NCBI GenBank assembly: GCA_018825665.1
Contig: JAHJEG010000034.1
Coordinates: 1-53,046 of the forward strand
Direction of reading: 5' to 3'
Length of the DNA: 53,046 nt
From: a bacterium
GTDB taxonomy: Bacteria > Campylobacterota > Campylobacteria > Campylobacterales > Sulfurimonadaceae
Made by a program: the position numbers and the translations under genes. The notes under the pieces were generated by a model that searched no databases, had not been told where the DNA came from, and worked only from the letters and a program-made list of their open reading frames with translations. Below are positions 1-53,046 of this stretch, piece after piece (within the stretch, counting starts at the first letter, position 1; every line of letters starts with the position of its first letter).

Positions 1-112
1 AAGTCTATTTACTTGCTTAGTTTTCAATGATCTCAAACAACCCGTTTCACTTCTCTCGAAGCTTCCCTGACTCCTTAACTTAAGGTGTCTCTGTTTGTGG
101 ACGGGAATTATA
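1..112 (-). promoter_or_regulatory. Putative rRNA-operon promoter and leader, firing leftward off the window
   Basis: On the minus strand a perfect -10 box TATAAT lies at 112-107, preceded by phased A/T tracts (about 190-130) and no clear -35, as is common in Campylobacterota. The leader that follows contains a small inverted repeat (CCTTAA/TTAAGG, about 73-85) and, near the window edge, GAAAACTAAGCAAGTAAA, which resembles the pre-16S leaders I know from several bacterial rRNA operons. No open reading frame fills this stretch. I infer that a 16S gene begins just left of base 1; the gene itself is not in the window. Confidence 0.5.
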
Positions 113-198
113 GGGAGTATATGCTTAGAGATTACTTAAAGTTTGAAGTGTTTTTGGAAAGTTTTTGAAATTGTCTCGGATGATGGTTTTTGTGCTTT

Positions 199-879
199 TT
201 AGAGTATATGTGTGTACCCTGTTTCTGGTTCAATTACTATAGTAACATTTCCCTCAGACAAACTTGTTAAAGTAATATTACATTGGCTTTCTATAAGATA
301 ATTGGACTTATAAGAACTTGTATATGAATACAAGGAGTCTTTCATTGGTCGTCCCAAATGATCAAAAGCAATTCTTAAATCACCGCTACAATTTGCACCG
401 GTTATTTCATTACAACCGCCGTTACATCCACCTGATAGAGTAACGATTACAATTCCATAACTATATCCCAAATTCATTTTTTTATTTGCCTTAGGACTGG
501 TTGTATCCAAACTACCCGAATATCCTCCACTCAAATACTTTTGCGAATCTACAGGGTCTATTGCCATTTCACCTTGGGTTGGATTAGCCGTACTTGCTGT
601 TCCTCGGTCTGAGAATATAGTATATGCGATTTTACCATCCGTACTTGTTGTAGATTTTCCAAAAACCAACTGCCATCTCTGCTTAAACCAAACAGGATTA
701 TTAGCGTCATATTTATCATCGAGCATAGCCAAGTGTTGCGTATACCTTATATGTGATGCAAGCTGAATTGCCGCTTCTTGAAGTCTATCTGAATTTATTC
801 GTGGAATAATCACCGCAGCCAAAATCCCGATTACTACTATAACAAAGACCAACTCTAACAATGAAAAAGCTTTTTTCAT
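199..879 (-). CDS. Type II secretion/type IV pilus-like pseudopilin
   Basis: The protein (226 aa from the ATG at 879; a TTG two codons earlier is less likely because AGG sits 9 bases before the ATG) opens with a class III prepilin leader: MKKAF followed by SLLELVFVIVVIGILAAVIIP, giving processing before the hydrophobic helix with the conserved Glu five residues in. The rest is a soluble, Gly/Ser-rich globular part with two CNGGC/CSGD segments that could form disulfides. It should be cleaved and N-methylated by a prepilin peptidase and assembled in a periplasmic pseudopilus. It stands alone here behind aclA, so whether it serves secretion, twitching or DNA uptake cannot be said. Family call is firm, role is not. 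Confidence 0.85.
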   Translation of the reverse strand: MKKAFSLLELVFVIVVIGILAAVIIPRINSDRLQEAAIQLASHIRYTQHLAMLDDKYDANNPVWFKQRWQLVFGKSTTSTDGKIAYTIFSDRGTASTANPTQGEMAIDPVDSQKYLSGGYSGSLDTTSPKANKKMNLGYSYGIVIVTLSGGCNGGCNEITGANCSGDLRIAFDHLGRPMKDSLYSYTSSYKSNYLIESQCNITLTSLSEGNVTIVIEPETGYTHIL

Positions 880-961
880 AACCAAAACCTAATGATATAA
901 TTTAGTGTAAAGTATATCGAAAAAACATAAAATTTGTGATAATTAAAATTTGGAGGAGGGG

Positions 962-990
962 GTATCCAGGAAAATAGATTTCCTGGATAC
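962..990. repeat. 12-bp perfect inverted repeat after aclA
   Basis: Arms GTATCCAGGAAA (962-973) and TTTCCTGGATAC (979-990) flank a 5-base loop, 13 bases beyond the aclA stop. No T-tract follows in the direction of aclA transcription; the next bases are a C/T-rich run. It may be an mRNA 3' stabiliser or a Rho-independent terminator lacking a U-tract. Confidence 0.6.
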
Positions 991-1003
991 TATCGAAGTG
1001 AAA

Positions 1004-2818
1004 TTATATTTTTTCTGCTACTTGTACATCATAAAGGATATCATCCATTGGATGTCTGTACATTGGCATAGCAAGACGTTTTTCATCTAGGATATGACCA
1101 ATAAATCCAATTGATCTACCTACAATAAAGAATGCATTTAAAGTTCCAGAAGATATAAACTCATTTATTTCATCTTCAGAATAGCCTAATGCTCTCCACA
1201 TATCAACCATTAATATACCGATTGTACCATCAACATTAAGAATTAGATTCTCTTTTTTAGATGTTGTCAATTGCTCAACAGTCAATGCATAATCAAGTAG
1301 TGGCGTCGAAGGGAAATGCTCAGCTGCAAATTTTTTAAGACCTTCTACACGTAAATCTGGGTTCTTAAGAGATTTAATTCTATGCCCGATACCAGGAATT
1401 GGAACGCCCTCTTTTTTCATGTGATTTAAAAATTCTGCAGGAGTCAATTTATTGTCATCCGCATATTTGAAATATTGTGCTGCACCATCTATCGCTCCAC
1501 CAAATCTTGGACCGATTGTTAAAAGACCAGTCACTAAAGATTCAACAACTGATTTACCTGCACGAGCTGTTACTTTTGCATTGTGCGCACCGGAAACTGC
1601 CGGACCATGATCGGCTACTGTTTTCATTACAGTCTCAATAAATTCTGTAGCCCATTTTGGGTATTGTTTTTTGAACCATAATAATGACACAACATCGCCA
1701 ATACCTTTTCCTGTATCTGGAGTTGCCAAAGATGATATAGGGAAACCTGCATAAGTTGCTTCATCACCTCTGTCATCAGAAATCGTACAGATAAATTCTT
1801 TAGATTTTCTAACCTTAGGACATACGTTCATTTCAGGTTCAGCAATTTCAGTAATAATACCTTCAGCTTTAAGTTTAGAATAAACTTCAGCTATTTTATT
1901 CGGTAAATCATTAAATGATGATGGAACATAGATACCGGCTTCAGTCATTGCTTTATTTTTCGCATCAGCAGTTTCAGCTTCAGCATTAGCAGATGCACCT
2001 GCATGGCCAAACTGAACACCAGAATCATAATACTTAGCAATTGTACCAATACACCATGCTATAATCGGCTTAGTGATTTTTCCGGATTTAATCGCTTCGA
2101 TCACTTTATACTCTTCAGTACCACCAACTTCACCAAGAAGAATCATATATTTAACTTCTGGATTTTGTTCCATTCTCAATAAATTATCAATAAATACAGA
2201 TCCAACAAATCTATCTCCACCGATTGCAACACCTTCAGCGATACCATCTGCATTGATAGAAATTATGTTAGAAAGCTCATTAAATAAACCACCAGAACGA
2301 GTAACTAATCCACAAGAGCCAGCACGGTGTAGTTTAGACTGAACGATGTTTTCAATTGTTCCACCGATGTTTGCTATTTTAAATGCACCCGGAGCGATTG
2401 CACCAACAGTTGCCGGCCCGATTACAGTTACATTTTTTTCTCTAGCAGTAGCATTCATACCACGTGCAAGTCTTTCAGGAATCCCCTCTGCTGTAATCAT
2501 GATCGTTTTAAATCCACCAAGATTTAATGCTTCCATAGTTACATCATATGCCGTTCTAAATGATGCAAAATTTAGTAAAACATCAGCTTGAGGCTGAGCA
2601 GCTTTAGCATCCGCAGTATTTTTGTAAAGCGGAATCATAATTTCATCTGGTCCGTAAAAAAACTTCTCAAATTTATTTCCACTTGTCGGAGCAACAATAG
2701 CTGCAACAGAAGGCTTGCTTCTTTTTATCGTATAGTCGTAGTCCAACATTCTTTGAATTGCTGTTGTGTTGTTATTCCAAAAAATTGATTGTGTATCTTT
2801 AGTAAATAATTGTGCCAT
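1004..2818 (-). CDS. aclA: ATP citrate lyase, large (alpha) subunit
   Basis: Cleaves citrate with ATP and CoA to acetyl-CoA and oxaloacetate, together with AclB, the signature step of the reverse TCA cycle of CO2 fixation. The 604-aa protein has an N-terminal succinyl-CoA-synthetase-alpha-like half with the phospho-histidine loop GHAGA (His272) and a C-terminal citrate-synthase-like half (about 350-600) with GIGHR (His479). Length matches the bacterial type of about 600 aa. It lies 9 bases after aclB in the same direction, so the two are cotranscribed. It marks the organism as an autotroph of the Aquificota/Chlorobi/Campylobacterota type. No missing residue was noticed. Confidence 0.97.
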   Translation of the reverse strand: MAQLFTKDTQSIFWNNNTTAIQRMLDYDYTIKRSKPSVAAIVAPTSGNKFEKFFYGPDEIMIPLYKNTADAKAAQPQADVLLNFASFRTAYDVTMEALNLGGFKTIMITAEGIPERLARGMNATAREKNVTVIGPATVGAIAPGAFKIANIGGTIENIVQSKLHRAGSCGLVTRSGGLFNELSNIISINADGIAEGVAIGGDRFVGSVFIDNLLRMEQNPEVKYMILLGEVGGTEEYKVIEAIKSGKITKPIIAWCIGTIAKYYDSGVQFGHAGASANAEAETADAKNKAMTEAGIYVPSSFNDLPNKIAEVYSKLKAEGIITEIAEPEMNVCPKVRKSKEFICTISDDRGDEATYAGFPISSLATPDTGKGIGDVVSLLWFKKQYPKWATEFIETVMKTVADHGPAVSGAHNAKVTARAGKSVVESLVTGLLTIGPRFGGAIDGAAQYFKYADDNKLTPAEFLNHMKKEGVPIPGIGHRIKSLKNPDLRVEGLKKFAAEHFPSTPLLDYALTVEQLTTSKKENLILNVDGTIGILMVDMWRALGYSEDEINEFISSGTLNAFFIVGRSIGFIGHILDEKRLAMPMYRHPMDDILYDVQVAEKI

Positions 2819-2827
2819 ATCTTCCCC

Positions 2828-4165
2828 TTACTTCTCTAGTGCCATACGCACAATGTCTGTAACATGCGTTTCTGGTCCGTAAACTTCGATGTATAGACCA
2901 AGTCTATCAGCAGCTTCTTTAATATCTTTAAGACCTTTTTCATAGTTTGGTCCGCCACGTCTAACATAAATTCTTATGCCTACTTCTTTCATTTTATCAG
3001 CATAATTCTCAAACGCTTGAATAATTCCTGTAAATGTTTTTGCAACATCAGTAAAGTTCGCGATAGCCCCACCGATAATTAAAACTTTGTCTCTGCCTTG
3101 AGCATCTTTTTCTCTTGTCATCAGATCAAGAAGTGTTTCAGCATAAAACTTAGTTTCACTTGTAGTAGGTCCACCCGAATACTCACCGTAGTTAGCAAGG
3201 TCATTAATACCGGCCAAGTCAGCAATAGTATCAGCATAAACAACTGAAGCACCACCACCGGCAACCATAGTCCAGATTCTTGCTTCAGGCTTAAGAATAG
3301 TAAGTTTTAATGAAGCACCTGATTTAGAGTCTGCATCTTCGATAGCTAAAACTTCCGGAGATTTTTCTTCCATACCAAATGAAGTCGGGTAATCTACATC
3401 TCCCCACTCTTCTCTCATCATAAAACCAGCAGTATCATCAAGTTTGGCTACCATATCAAGTAACTCAATCTTATTTCCCTGCATTACGAATGGATTGATT
3501 TCTAAATATGCAAAATTCAATTCTCTGTATGCTTTAAAGAAACCTATTGCGAATTCCGCAAATTTTGCCTTATCAGCTTCAGCCACATCAGCAGGTATAT
3601 TTGCTTTGATTTTAGCTGCGATTTCATCTTCTGTATCAGTAATCGAGAATGCTACTTCTGTAACTTTTTCATCCCAACCCTCTTCAACTTCCATACCACC
3701 TTCGGCAGACATATATAACATGTCATCATCACCGACACAAGTAGCAGAAATATAGTACTCTTCTTCTTGAGAGTGTGGAGTAAATGGCTCAACAACGAAG
3801 TGAGTCAACATATCAGTTTTTGCTTCACCAGTTGGAGTATCTCCATCAAATGAAAAATAAACTGACTGTGCAGTGCTTGATTTTTCATCAATCCAAGATG
3901 TAGCTTTCGCTAAAGAAACATCACCTGGCTTAGAATCTCTAAAAAGAACTAAACCATTCTTACCTCTTTTACCAAATAACATATCTGGTTTAGCAACCAA
4001 TGCTTTTTCGTTCAACCATTTTTTATCTTTTGCTGCTTGAGTTAATTCTGATCCGTTTTGAACCATAACAGTTTCATATGCATAAGTAAAACCTGGAAAA
4101 TACTTATCCCAATGCTTAGCCAAAATTGACTTTGCGTCAAATTCTCTAATCGCTTTTTGAGCCAT
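2828..4165 (-). CDS. aclB: ATP citrate lyase, small (beta) subunit
   Basis: The 445-aa partner of AclA resembles the ATP-grasp beta subunit of succinyl-CoA synthetase. Its C-terminal half carries the glycine-rich ARIWTMVAGGGASVVYAD segment and the DKVLIIGGAIANFTDVAKTF segment characteristic of this subunit. It supplies ATP grasp and part of the citryl-CoA path. The start ATG is preceded by AGGGAG at good spacing. A possible -10 (TATGAT or TAGAAT, around 4195-4205) lies upstream, in the 87-base gap before the GT39-like gene, so aclBA probably has its own promoter. Confidence 0.96.
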   Translation of the reverse strand: MAQKAIREFDAKSILAKHWDKYFPGFTYAYETVMVQNGSELTQAAKDKKWLNEKALVAKPDMLFGKRGKNGLVLFRDSKPGDVSLAKATSWIDEKSSTAQSVYFSFDGDTPTGEAKTDMLTHFVVEPFTPHSQEEEYYISATCVGDDDMLYMSAEGGMEVEEGWDEKVTEVAFSITDTEDEIAAKIKANIPADVAEADKAKFAEFAIGFFKAYRELNFAYLEINPFVMQGNKIELLDMVAKLDDTAGFMMREEWGDVDYPTSFGMEEKSPEVLAIEDADSKSGASLKLTILKPEARIWTMVAGGGASVVYADTIADLAGINDLANYGEYSGGPTTSETKFYAETLLDLMTREKDAQGRDKVLIIGGAIANFTDVAKTFTGIIQAFENYADKMKEVGIRIYVRRGGPNYEKGLKDIKEAADRLGLYIEVYGPETHVTDIVRMALEK

Positions 4166-4252
4166 TGCAACTCCCTATTTTTATGTTTAAAAAACATTCT
4201 ATCATATCTTATTTGATTAATATCTTTTGTTTATAGTTAGTTGGGGATAGAT

Positions 4253-5446
4253 TTATTTATTGTTAACTTTAGTAACACTTGCGAAATATATCGGTATTTC
4301 GTTGTAACTTATTGTTACAATTGAGCTTTTATCATCATAAATTTTATTTTCATTCAATATATACTCGTTACATTTTGAAATATTATAAAATTGTAACCTT
4401 TTAGCCATTTTACTGTCTTGCTGCAGACAATGGATGCCTCCGTCTTGCAACTTTGTTGCCAATTCTTTGGCTATATGCATTTCATATGCAAAATGCTTCT
4501 CAGGATTTTCGAGAAAGATATAGAGATATTTATTTAAAAAAACTACAGAACTGTTGAAAAACAAAAAGACCAAAGATACCGCAAAAATTGCTTTGTACTT
4601 TGTTCGAAAGGCACTCAGTCTAACCCTGTATGAGGCGTAAAATGTTTGTGCTATGAGAGGCATGCTTATTATTAGGTAGGGAGCAAAATGTTCTACTTCA
4701 ACTCTTTGTCTAAAAGAGAGGACAAGAGAAAACAAAAGAGCAGTCGTTGATATAAACCATAATATATCTATCTCCTTGGTTAAGTATCGTCTATATAATA
4801 CATAAAAGATATATACAAAAATAATTGGTGTGAAAATTGCAGAATATATTCCCAAGGTATCTAAAAAATGTCCTTCCGGCATACCCTTTGGGTCTAGTCC
4901 ATAGATATAGATGGATAAACAAAACAGTATAAAATTGATTATAAAAAAAGATTTCTTTTTTTTGTACGCGCTAAAGGCCATTAAACCTAAAAAGAGATAG
5001 GAAAATCCTCCATCAGCAAATGAATAAACGAGCAGTAATGCATAGATGTACTTAGAAGAAATTTTTTCGTACAAATATGCGAACAGCAACAGACCAAAGA
5101 TTACAAGGCCGGCACTGTTGACAAGCATTGCAGAACTAATAACTCCGGGCAAGAGAATAAATATGGCAACCAGCCATATTCTGTTTCTTTCATCTTTAAG
5201 ATATCTTTTTGACAGTGCATAAAGTAACACGGCACTTGCTATATGAAATAAGATCATAGGCAAGCGAAGAGAAAAGTCATTTTGACCCAAAAGATATACT
5301 GAAGTTTTTATAACTGACTGAAGAAAAGAAAAATCACCATAGTACAAAGAAGCTTCAGTGTATGATATAGAGAGTTCGGAAGTTTGCAAAAACAGTATAA
5401 ATGCATCTATTCCCAAAATAAAGAATAAGATGTATCTTGTGTTCAT
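4253..5446 (-). CDS. Multi-pass membrane protein, GT39/ArnT-like glycosyltransferase
   Basis: 397 aa with about nine or ten hydrophobic segments. The order (N-terminal helix, a loop with SYTEASLYYGD, then a LRLPMILFHIASAVLLYALSKRYL stretch that can be read as two helices with a short turn) follows the protein O-mannosyltransferase/ArnT superfamily, which moves sugars from polyprenyl-phosphate carriers outside the inner membrane. The usual Asp-Glu pair of the first loop is not clear, so activity and substrate are open. Its ATG overlaps the trpG-like stop as ATGA, showing translational coupling, although no functional link is evident. Confidence 0.6.
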   Translation of the reverse strand: MNTRYILFFILGIDAFILFLQTSELSISYTEASLYYGDFSFLQSVIKTSVYLLGQNDFSLRLPMILFHIASAVLLYALSKRYLKDERNRIWLVAIFILLPGVISSAMLVNSAGLVIFGLLLFAYLYEKISSKYIYALLLVYSFADGGFSYLFLGLMAFSAYKKKKSFFIINFILFCLSIYIYGLDPKGMPEGHFLDTLGIYSAIFTPIIFVYIFYVLYRRYLTKEIDILWFISTTALLFSLVLSFRQRVEVEHFAPYLIISMPLIAQTFYASYRVRLSAFRTKYKAIFAVSLVFLFFNSSVVFLNKYLYIFLENPEKHFAYEMHIAKELATKLQDGGIHCLQQDSKMAKRLQFYNISKCNEYILNENKIYDDKSSIVTISYNEIPIYFASVTKVNNK

Positions 5447-6012
5447 AGTTTTAAGAAATTTCCTATTATCTCATGTCCGTATTCACTCATTATTGATTCC
5501 GGATGAAACTGAACACCGTAAATATCTCTGTCTTTTATTTTAAGTGCCATTATTTCATTGTCGTCTTCGCTGTAAGCCGTTGCTTCTATGCTTGATGGAA
5601 GTGTGTCTTTTTTAACGATTAGAGAATGGTATCTAGTTGCTATAAACTCTTGCGGCAGATTTTTAAAAATCTCACATTCCGCAACACGCTTCATCTTTGA
5701 TGTTTTTCCATGCATCATATTCTTTGCCCTGACAACATCACCGCCAAAAACCTGAGCTATACTCTGGTGCCCAAGGCATATACCCAATATCGGCAGTTTG
5801 TCTTTAAAGTAATCGATAACTTCCAATGTGACACCGGCCTCATCAGGAGAAGCAGGACCGGGAGAAATAATGATTTTTTCCGGATGTAAGGCTTCTATCT
5901 CCTTAATGCTCATTTCATCATTTCTAATAATCTTCAAATCCGCACCCAACTCTCTACAATACTGGACAATGTTATATGTAAAACTATCATAATTATCTAT
6001 CATCAATACCAT
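5443..6012 (-). CDS. trpG: Class I glutamine amidotransferase, anthranilate/aminodeoxychorismate synthase component II
   Basis: 189 aa, full length for TrpG/PabA. It shows the opening MIDNYDSFTYNIVQY, the nucleophile in GICLGHQ (Cys79) and the His-Glu pair in GVQFHPES (His170, Glu172). It releases ammonia from glutamine for a chorismate-using partner (TrpE or PabB). No partner lies nearby, and a single amphibolic TrpG/PabA is common, so the tryptophan versus folate role is undecided. AGGAAT precedes the ATG. The downstream membrane gene overlaps it by 4 bases. Confidence 0.92.
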   Translation of the reverse strand: MVLMIDNYDSFTYNIVQYCRELGADLKIIRNDEMSIKEIEALHPEKIIISPGPASPDEAGVTLEVIDYFKDKLPILGICLGHQSIAQVFGGDVVRAKNMMHGKTSKMKRVAECEIFKNLPQEFIATRYHSLIVKKDTLPSSIEATAYSEDDNEIMALKIKDRDIYGVQFHPESIMSEYGHEIIGNFLKL

Positions 6013-6140
6013 TTATATTCCTAAAAATCAATTCTTTATCCAAAGACTGCAACTACTCTCAATACAGGCAAAACAATAAAGCCATAAACCACTATTTTAA
6101 AATTTAGTATAGCAATTTTGCTCTTTTGTTTTACTTACTC

Positions 6141-6151
6141 GGCATGTGGAA
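6141..6151 (-). repeat. Uptake-sequence-like 11-mer TTCCACATGCC
   Basis: Exact copy, read on the minus strand, in the 146-base gap between the permease stop and the trpG-like start. One of 13 exact copies in the window. Confidence 0.75.
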
Positions 6152-6158
6152 GTTCAGC

Positions 6159-6962
6159 TTAATTTTGTATCTGTTTTTTATTTGTCAACTGCTGCAAATA
6201 GTTCGAAATATTAATTAAAGAAAAAGTAACTAAAAATATCATGAGTCCTGGAAAGAAACTGACCCACCAGGCTATTTCAACAACATCTTTGCCTCCGCTC
6301 AAAATAGTTCCCCAGCTCATTTGCGGTGCGACGATGCCAAGACCCAAAAAACTAAGTCCCGATTCCGCCAATATAGCTCCGCCTACGCCAAATGTGAAGC
6401 TCACAAAATATATAGGTGCGAGTATGGGCGCGTAATATTTTAACAATATTTTCATTCTGCCTACTTTGGCGATATTTAATATTTTTATATACGGTTCTGA
6501 TGTCACTCGAAAACTCTCAGAACGGATCAATCTAGCAGTCGTCATCCATCCGGTAATTGAGATAATAACAATCAAAACCCATGCCGAAGCATTTACATAA
6601 CTTACGAGCGCCAACAATAAAAAGAAGGTTGGAAAGGTTAAAAACAAATCTACCGTTATTATAAAGCCCTTGTCAACGCCTCCTCTGAAATACCCGGCCA
6701 TAGAACCAAGCAACAATCCGATAATTGAGGCTATAAAGGCACTCCCTACTCCGATTATAAGAGAAATCTTTCCTCCCTCTATCAGTCTGGCCAAAATATC
6801 TCTTCCAAGTCTGTCTGTTCCCAAGGCATGTTCAAAAGACGGGGCAAGCAGGATTGAACCGCTGTCTAAGCTATATGCGTCTACATCATAGATATATGAA
6901 CCGAAAAATGAAAATGAAAATACTAAAAGAAGTACGGTTAAACTAAAAAAAGGCAAACGCAT
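6159..6962 (-). CDS. ABC transporter permease, DppC/OppC type
   Basis: 267 aa with about six membrane segments. GTDRLGRDILARLIEGG near residue 50 and the ESGLSFLGLG...SWGTIL loop near the C-terminus are hallmarks of the second permease of peptide/nickel (Opp/Dpp) importers, where the EAA loop meets the ATPase. Family members are usually near 280-300 aa, so it is slightly short at the N-terminus. It follows flgK by 22 bases, and no binding protein, first permease or ATPase gene lies next to it. It is therefore an orphan whose partners must be encoded elsewhere, or the set has been scattered. Confidence 0.9.
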   Translation of the reverse strand: MRLPFFSLTVLLLVFSFSFFGSYIYDVDAYSLDSGSILLAPSFEHALGTDRLGRDILARLIEGGKISLIIGVGSAFIASIIGLLLGSMAGYFRGGVDKGFIITVDLFLTFPTFFLLLALVSYVNASAWVLIVIISITGWMTTARLIRSESFRVTSEPYIKILNIAKVGRMKILLKYYAPILAPIYFVSFTFGVGGAILAESGLSFLGLGIVAPQMSWGTILSGGKDVVEIAWWVSFFPGLMIFLVTFSLINISNYLQQLTNKKQIQN

Positions 6963-6984
6963 TGAAAGACTTTTGCATTAAGAT

Positions 6985-8868
6985 TTATTGCTTGATGCCA
7001 AGAAGCGTTTGCATCATCTGGTCTATTGTGGTGATAATCTTCGCCGCTGCTCCGTATGATGTTTGGTACTTGATAAGATTTGTCATCTCTTCATCGATAC
7101 TCACCTTGGAAACCGATGAATATTCCAACTCAGTTGCATTAAACTGTGTAGAAACGGTTTCTTGTCTGAATATAGCTACATTTGTTGCTGAACCTACATC
7201 CGTAGCCACGATGTCAAACATGCCGTAGAGTGTAGTATTAAAAGAGGTGCTGTCACCAACCTTGAAATCATAGTTTTCAAATTGATTTTGAACCATATCC
7301 AATGCAAGGGTATTATCTCCCGCTACAGGCGCATTACCTGCAAAAATTAAAGTTGGGTTCCCTTTTAACGTATGGTTCAGGGTGATATCAGAAGCATCCT
7401 TTCCGTCAAAAAATCTGTTTAGGCCAAGAGCACCTGCAAAATTAGTCCCGGATGCAAAATTTGAATCTCTCAATCCATCTTCTATGGCGAAGGTGTAGCC
7501 TCTTGATTTGGACAAGGGATCAATAGTTAGTTCCAATGCGTGCTCCCCATTCGCAAAACTCGACCAATTAAATGCTATATAGTCATCTATGTCATTATTC
7601 GCATTTGAATCACCATTATCATCTTTTTGTGATTTTAACTGTCCCTCAATAGAGTTTGAATCAGCGACTCCCGTCATGGTAGTTGCTTTGTCTATATCTA
7701 TCTTTCTTGTAGCAACAGCATTTCCGTCTATATCATAGATTACAACATTAAAGGAGCCCTCTTTGACGTTCAAAGAAGAGTTCATAATAGAATTGGTGTC
7801 GTTAAGCTCTATGCTGTTGGATTCCATTTTAGTTGTCGGCGCATTTACGTAAAGATTGTTTGTTGATTCAATCAAACCTTTTGCAAAAGCATTCAGCTGT
7901 GATACTGCATTTTGTATGATTCCGTCTGTGGGCATTCCGCTTGTAGTATCGATTGTTCCGCCTCTAAGGTCTAAGATGGCACCTATCTTACCGCCACTTA
8001 TTACCTCTTCCATAGGGATAAGAACACCGTCTTGTCTTTCATAGGACAATTCATAAAATCCGCTTGCATTTCCCTCTTTTGAAAAATGTATGGGGTGGAA
8101 GCTGCTTCCGTCAACGATATTAAAACCATTTACACTTACCGTGTAGCTGCCTGTTTTAGTATTTGAAGAACTGTCTATTTGTATATTTGATTCCAATTGG
8201 CCGGCATTTGTTTTTGCTCCGATCAATCTGGCTAAATCCAATTCCAATACATTTCTTTTATCTCTTAAATCATTGGCACTGTACATATCTCCGGATTCTG
8301 CAACGTCAATGGCTATATTTAATTGTGACAGTTCCTTTGCAATTGAGTTCACCTCATTGATGTTTACCGACAACTGTTCATTGACCTGAAACTGTAAACT
8401 TGTGACCTGATTTTGAGTATACTGAACATGCTCGGCAAGGGTCTGTGCCTGTTTGGAAAGAGCAAGCTTAATCGCATCATTGTCAGGATTGTCGGCAAAG
8501 GTCTGCCACATATTATAATATTCCTGCAAATCCGCTTTTATACCTACAGCGTCAATCTCCGGAAAATAGGTGGACAATTCTTCAAGGGTTTTCTTTTCAA
8601 AATCACTGTATTCCTTATCTGAAGAAACTTTTGAATAGCGATCGAAGACAAAATTATCAAAGACCCTCTTTACCTCTAAAATATCCACACCATTGCCTAC
8701 TTGACCTGGCAATGTTGTAATCGGTGTCGATGCCGAGAAGACGACCCTTTGTCTCGTGTATCCGTCAGTCTCAGCATTTGCAATATTATGCGAAGTGGTA
8801 CTGATGCCCACTTGGGCAGCATTAAGACCAGAGTAGCCAATATTGAGGGAATTAAATATAGAAGCCAT
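6985..8868 (-). CDS. flgK: Flagellar hook-associated protein 1
   Basis: 627 aa. The N-terminus (NIGYSGLNAAQVGISTTSHNIANAETDGYTRQRV) is the rod/hook-family helix with the ANAETDGYTRQ signature, and the C-terminus (NLIKYQTSYGAAAKIITTIDQMMQTLLG) is the matching coiled-coil partner; the middle is variable. FlgK joins hook to filament. It follows the flgN-like gene by 1 base and shares the flgM promoter, consistent with a late gene. Length is within the range for the family in Campylobacterota. Confidence 0.96.
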   Translation of the reverse strand: MASIFNSLNIGYSGLNAAQVGISTTSHNIANAETDGYTRQRVVFSASTPITTLPGQVGNGVDILEVKRVFDNFVFDRYSKVSSDKEYSDFEKKTLEELSTYFPEIDAVGIKADLQEYYNMWQTFADNPDNDAIKLALSKQAQTLAEHVQYTQNQVTSLQFQVNEQLSVNINEVNSIAKELSQLNIAIDVAESGDMYSANDLRDKRNVLELDLARLIGAKTNAGQLESNIQIDSSSNTKTGSYTVSVNGFNIVDGSSFHPIHFSKEGNASGFYELSYERQDGVLIPMEEVISGGKIGAILDLRGGTIDTTSGMPTDGIIQNAVSQLNAFAKGLIESTNNLYVNAPTTKMESNSIELNDTNSIMNSSLNVKEGSFNVVIYDIDGNAVATRKIDIDKATTMTGVADSNSIEGQLKSQKDDNGDSNANNDIDDYIAFNWSSFANGEHALELTIDPLSKSRGYTFAIEDGLRDSNFASGTNFAGALGLNRFFDGKDASDITLNHTLKGNPTLIFAGNAPVAGDNTLALDMVQNQFENYDFKVGDSTSFNTTLYGMFDIVATDVGSATNVAIFRQETVSTQFNATELEYSSVSKVSIDEEMTNLIKYQTSYGAAAKIITTIDQMMQTLLGIKQ

Positions 8869-8869
8869 T

Positions 8870-9298
8870 TTAGACTCTTACTTGTAATATTGAAGCATCT
8901 TTGGATGCAACTTTGTTATACCCTTGCATCTCTGTTGGAACCAGTCTTTCTAAAAATGTATTATATAAATTACTTACGGATAAAACCAGTTTTGCATAAT
9001 GTTTGTTTGCTTCTCTTAGATTATTCAGTTCGGTTCTTAACTCACCAAGAGCACTATGCTGTTCTTCATTTAACAGCTCAGGTAGGTCTTTGTCGGGATT
9101 CGCGCTCATTAAAGATGATATTTCGTGATCTATCATAGCTTTTTTAGCTTCAAAGCTTTTAATTTTTTCATCCTTTAAAGCCAATCTTTCAAACTGCGGG
9201 TCATGCTTAGCCATTTTAATATCTTCCATATCTGTTTGAGTAATTTTGATAAGATCCCTTAAATCACTCAAAGCACCTTGTAAATGATAAGACAACAT
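8870..9298 (-). CDS. flgN: FlgN-like flagellar export chaperone
   Basis: 142 aa, almost entirely helical and charged, with heptad-like patterns over most of its length and no membrane segment. Sequence alone is weak evidence, but a small helical protein placed exactly between flgM and flgK is the usual site of FlgN, the cytoplasmic chaperone that keeps FlgK and FlgL unfolded for export. AAGGGG lies before the ATG; 27 bases separate it from flgM. It could be another flagellar chaperone of the FlgN/FliT type. Confidence 0.7.
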   Translation of the reverse strand: MLSYHLQGALSDLRDLIKITQTDMEDIKMAKHDPQFERLALKDEKIKSFEAKKAMIDHEISSLMSANPDKDLPELLNEEQHSALGELRTELNNLREANKHYAKLVLSVSNLYNTFLERLVPTEMQGYNKVASKDASILQVRV

Positions 9299-9325
9299 AG
9301 TAAACCCCTTGACTAAATTTAATAA

Positions 9326-9538
9326 CTACAGCAACTCTTCAGCAATTTTTTCTGATAAAGCCTGTAGATTTATTTTATATTCGCCCGATTCCAAAGATTC
9401 TTTTATCTTCTCGATCTTGCTCATATCACCTTGTTTTGAGACACTTGTTTTCGCCTCAGATTTTTGAGCCTCTTTTGATTCTCCAAAGTTACTGGCGTAC
9501 GCACTTCGTATCGCCGAACTGTTTGTCTGTGAAATCAT
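9326..9538 (-). CDS. flgM: Anti-sigma28 factor FlgM
   Basis: 70 aa. The disordered N-terminal half and the C-terminal helices (KIEKIKESLESGEYKINLQALSEKIAEELL) fit FlgM: the KI..IK..I..GEY.I....LAEKI pattern binds and inhibits FliA (sigma28). In Campylobacterota FlgM is short, as here. FlgM leaves the cell or is titrated when the hook is complete, freeing sigma28. It has a strong ribosome site (AAGGATAT before ATG) and its own sigma28-type promoter just upstream, giving an autoregulatory loop with the flgN-like gene and flgK behind it. Confidence 0.88.
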   Translation of the reverse strand: MISQTNSSAIRSAYASNFGESKEAQKSEAKTSVSKQGDMSKIEKIKESLESGEYKINLQALSEKIAEELL

Positions 9539-9579
9539 AATATATCCTTCTTCTCACATAGTTTTTTCATCATACAGAC

Positions 9580-9605
9580 ATATCGGCACAAATGTGAAAA
9601 TCTTA
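9580..9605 (-). promoter_or_regulatory. Sigma28 (FliA) type promoter for flgM-flgN-flgK
   Basis: On the minus strand TAAGATTT (9605-9598) is followed after 10 bases by GCCGATAT (9587-9580). This is close to the enterobacterial FliA consensus TAAAGTTT-N11-GCCGATAA and to the CGATWT -10 known in Campylobacter and Helicobacter. The expected start point is about 35 bases ahead of the flgM ATG. Confidence 0.75.
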
Positions 9606-9649
9606 ACTTTTTTCCAAGAAAACTTTGTGCTTTACTAAGCGTATATTTG

Positions 9650-9955
9650 CTACTTTTGACTCAAATAATCATAAAGCATTTGCGAAAATCCAAATCCTCC
9701 CGCACTTGCTTTTGCGAGCTCGTCACGGTACATGGATTTGTATATTTTATCACCCGGGTCATTTGACTGCGAAAAAAGATTCTTTTCATCTTTCATAGCG
9801 TTATCCATAAGCATTTTCAGTATCACGGATTCAAAAGCATCGGTTTGTTCTCTAAGCTGTGCATTTTCAGCTTTTGGATCTATCTTTGGCAGAGTGTGCT
9901 GCTGTGACAGGCTATAATCATTTATATTTAAAGACCCGATTGCATTGTAACTCAT
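9650..9955 (-). CDS. flgJ: FlgJ rod-binding (N-terminal) domain protein
   Basis: 101 aa with the rod-binding core LREQTDAFESVILKMLMDNAMKDEKNLF and YKSMYRDELAKASAGGFGFSQMLYDYL. It is the N-terminal scaffold of FlgJ only; the muramidase half found in enterobacteria is absent, as is usual in Campylobacterota, so wall hydrolysis must be done by another enzyme. Its ATG overlaps the flgI stop by one base (TAATG), coupling it to the P-ring gene. Confidence 0.88.
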   Translation of the reverse strand: MSYNAIGSLNINDYSLSQQHTLPKIDPKAENAQLREQTDAFESVILKMLMDNAMKDEKNLFSQSNDPGDKIYKSMYRDELAKASAGGFGFSQMLYDYLSQK

Positions 9956-11001
9956 TAGATTACCTCCAAATCAGCAGATATGCTTCCTGCACTTTTCATA
10001 GCTTCCAAAATTGATATAATGTCTTTTGGAGTCGCCCCGAGTTTTTGCAAAGAACGAACCAAGTTTGCAACCGTTGTCGTCCCCTCTTTTGTATACAGCT
10101 CATTTTCATTCAAGCCTATTACCAAGCTTTCATCGACCACCATTGAGCCGACAGGCTGGTCTGGAGTCTGTTGTTCTTTGATCTTTATGGTAATGTCGCC
10201 ATGTGTCATAATAATCGGTTTTACTTCTATTCCTACTCCAGCAATAATAGTTCCCGTTCTCTCATTGATGATAATTTTGCTTTTTGGTTTATAGTCAATA
10301 TCTATATGTTGAATCTCAGCCAAAAACTCTATCATCGATTTATTCTCAGGTCTTTTTAGCTTTACCGTTCGTGGGTCCATAGCAACTGCGACCTGAGTGT
10401 TATAAAAACTGTTAACTGCTTTTTGAACCGCAACGCTGTTTTTAAAATTTGATTCCTTGAGGGATAAACTCGCATATTCTTGGTGATATAGATCTATATT
10501 TATCTCTCTCTCAACGAAACCGCCATCAAACACTACACCCGTAGTCGGATGTGATTCACTGCCCGCACCTCTTTCATTACGTCCGCCTATACTTATGGAA
10601 CCCTGGGCAAGTGCGTAGATTTTTCCATCAACCCCTTTGAGCGGAGTCATAAGGAGTGTCCCGCCCTCAAGTGATTTTGCGTCGCCTATGGAAGAGACGA
10701 TGACATTAAACTTATCACCCTGTCTGGCGAAGGGCTTTAAATTTGCAGTTACGACAACAGCTGCAACATTTTTTGATTTTATATCTGTCGGCGTCATATC
10801 TATATTCATAGATTTAAGCATATTGGCGATTGATTGAAGAGTGAATTTCGATGTTGTGCCGTCACCTGTCTTTTTGAGACCCACAACAAGAGAGTAGCCG
10901 ATAATCTGATTCTCACGCACCCCGACTATGTTGGCTACGTCAGTTATTTTTGTCGCATAGACTGTAGTACAAACGAGCAAAAAGAGTATAATATTTTTCA
11001 T
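9955..11001 (-). CDS. flgI: Flagellar P-ring protein
   Basis: 348 aa from the ATG at 11001, chosen over the adjacent GTG because AAGGA then sits 6 bases upstream. A signal peptide (MKNIILFLLVCTTVYATKI) leads into the conserved DVANIVGVRENQIIGYSLVVGLKKTGDG. The ending (NLVRSLQKLGATPKDIISILEAMKSAGSISADLEVI) is typical. FlgI builds the bushing around the rod in the peptidoglycan. It lies 36 bases after rsmD, and flgJ follows with a one-base overlap. Confidence 0.97.
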   Translation of the reverse strand: MKNIILFLLVCTTVYATKITDVANIVGVRENQIIGYSLVVGLKKTGDGTTSKFTLQSIANMLKSMNIDMTPTDIKSKNVAAVVVTANLKPFARQGDKFNVIVSSIGDAKSLEGGTLLMTPLKGVDGKIYALAQGSISIGGRNERGAGSESHPTTGVVFDGGFVEREINIDLYHQEYASLSLKESNFKNSVAVQKAVNSFYNTQVAVAMDPRTVKLKRPENKSMIEFLAEIQHIDIDYKPKSKIIINERTGTIIAGVGIEVKPIIMTHGDITIKIKEQQTPDQPVGSMVVDESLVIGLNENELYTKEGTTTVANLVRSLQKLGATPKDIISILEAMKSAGSISADLEVI

Positions 11002-11037
11002 CACCGTTCCTTAATTGTATTAAGAAACTAGCAATTA

Positions 11038-11637
11038 TCATTCCACTTCATCAGCCTTTAAATACGTCAATGTGGTATTCCCGAATTTTTTGGATTTAAG
11101 CAGCTTGAATTCACCTATGGCATCCGGTATTTCAAGTCCGCTCATATGTTCTATAATTATTAACTTTACTATCTCTTTGGGCAAGGATCCGATCAGAGCA
11201 ATCATACTCTCATAAATATCCTCCATCCCTTCTCTGATGCTAAAGGGCGGATCTATATAAAAATATGCCTCTTCCTTGTTTTTTTTAAGATATGAAATAA
11301 CAGCTTTTATATTGGAGAAACTGTCTCCGCTGAACACCTGGCAGGAGCTTGGATCTGTGAAGGATATATTCTCTTTTAAAATCTTGAGCGCATCCCTGTC
11401 TTTTTCCATAAAGAGTATCTCTTTTGCTCCCCGGCTCAATGCTTCAAGACCTATAGAGCCGCTTCCTGAAAACACTTCTACAAAGCTTGCATCTATTATT
11501 TCAAACTGAATCGTATTAAAAAAAGATTCCAGCACTATGTTTTTTGAGCTTCTTGTTGTCGTCTTTGAAGGAAGAGTCAGGATTTTGCCTTTATACTTTC
11601 CCGATACTATTTTCTTTGTTATATTTTTACTTTTCAT
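11038..11637 (-). CDS. rsmD: 16S rRNA m2G966 methyltransferase RsmD
   Basis: 199 aa. The SAM-binding motif FVEVFSGSGSIGLEALSRGA and the catalytic YIDPPF (an (N/D)PPY/F motif of N2-guanine methylases) identify RsmD, which methylates G966 of 16S rRNA in the assembled 30S subunit. The N-terminal KIVSGKYKGKIL is the family opening. Its start overlaps the end of the upstream unknown gene by 11 bases, and flgI follows, so it is carried in the flgIJ operon by position rather than by function. Confidence 0.94.
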   Translation of the reverse strand: MKSKNITKKIVSGKYKGKILTLPSKTTTRSSKNIVLESFFNTIQFEIIDASFVEVFSGSGSIGLEALSRGAKEILFMEKDRDALKILKENISFTDPSSCQVFSGDSFSNIKAVISYLKKNKEEAYFYIDPPFSIREGMEDIYESMIALIGSLPKEIVKLIIIEHMSGLEIPDAIGEFKLLKSKKFGNTTLTYLKADEVE

Positions 11638-11998
11638 AAAATGCTCTCACAGCCTTTAAAATATTTTCCTGATATTCTGATGTTAAAAGTTCTATCCTCT
11701 TTTGCAAAATATCAAAGCTCGGCTCTTCTGTCGTTTCAACGCCCATCTCTTCTACTAAATCTTTATGCGCCATATTCTGATATTTTTTTTCCAGAGCCAA
11801 AATAAGTTGGGATTTTGAAAAGGGTTTTACCAAATCTGATGTTTTATTGCCGGAGATATAAAAACACCTCTCATCATTCATACACTCTACGTCCCGTACG
11901 ATAATGTCACACTGCTTTGCAGAGCTTAAATAGCGGGACAAAAAAATCTCTAAAGATTTTTGCAGTAACGGAGATTTGCACTCAACGGCTACTTTCAT
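11627..11998 (-). CDS. Unknown 123-aa protein upstream of rsmD
   Basis: I do not recognise it. The start at 11998 (MKVAVECKS) is favoured over an upstream ATG because AGGATT precedes it. It has no signal or membrane segment; an alpha/beta N-terminal half (VAVECKSPLLQKSLEIFLSRYL, CDIIVRD) somewhat recalls a receiver-like fold without its phosphorylation site, and the rest is helical. It heads the rsmD-flgI-flgJ run. A TGT-TATACT extended -10 lies about 45 bases upstream. Confidence 0.75.
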   Translation of the reverse strand: MKVAVECKSPLLQKSLEIFLSRYLSSAKQCDIIVRDVECMNDERCFYISGNKTSDLVKPFSKSQLILALEKKYQNMAHKDLVEEMGVETTEEPSFDILQKRIELLTSEYQENILKAVRAFYEK

Positions 11999-12109
11999 GA
12001 CAATCCTTATATTTGTAAATAACATCTATTTCATAATGTGGAAGTATAACACATCAGCCGGGACATACAAAATAGAAGAACTATACCTCGCAAAACGCAC
12101 TAGGTTGTT

Positions 12110-14071
12110 CTAAAAGCTCTTCGCTGATTTTTCCAAAGCGGTTAATGGCTCCGACCTCTCCGGATGCTGGGTATCAAAAACGACATATTTGTTTTTTCCG
12201 GATAATTTTGCCTGATACATCGCCTGGTCTGCCTGCCTGATTATCTGGTCTGCATCCAAATCAGTTTTTTGAGGATAAAACGTCACCCCTATACTCGCCG
12301 ATACATTTACGCAAAACTCATGTATCTGAATCGGTTTTGAGACGGTTTCAAGCATGCGCATCAAAAAGGAGTCTATAGATGCTTTTCCTGGAATGTCAAT
12401 CAGGAGTGCTACAAATTCATCCCCGCCTATGCGAGAGAGAGTATCCCCCTGGCGCAGCAGATAACTCATATCTTTTGCCAGCACAATAAGCAGTTCATCT
12501 CCCGCATCATGCCCAAAACTGTCATTGACATTTTTAAAACCGTCCAGATCAATATAAACGACCGCTATCTGTTGTCCCCTTCTTAGCGTCTGAGTCATTG
12601 CCTGATGCATGCGGTCGGAAAACAAAACACGGTTGGGCAAGCCTGTCAATGCGTCATAATGCGCGATATGTTCAAGCCGTTCCTGCTGTTGTTTTTGAAG
12701 TGTTATATCCGTAAATATAGCAACATAATTCTGAACTACATTTTTTTCATCATAGACTGCACTGATTGTTAGATTTTCTGCATACTCTCGTCCATCCTTG
12801 CTTTTATTCCATAATTCCCCCTGCCAAAAAGCATCATTTTGGAGATGATCCCACAGATCATTATAAAAATTTTCATCATTGCGTCCAGACTGCAGTATAT
12901 TTGGATTTTTGCCAAGTACCTCAGCCCGCGAATATCCGGTTATTTGTACAAAAGCTTCGTTTACATCCACAATAGTATTATTCGTATCTGTAATGATGAT
13001 TCCCTCAAGGGCATATGTAAATACACTTGCCAGGAGCTTGAGCCTGTCTTGTGATTTTTTACGCTGCGTAATATCTCTAACAAGCGCAAGGATAAAGCCT
13101 CTGCCGTAATACTCTACATAGTTTGCATTAATCTCAACCGGAAAAATCGTGCCGTTTTTATGCTTATGTGTGGTTGTAAAGATTGAAGAACCTTTCTCTT
13201 GTATCTCTTTCCAGTGCCTTGGGTTTTCTTCTTTTTTATAATTGGGGTCGATATCATAGATTCCCATAGTCAGTATTTCTTCTCTTGTATAGCCAAGTTG
13301 CCGTACTGAAGCATTACTGATATATTGGATATGTCCGTGTTCATCGCTTAGATAAATGGCATCATCGATATTGTCCAGGGCATATTTGACAAGATGTAGT
13401 TCTTCTTGAGCTTTTTTAGACTCTGTCGTATCCCTTCCTGAGCATAAAACACCCCGTATCTCATCATTTTCATCTTTGATATACTCATTGTTCCACTCTA
13501 TGAACCTAACACTGCCGTCCTTAAAAAGCAGCTCATTTTCATATGTCTGATGTGCTTGTATTTTTCCGGCTACAATCTCTTGAAAAGTTTTATACACGGC
13601 ATCGCGGACATCTTCGGGCAGATAAATCTCAAACCAATTTTGCCCGACTAGCATATTCTCCGACTCATATCCCAAGGCTCGGCAAAGCTCTTTATTTGCC
13701 AGCATAATATTGCCCCGAAGATCCAGCGCCACTATCAAAGTACCTGTAATATCCAGATATTGGCGTGCGCGCTCTTCTTCGAGTCGCAGCTTCTCTTTGG
13801 TTTTGTTCTGAGATACCAGTATCTTGTACTTGCCTTCTTGCAATTCCTGAAGATACTTTATAAGAAAAGCTGTGAATACAAAAAATATAAAAGCTTCTGT
13901 TGCAGGTATCACCAAACCCGCTATGACAAGCTTCTCATCAAAAAAACTGCCACCCGTCCAATAGCTTTGAACCATCATCAATATCTGGGCAAAAAGCACG
14001 GATATTAAAGTCAAAACTATTACAAAAGGCCAGAACCCGTGTCTGGATAAAAAGGTGATGAGTTTATTCAT
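12110..14071 (-). CDS. Membrane-bound triple-PAS diguanylate cyclase
   Basis: 653 aa: two N-terminal membrane helices (about 15-37 and 50-72), three PAS domains (about 105-220, 225-340, 345-460) and a GGDEF domain (about 475-640). The catalytic loop is GGDEF (549-553) and the product-inhibition I-site RQGD (540-543) sits exactly five residues ahead, so it should make c-di-GMP and be feedback-inhibited. The PAS domains sense an unknown cue. It follows the DnaQ-like gene by 48 bases. No EAL domain is present. The family call is sure; the signal is unknown. Confidence 0.94.
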   Translation of the reverse strand: MNKLITFLSRHGFWPFVIVLTLISVLFAQILMMVQSYWTGGSFFDEKLVIAGLVIPATEAFIFFVFTAFLIKYLQELQEGKYKILVSQNKTKEKLRLEEERARQYLDITGTLIVALDLRGNIMLANKELCRALGYESENMLVGQNWFEIYLPEDVRDAVYKTFQEIVAGKIQAHQTYENELLFKDGSVRFIEWNNEYIKDENDEIRGVLCSGRDTTESKKAQEELHLVKYALDNIDDAIYLSDEHGHIQYISNASVRQLGYTREEILTMGIYDIDPNYKKEENPRHWKEIQEKGSSIFTTTHKHKNGTIFPVEINANYVEYYGRGFILALVRDITQRKKSQDRLKLLASVFTYALEGIIITDTNNTIVDVNEAFVQITGYSRAEVLGKNPNILQSGRNDENFYNDLWDHLQNDAFWQGELWNKSKDGREYAENLTISAVYDEKNVVQNYVAIFTDITLQKQQQERLEHIAHYDALTGLPNRVLFSDRMHQAMTQTLRRGQQIAVVYIDLDGFKNVNDSFGHDAGDELLIVLAKDMSYLLRQGDTLSRIGGDEFVALLIDIPGKASIDSFLMRMLETVSKPIQIHEFCVNVSASIGVTFYPQKTDLDADQIIRQADQAMYQAKLSGKNKYVVFDTQHPERSEPLTALEKSAKSF

Positions 14072-14119
14072 GCCCTGATTGTACAGCAGTAATTGTAAAA
14101 ATTAAATTTTTTTAAAAAT

Positions 14120-14842
14120 CTAATTCTCTCCGTAAAGATAATAGGCAAGCGTATAGCGCAGGTCTTCATCCAGATCTTTGACAGTAGACAACATCCATTC
14201 GGGATATCCCCGCTCTGATATACAGATCTCTTCAATATATCTTCCTGCATATTTTCCAAATTCAAATTTTTGCATCAGGACATTTTTTAAACTCAAAGAG
14301 CACATCTGCTCTTTTGTGGCTGATTGAGCTAAAGAGGAATATAAAGTCTTTACGAATAAAGCATTGCTGAGTGCATTACCCGGGAGTAAATCATTTGTAA
14401 TTCCACATGCCGAAGCTTCTTGTTTTTCATCCGCATAAAGCTTAAGCTCATATCTTAAAAACTGCAAAGAGAAAGCTTCACATTCGGGGATGAGATGTTT
14501 CGTAACCCTTAGCGTATCGATACTTTTTCCGTAAAACTCAAATCCACATGCCAAAAGCTTTTGCAAATCAAATTGTACATTATGCGCGATGATGGTTGTA
14601 GATTCATTGTTGAACTCCTGCAAATATCTATATGCTTCACACTCTTTGATATTTGGCTTGTCCTTTATCATCTCATTCGTTATATGATGTATACTCGAAG
14701 CTTTGGGAGATATCTTTTTGCCTTCGTTTACCAGGTCATATTTTACGGTGATCTCCCCGTCATCGACTGCTATGAGCCCAATAGAGCAGATCTTATCCTC
14801 CTCCTGCAAGCCTGTTGTTTGCAGATCTAAGAAAATCAGCAT
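14120..14842 (-). CDS. DnaQ-like DEDD exonuclease fold with degenerate active site, plus C-terminal DUF3820-like domain
   Basis: The start at 14842 (MLIFLDLQTTG) overlaps the upstream gene by 7 bases and gives 240 aa. The N-terminal part is a 3'-5' exonuclease fold. The first motif reads DLQTTG instead of D-x-E-T-T-G (Gln8 for the metal-binding Glu). Motif II HNVQFD (His87, Asp92) is kept. The third, normally H-x4-D, reads GNALSN (155-160), losing both the general-base His and the Asp. The C-terminal FGKYAGRYIEEI...GYPEWML matches the short DUF3820 module often fused to such nucleases. I infer a non-catalytic nucleic-acid-binding protein. Confidence 0.8.
   Translation of the reverse strand: MLIFLDLQTTGLQEEDKICSIGLIAVDDGEITVKYDLVNEGKKISPKASSIHHITNEMIKDKPNIKECEAYRYLQEFNNESTTIIAHNVQFDLQKLLACGFEFYGKSIDTLRVTKHLIPECEAFSLQFLRYELKLYADEKQEASACGITNDLLPGNALSNALFVKTLYSSLAQSATKEQMCSLSLKNVLMQKFEFGKYAGRYIEEICISERGYPEWMLSTVKDLDEDLRYTLAYYLYGEN
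14401..14411 (+). repeat. Uptake-sequence-like 11-mer TTCCACATGCC
   Basis: Exact copy inside the DnaQ-like gene, where it is read in antisense as Ala-Cys-Gly. A one-mismatch copy lies at 14542-14552 in the same gene. Confidence 0.75.
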
Positions 14843-15396
14843 TTGACAACCTTGACTCTCTTGCATCTTGAACCAAAAAGTATAAAGGAGAAATACGCGC
14901 TTAAGAGGACAAAAGCGATAAGCCAGTATATACTGAACCATTCAAAGACACCGCTATAATCTGTAAATAAATATGTAAGGGCCAGGGCTACAATCATCAT
15001 AGCTCCAACCAGCCAAATCATAAGCATAAACCATCTTCGCCATACTTTTACAAGGTCGCCGTATCCAATCACATCCAACTCTTGGCTGCTTCCCTGGCGT
15101 TTTGATTCATTTGCACATGCCAGAAGTTTCAGCTCATACCCGGATATACAGTCATTAAATATATACTTAAGCCTTCTAAAAAGGGCAATCAAAAGTGAAA
15201 TGCTCCAGCTTATGGGAAACCAAAATTGAAACACTTCCAATAATGCGGAGTATACCTCACCGGATAAACTTGCACCGCCCTGATTGAAATATATAAGAGC
15301 CGTAATCAATAAAGAGATTCCACATGCCAGAAGAATACTGCTTAGTGCAACGCCCGCTACCCATTTCAGCCATAATAAAAAATAAAACCTTCTCAT
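14836..15396 (-). CDS. Unknown four-helix inner-membrane protein
   Basis: 186 aa with about four hydrophobic segments (roughly 12-35, 50-68, 122-145, 158-178) and a soluble middle loop (75-120). I recognise no family. The C-terminus is basic (SRCKRVKVVKC), which predicts a cytoplasmic tail. It overlaps the gene upstream by 4 bases and the DnaQ-like gene downstream by 7 bases, so the three are translated as a coupled set. Two copies of the uptake-like motif (15111, 15318) fall inside it and code Ala-Cys pairs within or next to hydrophobic stretches. Confidence 0.75.
   Translation of the reverse strand: MRRFYFLLWLKWVAGVALSSILLACGISLLITALIYFNQGGASLSGEVYSALLEVFQFWFPISWSISLLIALFRRLKYIFNDCISGYELKLLACANESKRQGSSQELDVIGYGDLVKVWRRWFMLMIWLVGAMMIVALALTYLFTDYSGVFEWFSIYWLIAFVLLSAYFSFILFGSRCKRVKVVKC
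15318..15328 (+). repeat. Uptake-sequence-like 11-mer TTCCACATGCC
   Basis: Exact copy inside the membrane-protein gene. A one-mismatch copy (TTGCACATGCC) lies 200 bases away at 15111-15121. Confidence 0.75.
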
Positions 15397-15821
15397 GTTT
15401 TTTTGTTAAACACCTCAAGCATCTCATAGTAGTGTTCAAGCGTTATGAAACTTTTTTCAAATCTGTACCGTATAATAAACTCAACGACCTTGTCTTTGAG
15501 TTCACCCTCTACATTTTCGGCTCTGCCGTAATATGCAAGCGATATGTTTTTACTTTTTACTGCGGCATCTTTGTCATAGGCGATTGCCAGGACCTGTAGG
15601 TATTTCCCTTTTTTGATCTCACCAAGATTTTCGCTCAGCAGTGAGGCACCCGAGAGATTGATGGCCTTAAATTCAAAAAGTCCAGAAAAATCTTCTACCT
15701 TTTTATTGATTCCGATTTCAGTATATAATTTTTTCAATATCGCAATATTATCTTTTCTAGCCATCTCATAACTAGAGATTTTATTTGTCAAATCTTTCAA
15801 TCTATCTAAGGCTGAACTCAT
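15393..15821 (-). CDS. Unknown 142-aa soluble protein
   Basis: The start at 15821 (MSSALDRLKDLTNKI) is chosen because AGGA lies 9 bases before it; the upstream extension would run into the murA promoter region. The protein is helical at both ends, with an alpha/beta centre (YLQVLAIAYDKDAAVKSKNISLAYYG). No known domain, signal or membrane segment is evident. It heads the three-gene overlapping set leading to the DnaQ-like gene and is divergent from murA. Confidence 0.75.
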   Translation of the reverse strand: MSSALDRLKDLTNKISSYEMARKDNIAILKKLYTEIGINKKVEDFSGLFEFKAINLSGASLLSENLGEIKKGKYLQVLAIAYDKDAAVKSKNISLAYYGRAENVEGELKDKVVEFIIRYRFEKSFITLEHYYEMLEVFNKKT

Positions 15822-15908
15822 TATAATTCCTAAATCTGCATTGGCAAAAGTATATCGTAAAAAGGGTTGTTTTAAAAAAGGCATGTGCTAACTCTTAGGA
15901 AAAAAAGC

Positions 15909-15914
15909 TATAAT
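15909..15914 (+). promoter_or_regulatory. -10 box of murA
   Basis: TATAAT in the 124-base gap between divergent genes, 31 bases ahead of the murA ATG. No convincing -35 is seen 17 bases upstream. Confidence 0.5.
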
Positions 15915-15945
15915 ACATAAATTAAATAAGCTTCAAAAGAGACTG

Positions 15946-17208
15946 ATGGATTACTTAAAGATACAAGGGATTGACTCCCTAAATGGAACTATACAAATCT
16001 CCGGTGCGAAAAATGCATCCTTACCGCTTATCGCTATGACTATACTTGCAAAGAACAAAGTCAGTTTAAAGAATTTGCCCCATGTTGCAGATATAAACAC
16101 TCTTTTAAAACTGCTTTCAAATCTTGGTGCCGTGTGCACAACAGATGAGACGAGTACGATTATAGACACTTCAACACTCAACCAAACAAAAGCAACCTAC
16201 GATATCGTAAAGACGATGAGAGCCTCTATTTTGGTCCTTGGCCCGATATTAGCCAGATTTGGACACTGCGAGGTGTCTCTGCCGGGCGGGTGTGCAATAG
16301 GGCAAAGACCGATTGATCTGCATCTCAAAGCACTCGAACATATGGGAGCAAAAATAGACATCAAATCAGGATATGTTCAGGCCACCGCTCCAAACGGACT
16401 CAAGGGGTGTGAGATTATTTTTGACAAAATCACCGTAACGGGTACTGCAAATATCGTTATGGCCGCGGCTCTCGCCGATGGAGCCACAACTATTACAAAT
16501 GCAGCCAGAGAACCCGAAGTGGTTCAGCTCTGCGAAGTCTTAAACAACAGCGGCGTGACGATCGAGGGGATAGGAACGGCTGTTATCACCGTCCACGGAA
16601 CAAACGGCAAACTTATAAATATAGATGAATTTTCTATCATACCAGACCGTATTGAAGCCGGAACATATCTTTGTGCGGGAGCGATTACAAATTCCGAGCT
16701 CACTCTAAAAAACGTGAATGCAAAACACCTCGGTGCAGTTTTATCCAAGCTTGAAGAGATGGGAAACAAATTTACAATCACGCCCGATACCATCACCATC
16801 CATCCCACGGCCAACCTAAAACCTGTAAAAATCATCACCCAGGAATACCCGGCATTCCCGACAGATATGCAGGCGCAGTTCTTGGCTCTTGCCACGCAGG
16901 CCCACGGCGTGTCTATCATCGAAGAAAGACTCTTTGAAAACAGATTTATGCATGTCAGTGAACTTCAGAGGATGGGTGCCGATATAACTCTTAACGGGCA
17001 TGTCGCTACGGTAAACGGAAAAAATGAGCTCAGTGGAACAGATGTGATGGCTACAGACCTAAGAGCTTCAAGTGCTTTGGTCCTGGCTGCTTTGGTCGCT
17101 GATGGAGAAACGGATATACACCGTATCTATCACCTTGACCGAGGCTATGATTCATTGGAGAAAAAGCTCCAGGCTGTGGGAGCCACCATACAAAGACTCA
17201 AAGAGTAG
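15946..17208 (+). CDS. murA: UDP-N-acetylglucosamine 1-carboxyvinyltransferase
   Basis: 420 aa, full length. Transfers enolpyruvate from PEP to UDP-GlcNAc, the first committed step of peptidoglycan synthesis in the cytoplasm. Lys22 (SGAKNA) and the catalytic Cys116 ([14 protein letters not shown]) are present, so it should be sensitive to fosfomycin, unlike the Asp variants. The ending [11 protein letters not shown] is also typical. It is single and converges on hspR with 42 bases between stops. Confidence 0.97.
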
Positions 17209-17250
17209 TCTCTTTAGTCCTTTGGGTGGACAAGCTTTAAGTACAACACT

Positions 17251-17628
17251 TTACTTTTTAAATATCACCATCTCATAAATACTTTTTTTAGTCACAAGTG
17301 CCTTATCCGGTGAGACCGAATGTGTGTTTTTTGCCTTTAAGACCTCATGTCTGAGTTCGGCAACCTCTTGTTCCATAAGATCGACATTCTCTTTAAGTCT
17401 CAAGATAATATCCACACCTGCCAAATTGACACCCAATTCACGAGTAAGTCTCAAAATAAGTTTGATTTTATCTATGTCTCTTTGGGAATATAGACGTATT
17501 CTTCCATTTGACCTGGAGGGACAGATAAGGTTCTCTCTTTCATATTGACGCAAAGTTTGAGGATGTATATCCAAGATCTTTGCCACTATGCTTATTAGAT
17601 ATACTGGTTCATCGTATTGGTGTATCAT
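17251..17628 (-). CDS. hspR: MerR-family heat-shock repressor HspR
   Basis: 125 aa. The N-terminal MerR helix-turn-helix reads PVYLISIVAKILDIHPQTLRQYERENLICPSR...IRLYSQRDIDKI, very close to HspR of Helicobacter and actinobacteria, and is followed by a coiled coil (EQEVAELRHEVLKA). HspR represses chaperone genes by binding HAIR inverted repeats and is released when chaperone is engaged. It follows cbpA by 9 bases, as in Helicobacter, so it is autoregulated through the operator upstream of cbpA. A second operator lies at clpB. Confidence 0.93.
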   Translation of the reverse strand: MIHQYDEPVYLISIVAKILDIHPQTLRQYERENLICPSRSNGRIRLYSQRDIDKIKLILRLTRELGVNLAGVDIILRLKENVDLMEQEVAELRHEVLKAKNTHSVSPDKALVTKKSIYEMVIFKK

Positions 17629-17637
17629 TTTAACTCC

Positions 17638-18537
17638 TTATTCTTTGGGCAGTTTTTCTTTCATTAACTCAAGCAGGCCCTTATCCAAATCATCTACTTT
17701 TGGTAAAACGATATTTGCTTTTAAGTATAAATCACCGCGAACTTTGGTTTTTCTGTTCATCGCACCCATCTCTTTTACTCGGAATCTTTGTCCGTTTTTT
17801 GTATTTTGGGGAACTTTTAGTTTTATCTCTTTTTCCAAAGTATTTATAGAGATCTTATCCCCAAAAAGAGCGGCATAAAGCGGCACATCAAAACTCTTGA
17901 CCAGATCGTCCTCTTCTCTTTGGTATTCAGGGTTCGATGCAACGGTTATCTTTAAAAACAGATCACCTGCAACGCCTCCCTGTGCATGACCTTTGCCTTT
18001 GACACGCATCTTCTCTCCGCTTTTGACACCTGCGGGTATCTTGATGTCAAAGCGTTCGCCATTGACAGATACAGAGTGTGAGCCGCCCAAAATAGATACG
18101 ACAAAAGGGATTGTTACGCTTGTTTCTATATCAAGGTTCGGTCGCTGCTGTGTGTGTCCGCCGCCAAATCCCCCGAAGCCTCCTCCTCCGAAACCGCCGC
18201 TGCTTCCAAAGCCCGAGGCACCTCCAAATCCGCCGCCTGAGAACATGCTTCTTAAAATCTCATCCAGATCGGCACCGCCGCCGCTGTGTGAACGGGAAAA
18301 ATCATGGAAATTCTGCCCACCGAACATTCCGTCTCCTACCTGATCGTACTGCGCTTTTTTCTTTTTATCGCTTAAAATCTCATATGCGGCATTTATCTCT
18401 TTAAATTTTTCTTCCGCATTTGCATCTTTATTGACATCCGGATGGTACTGTCTTGCTAATTTTCTGTAAGCTTTTTTGATTTCTGCTTCACTTGCACTTT
18501 CACTGATTTCAAGTGTTTTATATAATGATTTACTCAT
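17638..18537 (-). CDS. cbpA: DnaJ-class co-chaperone, CbpA type
   Basis: 299 aa: J domain (1-65) with the DnaK-activating HPD (RQYHPDVNK), a Gly/Phe-rich stretch (about 70-130) and two C-terminal substrate-binding beta domains. The zinc-finger Cys repeats of DnaJ are absent, which places it with CbpA. It delivers substrates to DnaK. AGGAAT lies before the ATG. It is the first gene of the cbpA-hspR operon behind a near-consensus promoter overlaid by a HAIR-like operator. Confidence 0.94.
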   Translation of the reverse strand: MSKSLYKTLEISESASEAEIKKAYRKLARQYHPDVNKDANAEEKFKEINAAYEILSDKKKKAQYDQVGDGMFGGQNFHDFSRSHSGGGADLDEILRSMFSGGGFGGASGFGSSGGFGGGGFGGFGGGHTQQRPNLDIETSVTIPFVVSILGGSHSVSVNGERFDIKIPAGVKSGEKMRVKGKGHAQGGVAGDLFLKITVASNPEYQREEDDLVKSFDVPLYAALFGDKISINTLEKEIKLKVPQNTKNGQRFRVKEMGAMNRKTKVRGDLYLKANIVLPKVDDLDKGLLELMKEKLPKE

Positions 18538-18576
18538 ATGGATTCCTAAAATTGTATTAAAAAATATTTAAGCGGG

Positions 18577-18606
18577 ATTATATCATAAGGGTTGAGTGGA
18601 AGTCAA
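18577..18606 (-). promoter_or_regulatory. Sigma70-type promoter of cbpA-hspR
   Basis: On the minus strand TTGACT (18606-18601), an 18-base spacer and TATAAT (18582-18577). The leader to the cbpA ATG is about 35-40 bases. The HAIR-like operator covers the -35 and spacer. Confidence 0.75.
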
Positions 18607-18611
18607 TCAAG
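18591..18611 (-). promoter_or_regulatory. HAIR-like HspR operator at cbpA
   Basis: Plus-strand GTTGAGT-N7-AATCAAG against the HAIR consensus CTTGAGT-N7-ACTCAAG: 6 of 7 matches in each arm with the exact 7-base spacing. Overlap with the -35 and spacer predicts simple steric repression. Confidence 0.75.
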
Positions 18612-18623
18612 TTGTTGCAAATA

Positions 18624-18649
18624 TTTCCACATGCCCCGGCATGTGGAAA
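18624..18649. terminator. Head-to-head pair of uptake-like 11-mers forming a hairpin after purH
   Basis: Exact copies at 18625-18635 (plus) and 18638-18648 (minus) make a perfect 12-bp stem with a CC loop, 8 bases beyond the purH stop and just upstream of the cbpA operator. There is only a short A/T stretch rather than a strong T-tract after it, so it is a plausible but not textbook terminator. Confidence 0.7.
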
Positions 18650-18656
18650 CGCGATT

Positions 18657-20192
18657 TTAATGTAAGAAATGGCGAACTTCAGAGAAGTAAAGACTCATGC
18701 CGAATTCATTGGCAGCTTCTATAATCTCATCGTCTCTGATTGAACCGCCCGGCTCGATTACAGATTTTACACCTGCTTGGGCTGCCGCATCTATGGAATC
18801 ACGGAATGGGAAAAAAGCTTCTGAAGCAAGGGCTGCTCCGGTTACGTCAAGTCCCATATCCTTTGCTTTTTTAAGTGCGCATTGGGATGCATCCACACGA
18901 GAAGTCATACCCATGCCAACAGCAACCATTGCAGAGTTTTTCACGTACACGACACAGTTTGATTTTGTAAGAGATGCTACTTTGTACGCTATCTCCATAT
19001 CTTTCATCTCCTCTGGTGTAGCCTCGTTTTTGCTTACGAGTTTTGCATTTTTGACTTCATCATCATTTACTTTGTCGGCATCCTGATATACGAATCCGCC
19101 ATCAATATGTTTGAAATCTTTTGTGTCCTTTGCAAGCACCAATTTGTCCGCACCCATCTCAAAGAGTTTAATGCGCTTTTTAGAAGCAAAAACTTCCTGA
19201 GCTTCTGGGGTAATACGCCCTGCGATAACAACTTCTAAGAATATCTCATTCATTTTTAGCGCAAGCTCTTTATCCACAGTGCCATTGACAGCCACAACGC
19301 CGCCAAATGCAGAGACAGGATCACATTTTAAAGCTTCCACATATGCATCCAGGAGATTCTCTTTGATTGCAAATCCACATGGATTTCCATGTTTTGTAAT
19401 ACACACAGCATTTTCATCGCCAAAAGCAGATGCGATTTTCACGGCTCCGCTTAAGTCGTTTAGGTTATTGAAACTTGCCTCACCTTTGAGTGTCTTAAAG
19501 TTGTTTGAATAGTGTTTGTCAAACTCGTACAGGGCACCTTTTTGGTGAGGATTCTCACCGTAACGTGTAGCCATAACCTTGTTTCCTACGATAAACTGTT
19601 TCTCTCCGAAACCTTCGTTAAAACGGGAATTCATATAATTGGCAATCATACTGTCATACGCTGCGGTATGCTCATATGCTTTTATCATAAGTGAACGGCG
19701 AAATTCAACCGTATTCGTATCCTGCTCAATCGCATTGATCACCAAAGAGTAATCTGCTACGTCTGTGACGATCATTACACTGTCAAAATTTTTGGCAGCT
19801 GAGCGAACCATTGCCGGACCGCCGATATCTATGTTTTCGATAATATCATCAAAATCATCTGTTCTTTCAATCGTCTCTTTAAAAGGATAGAGGTTTACAC
19901 AAACCAAATCTATGGCTTCAACGCCTAATTCTTTTGCCTGATCCAAGTGCGATTGCTTGTCACGACGGTGAAGTATCCCGCCGTGAACGTATGGATTCAA
20001 AGTTTTAACACGCCCCTCAAAACACTCCGGGAACTTGGTAATCTCGTCTATCTCTATGGCAGCTACGCCATTTTCGACCAAGATTTTATAAGTTCCGCCG
20101 GTAGAGATAATCTCATACCCGTTGCTTACCAGTGATTTACAAAACTCAACCACATTACTCTTATCGCTCACACTTACTAATGCTCTTTTCAT
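18657..20192 (-). CDS. purH: Bifunctional AICAR transformylase/IMP cyclohydrolase
   Basis: The start at 20192 ([11 protein letters not shown]) is favoured by AAGGG upstream, giving 511 aa. The N-terminal third is the MGS-like IMP cyclohydrolase domain ([26 protein letters not shown]); the rest is the transformylase with KHGNPCG and EAFFPFRD. It carries out the last two steps of de novo purine synthesis. It lies 129 bases downstream of purL in the same direction, with a possible promoter and palindrome between them, so it may be both cotranscribed and separately regulated. Confidence 0.96.
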
Positions 20193-20212
20193 TGTAGCCC
20201 TTGATATTAATA

Positions 20213-20224
20213 AATTGCGCAATT
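20213..20224. promoter_or_regulatory. Palindrome overlapping a possible purH -10 box
   Basis: AATTGCGCAATT, a perfect 12-bp palindrome, overlaps the end of TAGAAT (minus strand, 20227-20222) and is 21 bases from the purH ATG. A second small repeat TGAGT-N4-ACTCA lies at 20235-20248. They could form an operator; I know no regulator that fits. Confidence 0.3.
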
Positions 20225-20321
20225 CTATCTTATTTGAGTTTAGACTCAGGTAAACTTAAATGATAATTATAAAGAGGGACGGGGATATTTTACGGATGAA
20301 GAGAGAAGCATAGAAAAGAGA

Positions 20322-22538
20322 TTATAAATCTCTTTCTATGACTCTTTTAAATGTGTTGAAGTAATTGTCTTGGAGTTGTGTCATTTGCATGCTTATGTCG
20401 TTAACTCTGATGGCATCACCGCCAACCGTTCCGATTTTTTCACATGCCATGCTCTCTTCAAGCATCGCTTCAAAAGCTTCGCAGTTTTCAGGTTTTACTT
20501 CAATGATTGCACGACTCATACTCTCAGAAAAGATATCACGCTCATCAGAAACACTCATCTCAACGTCACAACCAAGACCTGATGTTGCAGACATTTTTGC
20601 AAGAGCGATAGCCACACCGCCGCTGCTTGCATCCTTTGCAGATTCCAAAAGATGTTTTTTATTTGCTTCGATTACAAGTTCCCAAAGTGCAAGCTCGTTT
20701 TTGTAGTTTATTTCAGGTAAAGTTCCCGCAACCGCTCCACAAATCTCTTTCATATATAAAGAACCGCCGAACTCTGATTTTGATTCACCCACAAGATAGA
20801 GTGCATTGCCTTCGTTTTGGAAGCTTGACATCAAAACATTGTTCTGATCATCATTTACACCGACTGTAGCGATTGAAGGTGTCGGGAAAACGGATATGCC
20901 GTTTGTTTCATTATAGAGAGAAACATTTCCTCCGATAACAGGCGTCGTAAGTTCGGCACATGCTTCTTTTATCCCTAAACAGCCCTCAGCAAACTGCCAC
21001 ATAACTTCCGGATTTTCAGGATTTCCGTAGTTAAGACAATCTGTAATTGCAAGAGGACGGGCACCGCTCATCGCGACATTTCTACCGCTCTCGATTACAG
21101 CCGCCGCTGCTCCCCCTTTTGGGTCTATGTAACAATAACGGACATTACAGTCAGCAGACATCGCAAGCGCTTTTTTGTTCTCTTTTACGCGTATGACAGA
21201 AGCATCCAGCATCCCGCCTTTTTTTATTGTGTTTGTCTGTACCATAGAGTCATACTGCGTATAAATCCATGATTTATCTACAACTTCCATAGATTTGGTC
21301 AGTTTTTCAAATGCGTCCTGATTGGATACTTTGTCAAAATCATTGATAGTTACATCAGCGATTGAATCCAAATACTTTGGACGGGATGTAGGACGGTTTA
21401 GAACCGGTGCCTCTTCACTTACAGGATCTACAGGGACCTCAGCACACTTTTCACCATGCCAGAATAATTCCATTTTTCCCGTATCGGTAACTTCACCCAC
21501 AACGGCAGCATCCAAATCCCATTTTTCAAAAATATCTATAATCGCCTGCTCGCTCCCTTTTTTGGCACAAAGAAGCATGCGCTCTTGGGACTCGCTCAGC
21601 ATAAAATCATAAGGGGTCATATTTTCTTCACGCGCAGGCACTTTGTCCAGGTGCATAATCATACCCGAGCCAGAACGCCCTGCCATCTCAAAAGAGCTTG
21701 ATGTAAGTCCGGCTGCACCCATATCCTGAATTCCTACAACATGGTCTGTTTTAAAAAGCTCCAAACAGGCCTCAAGAAGAAGTTTCTCGGTAAAAGGGTC
21801 CCCTACCTGGACAGTCGGACGAAGAGATTTTGATTCTTCCGTAAAACTGTCAGAGCTCATTACGGCTCCGCCAAGGCCGTCACGACCTGTTTTTGCACCC
21901 ACGTACATTACAGGGTTTCCGGTACCTTCGGCTTTACCGTAAAAGATCTCATCTGATTTTGCGATACCAAGAGTAAATGCGTTTACAAGGATATTTCCGT
22001 TGTAACACTCATCAAAACTCGTTTCTCCGCCGATTGTTGGAACACCCATACAGTTTCCGTAACCGCCGATTCCCTCTGTTACACCGCGGACGAGATAACG
22101 CTGATGGGAAGAGACCTTATCATCATTGAGGATATTACCAAATCTAAGAGCATTTAAGTTCGCAACAGGACGGGCACCCATTGTAAATACATCACGCATA
22201 ATCCCGCCTACACCCGTAGCAGCACCTTGGTAAGGTTCTATAAAACTTGGATGATTGTGTGATTCCATCTTAAAAACTGCAGCATACCCTTCACCGATAT
22301 CGATAACACCTGCATTCTCACCAGGACCCTGGATAACCCACGGAGCTTTTGTAGGAAAACCGCTTAAATGAATCTTTGAAGATTTATAAGAACAGTGTTC
22401 GCTCCACATAGCAGAAAAAATACCTAACTCTACGAGATTTGGCTCACGCTTTAAGATCTCTTTTATATGCGTGTAATCGTCTTGGGAAAGCTTATGATTA
22501 GCTAATTGTTTTTCAATGTCTGGTAATTGTTGGCTCAC
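20322..22538 (-). CDS. purL: Phosphoribosylformylglycinamidine synthase II
   Basis: 738 aa, the small-type PurL that works with separate PurS and PurQ. It amidates FGAR to FGAM with ATP in purine synthesis. Recognised segments are [18 protein letters not shown]-like at the N-terminus, [23 protein letters not shown] and the second-half [15 protein letters not shown]. The start is GTG, with AGGA 8 bases before it, and TATAAT lies about 40 bases upstream. purQ and purS are not in the window. Confidence 0.96.
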
Positions 22539-22608
22539 AATGGAATCCTAAAAATTTAATTTTTGGTTTTTAAAGGGGGATTATATCCAATAAGTGGTAA
22601 AAAATATT

Positions 22609-23121
22609 TTAATGGAAAGAAAAGTCTGCTTTTGTGCGAATATTTTTCTTTAATGAAAAAATATTTTTATACTCTATCTCGAGTATCTCATAATGCTTCT
22701 TGGCATGTGGAAGCTGTATTTTAAATTCGTCATCTACCTCTTTTCCAAGCATCGCCTTTGCCAATGGTGAATGGATGGAGATAAGTCCGTTCTCAGGTTC
22801 ACTCTCTAACACCCCGCATAAGGTGTAAACTTCCTCTTCATCCGTATCTATGTTCACAATCTTTACGGTACTTCCAAAACTGACTCTGGCATGTGGAAAT
22901 TCACAAGGGTCTATAATCAGTGACTTTTGCATCATGGAATTGAGATAAAAAAGCCTTTTATCTATAAAACGAAGCTTCTCTTTTGCAGCATGGTAATCTG
23001 CATTTTCGCTTCTGTCACCCTGAGCGGCTGCTATCAGTTTTTCTGATGCAACCTTGGGTTTTTCAACCTCCAGTAAGAATTTGAACTCTTCTACTAAAAG
23101 GTCATACCCTTCAATACTCAT
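22609..23121 (-). CDS. GreA/GreB-family transcript cleavage factor
   Basis: 170 aa. An N-terminal coiled coil carries GDRSENADYHAAKEKLRFIDKRL, the basic/acidic tip motif (Asp-Glu) inserted into the RNA polymerase secondary channel, and a C-terminal FKBP-like domain follows (VSFGSTVKIV, SIHSPLAKAMLGKEVDDEF). The spelling GDRSENADY is nearer GreB than GreA. About 15 residues beyond the usual end (KKNIRTKADFSFH) are extra. It rescues backtracked polymerase. Two exact copies of the uptake-like motif fall within it and encode Pro-His-Ala. Confidence 0.9.
   Translation of the reverse strand: MSIEGYDLLVEEFKFLLEVEKPKVASEKLIAAAQGDRSENADYHAAKEKLRFIDKRLFYLNSMMQKSLIIDPCEFPHARVSFGSTVKIVNIDTDEEEVYTLCGVLESEPENGLISIHSPLAKAMLGKEVDDEFKIQLPHAKKHYEILEIEYKNIFSLKKNIRTKADFSFH
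22702..22712 (-). repeat. Uptake-sequence-like 11-mer TTCCACATGCC
   Basis: Exact copy within the Gre-factor gene, coding the Leu-Pro-His-Ala-Lys stretch. Confidence 0.75.
22888..22898 (-). repeat. Uptake-sequence-like 11-mer TTCCACATGCC
   Basis: Second exact copy within the Gre-factor gene, coding Phe-Pro-His-Ala-Arg, 186 bases from the first. Confidence 0.75.
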
Positions 23122-23131
23122 AGGTTCTTTA

Positions 23132-23458
23132 TTAATGGTGGAACCCTATAATGTAATATGTGTCTTTATTCTCTAGTTTGTTGATAGTCACTTTAAACTT
23201 CTCACTGAAGTGTTTTATCTTCTCATGAGCGTCTTGCATAATTTCCGGGCTTAATTCCCCTACTTTTATTTTAAAATAATCATTTGAGTTTGACATTGCG
23301 ACAAAAGAACCGTCTACTTTTAAAGCATCATGCAAATCCATAATATGCTTTCGAATTTTTTCATATCCAATCGTATTTTTTTCAATTTTTTCAAGCTGGT
23401 TTAACAAGGCATCATTTGGCTTGTAACCAAGTTGTGTCAACATCGCATCTCTTTGCAT
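23132..23458 (-). CDS. Unknown 108-aa protein
   Basis: The start at 23458 (MQRDAMLTQLGYKPNDALLNQL) is chosen because AAAAGGA precedes it; a longer reading would begin in an A/T-rich leader. The protein is small and soluble, with a helical N-terminus and an alpha/beta C-terminus (NSNDYFKIKVGELSPEIMQDA, YIIGFHH). I do not recognise the family. It lies 10 bases ahead of the Gre-factor gene, so they probably share a transcript, and it is divergent from the HDOD gene. Confidence 0.75.
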   Translation of the reverse strand: MQRDAMLTQLGYKPNDALLNQLEKIEKNTIGYEKIRKHIMDLHDALKVDGSFVAMSNSNDYFKIKVGELSPEIMQDAHEKIKHFSEKFKVTINKLENKDTYYIIGFHH

Positions 23459-23580
23459 TATTTTTCCTTTTTTAATTTCTAGAAAAATAATAACAGTATT
23501 TTGTAAATATTCAGAATTATTTTTATATCCCTTCACTATAATAATAAAAATCTACACAAATATAAACATGAGAGAGTAAT

Positions 23581-24381
23581 ATGAATGATGCAATGCTGAA
23601 AAAAATAAAACAACTCCCCCCTTTGCCAGAATCCGCGATGAGGATTGAGGCTGTGTATCAAGACCCTGACAGCACCTTTAATGATATGGTTAAGATTTTG
23701 GAAAAAGATCCTCTTTTGACAGCCGATATCTTAAAAGCGGCCAATTCGCCGCTTTACGGATTCTCCCGCGAGATAAACGCGATAAGCCAGGCGGTAGGCT
23801 TGTTTGGAATGGGAACGGTCAGAGGTTTTGCACTTGCGAGTATCGTCAAAAAAAGTTTCTCCCTTGATTTGTCTCCTTATGGCATCAGCACCGAGATGTT
23901 TTCAAATCTTTCCAAAATGCAGCACGGGCTTATGGTCTCATGGTGTATAAGAAAAGAAAACAAACTTCTTGGAGTGTTGTCTCCTGCGGCATTTTTGGTT
24001 GAGATAGGGAAAGTTTTAATCGCTCAGCAGATTATGGCGGATGCAAAGCAAGAAGAGTTTCGTGATGCATTGCAGAGACTTCAGGACGTTGAAGCTGCCG
24101 AGAGAGAAGTGGTAGGTGTTGATACGCAGGAAGTGAGTGCAAGTATTTTTGAGCACTGGAGATTTGAAGAAAGTCTTGTAGATGTGATTCGAAACTGCCA
24201 AACTCCCGAAAAAGCAATACAGGAGTATCAAAGAGCGGCAAAAATACTTCACGTTGTTCGTGTTGCTGTTCCAATCAACGGAGTTATGACAGAAGCAAGT
24301 ATTGCAGAAGCAAAAAAACTTATTACCGAGTATGAACTTGATATGCCAAGCTTTGATCATGCTCTAGAAAATATACAATAG
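23581..24381 (+). CDS. HDOD-domain signalling protein
   Basis: 266 aa. The opening LKKIKQLPPLPESAMRIEAVYQDPDSTFNDMVKILEKDPLLTADILKAANSPLYG is the classic HDOD start, and a second helical half follows (VEIGKVLIAQQIM, SIFEHWRFEESLVDVI). HDOD proteins resemble HD phosphohydrolases without a full metal site and act in signalling, often linked with c-di-GMP or motility. Its TAG stop is 7 bases before the RNase R start. GAGAGAG precedes the ATG, and a TATAAT lies at 23537-23542. Confidence 0.9.
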   Translation: MNDAMLKKIKQLPPLPESAMRIEAVYQDPDSTFNDMVKILEKDPLLTADILKAANSPLYGFSREINAISQAVGLFGMGTVRGFALASIVKKSFSLDLSPYGISTEMFSNLSKMQHGLMVSWCIRKENKLLGVLSPAAFLVEIGKVLIAQQIMADAKQEEFRDALQRLQDVEAAEREVVGVDTQEVSASIFEHWRFEESLVDVIRNCQTPEKAIQEYQRAAKILHVVRVAVPINGVMTEASIAEAKKLITEYELDMPSFDHALENIQ

Positions 24382-24388
24382 AACGCTT

Positions 24389-26329
24389 TTGAAATCATTA
24401 CTCATACACCTCACGGTCGGCCTGAGTGAACAGGATGTAGATGCCCAGCAGAGAGTCTATATAGATGCATGGCTGGCGAAAAAGTACATCACAAAAAAAG
24501 AGGGGATCTATAAGTTCAACTCAAAATACCGCGCAGGAACTTTAGGTCTGGTGCAAAACGGCACCGCCTACCTCAATGTTATAGGCGAGTTGACAAGAGA
24601 TCTTTTTATAGGTGAAGGTGATATTGGTACGGCCAAAGAGGGTGACCTTATCATCGCCCAAAGGCTGCTTGGACAAAGAGGAGCGCCAAGTGCCAAGATT
24701 GTCGAAATTGTAGGGCGGGCTGTCAGCTACAGCGTGGCTTACATCATTCAAAAAGAGAATCATAAATCTCTTGTGGACCTAAAAACCCAATATCCTGCCG
24801 GAGTTGAACTTAGCATAGAAGCGCTTGAAAAATATAATGAGGGCGATGTATTTAAAATAAATAATCAAGACGGCACGATAATGGAGATGCTTGGCAATAT
24901 AAACGACCCTCTCGTAGATGAGAAGATTGTTCTTGCACAATTTAACAAGCATGATGAGTTTAGCGAAGAGGTTTTAGAGATTGCGACTTCTTTTAAACCC
25001 GTGGATGCTTCCAAATATCCTTCAAGAGCCGATCTACGGGCTTTGCCTTTTTGTACCATCGATCCCGTTACGGCAAAAGACTATGACGATGCCATCTACT
25101 GGGATGACAAAAACACCACTCTGTATGTAGCTATTGCGGATGTAAGCGAATACGTAAAACCTTTTGGCGCCATAGACAATGAGGCGATTTACAGAAGCTT
25201 TTCCATTTATCTCCCACATAGATCCATACCGATGCTTCCCCGTCAGCTCAGCGAAACACTCTGCTCCCTTCAGCCCCATGTGGACAGGCTTGCCTATGTA
25301 TTTGAGATGAAACTCGATATGGAGACTTTGGAAGTGAGCGGCTCAAAGGTCTATGAAGCGATTATCCATTCTCAAAGAAGATTCAACTACGAAGAGATAG
25401 ACCAATTTTTCGAAGGCAAGCTCCAAGCCAAGAGCAGCGAAGAAGAGACGATATTCAAATACATAAAAAAACTTAGAAATGTAACGGATGCACTCAAGGC
25501 CAAAAGACTCAAAGTAGGATACAATTTCCGCTCAAGCGAATTGGAGATGTCCATTGATGAAAACTCCAACCTCACACATACGGAGTATGCAGAGGAAACA
25601 CCCTCACATGCACTAATAGAAGACTGTATGCTTCTAGCAAACAAAGAAGCAGCCGCCCAGTTTGAGAGAGGAATATTCAGAATACATGAGCCTCCAAGCC
25701 AGGCAAAACTTCAGCTTTTGTATCAGGAACTAGCAGGTATCGGTATGTATATCGATATAAAACACTCTCTCAAAGAGACCATCACGGATATACAGCGACA
25801 AGCCACAGACATGGGCCTGGAGTCCGAAGTGGATACCCTCATTATCCGCTCACAGATGCAGGCGAGATACGCGCCTTTGAATTCGGGACACTTTGGTCTC
25901 GGCTTTAAGGCATATACCCACTTCACCTCACCTATTCGCAGATACTCAGATCTTATAGTCCACCGTTTGTTAAAAGCGATTGCCAACAATGACACGGTGG
26001 AGGGTTCTTATGTTTTAAGAAACATAGAGGCACTCGCTATGACTATCAGCGAAAAAGAAAGGGAAGCGAGCACCATAGAGATTGAGTTTATGGCGAGAAA
26101 ATTTGCCAGATGGGCAAATGGGCATATCGGCGAAGAGTTCAAGGCGCGCATCAACGCTACCGAGCCGGAGGTAAAAGCTGAGCTTCATGATGAGATTATG
26201 GGTGCCAAACTCAATGTGATATCTGGTGATAACGTAGTGCTCTTTGAAGATGTGCTTGCCAGGATTGAAAAAGTGGATATTGCAAAAGCAAAAATCTATG
26301 TCAGTGTTGTAAAAAACGGTGAAGACTAA
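24389..26329 (+). CDS. rnr: RNase R/RNase II-family exoribonuclease
   Basis: 646 aa with a TTG start and only a weak ribosome site, so it may depend on translation of the HDOD gene 7 bases upstream. The RNB core has TAKDYDDAIYW with the metal-binding Asp cluster, LPHRSIPMLPRQLSETLCSL, and HFTSPIRRYSDLIVHR. The C-terminal S1-like part is short and poorly conserved. It degrades structured RNA 3' to 5'. Campylobacterota usually have one such enzyme of about 640 aa, shorter than E. coli RNase R. holA starts at the base after its stop. Confidence 0.92.
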   Translation: MKSLLIHLTVGLSEQDVDAQQRVYIDAWLAKKYITKKEGIYKFNSKYRAGTLGLVQNGTAYLNVIGELTRDLFIGEGDIGTAKEGDLIIAQRLLGQRGAPSAKIVEIVGRAVSYSVAYIIQKENHKSLVDLKTQYPAGVELSIEALEKYNEGDVFKINNQDGTIMEMLGNINDPLVDEKIVLAQFNKHDEFSEEVLEIATSFKPVDASKYPSRADLRALPFCTIDPVTAKDYDDAIYWDDKNTTLYVAIADVSEYVKPFGAIDNEAIYRSFSIYLPHRSIPMLPRQLSETLCSLQPHVDRLAYVFEMKLDMETLEVSGSKVYEAIIHSQRRFNYEEIDQFFEGKLQAKSSEEETIFKYIKKLRNVTDALKAKRLKVGYNFRSSELEMSIDENSNLTHTEYAEETPSHALIEDCMLLANKEAAAQFERGIFRIHEPPSQAKLQLLYQELAGIGMYIDIKHSLKETITDIQRQATDMGLESEVDTLIIRSQMQARYAPLNSGHFGLGFKAYTHFTSPIRRYSDLIVHRLLKAIANNDTVEGSYVLRNIEALAMTISEKEREASTIEIEFMARKFARWANGHIGEEFKARINATEPEVKAELHDEIMGAKLNVISGDNVVLFEDVLARIEKVDIAKAKIYVSVVKNGED

Positions 26330-27292
26330 GTGTACAAGAGCGAATTAGATAAACATATCCAAAACAACTCCCTCTCAAACAGTTTCGTACTCTTTGGGGA
26401 GAGCAGTTTTTTGATAGATACCTATGCGAAAAAACTGACAGATATTGAGGATGCTTCGGTTCTTTCTTTTTACCATGATGAATATAATTTCAATTCGGCC
26501 AAGGCACATTTGTCGCAGGGCTCACTCTTTGGAGACAGAAGTGTTCTAATCATCAAAACTGAAAAAAAAGTAAATAAAACTGAGCTCGATACCCTTATAG
26601 ATTTTTGTGAAAAAAATCCTGATAATATCTTTGTATATGCGTATTATGGAAGCGATTATAAAACATATGGCAAGGCTTTTGCCAAAAAAAACACAATGAG
26701 CGTAAGATTTTTCAGCCCGAATCATCACGAAGCACTCAGTATAATCTCAGATATTGCCAAACAAAAGAACGTGAATATAGACAACTATTCTATAACGCAT
26801 CTTTTGAACATACATAACGGAAATGTCGCACTTTCTTGCAATGAGATAGAAAAGTTTATGGTTTATGACAAGGCAATCTCCACAAAGGATATAGACAACC
26901 TCGTATTTGGACTGGCAGAGATAAACATAGATGACTTTATAAAAAAGATCCTTCTTAAAAAAGATTTCAAAGCAGATTTACAAAATATTCTCGAACACGG
27001 AGAAGATGAGATACGAGTAGTGACTGCCCTCACCTCTTATTTGACGCAGCTTTATATGTTCAATATCTATATCAGGGTCAACGGTGCGCCTAATGCTCTT
27101 GAAATACTTGGCTATCCCGCTCCGAAATTCATCGTAGATGAAAAAGCAGCCCTTGCAATCAAGTTTAAACCAAGCACATATTCCAAGCTTCATGAACTTC
27201 TGCTCAGCAGTGAACTGGAGATGAAATCTTCGGGAATAGATAAAACAGCAATTTTACTCTCCACCCTTTTAAGGGTTCAGCAGCTGCTCTAA
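26330..27292 (+). CDS. holA: DNA polymerase III delta subunit
   Basis: 320 aa with a GTG start immediately after the RNase R TAA, so it is translationally coupled. The protein has the HolA layout: an N-terminal part resembling AAA+ without Walker A (SFVLFGESSFLIDTYAKKL, QGSLFGDRSVLIIKTEK) and helical C-terminal collar (MKSSGIDKTAILLSTLLRVQQLL). Delta opens the sliding clamp in the clamp loader. Sequence identity within HolA is low in Campylobacterota, but size and pattern fit. Confidence 0.85.
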   Translation: MYKSELDKHIQNNSLSNSFVLFGESSFLIDTYAKKLTDIEDASVLSFYHDEYNFNSAKAHLSQGSLFGDRSVLIIKTEKKVNKTELDTLIDFCEKNPDNIFVYAYYGSDYKTYGKAFAKKNTMSVRFFSPNHHEALSIISDIAKQKNVNIDNYSITHLLNIHNGNVALSCNEIEKFMVYDKAISTKDIDNLVFGLAEINIDDFIKKILLKKDFKADLQNILEHGEDEIRVVTALTSYLTQLYMFNIYIRVNGAPNALEILGYPAPKFIVDEKAALAIKFKPSTYSKLHELLLSSELEMKSSGIDKTAILLSTLLRVQQLL

Positions 27293-27323
27293 AGTATGCC
27301 CCACGTTCAATTTAAAAAAAACC

Positions 27324-27334
27324 GGCATGTGGAA
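27324..27334 (-). repeat. Uptake-sequence-like 11-mer TTCCACATGCC
   Basis: Exact copy in the 171-base gap between the convergent holA and ilvC genes. Confidence 0.75.
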
Positions 27335-27407
27335 AGTATGAATACTGCAAGAATCATCTAATTGCAAGTGGTCTGATAAGACGGATGAAAAGTATTTTAC
27401 TGAGGTA

Positions 27408-27449
27408 GAGCCAAAGAAAGTGAAGAGATTCACTTTCTTTTTAAGGCTC
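27408..27449. terminator. Bidirectional terminator between holA and ilvC
   Basis: A 12-bp perfect stem (AAAGAAAGTGAA 27413-27424, TTCACTTTCTTT 27429-27440) with a GAGA loop and T-run on the plus strand. Outer arms GAGCC and GGCTC extend it across a TTAA bulge. It serves two convergent genes. Confidence 0.85.
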
Positions 27450-27463
27450 CGCTTGTCGTTATT

Positions 27464-28510
<1,047 letters not shown>

Positions 28511-28533
28511 TCATTGGCTTAAAATTTTGTGGC

Positions 28534-28539
28534 ATTATA
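28534..28539 (-). promoter_or_regulatory. -10 box of ilvC
   Basis: TATAAT on the minus strand about 50 bases before the ilvC ATG, in the divergent gap; the -35 is not clear. Confidence 0.5.
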
Positions 28540-28645
28540 CTCAAATAAACTATAAACTTTTATTAGACCAAGCTTATACTTTTTTAAAATATTTCTCACT
28601 TAATATCATACTATGTATAATAACAAAAATATTAGAGGAGTGTGT

Positions 28646-29299
28646 ATGAAAAAATTCAACCTGTTTAAAGAGATTATTGTAGCTAATAAAGCAGATTTGC
28701 TTCAGGCTATAAACACTTCCAAGACCTTTGGAATCACAATACAGGGGAGTGTCAAATATGAGCCCTTTGAGCACAATGACATCTTAGTTTATAAGGGCAG
28801 ACATACACCTGCACAAACAAATGCTTTGATGCCCAGTGCAAAACCCTCCCTCGCAGCAATACTTGGAAAGAATTATCAGATTGTCGAAGATGATGAAAGG
28901 GTTCTTATCAAAGCATTTTCAAATTGGCAGGAACTAATCGGCGTAAACATCTCAAGAGCTTCTTATGATGATACAAGCGGTGACGGTGTTGCAGAGTTTT
29001 CAGACACTGAACTCGAAAACATCGGCTGGCATGCTACAGAATTTGACATTGGATACAGAACTTTGGTAGAACTTTTGGAAGAAAAATGTGAAGGTACGCT
29101 CTTGTGTATAGAACAGGAATCTCCTTACCAGTTCAGCGGACTTGGATTTTTAAGCGATTTTCCACATGCCAGAAATATTTTGTTTGCCCATTGCCAAAAC
29201 GTCATAAAAGAGATGATTGCAAATGATGATGCCTATCAGGAAGAGAATCTCAGTGATGATGAACTTGAAGCCGCAAAATTCTTTCAAGTACTTCAATAA
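28646..29299 (+). CDS. Unknown 217-aa soluble protein
   Basis: The start at 28646 (MKKFNLFKEIIVANKADLLQA) is set by AGAGGAG upstream. No signal, membrane segment or motif I recognise; it is rich in acidic residues towards the C-terminus (NLSDDELEAAKFF). It sits 7 bases ahead of the NYN-domain gene, so the two probably form an operon. An exact uptake-like motif encodes Phe-Pro-His-Ala-Arg near residue 175. A possible -10 (TATAAT) lies about 25-30 bases upstream of the start. Confidence 0.8.
   Translation: MKKFNLFKEIIVANKADLLQAINTSKTFGITIQGSVKYEPFEHNDILVYKGRHTPAQTNALMPSAKPSLAAILGKNYQIVEDDERVLIKAFSNWQELIGVNISRASYDDTSGDGVAEFSDTELENIGWHATEFDIGYRTLVELLEEKCEGTLLCIEQESPYQFSGLGFLSDFPHARNILFAHCQNVIKEMIANDDAYQEENLSDDELEAAKFFQVLQ
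29160..29170 (+). repeat. Uptake-sequence-like 11-mer TTCCACATGCC
   Basis: Exact copy inside the unknown 217-aa gene, followed by AGA as in several other copies. Confidence 0.75.
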
Positions 29300-29306
29300 G
29301 CTATAG

Positions 29307-30038
29307 ATGCATAAACAAAAAATCACCATCGAGTATAAATACAGGGGTTCGATAGAGTTCCCCGATACCAAAGATGCAAAAAATATTTTTTTTAAAACGA
29401 AACAGGCCTATGCAAATCATGAAAAAATGGGTATAAATCTCATTTTTTCCAATGCCCACCTCAAAAGACTGCACTCTTATACCAAAGGCGGAGCGGCTGA
29501 TGAGCTTGCAAATCTGGATTTTTATATAGAGCTTGGAGCGATACTCGGCTTTGATGTCGGCGACGCCGAAGAATTAAGAAAATCAATACTTCTCATCAAT
29601 GACAATGCCCATTCGAAGTTTAATATCACCAAAAGACTCAGGCTGATAAACAAAAAGAAAAAAACACAGACCAAAGATGCTTATCTTTTTTGGGATATAG
29701 AAAATTTCTCAAATATATCCTCAATTTTCAATGACATCATAGAGCCCTTTGAGATTCAGGACCATAATATTCATCTTGCGGCAAATCCCGACTCCCTTTA
29801 TTTGAAAAGGGCTGAATGGGAAGCGAATCTATACGACTATTCAAAAACCCTCAACTCTTTTAATTTTATCAAATGCGATCATGGCAAAAATGTGGCGGAT
29901 GACGTACTTCTGGAAGAGTTTAAAAAACTAAGAGTAAAAAACAGCGACGTGTATATCCTCACTTTTGACAGGGAACTCAAAGAAAGATTTTTAGAGATGA
30001 CACATCAGAGCAATAATCTTTTTATTATGGAAAATTAA
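29307..30038 (+). CDS. NYN/PIN-like putative RNase
   Basis: 243 aa. The C-terminal half has the NYN signature: FWDIENFSNI (Asp130, Asn133), then KNVADDVLLEEF (Asp198, Asp199) and DVYILTFDREL (Asp221), a set of acidic residues placed as in metal-dependent PIN/NYN nucleases. The N-terminal 120 residues are helical, basic at the end (KRLRLINKKKKTQTK), and unrecognised. It follows the unknown gene by 7 bases and converges on ruvX with 3 bases between stops. Target RNA is unknown. Confidence 0.7.
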   Translation: MHKQKITIEYKYRGSIEFPDTKDAKNIFFKTKQAYANHEKMGINLIFSNAHLKRLHSYTKGGAADELANLDFYIELGAILGFDVGDAEELRKSILLINDNAHSKFNITKRLRLINKKKKTQTKDAYLFWDIENFSNISSIFNDIIEPFEIQDHNIHLAANPDSLYLKRAEWEANLYDYSKTLNSFNFIKCDHGKNVADDVLLEEFKKLRVKNSDVYILTFDRELKERFLEMTHQSNNLFIMEN

Positions 30039-30041
30039 GCC

Positions 30042-30434
30042 TCATTTGCAAGTGCGCAAAAATCTTTGCAATATAATCATGGCTGAGATGGAATCTATTC
30101 TTCCGTCTCTGATATATTTTATCTCACCTTTCATCATATTTTCAGCCTCAAGCGAGCTCCCGGCCTCATCCTGATAAAAAATCTCACCTTTGAACTCTAC
30201 TAGATTCATAAAATGGGCTATGCGCCTTTTCATCTCATCTTCGCTGCTTCCTCCCAGAGGAACCCCAATAACAACGGCATCGACTTCCCAGCTGTCTAAA
30301 ACTTTTTTTACTTCGGCAGAAGCCTGGTTTCTGTTCTTTCTTTGTACAGCCGGCAGAGGTGTGACAATATCGCGGTGAGCGGAGTATGCCAAACCGATTC
30401 TTTTAAGACCAAGGTCTATTGCTATGTATTTCAC
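30042..30434 (-). CDS. ruvX: YqgF/RuvX family Holliday-junction resolvase-like protein
   Basis: 130 aa, RNase H-like fold with IAIDLGLKRIGLA (Asp7), VDAVVIGVPLG, YQDEAGSSLEAE (Asp89/Glu90) and GRIDSISAMIILQRFL (Asp114). The usual DER of motif III reads DEA here. YqgF proteins process the 5' end of pre-16S rRNA and have been proposed as backup resolvases. It starts 1 base after the mnmE stop, so it is the last gene of that cluster. Confidence 0.9.
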   Translation of the reverse strand: MKYIAIDLGLKRIGLAYSAHRDIVTPLPAVQRKNRNQASAEVKKVLDSWEVDAVVIGVPLGGSSEDEMKRRIAHFMNLVEFKGEIFYQDEAGSSLEAENMMKGEIKYIRDGRIDSISAMIILQRFLRTCK

Positions 30435-30435
30435 A

Positions 30436-31776
30436 CTATTTTCCTAAGCAAAAAGAACCAAACATCTTGTCAAGCATCTCGTCGTTCTCAAAGGGTCTCG
30501 TGATGGATGCCATCTCTTTTACCGCTTCATTGAGGTGAAAAGAAAATATTTCCAACTCCTGGTCGGCGAGTGGAAAAAATGATTCTTCAATATTATGCAG
30601 AGTATTCTCAACAGCCGAAATCTGTCTTTGCGAAATAAGCATGATCTCGTCTGAGCTGTTGGTCGTGTCCATTATATTCTTTAGTATCTCGATTAAAGGA
30701 GTGACGCTCTCTTTGGAGTTTATCTCTAAATCAAACAGAAGTTCTGGCATGTGGAATCTGGCTTCAAGGTCTATCTTGTTTTTCACAAAAATGACTTTTT
30801 TATCCTCGGCATGTGTATGTATAAGGGAAATTATCTGCTTATCTTCGGCATCGTATTCCCGGCTTCCATCAAAAAGGGCCACGACGATATCGCTTTGTTC
30901 TATTGCTTCAAGCGAGCGTTCTATCCCGATACGCTCTATCTCATCGCTTGCTTCACGGATACCCGCGGTGTCCACGATACGGATGAGATGTGTACCGATT
31001 TTTACCTGCTCTTCTATCGTATCTCTCGTAGTTCCCGCTATATCGCTTACTATGGCCCTGTTGTAGTTGAGCAGAGAGTTGAGCAGAGAGCTTTTGCCTA
31101 CATTGGGCTTGCCAACGATAGCCACTTTAAAACCTTGCATCAGCCCTTCTCTTGCACGACTTGCAATCAAAGTCTCATTCAAGGATTTTTTCAACTCCTC
31201 CAATTTCGACTCTATTTGAAGTATCAAGTCTTCAGGCAGGTCTTCTTCCGCATAATCAATACTCACTTCTGAATATGCCAGAATATGTATGATCTCATCA
31301 CGAATTTTTTCTATATACTCTTTCAATGAGCCCTTCATCTGCTTGGCGAGTATCCTTGCGGCATCCTCACTTTTTGCCTCGATTAGTTGTGCGATTGCCT
31401 CTGCTTCACTTAAATCTATTCGGCCGTTGAAAAAAGCACGCTTGGAGAATTCACCGGCTGTTGCCAGTCTTGCACCGGCTTCTATAGTCGCCTTTAAGAT
31501 ACTCTGGGCAACGATATATCCGCCATGGCATTGGATTTCTACCACATGTTCGGCAGTAAAAGAGTTTGGTGCCTGAAAATAGATAACAAGCGCCTCATCT
31601 ATGAGTTCTTTATTTTTATTATATATATTTGTAAGTGTTGCGTATCTTGGCGTGAAGCTTTTGGCCTTACAAAGAGTTTGGGCAATTTCTAAGGCCTTGT
31701 CACCGCTTATTCGTATAATGGCGATAGAGCCTATACCATTTGCTGTTGCAATGGCAGAAATAGTATCCTTATTCAT
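30436..31776 (-). CDS. mnmE: tRNA modification GTPase MnmE
   Basis: 446 aa. An N-terminal tetrahydrofolate-binding domain (about 1-118), a helical domain split by a G domain with GKPNVGKSSLL and DTAGIRE, and the terminal catalytic C-x-G-K as FCLGK. With MnmG it installs cm(n)m5U at the wobble base of tRNAs. It is 2 bases from the jag stop in the conserved order yidC-jag-mnmE. An exact uptake-like motif encodes Phe-His-Met-Pro in the G domain. Confidence 0.97.
   Translation of the reverse strand: MNKDTISAIATANGIGSIAIIRISGDKALEIAQTLCKAKSFTPRYATLTNIYNKNKELIDEALVIYFQAPNSFTAEHVVEIQCHGGYIVAQSILKATIEAGARLATAGEFSKRAFFNGRIDLSEAEAIAQLIEAKSEDAARILAKQMKGSLKEYIEKIRDEIIHILAYSEVSIDYAEEDLPEDLILQIESKLEELKKSLNETLIASRAREGLMQGFKVAIVGKPNVGKSSLLNSLLNYNRAIVSDIAGTTRDTIEEQVKIGTHLIRIVDTAGIREASDEIERIGIERSLEAIEQSDIVVALFDGSREYDAEDKQIISLIHTHAEDKKVIFVKNKIDLEARFHMPELLFDLEINSKESVTPLIEILKNIMDTTNSSDEIMLISQRQISAVENTLHNIEESFFPLADQELEIFSFHLNEAVKEMASITRPFENDEMLDKMFGSFCLGK
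30746..30756 (-). repeat. Uptake-sequence-like 11-mer TTCCACATGCC
   Basis: Exact copy inside mnmE, coding Phe-His-Met-Pro. A weaker match (GGCATGTG only) lies at 30808. Confidence 0.75.
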
Positions 31777-31778
31777 TG

Positions 31779-32708
31779 CTAGTTATTGTGGTAATCATTT
31801 ATAATGATGTATTTCAGTCCATCTCTTGTAGAACGGATTGCTACGTACTTGTCAGGATACACTTCTCTTAGCTCTTTTAAAGCGATTTGAACAAGCACTC
31901 CATCAAGTATCTTGGTCTGAGCTCTGCCGTCTCTCTCTACGCTCTCGCAGACGCTTACAAGATATCTCGAAACTGATTCTTCCTGGTTTTTCAAAAACTC
32001 TGCTATTTCAAGGCGAAGCTGCACCTGATATTTTGTGTTTATCCAGTTGAATATCATATAAGAGAGGGCTTTATATCTGTACCCCTCTTTACCGATAAGA
32101 AGTGCGGCATCCTCCCCCTTAAACTCTACGAGCAGGGTACTTTCATCGTAAGCACTTACCTCTATTTCATCTATCTTAAAACATATAAGGTCAAAAAGAG
32201 CATTAATATCTTTTTTAACACTTTTGGCTATCTCAAGAATGGATTCATGGGATGCATCATCTTCTTCATAGAAATCATCGGCATATACGGGTTCATAATG
32301 ATTATCCTCTTCATCCTCCTGTGTACTCACAAAAGATGCAGGCATGATGGTATCATTTAAAATAGTGTGGGTCTTGTCTTTCTTTCTCTCTTGAAAATCT
32401 TTTTTTGGCTCAGTTGCGGGTTTTTGTACTTTTTTTGCTTGCTTGTTTTCTTGTGTCTTTATTTCTGTTTTAGTTTCTGTTTTAATTTCTGTTTTAGTTT
32501 CTTGTGCTGTTTCTTGTTTTGTAGTATCTGCTTTTGTATCTTGAAAATCTTTTGTTGCGACAATTATGGCTGTTTTTTTAAATAAGCCCAGCACACCTTT
32601 GCTAGGGTACTGGATCACTTCTATTTTTAGTTCGGTTACAGAACACTCCAGTGAAGAAGCGGCATTTTTATACGCTTCTTCAAGTGTTGTCGACTCAATC
32701 TTTATCAT
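31779..32708 (-). CDS. jag: Jag/KhpB-like RNA-binding protein
   Basis: The start at 32708 (MIKIESTTLEEAYKNAAS) gives 309 aa and overlaps the yidC end by 14 bases. It has a Jag-N domain (1-55, YPSKGVLGLFKKTAIIVA), a long Lys/Glu/Thr/Gln linker with tandem repeats, a KH domain with GKEG (IGKEGYRYKAL) and an R3H-like C-terminus (YPDKYVAIRSTRDGLKYIII). It is an RNA-binding protein whose gene follows yidC in most bacteria. Confidence 0.92.
   Translation of the reverse strand: MIKIESTTLEEAYKNAASSLECSVTELKIEVIQYPSKGVLGLFKKTAIIVATKDFQDTKADTTKQETAQETKTEIKTETKTEIKTQENKQAKKVQKPATEPKKDFQERKKDKTHTILNDTIMPASFVSTQEDEEDNHYEPVYADDFYEEDDASHESILEIAKSVKKDINALFDLICFKIDEIEVSAYDESTLLVEFKGEDAALLIGKEGYRYKALSYMIFNWINTKYQVQLRLEIAEFLKNQEESVSRYLVSVCESVERDGRAQTKILDGVLVQIALKELREVYPDKYVAIRSTRDGLKYIIINDYHNN
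32461..32520. repeat. 12-bp tandem repeat in the jag linker
   Basis: Unit rTTTCTGTTTTA three times exactly (r alternates a/g), followed by two decayed units, so a 24-bp period is visible. It encodes Lys-Thr-Glu-Thr/Ile repeats and is free to expand or contract in frame. Confidence 0.85.
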
Positions 32709-34311
32709 CACGTTTCTCCACATGTTTATGGGCAGCTATCTTCGCATCTTTTGCATTTTGGAATTGCTGATTTACAATAAACTGCTGGCCGATAGAGAAA
32801 AGATTATTTACAAACCAGTAAAGGACTAGACCTGATGGGAAAGTCAAAAAGAAGAATGTAAAAATAATAGGTAAAAATTTAAATACTTTTTCCTGCATTG
32901 GATCTGTAAAGTTGTTAGGTGTAAGCTTTTGCTGATAATACATAGACGCACCCATAAGGATCGGAAGAATGTACAAATGGTCCATTCTTGAGAGGTCAGT
33001 AATCCAGAACATCCACGGCGCACCTTGAAGCTCGACCGCATTTAAAAGTACGCGGTAGATTGCAAAAAAGACAGGGATCTGCAAAAGCATAGGCAGACAG
33101 CCCCCTAGAGGATTTGCTCCATGTTTTTTGTACATATCCATAACAGCGGCATTCATACGTTGCGGATCGCCCTTGTATTTTGCCTGAACCTCTTTGATCC
33201 TTGGTGCGATCTCTTTAATCTTTTGCATAGAGACCATACCCTTGTATGTCAAAGGATAGAGCACGACTCTGATGATAATAGTCAATCCGATAATAGCCCA
33301 TCCCCAGTTGCCAAAGATGCCATACAGCCACGAAAGAAGCAAGAACAGAGGTTTGGCTGCAAAGGTAAACCAGCCGTATTCAATGGCATTCGTTAATACA
33401 GGTTTGATCTCTTTTAAAATCTTATAGTCTTTTGGACCTATATAGCCGTGAAATGAAGTGTTGGGCTGTGCGTCAAAATAAATAACCGGGTTGTCATTTC
33501 TGTCTCTTTCAACCAGGATATTTGTATCTTTTGAAAAACCGTACATAATAGTCGCCGTATACTGGTCAAATGCGGAGATCAGCTCAACGCCGCTAAAAGT
33601 TTTTCTCCCCTCAGCGTCCCCGTCTTCTATGATTGTTGCTATTTCATCATCCGTATAGACCATGGCACCGACAACGGTCATCATCTGCTCTTTTATCTCC
33701 GGTCTCTGACCTAAATAAACAAAATATCTTTTGTCTTTTGAAAGCGATATATTTACGTCGTAATGTCCATCAGCATAAAATGTGAGCTCTTTTGTCACAG
33801 TAAGATCTGATAATTTTTGCGTTAATGTCACTTTTTGTGGTGCATCGGCCAAGACAAGTTCTTTTGCACTTGCCTTGTACGCTACCGTAGTAGCTTCCTT
33901 GTTCAGCTCATCCTCTAAAAATCTGATAAAAAGAGGCTTGGTACCGACCAATGGTATAAGTTGTGCATGTTTGTCCTCTTCATCTCTGAATTTCTCTTCC
34001 AGTAATTCTTTTGAAGATATACGCCCTAGTGTATCTATTTTTAATATGAAATTTTTATTTGTGATCGTTACTATAGTGTTTGAAGCGCCGACAGAAATTT
34101 TTTCATCGCTTGAAATTGCATGACCTGTTTCTTGTTCTATGCTTGATGTTACATTGCTTTGTGACTCTTGCTTAAGTTCAACATTTTTGCTTTTATTAGC
34201 GTCAGTGTTTACTTGTTCCGGTGGAAAAATTGCTGTATAAGCTACGAAAAAGACTATTGATAATGCGACTGCAAGCATCAATCTCTGGTTTGATGTCATT
34301 TTATCTAACAC
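32695..34311 (-). CDS. yidC: Membrane protein insertase YidC
   Basis: 538 aa, the Gram-negative long form: N-terminal anchor (LMLAVALSIVFFVAYTAIF), a periplasmic beta domain (about 60-320) and five C-terminal helices. IIIRVVLYPLTYKGMVSMQKIKEIAPRIKEVQ and PLGGCLPMLLQIPVFFAIYRVL are hallmarks, with the hydrophilic-groove Arg in LTIIIRVVLYPLT. It inserts proteins into the inner membrane with or without Sec. It follows yidD by 2 bases. Confidence 0.97.
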   Translation of the reverse strand: MLDKMTSNQRLMLAVALSIVFFVAYTAIFPPEQVNTDANKSKNVELKQESQSNVTSSIEQETGHAISSDEKISVGASNTIVTITNKNFILKIDTLGRISSKELLEEKFRDEEDKHAQLIPLVGTKPLFIRFLEDELNKEATTVAYKASAKELVLADAPQKVTLTQKLSDLTVTKELTFYADGHYDVNISLSKDKRYFVYLGQRPEIKEQMMTVVGAMVYTDDEIATIIEDGDAEGRKTFSGVELISAFDQYTATIMYGFSKDTNILVERDRNDNPVIYFDAQPNTSFHGYIGPKDYKILKEIKPVLTNAIEYGWFTFAAKPLFLLLSWLYGIFGNWGWAIIGLTIIIRVVLYPLTYKGMVSMQKIKEIAPRIKEVQAKYKGDPQRMNAAVMDMYKKHGANPLGGCLPMLLQIPVFFAIYRVLLNAVELQGAPWMFWITDLSRMDHLYILPILMGASMYYQQKLTPNNFTDPMQEKVFKFLPIIFTFFFLTFPSGLVLYWFVNNLFSIGQQFIVNQQFQNAKDAKIAAHKHVEKRDDKD

Positions 34312-34313
34312 GG

Positions 34314-34640
34314 TTACCCTTTATAGGAAAAATTTTTTATGATATAAAAGCGGTTTTTTTTATTTGGAACCAGCCAATATTTTATGGAATCAATCCCCAT
34401 TTCTTTGGGTTTGCAGGAGAGTTTATCGAGTAATGGATACTCTATGCCCCCATCAAAAAATTGATTACAACGGAGTATTCTAGTAAAAGAGTGGTAAAAA
34501 GCACTTGAAATTGAATTATTTTCGAAATTTAATCTTGCAAATTCACTACAAGAGGGGTAATATCTGCAACTGCCAAAACCTATAAGTGTAAAAAACTTTT
34601 GATAAAGCCATAAAAGCTTCAGTAAAACGTTTCTGATCAT
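34314..34640 (-). CDS. yidD: Membrane protein insertion efficiency factor YidD
   Basis: 108 aa. GFGSCRYYPSCSEFARLNF is the YidD signature with its Cys pair, after an amphipathic helix. It overlaps the rnpA stop by one base (TAATG), as in many genomes. It aids YidC-dependent insertion and is probably peripheral to the inner membrane. The C-terminal 30 residues are unusual for the family but contain no broken frame. Confidence 0.93.
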   Translation of the reverse strand: MIRNVLLKLLWLYQKFFTLIGFGSCRYYPSCSEFARLNFENNSISSAFYHSFTRILRCNQFFDGGIEYPLLDKLSCKPKEMGIDSIKYWLVPNKKNRFYIIKNFSYKG

Positions 34641-34987
34641 TAAGATTTTACCTTAAAAGTCTTTCCGTTTTTAAGCACTTTTTGAAAATCATTTTTGATA
34701 TTTTCATGGGAAGATTCAATAATGGATTGCTTTGCTACAAATATGTATGTACCATCTTTGAGGGAAGAGGAATATTCACAAAACAAAGCTCTGAGTCTTC
34801 TTTTAGCTCTGTTTCTCTTTACTGCATTACCAATTTTTTTAGTAGCGGTAAATCCAATCTTGTGAATTCCATCTTGAGGAAGAAAAAAAAGCACGACACT
34901 GCTAGAGTGCATGTTCTTTCCTTTTTTATAAATATACTGAAACTCGCGATGTTGTTTCAGCGTATCAAAACCGCCTAAACTGACAAT
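34640..34987 (-). CDS. rnpA: RNase P protein component, non-ATG start
   Basis: The core [27 protein letters not shown] is the RnpA RNA-binding signature. The first ATG (34912) gives only 90 aa and cuts into the conserved N-terminal part; in the same frame upstream lies [19 protein letters not shown], which aligns with RnpA N-termini. The frame is open back to a TAA, with no ATG, GTG or TTG. Candidate starts are ATT at 34987 (115 aa, AAAGG 9 bases upstream) or CTG at 34960. Overlap with the rpmH end (34975) suggests coupling. Gene call firm; start uncertain. Confidence 0.85.
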
Positions 34988-35109
34988 CTTTTACGACCTT
35001 TAGCACGGCGTCTGTTAAGAATTCTACGACCATTCTTAGTAGCCATACGAGCTCTAAAACCATGAGTTCTTTTTCTAGGCGTATTATGTGGCTGGTATGT
35101 TCTTTTCAT
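34975..35109 (-). CDS. rpmH: 50S ribosomal protein L34
   Basis: 44 aa, starting [20 protein letters not shown] and ending in a Lys/Arg-rich KRLSV. It is the canonical bacterial L34 length and sequence. AAGGATA precedes the ATG. It begins the rpmH-rnpA-yidD-yidC-jag-mnmE cluster. The end overlaps the longest rnpA reading by 13 bases. Confidence 0.97.
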
Positions 35110-35286
35110 GACATATCCTTGTTTAATTTTAAGAGTGAAATGCTACAGAAATTTTACTTAAAGTGTGATTAAGCTTTAGAGATCTTGTTTTTCAACCCTT
35201 TTTCGAATCATTTTAAGATTTAAGAGTAGCATGGTACAATAATATCTATAAATTACAGAGACAATCTAAAATCAAACAGGGAATAT

Positions 35287-35547
35287 ATGAAGTATTTTTT
35301 AACTTTGGTGCTTTTAATTCATTTTTTTACCCCTTTGCAGGCTAATGGGATAGACAAACTGGCAAAGAACCTCAATTTATTTCCAGGAACCAAAGCAGGG
35401 GTTCAATGGAAGAGGGTTTTTTCAAGCGAAACCCGTATGCAAAAGTACAAGATACATGAGCTGCCTCTTCAGACCAGAACAAAACTTCAATCTTACCTTG
35501 TGCAGCATGCTGCAGACTCAGAACAACCTATAGTGCCAGGACTTTAA
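35287..35547 (+). CDS. Unknown 86-aa secreted protein
   Basis: A signal peptide (MKYFLTLVLLIHFFTPLQA, cleavage after ANG or QA) precedes a small 65-residue basic domain (KAGVQWKRVFSSETRMQKYKIHELP). I do not recognise it. Its TAA directly abuts the ATG of the DUF3373 gene, so the two are made together; it may be a periplasmic partner of that outer-membrane protein. GGGAA precedes its ATG, and a TACAAT -10 lies about 50 bases upstream. Confidence 0.75.
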   Translation: MKYFLTLVLLIHFFTPLQANGIDKLAKNLNLFPGTKAGVQWKRVFSSETRMQKYKIHELPLQTRTKLQSYLVQHAADSEQPIVPGL

Positions 35548-37020
35548 ATGAAAAAAATATTCTTAGCTTTGCTTCCTCTGCTACTTTCTGCTTCTTCTGC
35601 AGAGGTACAAAAGAAAATAGAATCTCTTGAAAATGAGATAAATTCTCTAAAGATAAAATTTCATAAACAGTCTCTTGAGATGGAAGATAATTTTCCAATT
35701 TTAGAAGAAGTAGAAAAAAAAAGTATATTGGATAAGATAAATTTTTCACCGGAGCTTGAACTAAGAGCCGACAAGATGAACTACGATGTCGGAGAAATTC
35801 AGGGTGAAACAACCAAGATATGGGGCAATCCTGATTATCAGCCCGATGGAACATATGACAGAAGATCAAATTACTCTAAACATTTTGATCCTGCGGGAAC
35901 TATCCGTTTCAGGTTAAATATGAATGCGAAACTCGATGAAGAGGTCACATTCAATGGAAGGATGGTTTTTATGCACTCTTCACAAACTTCCCAAAGGCTT
36001 TGTATTCTCTCCCGTGACATAAAGACCGCCGATGTTTCAAGTGCTCTTGATATTGACCGGGCATATTTTGACTACACTCCAAATAAAAGTTCCGATTATG
36101 CTTTTACCTTTTCTTTTGGTCTCTTGCCCACTTCCGGCGGGACTCCGATGCAGTTTGCACAAAACACGCAAAGAAAATCCATGTTTCCGGCTCTTGTTTT
36201 TGATATGAATACTTACGGTATCATAGGCACACAAAAATTTATGGACGATACTTTTTTGCGTGCGATTCTAGCTAAAGCCTATACGATGCGAACCGCTTTC
36301 TATCCCTATCAGTGCAACCGTGAAAATATCGATAATGCCAATGTAATGGGACTTTACTTCGATACGAAGTTTGATTTTTTTGGAAAATCTCTCCTCTCCT
36401 TTGGTGTAAATATGCTTCATGATTTCAAAGCACATCCATATCTTGGTCCGGATGTCTCTTCGAGTGATGCTCATGTGTTGGGTGATATTTTTACTTTCGG
36501 GCTTGGACTTGATATAGAAAAATTTGCAAATACCCAAACGGCATTCTTTATCCATACAGCACTTTCAAATCCATATGCCAACGGAAAAATCGATGATTAT
36601 CAAATTGTGGCAAACAGCACTCAGACTCTGGCTGACGGACTTACACAAAGCGGTCTGATAGGCTTTTCTGAAGCTGCTTACGCAAAAGGGGAAATGCTAA
36701 GCGATAAGGGCTATTCTTTTTATTTTGGTACAAAATATTCTTTTACTCCTGCTCTTAATTTTGGCGCTGAATACAACTATGGCAGCAAATACTGGTTTTC
36801 TGCTACTCAAGGTGCCGAAGATATGTACAATAAACTGGCGACAAGAGGTCATGTAGGTGAAATATACGCCACATGGAACTTTCATAAAAATCTATTTGCT
36901 AAACTCGGATTTTTATATACAAAAGAGGAATACACGGGAAGCGGATGGCACTTTGGAGAGCCTGCAAAAAAAGATGCTCTCCAGGACATCAGCTATCTTA
37001 GCATCACTGCCAGATATTAG
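35548..37020 (+). CDS. DUF3373-family outer-membrane beta-barrel protein
   Basis: 490 aa with a signal peptide (MKKIFLALLPLLLSASSA), a short coiled coil (VQKKIESLENEINSLKIK, the trimer-forming start also seen in other porins) and a barrel rich in alternating aromatic residues ending in Tyr (SITARY). The body, with DFTPNKSSDYAFTFSFGLLPTSGGTP-like text, matches DUF3373 proteins found in Campylobacterota. Function is unknown in the family; porin or solute channel is likely. It follows the secreted small gene directly. Confidence 0.85.
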   Translation: MKKIFLALLPLLLSASSAEVQKKIESLENEINSLKIKFHKQSLEMEDNFPILEEVEKKSILDKINFSPELELRADKMNYDVGEIQGETTKIWGNPDYQPDGTYDRRSNYSKHFDPAGTIRFRLNMNAKLDEEVTFNGRMVFMHSSQTSQRLCILSRDIKTADVSSALDIDRAYFDYTPNKSSDYAFTFSFGLLPTSGGTPMQFAQNTQRKSMFPALVFDMNTYGIIGTQKFMDDTFLRAILAKAYTMRTAFYPYQCNRENIDNANVMGLYFDTKFDFFGKSLLSFGVNMLHDFKAHPYLGPDVSSSDAHVLGDIFTFGLGLDIEKFANTQTAFFIHTALSNPYANGKIDDYQIVANSTQTLADGLTQSGLIGFSEAAYAKGEMLSDKGYSFYFGTKYSFTPALNFGAEYNYGSKYWFSATQGAEDMYNKLATRGHVGEIYATWNFHKNLFAKLGFLYTKEEYTGSGWHFGEPAKKDALQDISYLSITARY

Positions 37021-37028
37021 GAGCAAAG

Positions 37029-39023
37029 ATGAACTTCAAGGGCAAACTCTATTTGACATTAGCCATAAGCTTTGTGCTCTTGTTCGTATCCCTGTATTTA
37101 AGCTCTAAAAGTATTCAGGCAACAAGCGATATGATTGACCATATCGAAACAAAACAGTTTAAACTTTCCTATCTTGCAAACAAACTCAACCAGGATATTG
37201 AGATAAACCAGTCTGATATACTTGAGGCTATAATATTAAAAGATATCAATTCCATCAACAACATATACTATTCCTTTAGAAAGCTTCAGCGCATAGTGAA
37301 TGAACTGGATGAGTTCATTTTGTTTAGCAATATGCGGATTAAAGGTCTCGATAGCACCCTCAACGTAATCAAAAAAAGATTGGTCGGTTACAAGGCGGTT
37401 GAAGCTTCCCTGATTGAGGCAATCAAAAGCTCTAATGAAGAAGATATTCAAGATGCCCTGACAGGGTTCAACTCTATTACCATAAAATTTTCAGAAGATA
37501 CAAAAAAACTAATCTCACTTGCTGATGAAAATCTAAAAGAAAACATTCTTGTTCTCAAAGAAACAAACAACAATAGTCAAAAAGATATTTTATACAGTTT
37601 TCTATTGGCAATCATTCTTATTCTGTTTTCAGTATCCAAGCTCTCAAACCTCCATAATAAAGCCAAGAAAGAGCTTTTGCGTGCTGAAGCGGCCGAAGAG
37701 GAGCAAAGAAAACTGCAATTACAGCTTTGTAAATATAATGACGATCTGGAAAAAGAGATAGCGCAAAAGACACAGGAACTGCATCAAAAGATATATACAA
37801 ATTTTCTAAGCGGTCTGCCAAACAGGAATCAACTCCTCGAAGACACGCACCTGTACGATTTCAAACAAATGGCGCTTTTAAACATAGACAAATTTCAAAT
37901 ATTTAATGATGTCTACGGAGAGGAGATGGGAAATATTGCTCTTGGACTCAGCGCTAAATTTCTTCAAGAACAGATGAAAAACGATGAAAACACCCTCTTG
38001 TACCATATCGGAGGAGATGAGTTTGTGTATGTTGTCAAAGATTCAATACATCTTTATGATACGAATTTTATTGTAAAAATAGAAAGTCTGTTAAAAAACT
38101 ATGCTAACAAAACCTTTTCTCATGAGGATAAAAAATTCAATTTTATCATGAGTGCCGGACTTGCCTTTAATGGAAAAGACAAGATGCTGGCTTATGCCGA
38201 TATGGCTCTAAAAGATGCCAAAAAAAGAAATATCCAACTTAGCGTCTTCAGTGAGGACAAAGAACTCGAAAGAATTCACCAAGAAGATATCCATTGCCAT
38301 AAAACACTTCTCACGGCATTTGAGAAAAACAGGGTTATCTCCTATTTTCAGCCTATTCTTCCTCTTCAAAAGCAAAACAAAGTAACAAAGTACGAATCTC
38401 TAGTGAGAATACAGGATGACAACGGAGAGATTATAACACCTGTCAAATTCATACATATCGCAAAGACAAACCGTATTTATCACAAACTGACAGACAGAGT
38501 AGTTGAAAACACCCTTTTTACAATATCAAAGTATAAAATACCCTGTTCCATAAATATTTCTATGGATGATATTGAGAATGCAAAAACTATGGAAATGATC
38601 TATGAGAAGTTTGACAGGTTTGAATACAACGAACTCTTAACCATAGAACTTTTGGAGACGGAAGAGTTTAAAGACTACAAAACTGTTTTTGATTTTTGCG
38701 TAAAGGTACGTTCTTACGGAATAAAGACAGCACTTGACGACTTTGGTTCCGGATATTCAAATTTCTCGCATATACTCAATCTTCCGGTAGATTATATAAA
38801 GATTGACGCTTCACTTATATCCAATATAGACAGAGATCTCAATTCAAGGATGATGGTTGAGACCATAGTCGGGGTGGCCAAAAAACTGCACATAGAGACC
38901 ATAGCCGAATTTGTATCATCCAAAGAGATCTTTGATGTCATCAAAGAATTAAAAGTTGACTATGCTCAGGGATTTTACGTAGGAAAACCCGAAAGAATAG
39001 AAAACTATTTAGAAATCACTTAA
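37029..39023 (+). CDS. Membrane-bound GGDEF-EAL c-di-GMP enzyme
   Basis: 664 aa: two membrane helices (about 7-25 and 188-208) flank a helical periplasmic sensor, then a coiled coil, GGDEF (328-332) and EAL domain. The GGDEF has no I-site RxxD five residues ahead. The EAL has ESLVR (456), NISMDDI, IELLETEEF, the metal pair in ALDDFGSGYS, YIKID and YAQGFY, a complete phosphodiesterase set. It may make or break c-di-GMP; PDE is the better bet. AGGAG precedes the ATG, 8 bases after DUF3373. It meets the cytochrome gene tail to tail, overlapping 8 bases. Confidence 0.93.
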   Translation: MNFKGKLYLTLAISFVLLFVSLYLSSKSIQATSDMIDHIETKQFKLSYLANKLNQDIEINQSDILEAIILKDINSINNIYYSFRKLQRIVNELDEFILFSNMRIKGLDSTLNVIKKRLVGYKAVEASLIEAIKSSNEEDIQDALTGFNSITIKFSEDTKKLISLADENLKENILVLKETNNNSQKDILYSFLLAIILILFSVSKLSNLHNKAKKELLRAEAAEEEQRKLQLQLCKYNDDLEKEIAQKTQELHQKIYTNFLSGLPNRNQLLEDTHLYDFKQMALLNIDKFQIFNDVYGEEMGNIALGLSAKFLQEQMKNDENTLLYHIGGDEFVYVVKDSIHLYDTNFIVKIESLLKNYANKTFSHEDKKFNFIMSAGLAFNGKDKMLAYADMALKDAKKRNIQLSVFSEDKELERIHQEDIHCHKTLLTAFEKNRVISYFQPILPLQKQNKVTKYESLVRIQDDNGEIITPVKFIHIAKTNRIYHKLTDRVVENTLFTISKYKIPCSINISMDDIENAKTMEMIYEKFDRFEYNELLTIELLETEEFKDYKTVFDFCVKVRSYGIKTALDDFGSGYSNFSHILNLPVDYIKIDASLISNIDRDLNSRMMVETIVGVAKKLHIETIAEFVSSKEIFDVIKELKVDYAQGFYVGKPERIENYLEIT

Positions 39024-39369
39024 GCAAGTAGTCCTTCAGCGAATCGCTGTTTGACTGGGTAAAAGAGGTACTGATATCAAGGAGTTTTTCATCCACTCCC
39101 ACATGGCAGTCGCGGCATCCCTGAATCACGTCATGCTCTCTTACGTTTGCGGCATGTATCTTCTTCATAGAGTGGCAGGCAAAACAATCCGCTCCGCAAT
39201 CAGCCATTTTCAGGGGATCGGCAGAGTGGCAGTTTATACAGGTAAGCATAGGCTTGTGTCTTTCATCCTCGTTTATCGTCGGTACGAGCTTTGGGTGACA
39301 AGTCAGACAATCACCGGTACAGGCCAAAAGAAAAGAGGACAAAAAAGCTATAAGGATTATATGTTTCAT
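39016..39369 (-). CDS. Tetrahaem c-type cytochrome lipoprotein
   Basis: 117 aa. The signal peptide ends in the lipobox LLAC (about Cys17), so it is probably lipid-anchored. Four CxxCH haem sites follow: CLTCH, CINCH, CFACH and CRDCH, with further His for axial ligation. It should carry electrons in the periplasm or at the outer-membrane face. It lies between the GGDEF-EAL gene (convergent, 8-base overlap) and clpB (downstream on the same strand); no oxidoreductase subunit is adjacent, so its partner is unknown. Confidence 0.88.
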   Translation of the reverse strand: MKHIILIAFLSSFLLACTGDCLTCHPKLVPTINEDERHKPMLTCINCHSADPLKMADCGADCFACHSMKKIHAANVREHDVIQGCRDCHVGVDEKLLDISTSFTQSNSDSLKDYLLK

Positions 39370-39394
39370 AACAAAATTATATCCTCTGTTTTAT

Positions 39395-41971
39395 TTACGA
39401 TACAGTAACTTTTATCTCTTGGTTTTGCATATCGAATAAAACCTTTGAACCTTCAACTACCTCGCCCTCAAGTATCAGATCTGCCAGGCGGTCTTCAACT
39501 ATCTCGTATAAAGCGCGTTTAAGCGGTCTGGCACCGTAAACAGGATCAAACCCAGCCTCTGCTATGTATTCTTTTGCAGAACTGCTTAGAGTAAGCTCTA
39601 TGTCTCTTTGTTCAACTTTTTTGGCAATATCGGCAAAGAAGATATCTACAATCCCTACGATCTGTTCTTTTCCAAGTCCGTTAAATATTACAACATCATC
39701 AAGACGGTTTAAAAATTCAGGTTTGAAAGCTTGTTTAAGCTCACTCATCACCATCCCCTCAAGTTCGGGAGAGTTTGGATTGTTTATAATCTTGTCACTT
39801 GCGATATTGGAAGTCAGAATAATAATCGTATTGCTAAAATCTACAGTCACCCCTTTGTTATCGGTAAGTCTTCCATCATCAAGAACCTGAAGCAAAACAT
39901 TAAACACGTCCGGGTGGGCCTTTTCCACCTCATCAAAGAGTACAACACTGTAGGGTTTTCTTCTTACGGCTTCAGTCAGCTGTCCCCCTTCATCATATCC
40001 CACATATCCTGGAGCCGCACCAACAAGACGGGAGACTGCATGTTTTTCCATATATTCGCTCATATCAATTCTGATAAGTGCATCCTGGGAATCAAACAAA
40101 AACTTAGCCAAAGTCTTTGCAGTTTGCGTTTTCCCCACACCCGTAGGTCCCAGGAATAAAAAGCTGCCTATAGGTGATGATTCATTGGAAAGACCGGCTT
40201 TGTTTCTCTTGATTGCACGGGCTACAGCATGTGTAGCCTTGCTTTGTCCCACAACTTCTTTATTTAATTCATCTTCAACATTCAAGATCTTCTCTTTTTC
40301 ACCCTGAAGCATTTTATTCACGGGTATATGCGTCCATCTTGAGACAACAGAAGCGATGGATTCCTCATCTACGGAATTTTTAAGCAGGGTTCCGCTTTCT
40401 TGAAGTTTTGTCCAATTTTCATTAATACTTTTTTCTTCCTGCAGGAGCGCCGGTATCTCTCCGTACTCTATCTCTGCTGCACGGTTGTATTCCGAAGCAT
40501 TTTTAGCACTTTGTGCCTCTCTCTTTTTCGCTTCTATATCATTCTTGATACTTGAGATTCTCTCAAACACCTCTTTTTCGGTAGCGAATTGGGCTTCGAG
40601 CGAGCGAACCAGCTCCTCCACATCAGCGAGCTCTTTTTTAATCTCTTCTATTCTTTTCTCATTTGATGGAGTCACTTCCATCTTTAAAGCTTCGCGTTCC
40701 ACATGCAGTTCCGAACTTTTTCTTTTTGCCGCACTCAGAGCATTTGGCTCTGATTCTATCTGCATTTTAAGTTCTGCTGCTGCTTCATCTATCAAATCTA
40801 TCGCTTTATCAGGCAAAAATCTGTCCGCAATATATCTGTCTGAGAGTCTTGCCGCGGCCACGAGCGCACTGTCGGTGATAGTCACATTATGATGTGTCTC
40901 CAGTCTCTCCTTAATGCCTCTGAGTATTTGCAGGGACTGGTTCACACTCGGCTCATCAAGCGTAATAGGCAGGAACCTTCTCTGAAGAGCTGCATCTTTT
41001 TCAAAATATTTTCTATACTCTTTGAGCGTGGTCGCACCTATCGTATGCAGTTCTCCACGTGCCAGTGCAGGTTTGAGGATATTTGCCGCATCCATACTCC
41101 CCTCACTTGCACCTGCTCCGACTATAGTATGAATTTCATCAATAAAGAGAATGATATTTCCGCTTGATTTTACTTCCTCTATTACGGCTTTGAGTCTGTC
41201 TTCGAACTCTCCGCGGTATTTAGCCCCGGCTATCAATGCGCTCATATCCAGAGCAATCACTTTTTTGTTTTTAAGCGATGTCGGAATGTTCCCGCTCTGA
41301 ATTCTTTGAGCCAAGCCTTCTACAAGCGCTGTTTTACCGACACCAGGCTCACCCAGGAGCATAGGATTGTTCTTCGTCTTACGAATTAAAATCTGCATCA
41401 TTCTGCTTATCTCTTCATCACGTCCGATAACCGGAGAGAGTTTACCCTCCGCAGCCTCTTTTGTTAGATCGATTCCGTATTTTTCCAGACTCTCCAATGT
41501 CTCATCCGAACTTTGAGAATCTATCTTCGCTCCGCCGCGGGAGGCTTCAAGATTTTTTGCAAGTTCGGACACGTCGATATATTTGGATAAGACCGTAGAA
41601 AACGGTTCACTCTTCAAATTCGCCAGAATGTACGTATCCACGGCTAAATAAGAATCCCCATTCTTCGTCATAAGCCCCGCCCCTGTCTCAAGCGTGGATA
41701 CAAATTTTCTTGAGAGTTTGATATTTTCTTTCGAGACGCTTGATGATTTGGAGAGTTTCTCCGACAGACTCCTTACATCAAGCTCTATAGCCGTCTTATC
41801 GATGTTCATCTTGTTGAACATCTGGTTCAGCACAGAGTTCGAGTTTGTAAGCAGAGCCCATAAAAAATGTATAGGGTCCACCTCCTGATTTTTATTGTGC
41901 AAAGCCAGAGAGATAGAAGACTCAATCGCTTCAGTCATATTGTGTGTTAGTTTTTCAAAAATATTATTCAT
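39395..41971 (-). CDS. clpB: ATP-dependent disaggregase ClpB
   Basis: 858 aa, full length: Clp N-domain, first AAA+ with GEPGVGKT (about 207), the long coiled-coil M domain (about 400-530), and second AAA+ with GPTGVGKT. It rescues aggregated proteins with DnaK. The 79-base upstream gap holds a consensus promoter overlaid by a HAIR-like HspR operator. AAAGGA precedes the ATG. The tetrahaem gene lies 25 bases downstream on the same strand. Confidence 0.97.
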
Positions 41972-41998
41972 CTAAAATCCTTTAATTTATATGTAATA

Positions 41999-42028
41999 AT
42001 TATATCTCATTGAGTCATCTATTGTCAA
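41999..42028 (-). promoter_or_regulatory. Consensus sigma70 promoter of clpB
   Basis: Minus strand: TTGACA (42028-42023), 18-base spacer, TATAAT (42004-41999). The clpB ATG is 27 bases past the -10 box, giving a short leader. Both boxes are perfect. Confidence 0.85.
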
Positions 42029-42029
42029 G
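42009..42029 (-). promoter_or_regulatory. HAIR-like HspR operator at clpB
   Basis: Plus-strand ATTGAGT-N7-TGTCAAG, 6 of 7 and 5 of 7 matches to the HAIR arms with exact spacing. The right arm is also the -35 box, so binding would block RNA polymerase directly. Confidence 0.7.
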
Positions 42030-42054
42030 TTATCTTACTATAATTAGTCAATGC

Positions 42055-42082
42055 TTGCTTTTAACACAATTTATATTATAAT
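42055..42082 (+). promoter_or_regulatory. Promoter of the nitroreductase gene
   Basis: TTGCTT (42055-42060), a 16-base spacer and TATAAT (42077-42082), divergent from the clpB promoter 27 bases away. Confidence 0.6.
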
Positions 42083-42101
42083 TTCAAAAATAAATTTAGG
42101 A

Positions 42102-42112
42102 TTCCACATGCC
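42102..42112 (+). repeat. Uptake-sequence-like 11-mer overlapping a start codon
   Basis: Exact copy; the ATG of the nitroreductase gene (42108-42110) is the ATG inside the motif. Confidence 0.75.
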
Positions 42113-42785
42113 AAGTATTATAGATGCCATAACAAATCGTTCATCCAAAAGAGCATATTTACCAAAAGCTGTTGAAAAGGATATTCAGGAAAAAATCCTG
42201 CATGCTGCGGGCATGACCCCAAGCGGTGCAAATATGCAGCCGTGGAAAGTCTATGCAATCAGTGATGAAAAGATTCTAAAAGATATTGGTGATGCGATAA
42301 TAGCAACGATGAATAATGGTGTTGAAAATGATCAGTTTATTCAGTATTATCCCGTTAAATGGACGAATCCATATAAAAAGCGCCGTGTTGAGACGGGGAT
42401 GGGGCTGTACTCTTTAATGAATGTTGACAGAAAAGACACGCAGACCAGAACAAACATGTGGCACGATAACTTTAGATGGTTCGGTGCCAAGACTGTTTTC
42501 TTTGTATTTACGGATGTAGCAAATATTGACGGAGCGCAAGGCGCCTTGATTGACTGTGGAGCATACATGCAGAGTATTATGCTCGCAGCACAGGAGTTTG
42601 GCATAGATTCCTGTCCCCAAGGTTCTACTACAGAGTTTGGAAAAGTTGTAGCCAAGGTTTTGGATACTCCTGATAATCTGGCTCTTTTATACAGTGTCGT
42701 CTTAGGCTATGCCGATAATGATGCCAAAATAAATACCTATCAGCCTAAACGCGTTTCCCTTGAAGAGAGTATAGTATTTATCTAA
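42108..42785 (+). CDS. Nitroreductase-family FMN flavoprotein
   Basis: 225 aa from the ATG at 42108 (MPSIIDAITNRSSKRAYL), with AGGATT ahead; a longer reading from 42051 overlaps the -10. RSSKRAYLPKAV, AAGMTPSGANMQPWKVY and QSIMLAAQEFGIDSCPQGS are FMN-binding signatures of the family, which reduces nitro, quinone or flavin substrates with NAD(P)H. The natural substrate is unknown. It meets the ACC-deaminase-like gene tail to tail, overlapping 8 bases. Confidence 0.88.
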   Translation: MPSIIDAITNRSSKRAYLPKAVEKDIQEKILHAAGMTPSGANMQPWKVYAISDEKILKDIGDAIIATMNNGVENDQFIQYYPVKWTNPYKKRRVETGMGLYSLMNVDRKDTQTRTNMWHDNFRWFGAKTVFFVFTDVANIDGAQGALIDCGAYMQSIMLAAQEFGIDSCPQGSTTEFGKVVAKVLDTPDNLALLYSVVLGYADNDAKINTYQPKRVSLEESIVFI

Positions 42786-43635
42786 TACTCTTTTTATCGT
42801 AACGCCTGAGCATACTTTCATTTCCACTTACACCGCCGCTGTGTATATAGAGTATCTGCTCTTGCGTTTGCTCCAGCAAAACTTTCCACATGCCAGGAGC
42901 ATAAAGAAGATCAAACTCAATTTTGGATTCTTGCAATAATCTTTTATATAGAGTAAAAAACTCTTCATACGGCTTGGCAAAATGGTATTTTTTTGCCGGC
43001 TCCAAGATAATTAGATTTTCAGGTATTTCGTGCAGGGCCCGCATCTGTTCTTGAAGATACAGGGCATCTCCCACACAGGGAGTCGTATACACTTTATATT
43101 CAGGAAGGGCAAGAGCCAAGAACAAAGCAGTTGTTCCTGTTCCAGAAGGTGTTGCAAGAGATTTTACATCCAGATTGGAGTCTCTTATCTCCTTTGCCAA
43201 GACGGACAAGCCCTCTTTTGCGCTTCTATCTGCTCCCCCCTGATCAATTATATACGTTTTTTCATCCAGGTTTATTCTCAAAGAAGCTATATATTCTTTG
43301 TAATATTGCGGCTGAAGTTCTCTATGCTTCATGCCCAGACCGATGGCATGTGCAAAGTTGCCGATGTTTTGTTTTTTTTGTGCATCGCCCACCGATGTCG
43401 TGTAATAAACAAATTCCCAGTTTTTACTTTTGCACATGGCGGCAATTGCCAACATCGCATTGGACTGTGTACCGCCATAAGAGATTATTTTGTTAAAGGT
43501 TTTTGATGGGGTTTGTAAAAGAGTATACAGTTTTCTGTATTTGTTTCCCGCTAAAAAAGGATCAATGAGATCATCTCTTTTAACAAGAAAAGTTCTCCCA
43601 TCCAGTTCAATTTCTGAGATGGGAGAGCTATGCAT
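42778..43635 (-). CDS. PLP-dependent ACC deaminase/D-cysteine desulfhydrase-like protein
   Basis: 285 aa. FLVKRDDLIDPFLAGNKYRKL holds the Lys of this fold-type II family, followed by SYGGTQSNAMLAIAA, which binds the cofactor phosphate area, and LATPSGTGTTALFLALA. The family includes 1-aminocyclopropane-1-carboxylate deaminase and D-cysteine desulfhydrase; the two cannot be told apart here. It starts 8 bases after the PpiC-like stop and is the second gene of that unit. An exact uptake-like motif encodes Gly-Met-Trp-Lys. Confidence 0.82.
   Translation of the reverse strand: MHSSPISEIELDGRTFLVKRDDLIDPFLAGNKYRKLYTLLQTPSKTFNKIISYGGTQSNAMLAIAAMCKSKNWEFVYYTTSVGDAQKKQNIGNFAHAIGLGMKHRELQPQYYKEYIASLRINLDEKTYIIDQGGADRSAKEGLSVLAKEIRDSNLDVKSLATPSGTGTTALFLALALPEYKVYTTPCVGDALYLQEQMRALHEIPENLIILEPAKKYHFAKPYEEFFTLYKRLLQESKIEFDLLYAPGMWKVLLEQTQEQILYIHSGGVSGNESMLRRYDKKSIR
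42884..42894 (+). repeat. Uptake-sequence-like 11-mer TTCCACATGCC
   Basis: Exact copy inside the PLP-enzyme gene; a one-mismatch copy lies at 43345-43355 in the same gene. Confidence 0.75.
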
Positions 43636-43642
43636 TGTTCAA

Positions 43643-44479
43643 TTATTTGATAGTCGCAGCTTTTTGCAGCTCGTCCATTTTTGCCTGCATAACCGTTTTG
43701 AATTTTTCCATTTTCAGTCTTTGCTCTATAAAAGACTTCACTTCAGTAAAAGATCTGGTCGACTCGTCTTTTTTATCCTCAAGATAGATAACATGGTATC
43801 CAAACTGAGTTTTTACAGGCTCATCAGAAATAGTTCCTACTTTCATGCTGAACACTTTGTCGTTAAAAGCCGGTACCATCTGACCCTGAGCGAAATAACC
43901 GAGGTCTCCCCCTTTTGGTCCGCTCGGCCCTATAGATTTGGACTGAGCAAGTTCAATGAACTTAGTCTTAAGTGCATCACCTTTTAAAGATTTAAGATCG
44001 GATATGATAGCTTTCGCTTCATTTTCATCTGTATCTTTTACCAGGATATGACGCGCGTGCACACTCTCTTTTTCGTTAAATTCTTCTTTGTTTTTATCAT
44101 AATAGCTTTTTAGCTCTTTGTTAGAGACTTTGACTTTGTCAAGTTCATTCTTTTGCCAAACCTGCACAGCAAGCTCTTTTTTTATACGCTCCTGAACTTT
44201 GACATATTCGTCTTTAAACTCTTTAGAGTCCAATACGCCTGTCTTTTTTGCATCACTAAAAACCAATTCTTTCGCGATTAACTGCTCTAAGACCTGCTTT
44301 CTGAATTCCGCCTGCTTATCAGCCGGAACCTGGTTGAATCTGCCTTGTGTAGCATTCATAAGCGCACTGTCAACATCACTTTGGGTAATGGAAACACCAT
44401 TGACAGTTACTAAAGTCTGAGCACTCGCAATTGAACATGCCAATAAAAGCGATGCTACTATTTTTTTTGTTGTTTTCAT
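43643..44479 (-). CDS. Periplasmic parvulin-type peptidyl-prolyl isomerase (PEB4/Cbf2-like)
   Basis: 278 aa with a signal peptide (MKTTKKIVASLLLACSIASA), a SurA-like helical N-domain and a parvulin domain (HARHILVKDTDENEAKAII, GPKGGDLGYFAQGQMVPAFNDKVF, TQFGYHVIYLEDK). It is the PEB4 type of Campylobacter, HP0175 in Helicobacter, which chaperones outer-membrane proteins. Its ATG is preceded by AGGAAG. The PLP-enzyme gene follows by 8 bases. Confidence 0.9.
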   Translation of the reverse strand: MKTTKKIVASLLLACSIASAQTLVTVNGVSITQSDVDSALMNATQGRFNQVPADKQAEFRKQVLEQLIAKELVFSDAKKTGVLDSKEFKDEYVKVQERIKKELAVQVWQKNELDKVKVSNKELKSYYDKNKEEFNEKESVHARHILVKDTDENEAKAIISDLKSLKGDALKTKFIELAQSKSIGPSGPKGGDLGYFAQGQMVPAFNDKVFSMKVGTISDEPVKTQFGYHVIYLEDKKDESTRSFTEVKSFIEQRLKMEKFKTVMQAKMDELQKAATIK

Positions 44480-44567
44480 TTATCTTCCTAAATTTAATTA
44501 ATTTTTTTTTCTAAGTATTAAATTTTAGTAGTTTTGCGTTAATGGATATTAAACAGAGCAAAATTAC

Positions 44568-46505
44568 TTATATCTGAGTCATTTTTAAATATTTATCTAA
44601 AATCTTTTCCAGCTTCTCACGCGTGAGAGGCTTTGATATATAATCATCCAGACCTTCATCCAAAAGCATCTCTTTATCGCCTTCCATAGCCATTGCGGTC
44701 AATGCTACTATAGGCATAGCTCCATTCGTTTTTAGTTTTGTTTTTATCTCTTTGGTCGCTATGATCCCATTCTTCTCGGGCATATCTATATCCATAAACA
44801 CGATATCATAATTGTTATGTTCACACATACTTACAGCTTCATTCCCGTTTACTGCCGTTGAAACCGCTATATTGTATTCCTGCAAAAGTATTTTGATCAA
44901 CCTTTGGTTTATCAGGTTGTCTTCTACGACCAAGGAGGATATCCTCTCTTTGAGTTTGAGTGTTTCTTCATGTGTATCATTTGCTTCTACATGATACACC
45001 TTGTTTAGATGTTTGGCCATAGTGCTTGGGAGCAAAGGTTTTCTAAGCACTTCATCTACCAAATGCGTCAGCTTCGTTTGTATTTTTTGTGTCTCGTCGA
45101 GAAGAATGATGATTGGTACTTTTTTGCCATACGTACCAAGCTTGAGCATCCAGGAAGAATCGTCTTGATCGGCAACAATATAAAGAGCATCTATCCCTTC
45201 ATAAATATTCTCGTCCATAATATTCGCTTTTACGACATCAATGGCAAAGGAGCGTAAATATGTTGTCAAGAAGTTGGCATCATCCACTTTCTTGTTATCA
45301 AGCAATAAGACTTTTACCTTTTTTTTCGGAATCATCTTATAGGACTGTCCGCGTGAGGACTTAAAATTCAGCACAAAATTGAAATAGCTTCCAAAGCCCA
45401 CCTCGCTTTGAAGTTTAAGTTCTCCTCCCAAAAGGTTTACAAGACCGTGTGAGAGACTCAGCCCTATCCCCAGTCTCTCATCCGCCTGACTTGAAGCTGT
45501 AAAGGGCTCATTGATAAGAGCTATCTGCTCACTTGCTATCCCCTTGCCGTTGTCTTTTACGCTAAAACCTATACTGCAATCACCGTTAAGCTGTCTTTTT
45601 AGGAGCTTCACTTCGACGATGATTCTTCCGCCTCGGGGAGTATACTTCATGGCATTATTAATCAAAGAACTGATAATTTGCTTGATTTTTCTCGCATCTG
45701 AGTTTAATTCTTTTGGCAGCTTAGGGTCTATAAATGTGAGCAGATTCAGCCCCTTATCCCGACACTGAACATTGTAGTCATGCGCAATTTTTTCCATTTC
45801 GGCCAATATGGAAAACGTTGTATTGCTTATGGTCAGCCTTCCACCCTGCATCTGAGAAAGGTCTAAAAGTATCTCGATATTGGCCATCAGATTTTTTGAC
45901 GATCGTCCGATCATCTGCAGATACTCTCTTTGTTTTTTTTCCAGATTTGTTTTATCCAATAATTCCAAAAAGCCCAAAATCCCGTTCATAGGCGTTCTGA
46001 ATTCATGTCCTATGTTTGATAAAAACTTTGTTTTTAGTTTTTCTATCTCTTTTGTTTTTACTTCGGCCTGATGCATTTTTGAAACATCTTCCAGTTCAAG
46101 TACGTAAAACTCATTGCCATGTAAGATGGTGTGACATTTGGCGCTTATATGCAGAATGTTTTCCGCTTTTGAATATATTGTGAGCTGGTAACCCTCTTTT
46201 TTATATTTTTTTATATAGTCCAGCCAGCTTTTATCGTATTCCGTGAATATCTCTTCGCTTTCACTTAAAAAAAGTTCTCTTACGCTCTCATATCTATTTC
46301 TAAAATCATCTATATTTTTTAATCCGAAAGTATCAAAAAAAGTTTTATTAGCCCCTATCCAGCCATCAGTTTTTGTAAAAAACATCATCATGGAATCACT
46401 TGTATCAATAATCTTGTATGCTAACTCTTTTGTAAAATAATCCTGATAAGCTACACTCTCTTTTGTTTTAGAATCTTTACCCGCAAAAAATGAAAATATC
46501 CCCAT
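44568..46505 (-). CDS. Hybrid sensor histidine kinase with a degenerate middle receiver
   Basis: 645 aa from the ATG at 46505, preceded by GAGG. A PAS-like region (about 30-145), HisKA with SNIGHEFRTP (His167), HATPase (NNAMKYTPRGG, DNGKGI, GIGLSLS), then two receiver-like domains. The first (about 395-500) lacks an aspartate at the phosphorylation site; the second has VVEDN, the acceptor in FMDIDMP (Asp572) and the Lys in ISKP. No membrane segment is seen, so it senses from the cytoplasm. No response regulator is adjacent. Divergent from nth. Confidence 0.9.
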   Translation of the reverse strand: MGIFSFFAGKDSKTKESVAYQDYFTKELAYKIIDTSDSMMMFFTKTDGWIGANKTFFDTFGLKNIDDFRNRYESVRELFLSESEEIFTEYDKSWLDYIKKYKKEGYQLTIYSKAENILHISAKCHTILHGNEFYVLELEDVSKMHQAEVKTKEIEKLKTKFLSNIGHEFRTPMNGILGFLELLDKTNLEKKQREYLQMIGRSSKNLMANIEILLDLSQMQGGRLTISNTTFSILAEMEKIAHDYNVQCRDKGLNLLTFIDPKLPKELNSDARKIKQIISSLINNAMKYTPRGGRIIVEVKLLKRQLNGDCSIGFSVKDNGKGIASEQIALINEPFTASSQADERLGIGLSLSHGLVNLLGGELKLQSEVGFGSYFNFVLNFKSSRGQSYKMIPKKKVKVLLLDNKKVDDANFLTTYLRSFAIDVVKANIMDENIYEGIDALYIVADQDDSSWMLKLGTYGKKVPIIILLDETQKIQTKLTHLVDEVLRKPLLPSTMAKHLNKVYHVEANDTHEETLKLKERISSLVVEDNLINQRLIKILLQEYNIAVSTAVNGNEAVSMCEHNNYDIVFMDIDMPEKNGIIATKEIKTKLKTNGAMPIVALTAMAMEGDKEMLLDEGLDDYISKPLTREKLEKILDKYLKMTQI

Positions 46506-46597
46506 ATCACACACCTCACTGCTAAACTTTTGATTTTGATTATATCATATAAATAGGTAAAATAGCGTTCTTTAAAACTAGTTACCCAAGAAGCAGA

Positions 46598-47239
46598 ATG
46601 AAAAAAGCAACAAAAAAAGAGATACAAGAGATCCATCAACTTTTTATAGACAGATACAGCGATGCAGTTACAGAACTCGAATATAAAAATGCCTATGAAC
46701 TGCTTGTAGCAGTAGCACTTTCGGCACAGTGCACGGATAAAAGGGTAAATATTTTGACCCCAGCCCTTTTTCTTAAATATCCCACCCCGCATGCCCTGGC
46801 CAAGGCAGATTTGGACGAGGTAAAGGCACTTATTAACAGCTGTTCATTTTTTAACAACAAGGCAAAAAATATTATAGAGATGGCAAAAAGAGTAGTTGAA
46901 GTCTATGAGGGAGAGATCCCTCTTAACGAAAAAGAGCTTGTCACCCTCGCCGGAGTCGGTCAAAAAACAGCAAATGTGGTGATGATAGAATACACGGGAG
47001 CAAATCTTATGGCAGTGGATACCCATGTTTTTCGCGTATCCCACAGGCTGGGACTGAGCGATGACAACACCGCTTTGAAGACAGAAGCGACACTGGTCAA
47101 AAAATTTAAAAACGATCTTCACGCACTGCATCAGGGCATGGTTTTGTTTGGTCGCTATATATGCAAGGCTAAAAACCCGGCATGTGATAAATGTTTTTTG
47201 ACAGAGTATTGTAAAACAAAAGAGAGTTTTAAGGTATAA
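46598..47239 (+). CDS. nth: Endonuclease III
   Basis: 213 aa. The helix-hairpin-helix LAGVGQKTANVV carries the catalytic Lys, AVDTHVFRVSHRLG the catalytic Asp, and C-terminal Cys residues (CKAKNPACDKCFLTEYC, spacing 6-2-5) bind the 4Fe-4S cluster. It removes oxidised pyrimidines and cuts the abasic site. It lies 7 bases ahead of a small lipoprotein gene. Divergent from the hybrid kinase. Confidence 0.97.
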   Translation: MKKATKKEIQEIHQLFIDRYSDAVTELEYKNAYELLVAVALSAQCTDKRVNILTPALFLKYPTPHALAKADLDEVKALINSCSFFNNKAKNIIEMAKRVVEVYEGEIPLNEKELVTLAGVGQKTANVVMIEYTGANLMAVDTHVFRVSHRLGLSDDNTALKTEATLVKKFKNDLHALHQGMVLFGRYICKAKNPACDKCFLTEYCKTKESFKV

Positions 47240-47246
47240 TTTTGGC

Positions 47247-47486
47247 ATGATTAAAATAACACTACTAACTTTTGCTCTGCTTTTTTTCACGGCATGTGTA
47301 AACAGGCACGGCATCTCTGCAAAATATTACAGCGATTGTGAAGAGTACTATGATCTTCAGGGTTATTATCACAAAAAATGCGGTGATGACGACATAGTGA
47401 CATACAAAGAGATCGGTGAGGCAACCGGCAAAGTCGTAGATGCTTTCACCGGAAAAAAAGAGCAGCCAAAAGGCAATGTCTGGTAA
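47247..47486 (+). CDS. Small lipoprotein of unknown function
   Basis: 79 aa. A signal peptide ends in lipobox FTAC (Cys17), then a short mature part with two further Cys (SDCEEYYDL, HKKCGDDD) that could pair. No family is recognised. It follows nth by 7 bases and is probably cotranscribed. A one-mismatch uptake-like motif (47291-47301) overlaps the lipobox codons. Confidence 0.75.
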   Translation: MIKITLLTFALLFFTACVNRHGISAKYYSDCEEYYDLQGYYHKKCGDDDIVTYKEIGEATGKVVDAFTGKKEQPKGNVW

Positions 47487-47510
47487 AAAGAGGGACTGCT
47501 GCCTTTAGAG

Positions 47511-48218
47511 CTATTTTATCGCTATAAACGTAGCGAAATTTGCCCAGCGAAAGATCACCTCACAATGTGAAAAGCCGCAGCTTTTAGCCATCTTGATATT
47601 TTCCTCTTCACTGTAGGGCACTAGAACATTTTCCAATGCTTCTCTTTTTTGCATGATCTCATAAAGGGAATAGCCCTGCTCTTGTTTGAAATCGTAATAA
47701 CACTCAATCAGATCTTTGTTGAGTTTTGGATGGTGGCTTATCACCTTTTCACTGAATATAAAAATCCCCTCTTTTTTCAAGGAGCTTGAGATCTTTTTCA
47801 CAAGCTCTTCGCGGACCAGGGGACGGATAAACTGAAGGGTATAATTACTGACGAATACATCAGCCGTTTTATATTCATAATCCAAAATATCCGCATATTT
47901 CACTTCAATATCTGCACCGTACGCCTCACATTTTTTTCTTGCCTGTTCCAGCATTGCTTCTGAGTTGTCAAGACCTACAAGGGTCGCATCATTCTTCAGC
48001 TTTCTGTGAATGTTCAACAAAAGTGTGGCGGTAGAACAGCCAAGATCATACATAATCCCGCCCTCTTGAAGCTTTTTAAGGGCAAAAAATTCGGTTATCT
48101 TTTGAGACTCGCCGTAAAAAGGCACGCTTCTTTGAAGCATATCATCAAATACGGCTGCAACCTCTTCATCGAATTCGAACTGTTTTTTAATCGGTTTTGT
48201 AAATACTTTATCATTCAT
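47511..48218 (-). CDS. cmoA: Carboxy-SAM synthase CmoA
   Basis: 235 aa. It has the SAM-binding loop [15 protein letters not shown] and the family opening [33 protein letters not shown]. CmoA turns SAM and prephenate into carboxy-SAM, used by CmoB to make cmo5U34 in tRNA. Its C-terminus ends in the family-type [13 protein letters not shown]. It converges on the small lipoprotein gene; cmoB is not here. Confidence 0.95.
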
Positions 48219-48294
48219 ATGTTTTTCCTAATTCGTAATTTTAACCAAAATCTTATGATACAATCCATATAATTTTTAAAATCAAGGCAAAGAT

Positions 48295-48639
48295 ATGAAG
48301 TTTGACACCTCGACTTTGATGATGCTGTTTTTTGTACTCTTTTTTATTATCAGCATGTGGAAGATATACGCTTTCTTACCCAACAAAGCTCTCGCAGATG
48401 ATGACACCACAAAAGAGTCCGAAGATGAACTGATGCGTCTAATGCTCAAGGTTATAAAAGAGAATAAGGGTGAATTGGATTTGGAGCAGTTGTTTGCAAA
48501 GATGACTCAGGAAGAGAGCTTTGATGCACAGCACTTTTGGAGATTTAATCTTAACAGACTCAAACATCTTCTCAACAAGCACTATCTGAAAAATCCACAT
48601 GCCAAGAACCTGCAGGATATTTATACCCAGCAGATTTGA
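48295..48639 (+). CDS. Unknown 114-aa membrane-anchored protein
   Basis: One N-terminal membrane helix (about 8-28, MMLFFVLFFIISMWKIY) followed by an 85-residue cytoplasmic or periplasmic helical domain rich in charged residues. No recognisable family. It is divergent from cmoA and convergent with fbaA. Two one-mismatch copies of the uptake-like motif fall in it (48352 in the helix, coding Ser-Met-Trp-Lys, and 48593, coding Pro-His-Ala-Lys). Confidence 0.75.
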   Translation: MKFDTSTLMMLFFVLFFIISMWKIYAFLPNKALADDDTTKESEDELMRLMLKVIKENKGELDLEQLFAKMTQEESFDAQHFWRFNLNRLKHLLNKHYLKNPHAKNLQDIYTQQI

Positions 48640-48640
48640 G

Positions 48641-48664
48641 AGCATGTGGAAGTTTCCACATGCC
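48641..48664. terminator. Head-to-head pair of uptake-like motifs between convergent genes
   Basis: A one-mismatch copy (48641-48651, minus) and an exact copy (48654-48664, plus) give a perfect 10-bp stem (48642-48651 and 48654-48663) around a 2-base GT gap. It fills the 33-base gap between the unknown gene and fbaA stops. Confidence 0.7.
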
Positions 48665-48672
48665 GCGGTATT

Positions 48673-49752
48673 TTAGTTTCTGTTCAGTGCGTTTAAATCT
48701 TTAAATGCTTCCATGACACGAGCGACAAGTGTTTCTTGTCCCGCTCTTAGCCATTTTCTCGGATCATAGTATTTTTTATTCGGCTTGTCTTCACCTTCCG
48801 GATTTCCGATTTGCCCCTGCATATAATCACGATATTTTTCATAATAGTCTCTCACTCCTGCCCAGGTTGCCCACTGCGTATCCGTATCGATGTTCATTTT
48901 TATAACACCGTAGCCGATAGCCTCTGCAATCTCTTCAGGAGCAGAACCTGAGCCCCCGTGAAAAACAAAGTTTACAGGTTTTTCATTCGTGTTATACTTT
49001 TCCTGAATATATTTTTGAGAATTGTCCAGGATTTTTGGAGTAAGCATTACGTTACCCGGCTTATAAACGCCGTGAACATTCCCAAAAGATGCAGCGATAG
49101 TGAAGTCAGGTGATACTTTGCTCAATTCTTCGTACGCATAGGCGACCTCTTCAGGCTGAGTGTATAAAAGAGCGTTGTCTATGTTGGTATTGTCCACACC
49201 ATCCTCTTCACCGCCGGTAACGCCAAGCTCTATCTCTATGCTCATCCCGATTTTACTCATACGCTCCAAATATGCTTTACAAATCGCAATATTCTCTTCC
49301 AGAGGCTCTTCTGAAAGGTCAAGCATATGTGATGAAAACAAAGGTTTCCCTTGCGCTTTAAAATGGCTTTCACCGGCTTCAAGCAATGCATCAATCCAAG
49401 GGAGAAGCTTTTTGGCGGCATGGTCTGTATGCAGGATAACAGGTACGCCGTAACTCTCAGCCATCATATGTACATGAATAGCTCCGCTTACAGCACCGAT
49501 GATTGCAGCTTTTTCACCATCGTTGCTTAAACCTTTTCCGGCGTAGTAAGCGGCACCGCCGTTACTAAACTGGATGATTACCGGAGATTTGACTTTTGCG
49601 GCAGCTTCCAACACTGCATTGACAGAATCCGTTCCGACTACATTTACAGCCGGAATAGCGAATCCTATCTCCTTTGCATGTGCGTAAACTTTTTGTACAT
49701 CATCTCCAAACAAAACACCAGGCTTAACAATATCTAAAATACCTTTACTCAT
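48673..49752 (-). CDS. fbaA: Class II fructose-bisphosphate aldolase
   Basis: 359 aa, class IIA length. PVILHTDHAAKKLLPW, HMLDLSEEPLEENI, EIELGVTGGEEDGVDN and VFHGGSGS are conserved Zn- and phosphate-binding segments. It cleaves or forms fructose 1,6-bisphosphate; in an rTCA autotroph the gluconeogenic direction is likely dominant. The -10 TATAAT lies at 49786-49781, 29 bases ahead of the ATG. Divergent from the cyclase-like operon. Confidence 0.97.
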   Translation of the reverse strand: MSKGILDIVKPGVLFGDDVQKVYAHAKEIGFAIPAVNVVGTDSVNAVLEAAAKVKSPVIIQFSNGGAAYYAGKGLSNDGEKAAIIGAVSGAIHVHMMAESYGVPVILHTDHAAKKLLPWIDALLEAGESHFKAQGKPLFSSHMLDLSEEPLEENIAICKAYLERMSKIGMSIEIELGVTGGEEDGVDNTNIDNALLYTQPEEVAYAYEELSKVSPDFTIAASFGNVHGVYKPGNVMLTPKILDNSQKYIQEKYNTNEKPVNFVFHGGSGSAPEEIAEAIGYGVIKMNIDTDTQWATWAGVRDYYEKYRDYMQGQIGNPEGEDKPNKKYYDPRKWLRAGQETLVARVMEAFKDLNALNRN

Positions 49753-49780
49753 AACAAATCCTAAACATTTTAATTGCGAG

Positions 49781-49786
49781 ATTATA
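49781..49786 (-). promoter_or_regulatory. -10 box of fbaA
   Basis: TATAAT on the minus strand, 29 bases ahead of the ATG, in the 137-base divergent gap shared with the cyclase-like operon. Confidence 0.55.
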
Positions 49787-49889
49787 ATATATGCTTCATT
49801 TAAAAGAACTTTGTTTTATAAATTTTTAAATATATCCCAAGAAAAGTTTTTTATGATAAAATAACTAAAAATATTAAATTAGAGGCAAA

Positions 49890-50555
49890 ATGTCTAGTAA
49901 TAAGAACAATGAATGGACGACTGACATCATATTGACGGACATCATTAATTTTTCCAAGCTCGAAGCAAAACAGCAGTTGGAAATAATAAATTATTTAACA
50001 AAAAGCTATTCAAAGATGATAGAGAAGATGCTTCTTAACTCAAATATGCCGTTGAACAAGTTTATACTTGGATTTATCTCTACGGGTGACGGTTTTTTTT
50101 GTATTTTAAATCCCAGGCTCAAAGGATACGGAATCATTCTAGCGCTTAGTTTTAACCATTTTTCCGAATATATAGCTAAAAAGTATCCTTATTTCGAGGG
50201 TGTCAGAGTCGCAGTTCATACGGGAAAGCTCTATGAGTTTACAGATATACTCGGAAACAGAAACTACATAGGAGACGGACTCAACAACTGCTCTAGATAT
50301 TTAGAATTCAAAAACTATACGATTTCAACAGTTATAGCATCGGATGTAGCCTTTGAGAGTTTAAAAAAATTTTTGAGTATCCACGAAGACTTTGAGCTGC
50401 TTCTGTCGCAAAGAGAATTTAAATACTCCGCACCTCATGTATTTAAAGACAAACACGGCAATGAAAAAAAAGGGATTATGGTCTGGCTGCGAAAAGCGGG
50501 TATTATCAATCCGCCAAATACAAACTTCAATTCAATTATTCAAAGGGAGATCTAG
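49890..50555 (+). CDS. Class III nucleotide-cyclase-like protein
   Basis: 221 aa, a stand-alone cyclase homology domain. The first metal Asp is Asp17 (ILTDIINFS), the second Asp67 (ISTGDGFF); VRVAVHTGKLY and GDGLNNCSRYLE follow with the Asn132/Arg136 pair that stabilises the transition state. The Lys that selects adenine in adenylate cyclases is replaced (Ile at about 64), so the nucleotide is unclear. No membrane or sensor segment. AGAGGC precedes the ATG. Its stop directly abuts the next ATG. Structure is recognisable, catalytic role is inference. Confidence 0.75.
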   Translation: MSSNKNNEWTTDIILTDIINFSKLEAKQQLEIINYLTKSYSKMIEKMLLNSNMPLNKFILGFISTGDGFFCILNPRLKGYGIILALSFNHFSEYIAKKYPYFEGVRVAVHTGKLYEFTDILGNRNYIGDGLNNCSRYLEFKNYTISTVIASDVAFESLKKFLSIHEDFELLLSQREFKYSAPHVFKDKHGNEKKGIMVWLRKAGIINPPNTNFNSIIQREI

Positions 50556-51245
50556 ATGAGATTAAGTATAGACGAATATTCAAAAAAATTCAAAATGTCA
50601 AAAGAGATGATCCATTCCAAATTAAAAGCAAAAAAACTAAACTACATCATAGAAAACGGCACGACCTATATTATCGTGAGCGACTCCGCATCAGAAGATG
50701 ATAACCAAACAAAGCCCGAAGAAAAAACAGCGCAGATGGTGCCTCAGGCCTTGAGCAGACCCAAGACAACCGTAGCGACAGTGTTGGCATTGTACCAAAG
50801 AGAAAACAGACAATTAAAAGATAAGATCATCCAGCTAGAAGCCAAAATAGATAAATTAATCGATGATAAAGAACAGATGCTTCGATACGAGAGAGATAAA
50901 ATAGAGGAGATTTACAGCGCAAAGGATGAGCAGTTAAAAAATATTTTGGAGCTTGTCAACAAAAAATTTATTTTGGAACAAAAGCCTCAGACTATCCATG
51001 AGGTTGAAACTTTCAATACCCAAAAAATACCAACGGCTTCGGAGGAGGATGAGAGCGGCAATCAGGAAAAAGTCGTGGAACTAAGGGATTATCTAAAAAC
51101 CCTTGATTTAAAATCCCACCAAAGAAAAATAATAAAAAGAAGGTTTTATGCAGCGTACGACAATGACGTAAGAATAATGCAGCAAAACGGTAAACTTTAT
51201 TTAGATTTTTCTAAATATGACTATAGCGATTTACTTTCCTACTAA
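50556..51245 (+). CDS. Putative HTH and coiled-coil protein
   Basis: 229 aa. The first 45 residues (RLSIDEYSKKFKMSKEMIHSKLKAKKLNYIIENGTTYIIV) look like the small winged HTH used by MerR/excisionase-type proteins. A linker and long coiled coil (about 85-150) follow. A basic C-terminal segment (SHQRKIIKRRFYAAYDNDVRI) ends it. Family not known to me. GGGAGA precedes the ATG. It is coupled to the cyclase-like gene (0 bases) and is 9 bases before the FapA gene. Confidence 0.65.
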   Translation: MRLSIDEYSKKFKMSKEMIHSKLKAKKLNYIIENGTTYIIVSDSASEDDNQTKPEEKTAQMVPQALSRPKTTVATVLALYQRENRQLKDKIIQLEAKIDKLIDDKEQMLRYERDKIEEIYSAKDEQLKNILELVNKKFILEQKPQTIHEVETFNTQKIPTASEEDESGNQEKVVELRDYLKTLDLKSHQRKIIKRRFYAAYDNDVRIMQQNGKLYLDFSKYDYSDLLSY

Positions 51246-51254
51246 GGCAAAATT

Positions 51255-52928
51255 ATGAGTGAAATATTGCAAACAAGCGTAAAAACCAAAAACATCAAAG
51301 AAACTATGCAGACATTTGCTTCAGATAATTTCACTCCGCTTGCCGAGTGTGATTTCACCATAGATGAAGTAAGTATATATATAAGAAGCAGTGCGAATAC
51401 CGATTTCACTGTTTTTCAAGGTGATATCAAAGAAGAGTTTGACACAGATGAAAAGCTTTTAAACAGGCATGTGGAGTTTCATCAGGTTTACAGCATTACG
51501 GCCACAAAAAGAAAAACCTGCGATATAAAACTAAGTTATAGTATAGACTTCGGGGAATACTCCACAAATCCAAAAATAATAATAAATCCGGGTTCGCACA
51601 TACCTTATAAGCTTTTCAAACCCAAAGAGCTATTCCAGATTCTGCTCCAAGAGATCAATAAGATCAAAGCAGAAAATGGCATTTTGATACATATATTTGA
51701 TGCATCAATGATAAAAAACCTGAAGATATTGACAAAATACATCTATGCGGGGAGTTTCACAAAAAAAGTAAGAATCCCTCTTTTTGAGGGGATTGAACCT
51801 GAAATATCCAGAGCGAGTAAACTCATCATGTGGTTTGAGCACAAAGATGCACACCAGCAGGTTATAGAGGTTGAAGAGGGGGAGGTTCTTGTTGAATTCA
51901 AAAAACCGATTTTCGGTAAAAACGGATTCAATGCTTTTGGCTTGCAGATTGATAACAATTATGGAACCAATCTGAATGACCTTCAGGCAGATATTGATTA
52001 CGAGAGCATAAAGATTGAAGAGAACTCTGACAAGAAACTTTATAAAAGCAAACGAAAAGGTTATGTAAATTTTGACGGCACATATCTGACCGTCAACAAC
52101 AAAGTAAAGATGTCCAAGCTCTCACGGGTTCAGGATTCTGTCGCAAAAGAACAGGATAACAACATTGAAGTTCACATCTCTCAAAACGATACGACAAAAG
52201 ACAGTATAGGAGAAGGTGTTGAACTTACATCAGAAACGATACTTGTGAATGGGCATATAGGAGCAAACAGTATCTTAGAAGCAGTAAATCTACAGGTTGA
52301 AGGGGCCACACACAAGGATTCAACCCAATTTGCAAGATTTGCCAAGATAAACAGACATAAGGGTACATTGCGTTGTCATGAGGCTAAGATTGCTCTTTTA
52401 GAAGGGGGTGAAGTACACGCCACAAATGTACATATCGAAGCTTCTCTGGGCGGTGTTGTCCGTGCTCAGAATGTGACGATAGGACACGTCAAGAGCAACC
52501 TAAAAGTATATGCCTCCCATTCCATAACACTCAGACTTGTCAGCGGAGAAGATAATCTTTTTAAAATCAACTATAAAGAGGTACCCATCCTAAACAGTAA
52601 AATAGATTTGATCAATGAAGATATACAAGAATTAAAATACTCCCTAGAAGAAGCCAAAAGACATAATGTATCCCAAGTGCCTCTTATCAAGGAAAAAATA
52701 AAACGCTTCCAAAATGAAAAAAAATCTATAATTCATTCTACTGAAGGTGCAAAAGTCACCATTGAAAAACCGCTTCACGGACTTAATAAGATCATCTTCA
52801 CAATTGATGATGATCATGAACTGATTTTTAAAACCGATGCAACAACTTACGATCCTTTTTATATAGAGATGCAAGAGGATAAAATCATCCTGCATCCCGT
52901 CAATACGTCTCTGCCTCTTCACTCATAA
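51255..52928 (+). CDS. DUF342/FapA-family polymer-like protein
   Basis: 557 aa. The N-terminal half holds a variable domain; the middle (about 210-470, with GKNGFNAFG, KRKGYVNFDG, and a turn-repeating series ETILVNGHIGANSILEAVNLQV... EGGEVHATNVHIEASLGGVVRAQNVTIG) is the right-handed beta-helix of FapA/DUF342. It ends in a coiled coil (NEDIQELKYSLEEAK). Members include Vibrio FapA, linked to flagellar position and sugar signalling. AAGG precedes the ATG. It ends the operon with the cyclase-like gene. Confidence 0.85.
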   Translation: MSEILQTSVKTKNIKETMQTFASDNFTPLAECDFTIDEVSIYIRSSANTDFTVFQGDIKEEFDTDEKLLNRHVEFHQVYSITATKRKTCDIKLSYSIDFGEYSTNPKIIINPGSHIPYKLFKPKELFQILLQEINKIKAENGILIHIFDASMIKNLKILTKYIYAGSFTKKVRIPLFEGIEPEISRASKLIMWFEHKDAHQQVIEVEEGEVLVEFKKPIFGKNGFNAFGLQIDNNYGTNLNDLQADIDYESIKIEENSDKKLYKSKRKGYVNFDGTYLTVNNKVKMSKLSRVQDSVAKEQDNNIEVHISQNDTTKDSIGEGVELTSETILVNGHIGANSILEAVNLQVEGATHKDSTQFARFAKINRHKGTLRCHEAKIALLEGGEVHATNVHIEASLGGVVRAQNVTIGHVKSNLKVYASHSITLRLVSGEDNLFKINYKEVPILNSKIDLINEDIQELKYSLEEAKRHNVSQVPLIKEKIKRFQNEKKSIIHSTEGAKVTIEKPLHGLNKIIFTIDDDHELIFKTDATTYDPFYIEMQEDKIILHPVNTSLPLHS

Positions 52929-52955
52929 AATCCCCGCTTTGCACGCAAGCCAAAA

Positions 52956-52973
52956 ATGAGCCTAAGGGCTCAT
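52956..52973 (-). terminator. Hairpin beyond fapA, terminator for leftward transcript
   Basis: Stem ATGAGCC/GGCTCAT with a 4-base loop. On the minus strand it is followed by T5; on the plus strand by A7, so it ends a leftward transcript from beyond the right edge, and also lies at the end of the rightward fapA operon. Confidence 0.6.
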
Positions 52974-53014
52974 AAAAAAACTGTCTGTACTTATCTATTT
53001 TTCTTCAAAAAATA

Positions 53015-53030
53015 ATACGGTTTTCCGTAT
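53015..53030 (-). terminator. Second small hairpin at the right edge
   Basis: ATACGG-TTTT-CCGTAT. On the minus strand it is followed by TATTTTTT. The minus frame from base 53046 stays open for 13 codons to a TGA near 53007, so a leftward gene may end here; only its last residues would be in the window. Confidence 0.45.
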
Positions 53031-53046
53031 ATTTAATAATTAAAAC

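Follow-up and report, generated by a model that had tools for sequence, protein, structure and literature searches.

Three adjacent genes of a Sulfurimonas-type member of the Campylobacterota, here termed A, B, and C, are read by us, tentatively and as something possible rather than probable, as an old, vertically inherited operon in which A represents an uncharacterized cyclase subfamily that acts in motility or polarity. This reading draws on the predicted fold of A and the conservation of its catalytic residues, on a gene order that is maintained among relatives, and on the occurrence of A and C in flagellated genomes only, among those sampled.

Gene Organization and Promoter

The window (i.e., the whole stretch of DNA analyzed, 53,046 nucleotides) is an entire contig (G000:C45) of the Sulfurimonas-type genome. 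Gene A (49890..50555, + strand; 221 aa), encoding a predicted stand-alone protein of class III nucleotidyl-cyclase fold, is followed after 0 bases by gene B (50556..51245, + strand; 229 aa), whose product is modeled as a Xis/BldC/MerR-like winged HTH with a long helix and a small C-terminal domain, and B is followed after 9 bases by gene C (51255..52928, + strand; 557 aa), which by sequence encodes a short FapA/DUF342-type paralog. The contig ends 118 bases past C. The first-pass annotation had described three genes joined by 0 and 9 bases; its ORF coordinates were exact and both gaps were reproduced. Upstream of A lies a divergent gene that, from its sequence, we take to be fructose-bisphosphate aldolase (fba). 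A putative sigma-70-type extended -10 box of the operon, TATGATAAAAT (49852..49862, + strand), was identified by recurrence of its motif at syntenic loci. Specifically, a TATGnTAAAAT box was present 5' of A, or 5' of B at loci that have lost A, in 28/33 syntenic loci as compared to 3/660 mononucleotide shuffles. At a few loci the box fell within or very near the called start, suggesting that the start calls there are wrong. In look, the promoter is sigma-70-like, unlike flagellar sigma-54/28 promoters, and A-B-C would apparently be read as an operon from this one housekeeping promoter.

Conservation and Loss of the Locus

Synteny was compared across 37 genomes of the genus and 62 further loci. 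Results showed a recurring order, fba (or pyk)-A-B-(C)-HTH-HU, where the slot extends in relatives to a gene for an HTH-like protein of 79 aa and to an HU-like gene. Since dozens of genomes have A-B or A-B-C at this position, the arrangement is beyond chance; moreover, B came next after A in nearly every family locus examined, even where the upstream gene was a different one. A check of gene-order conservation had been proposed at the outset, with the lack of a conserved neighborhood in related genomes to count against the annotation, and the neighborhood proved to be conserved. In some species (L118:10452-12356; also L112 and L119), a membrane protein of 634-642 aa with a glycoside-hydrolase-like N-terminal part is encoded directly after A-B in C's place, flanked by B and the gene for the 79-aa HTH protein. 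In addition, a bin that also holds L149 contains a second, broken fba-A-B copy (L152, Faavne_M6_B10), likely a result of strain mixture or decay.

We then surveyed 151 genomes of the family. A was present in 78 (matches in G408, G442, and G383, which are long open frames of over 900 aa, were left out of this count) and short C in 56, and B was near-universal, flagella-less genomes included. The occurrence of A showed no association with that of C (28/50/28/45; p = 0.87). Genus g26, for example, has A in 37/41 genomes and short C in 0/41, and on a 33-genome tree A changes at least six times and C at least five times. Since A and C were lost independently, they are not obligate partners; an obligate A-C partnership is ruled out, and the three-part system implied by the first-pass annotation was not supported. 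Considering that the two genes are statistically independent, a direct route from A to C is not required, and since A persists without C throughout g26, C cannot be A's sole output. Decayed remnants of A were seen in two genomes (G010 and G003), a search for viral or plasmid copies found none, and mirror-tree distances gave weak correlations (r of 0.60 for A-B, 0.84 for A-C, and 0.51 for A-fba). The locus is chromosomal and is best read as vertically inherited, with repeated loss.

Predicted Fold and Active Site of A

Scans of A against Pfam, NCBIfam, and PADLOC returned no real family, the weak matches to PtuA, thioredoxin reductase, and the like being regarded as chance, and none of 18 A members had a direct Pfam match at E 1. 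Since an hmmsearch of A (A1) against PDB sequences also returned no cyclases, we turned to comparing structures to assign the fold. An AlphaFold2 model was built from 18 homologs (pLDDT 87.3, pTM 0.86), and its structure-match list was filled with class III nucleotidyl cyclases (Foldseek E 7e-9). VIA-align of the model against dozens of solved cyclases gave Z scores of 14.6-17.5 over 155-193 residues, the best (17.5 over 183 residues) coming from the comparison with guanylate/adenylate cyclases. When the A profile was aligned by hhalign with 11 genuine cyclases (PF00211) from the same order, an E of 1.3e-5 was obtained, and A's TDIINFS and IGDGLN--SR were placed on cyclase motifs. These results suggest that A has the class III nucleotidyl cyclase fold predicted by the model and that, the fold itself being known, A probably constitutes an undescribed subfamily of stand-alone class III nucleotidyl cyclases.

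A shares with PF00211 cyclases the predicted fold, the two metal Asp, the Asn/Arg pair, the HTG turn, and the IGDG-N---R segment, but it goes undetected by the Pfam model, has the Lys and Asp/Thr replaced, consists of a stand-alone domain, and is set apart by a family-specific D187-K188-H189 motif. A survey of class III proteins deals with DUF2652 (PMC4886424), and this family was ruled out as the identity of A, to which it has no match. A 339-aa class III cyclase-like protein in another genome (L023:988-2007; G015:C197) bridges A (8.5e-4) and PF00211 (over cut-off), and it also matches PycC weakly.

To describe the active site, residues were counted over 74 homologs of A from several phyla, including Magnetococcales, Verrucomicrobium, Desulfobacterales, and a planctomycete. 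D17, D67, R136, and K188 were kept in 74/74 homologs and N132 in 73/74, and D187-K188-H189 was nearly invariant as a whole. Profile alignment with PF00211 cyclases equates D17 with a metal Asp and N132/R136 with the Asn/Arg pair; D67 (in STGDG) was paired by eye with the Asp of the cyclase Lys-x-x-Gly-Asp, via the shared Gly-Asp, and HHalign inserts a short gap around A's GDG, where the second metal Asp lies. The canonical base-selecting Lys and Asp/Thr were absent from A across the 74 aligned homologs, i.e., the usual cyclase Lys position is I63 in A (Ile or Val in all) and the adenine Asp/Thr position is N125 (Asn in all). The first-pass annotation had described just this combination, with both metal Asp and the Asn/Arg kept and the adenine-selecting Lys gone, and its cyclase-like call gains support from the predicted fold together with the conserved catalytic residues. 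Lys and Asp/Thr define the purine-specific members of class III, and non-purine members are also without them; for a class III enzyme, the residue set of A leaves catalysis possible. Judging from its place in the sequence, K188 is a candidate phosphate-contacting Lys.

Genes B and C

AlphaFold2 modeling of B gave a winged helix (residues 1-45), a 70-residue helix (73-142), and a small C-terminal domain, in agreement with the possible HTH and coiled coil noted earlier for this protein, although the fold matches are weak. The nearest solved folds were Xis, BldC, and MerR, with RacA and pSK1 Par further down (Z 3.6-6.1 over about 42-50 residues; Foldseek E 0.28). As modeled, B resembles Xis/BldC/MerR-type proteins that carry a coiled coil (the RacA and pSK1 Par architecture) in that a putative winged helix at the N-terminus leads into a long helix, but the match is short and weak, there is no sequence match, and the C-terminal domain is different. 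DUF3972 (PF13118) scored 16.4 bits on B, under its 26.2 cut-off, and was matched weakly by 7/27 relatives of B (best E 0.0012); a literature search for DUF3972 found no function. On the strength of the model, B is predicted to be a DNA-binding coiled-coil protein. A paralog of B, termed B' (L085:7488-8147; G000:C24:90493-91140), immediately follows a yajQ-like gene, and B' occurs in almost every genome of the genus.

The FapA_N family was matched by 18/18 orthologs of C (best E 6.7e-12), and the window copy scored 25.7 bits, 1.3 below Pfam's 27-bit cut-off. C is ~27% identical to a canonical long FapA (635-640 aa) that is encoded elsewhere in the same genome (G000:C25). Both results bear out the earlier assignment of C to the DUF342/FapA proteins and, at the level of sequence, C is a divergent short FapA paralog. 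Work cited in PMC6877527 and PMC8789113 describes FapA proteins as flagellar-pole proteins in Vibrio. C shares with FapA/DUF342 proteins (from Vibrio, and bb0267 of Borrelia; PMC11607428) the FapA_N region, and it is limited to flagellated genomes among those sampled; unlike them, C is shorter (557 vs. about 640 aa), forms a separate group, coexists with canonical FapA, and is missing from many flagellated species.

Association with Flagella

FlhA was found in 125/151 family genomes and in 72 of the 78 genomes with A. Since the other six, which are drafts, have flagellin-type matches, these markers place every one of the 78 genomes with A among the flagellated. Twenty genomes were apparently flagella-less (11 were checked for flagellin, which none has, and nine were called on FlhA alone, several of the genomes being incomplete), and neither A (0/20) nor short C (0/20) was present among them (Fisher's test, 1e-7 for A and 8e-5 for short C, both uncorrected for kinship). 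Since the flagella-less genomes fall mostly in g27, g91, and g95, with single cases elsewhere (e.g., G012 and G320), the real weight of this association is that of a handful of events. Both C and the long FapA have been lost in flagella-less G012, whose neighbors on the tree carry C; this genome is informative for C and not for A, which within the window's genus was already missing in the clade that holds the one flagella-less species. A was also missing from 53/131 flagellated relatives and therefore is not needed for flagellation.

Outside the family, A heads a cluster in G040, where it lies 85 bases upstream of flagellin-like, FlaG, FliD, and FliS genes; the flagellar linkage of A comes from this one genome, whose family was covered by two genomes in the search, the other without A. 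In G056, A heads a sugar-gene island and is followed by genes for a UDP-GlcNAc 2-epimerase and a methyltransferase, possibly involved in surface or flagellin glycosylation. In Magnetococcales (L157:6930-13845), an A homolog has as its neighbors several hybrid histidine kinases and a protein that combines a receiver with a class III cyclase, a setting that suggests two-component control of the A subfamily in that group.

Possible Function of the Operon

Since the locus is inherited chromosomally and A and C were seen only in flagellated species, these genes have the look of motility or cell-pole genes rather than of phage defense. A nucleotide-controlled spatial or motility system had been offered as an alternative in the first-pass annotation, and the predicted fold, the conservation of catalytic residues, and the limitation of A and C to flagellated genomes all speak for it. 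In such a system, A would most likely work as a head-to-tail homodimer, in which D17/D67 of one subunit would hold two metals and N132/R136 of the other would stabilize the transition state. A would make a cyclic nucleotide, its base pocket having lost the purine-selecting Lys, and this product, or A itself, would act through B and/or a FapA protein, perhaps with physical contact among A, B, and C. B on DNA, via its coiled coil, and a FapA protein could then carry the effect to the flagellar pole, and the outcome would be that flagella at the cell pole are adjusted in placement or in activity.

The same observations could be accommodated in other ways. A might be a non-catalytic pseudo-cyclase that binds a nucleotide or a protein, e.g., as a ligand-sensing partner of B, as would fit the loss of the usual base-recognizing Lys and Asp/Thr and an operon without a regulatory domain or a recognizable cyclic-nucleotide receptor. 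However, the near-invariance of the two Asp, the Asn, the Arg, and the candidate phosphate Lys over 74 homologs in several phyla would be unexpected if the fold of A alone were used, and we regard a pseudo-cyclase as unlikely, though by no means negligible. The near-universality of B, in flagella-less genomes too, and the independent coming and going of A and C (p = 0.87; at least six and at least five tree changes, with A in 37/41 genomes of g26 and short C in none) would be explained if the adjacency of the genes were mostly historical: B would bind DNA in a housekeeping role and have a promoter that stays in place, and the accessory genes A and C, separate from each other, would use the shared transcript and belong to no one pathway. 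This explanation is rather unlikely in our estimation, considering that B follows A in nearly every family locus examined, even behind a different upstream gene, and that restriction to flagellated genomes is common to A and C.

It appears highly improbable that the operon serves as an antiphage module, in which A would be a diverged pyrimidine cyclase of the Pycsar type and either B or C an effector that escaped recognition. A and the PycC cyclases of Pycsar (e.g., 8jsz; PMC11224242) do share a stand-alone class III fold with an altered, non-purine-type base pocket, A's fold matches include the uridylate cyclase 8jsz (Z 14.8), and distant A homologs keep the PTGDG that is also found in a PycC-like protein, one of them (in G079) lying 18 bases from a ThsB-like TIR gene. 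However, PADLOC PycC models match neither A nor four of its relatives, and neither B nor C has a Pfam or PADLOC match to a receptor or effector (TIR, transmembrane, or nuclease) with a cyclic-nucleotide-binding domain, consistent with the earlier remark that no TIR or membrane-domain effector is present at the locus. Furthermore, a patchy, mobile, defense-island distribution was not seen; instead, the locus sits in a fixed chromosomal slot and is inherited vertically across the family, with no viral or plasmid copies found, and C is a FapA paralog seen only in flagellated genomes. On these grounds the Pycsar lead of the first-pass annotation was set aside.

Within the preferred reading of A as a motility or polarity cyclase, a more specific version holds that the product of A is a cyclic nucleotide of non-purine type (such as cCMP/cUMP), which controls flagellar or polar function and is read by B or a FapA protein. 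We consider this version improbable; if true, it would mean cyclic-pyrimidine signaling for motility instead of immunity. Cyclic pyrimidines have so far been placed in phage defense. New second messengers might be sought among class III cyclases that are missed by Pfam and whose base pocket has been rebuilt, and the A subfamily, being stable, syntenic, and non-mobile in flagellated Campylobacterota and located beside a FapA paralog, would offer a clean case outside phage defense. In addition, the pattern of independent loss means that genomes lacking A, C, or both can serve as natural knock-outs when phenotypes are compared. The position of a distant A relative beside a ThsB-like TIR gene in G079 suggests that defense use, if it occurs anywhere, belongs to another branch. 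In that genome (L190:7970-9720; G079:C6), a 384-aa cyclase-like PTGDG protein, to which PycC models do not match, is encoded 18 bases downstream of the ThsB/TIR-like gene (PF08937, E 1.3e-15) and near dGTPase-like and nuclease-like genes, and the two may form a TIR plus cyclase defense pair.
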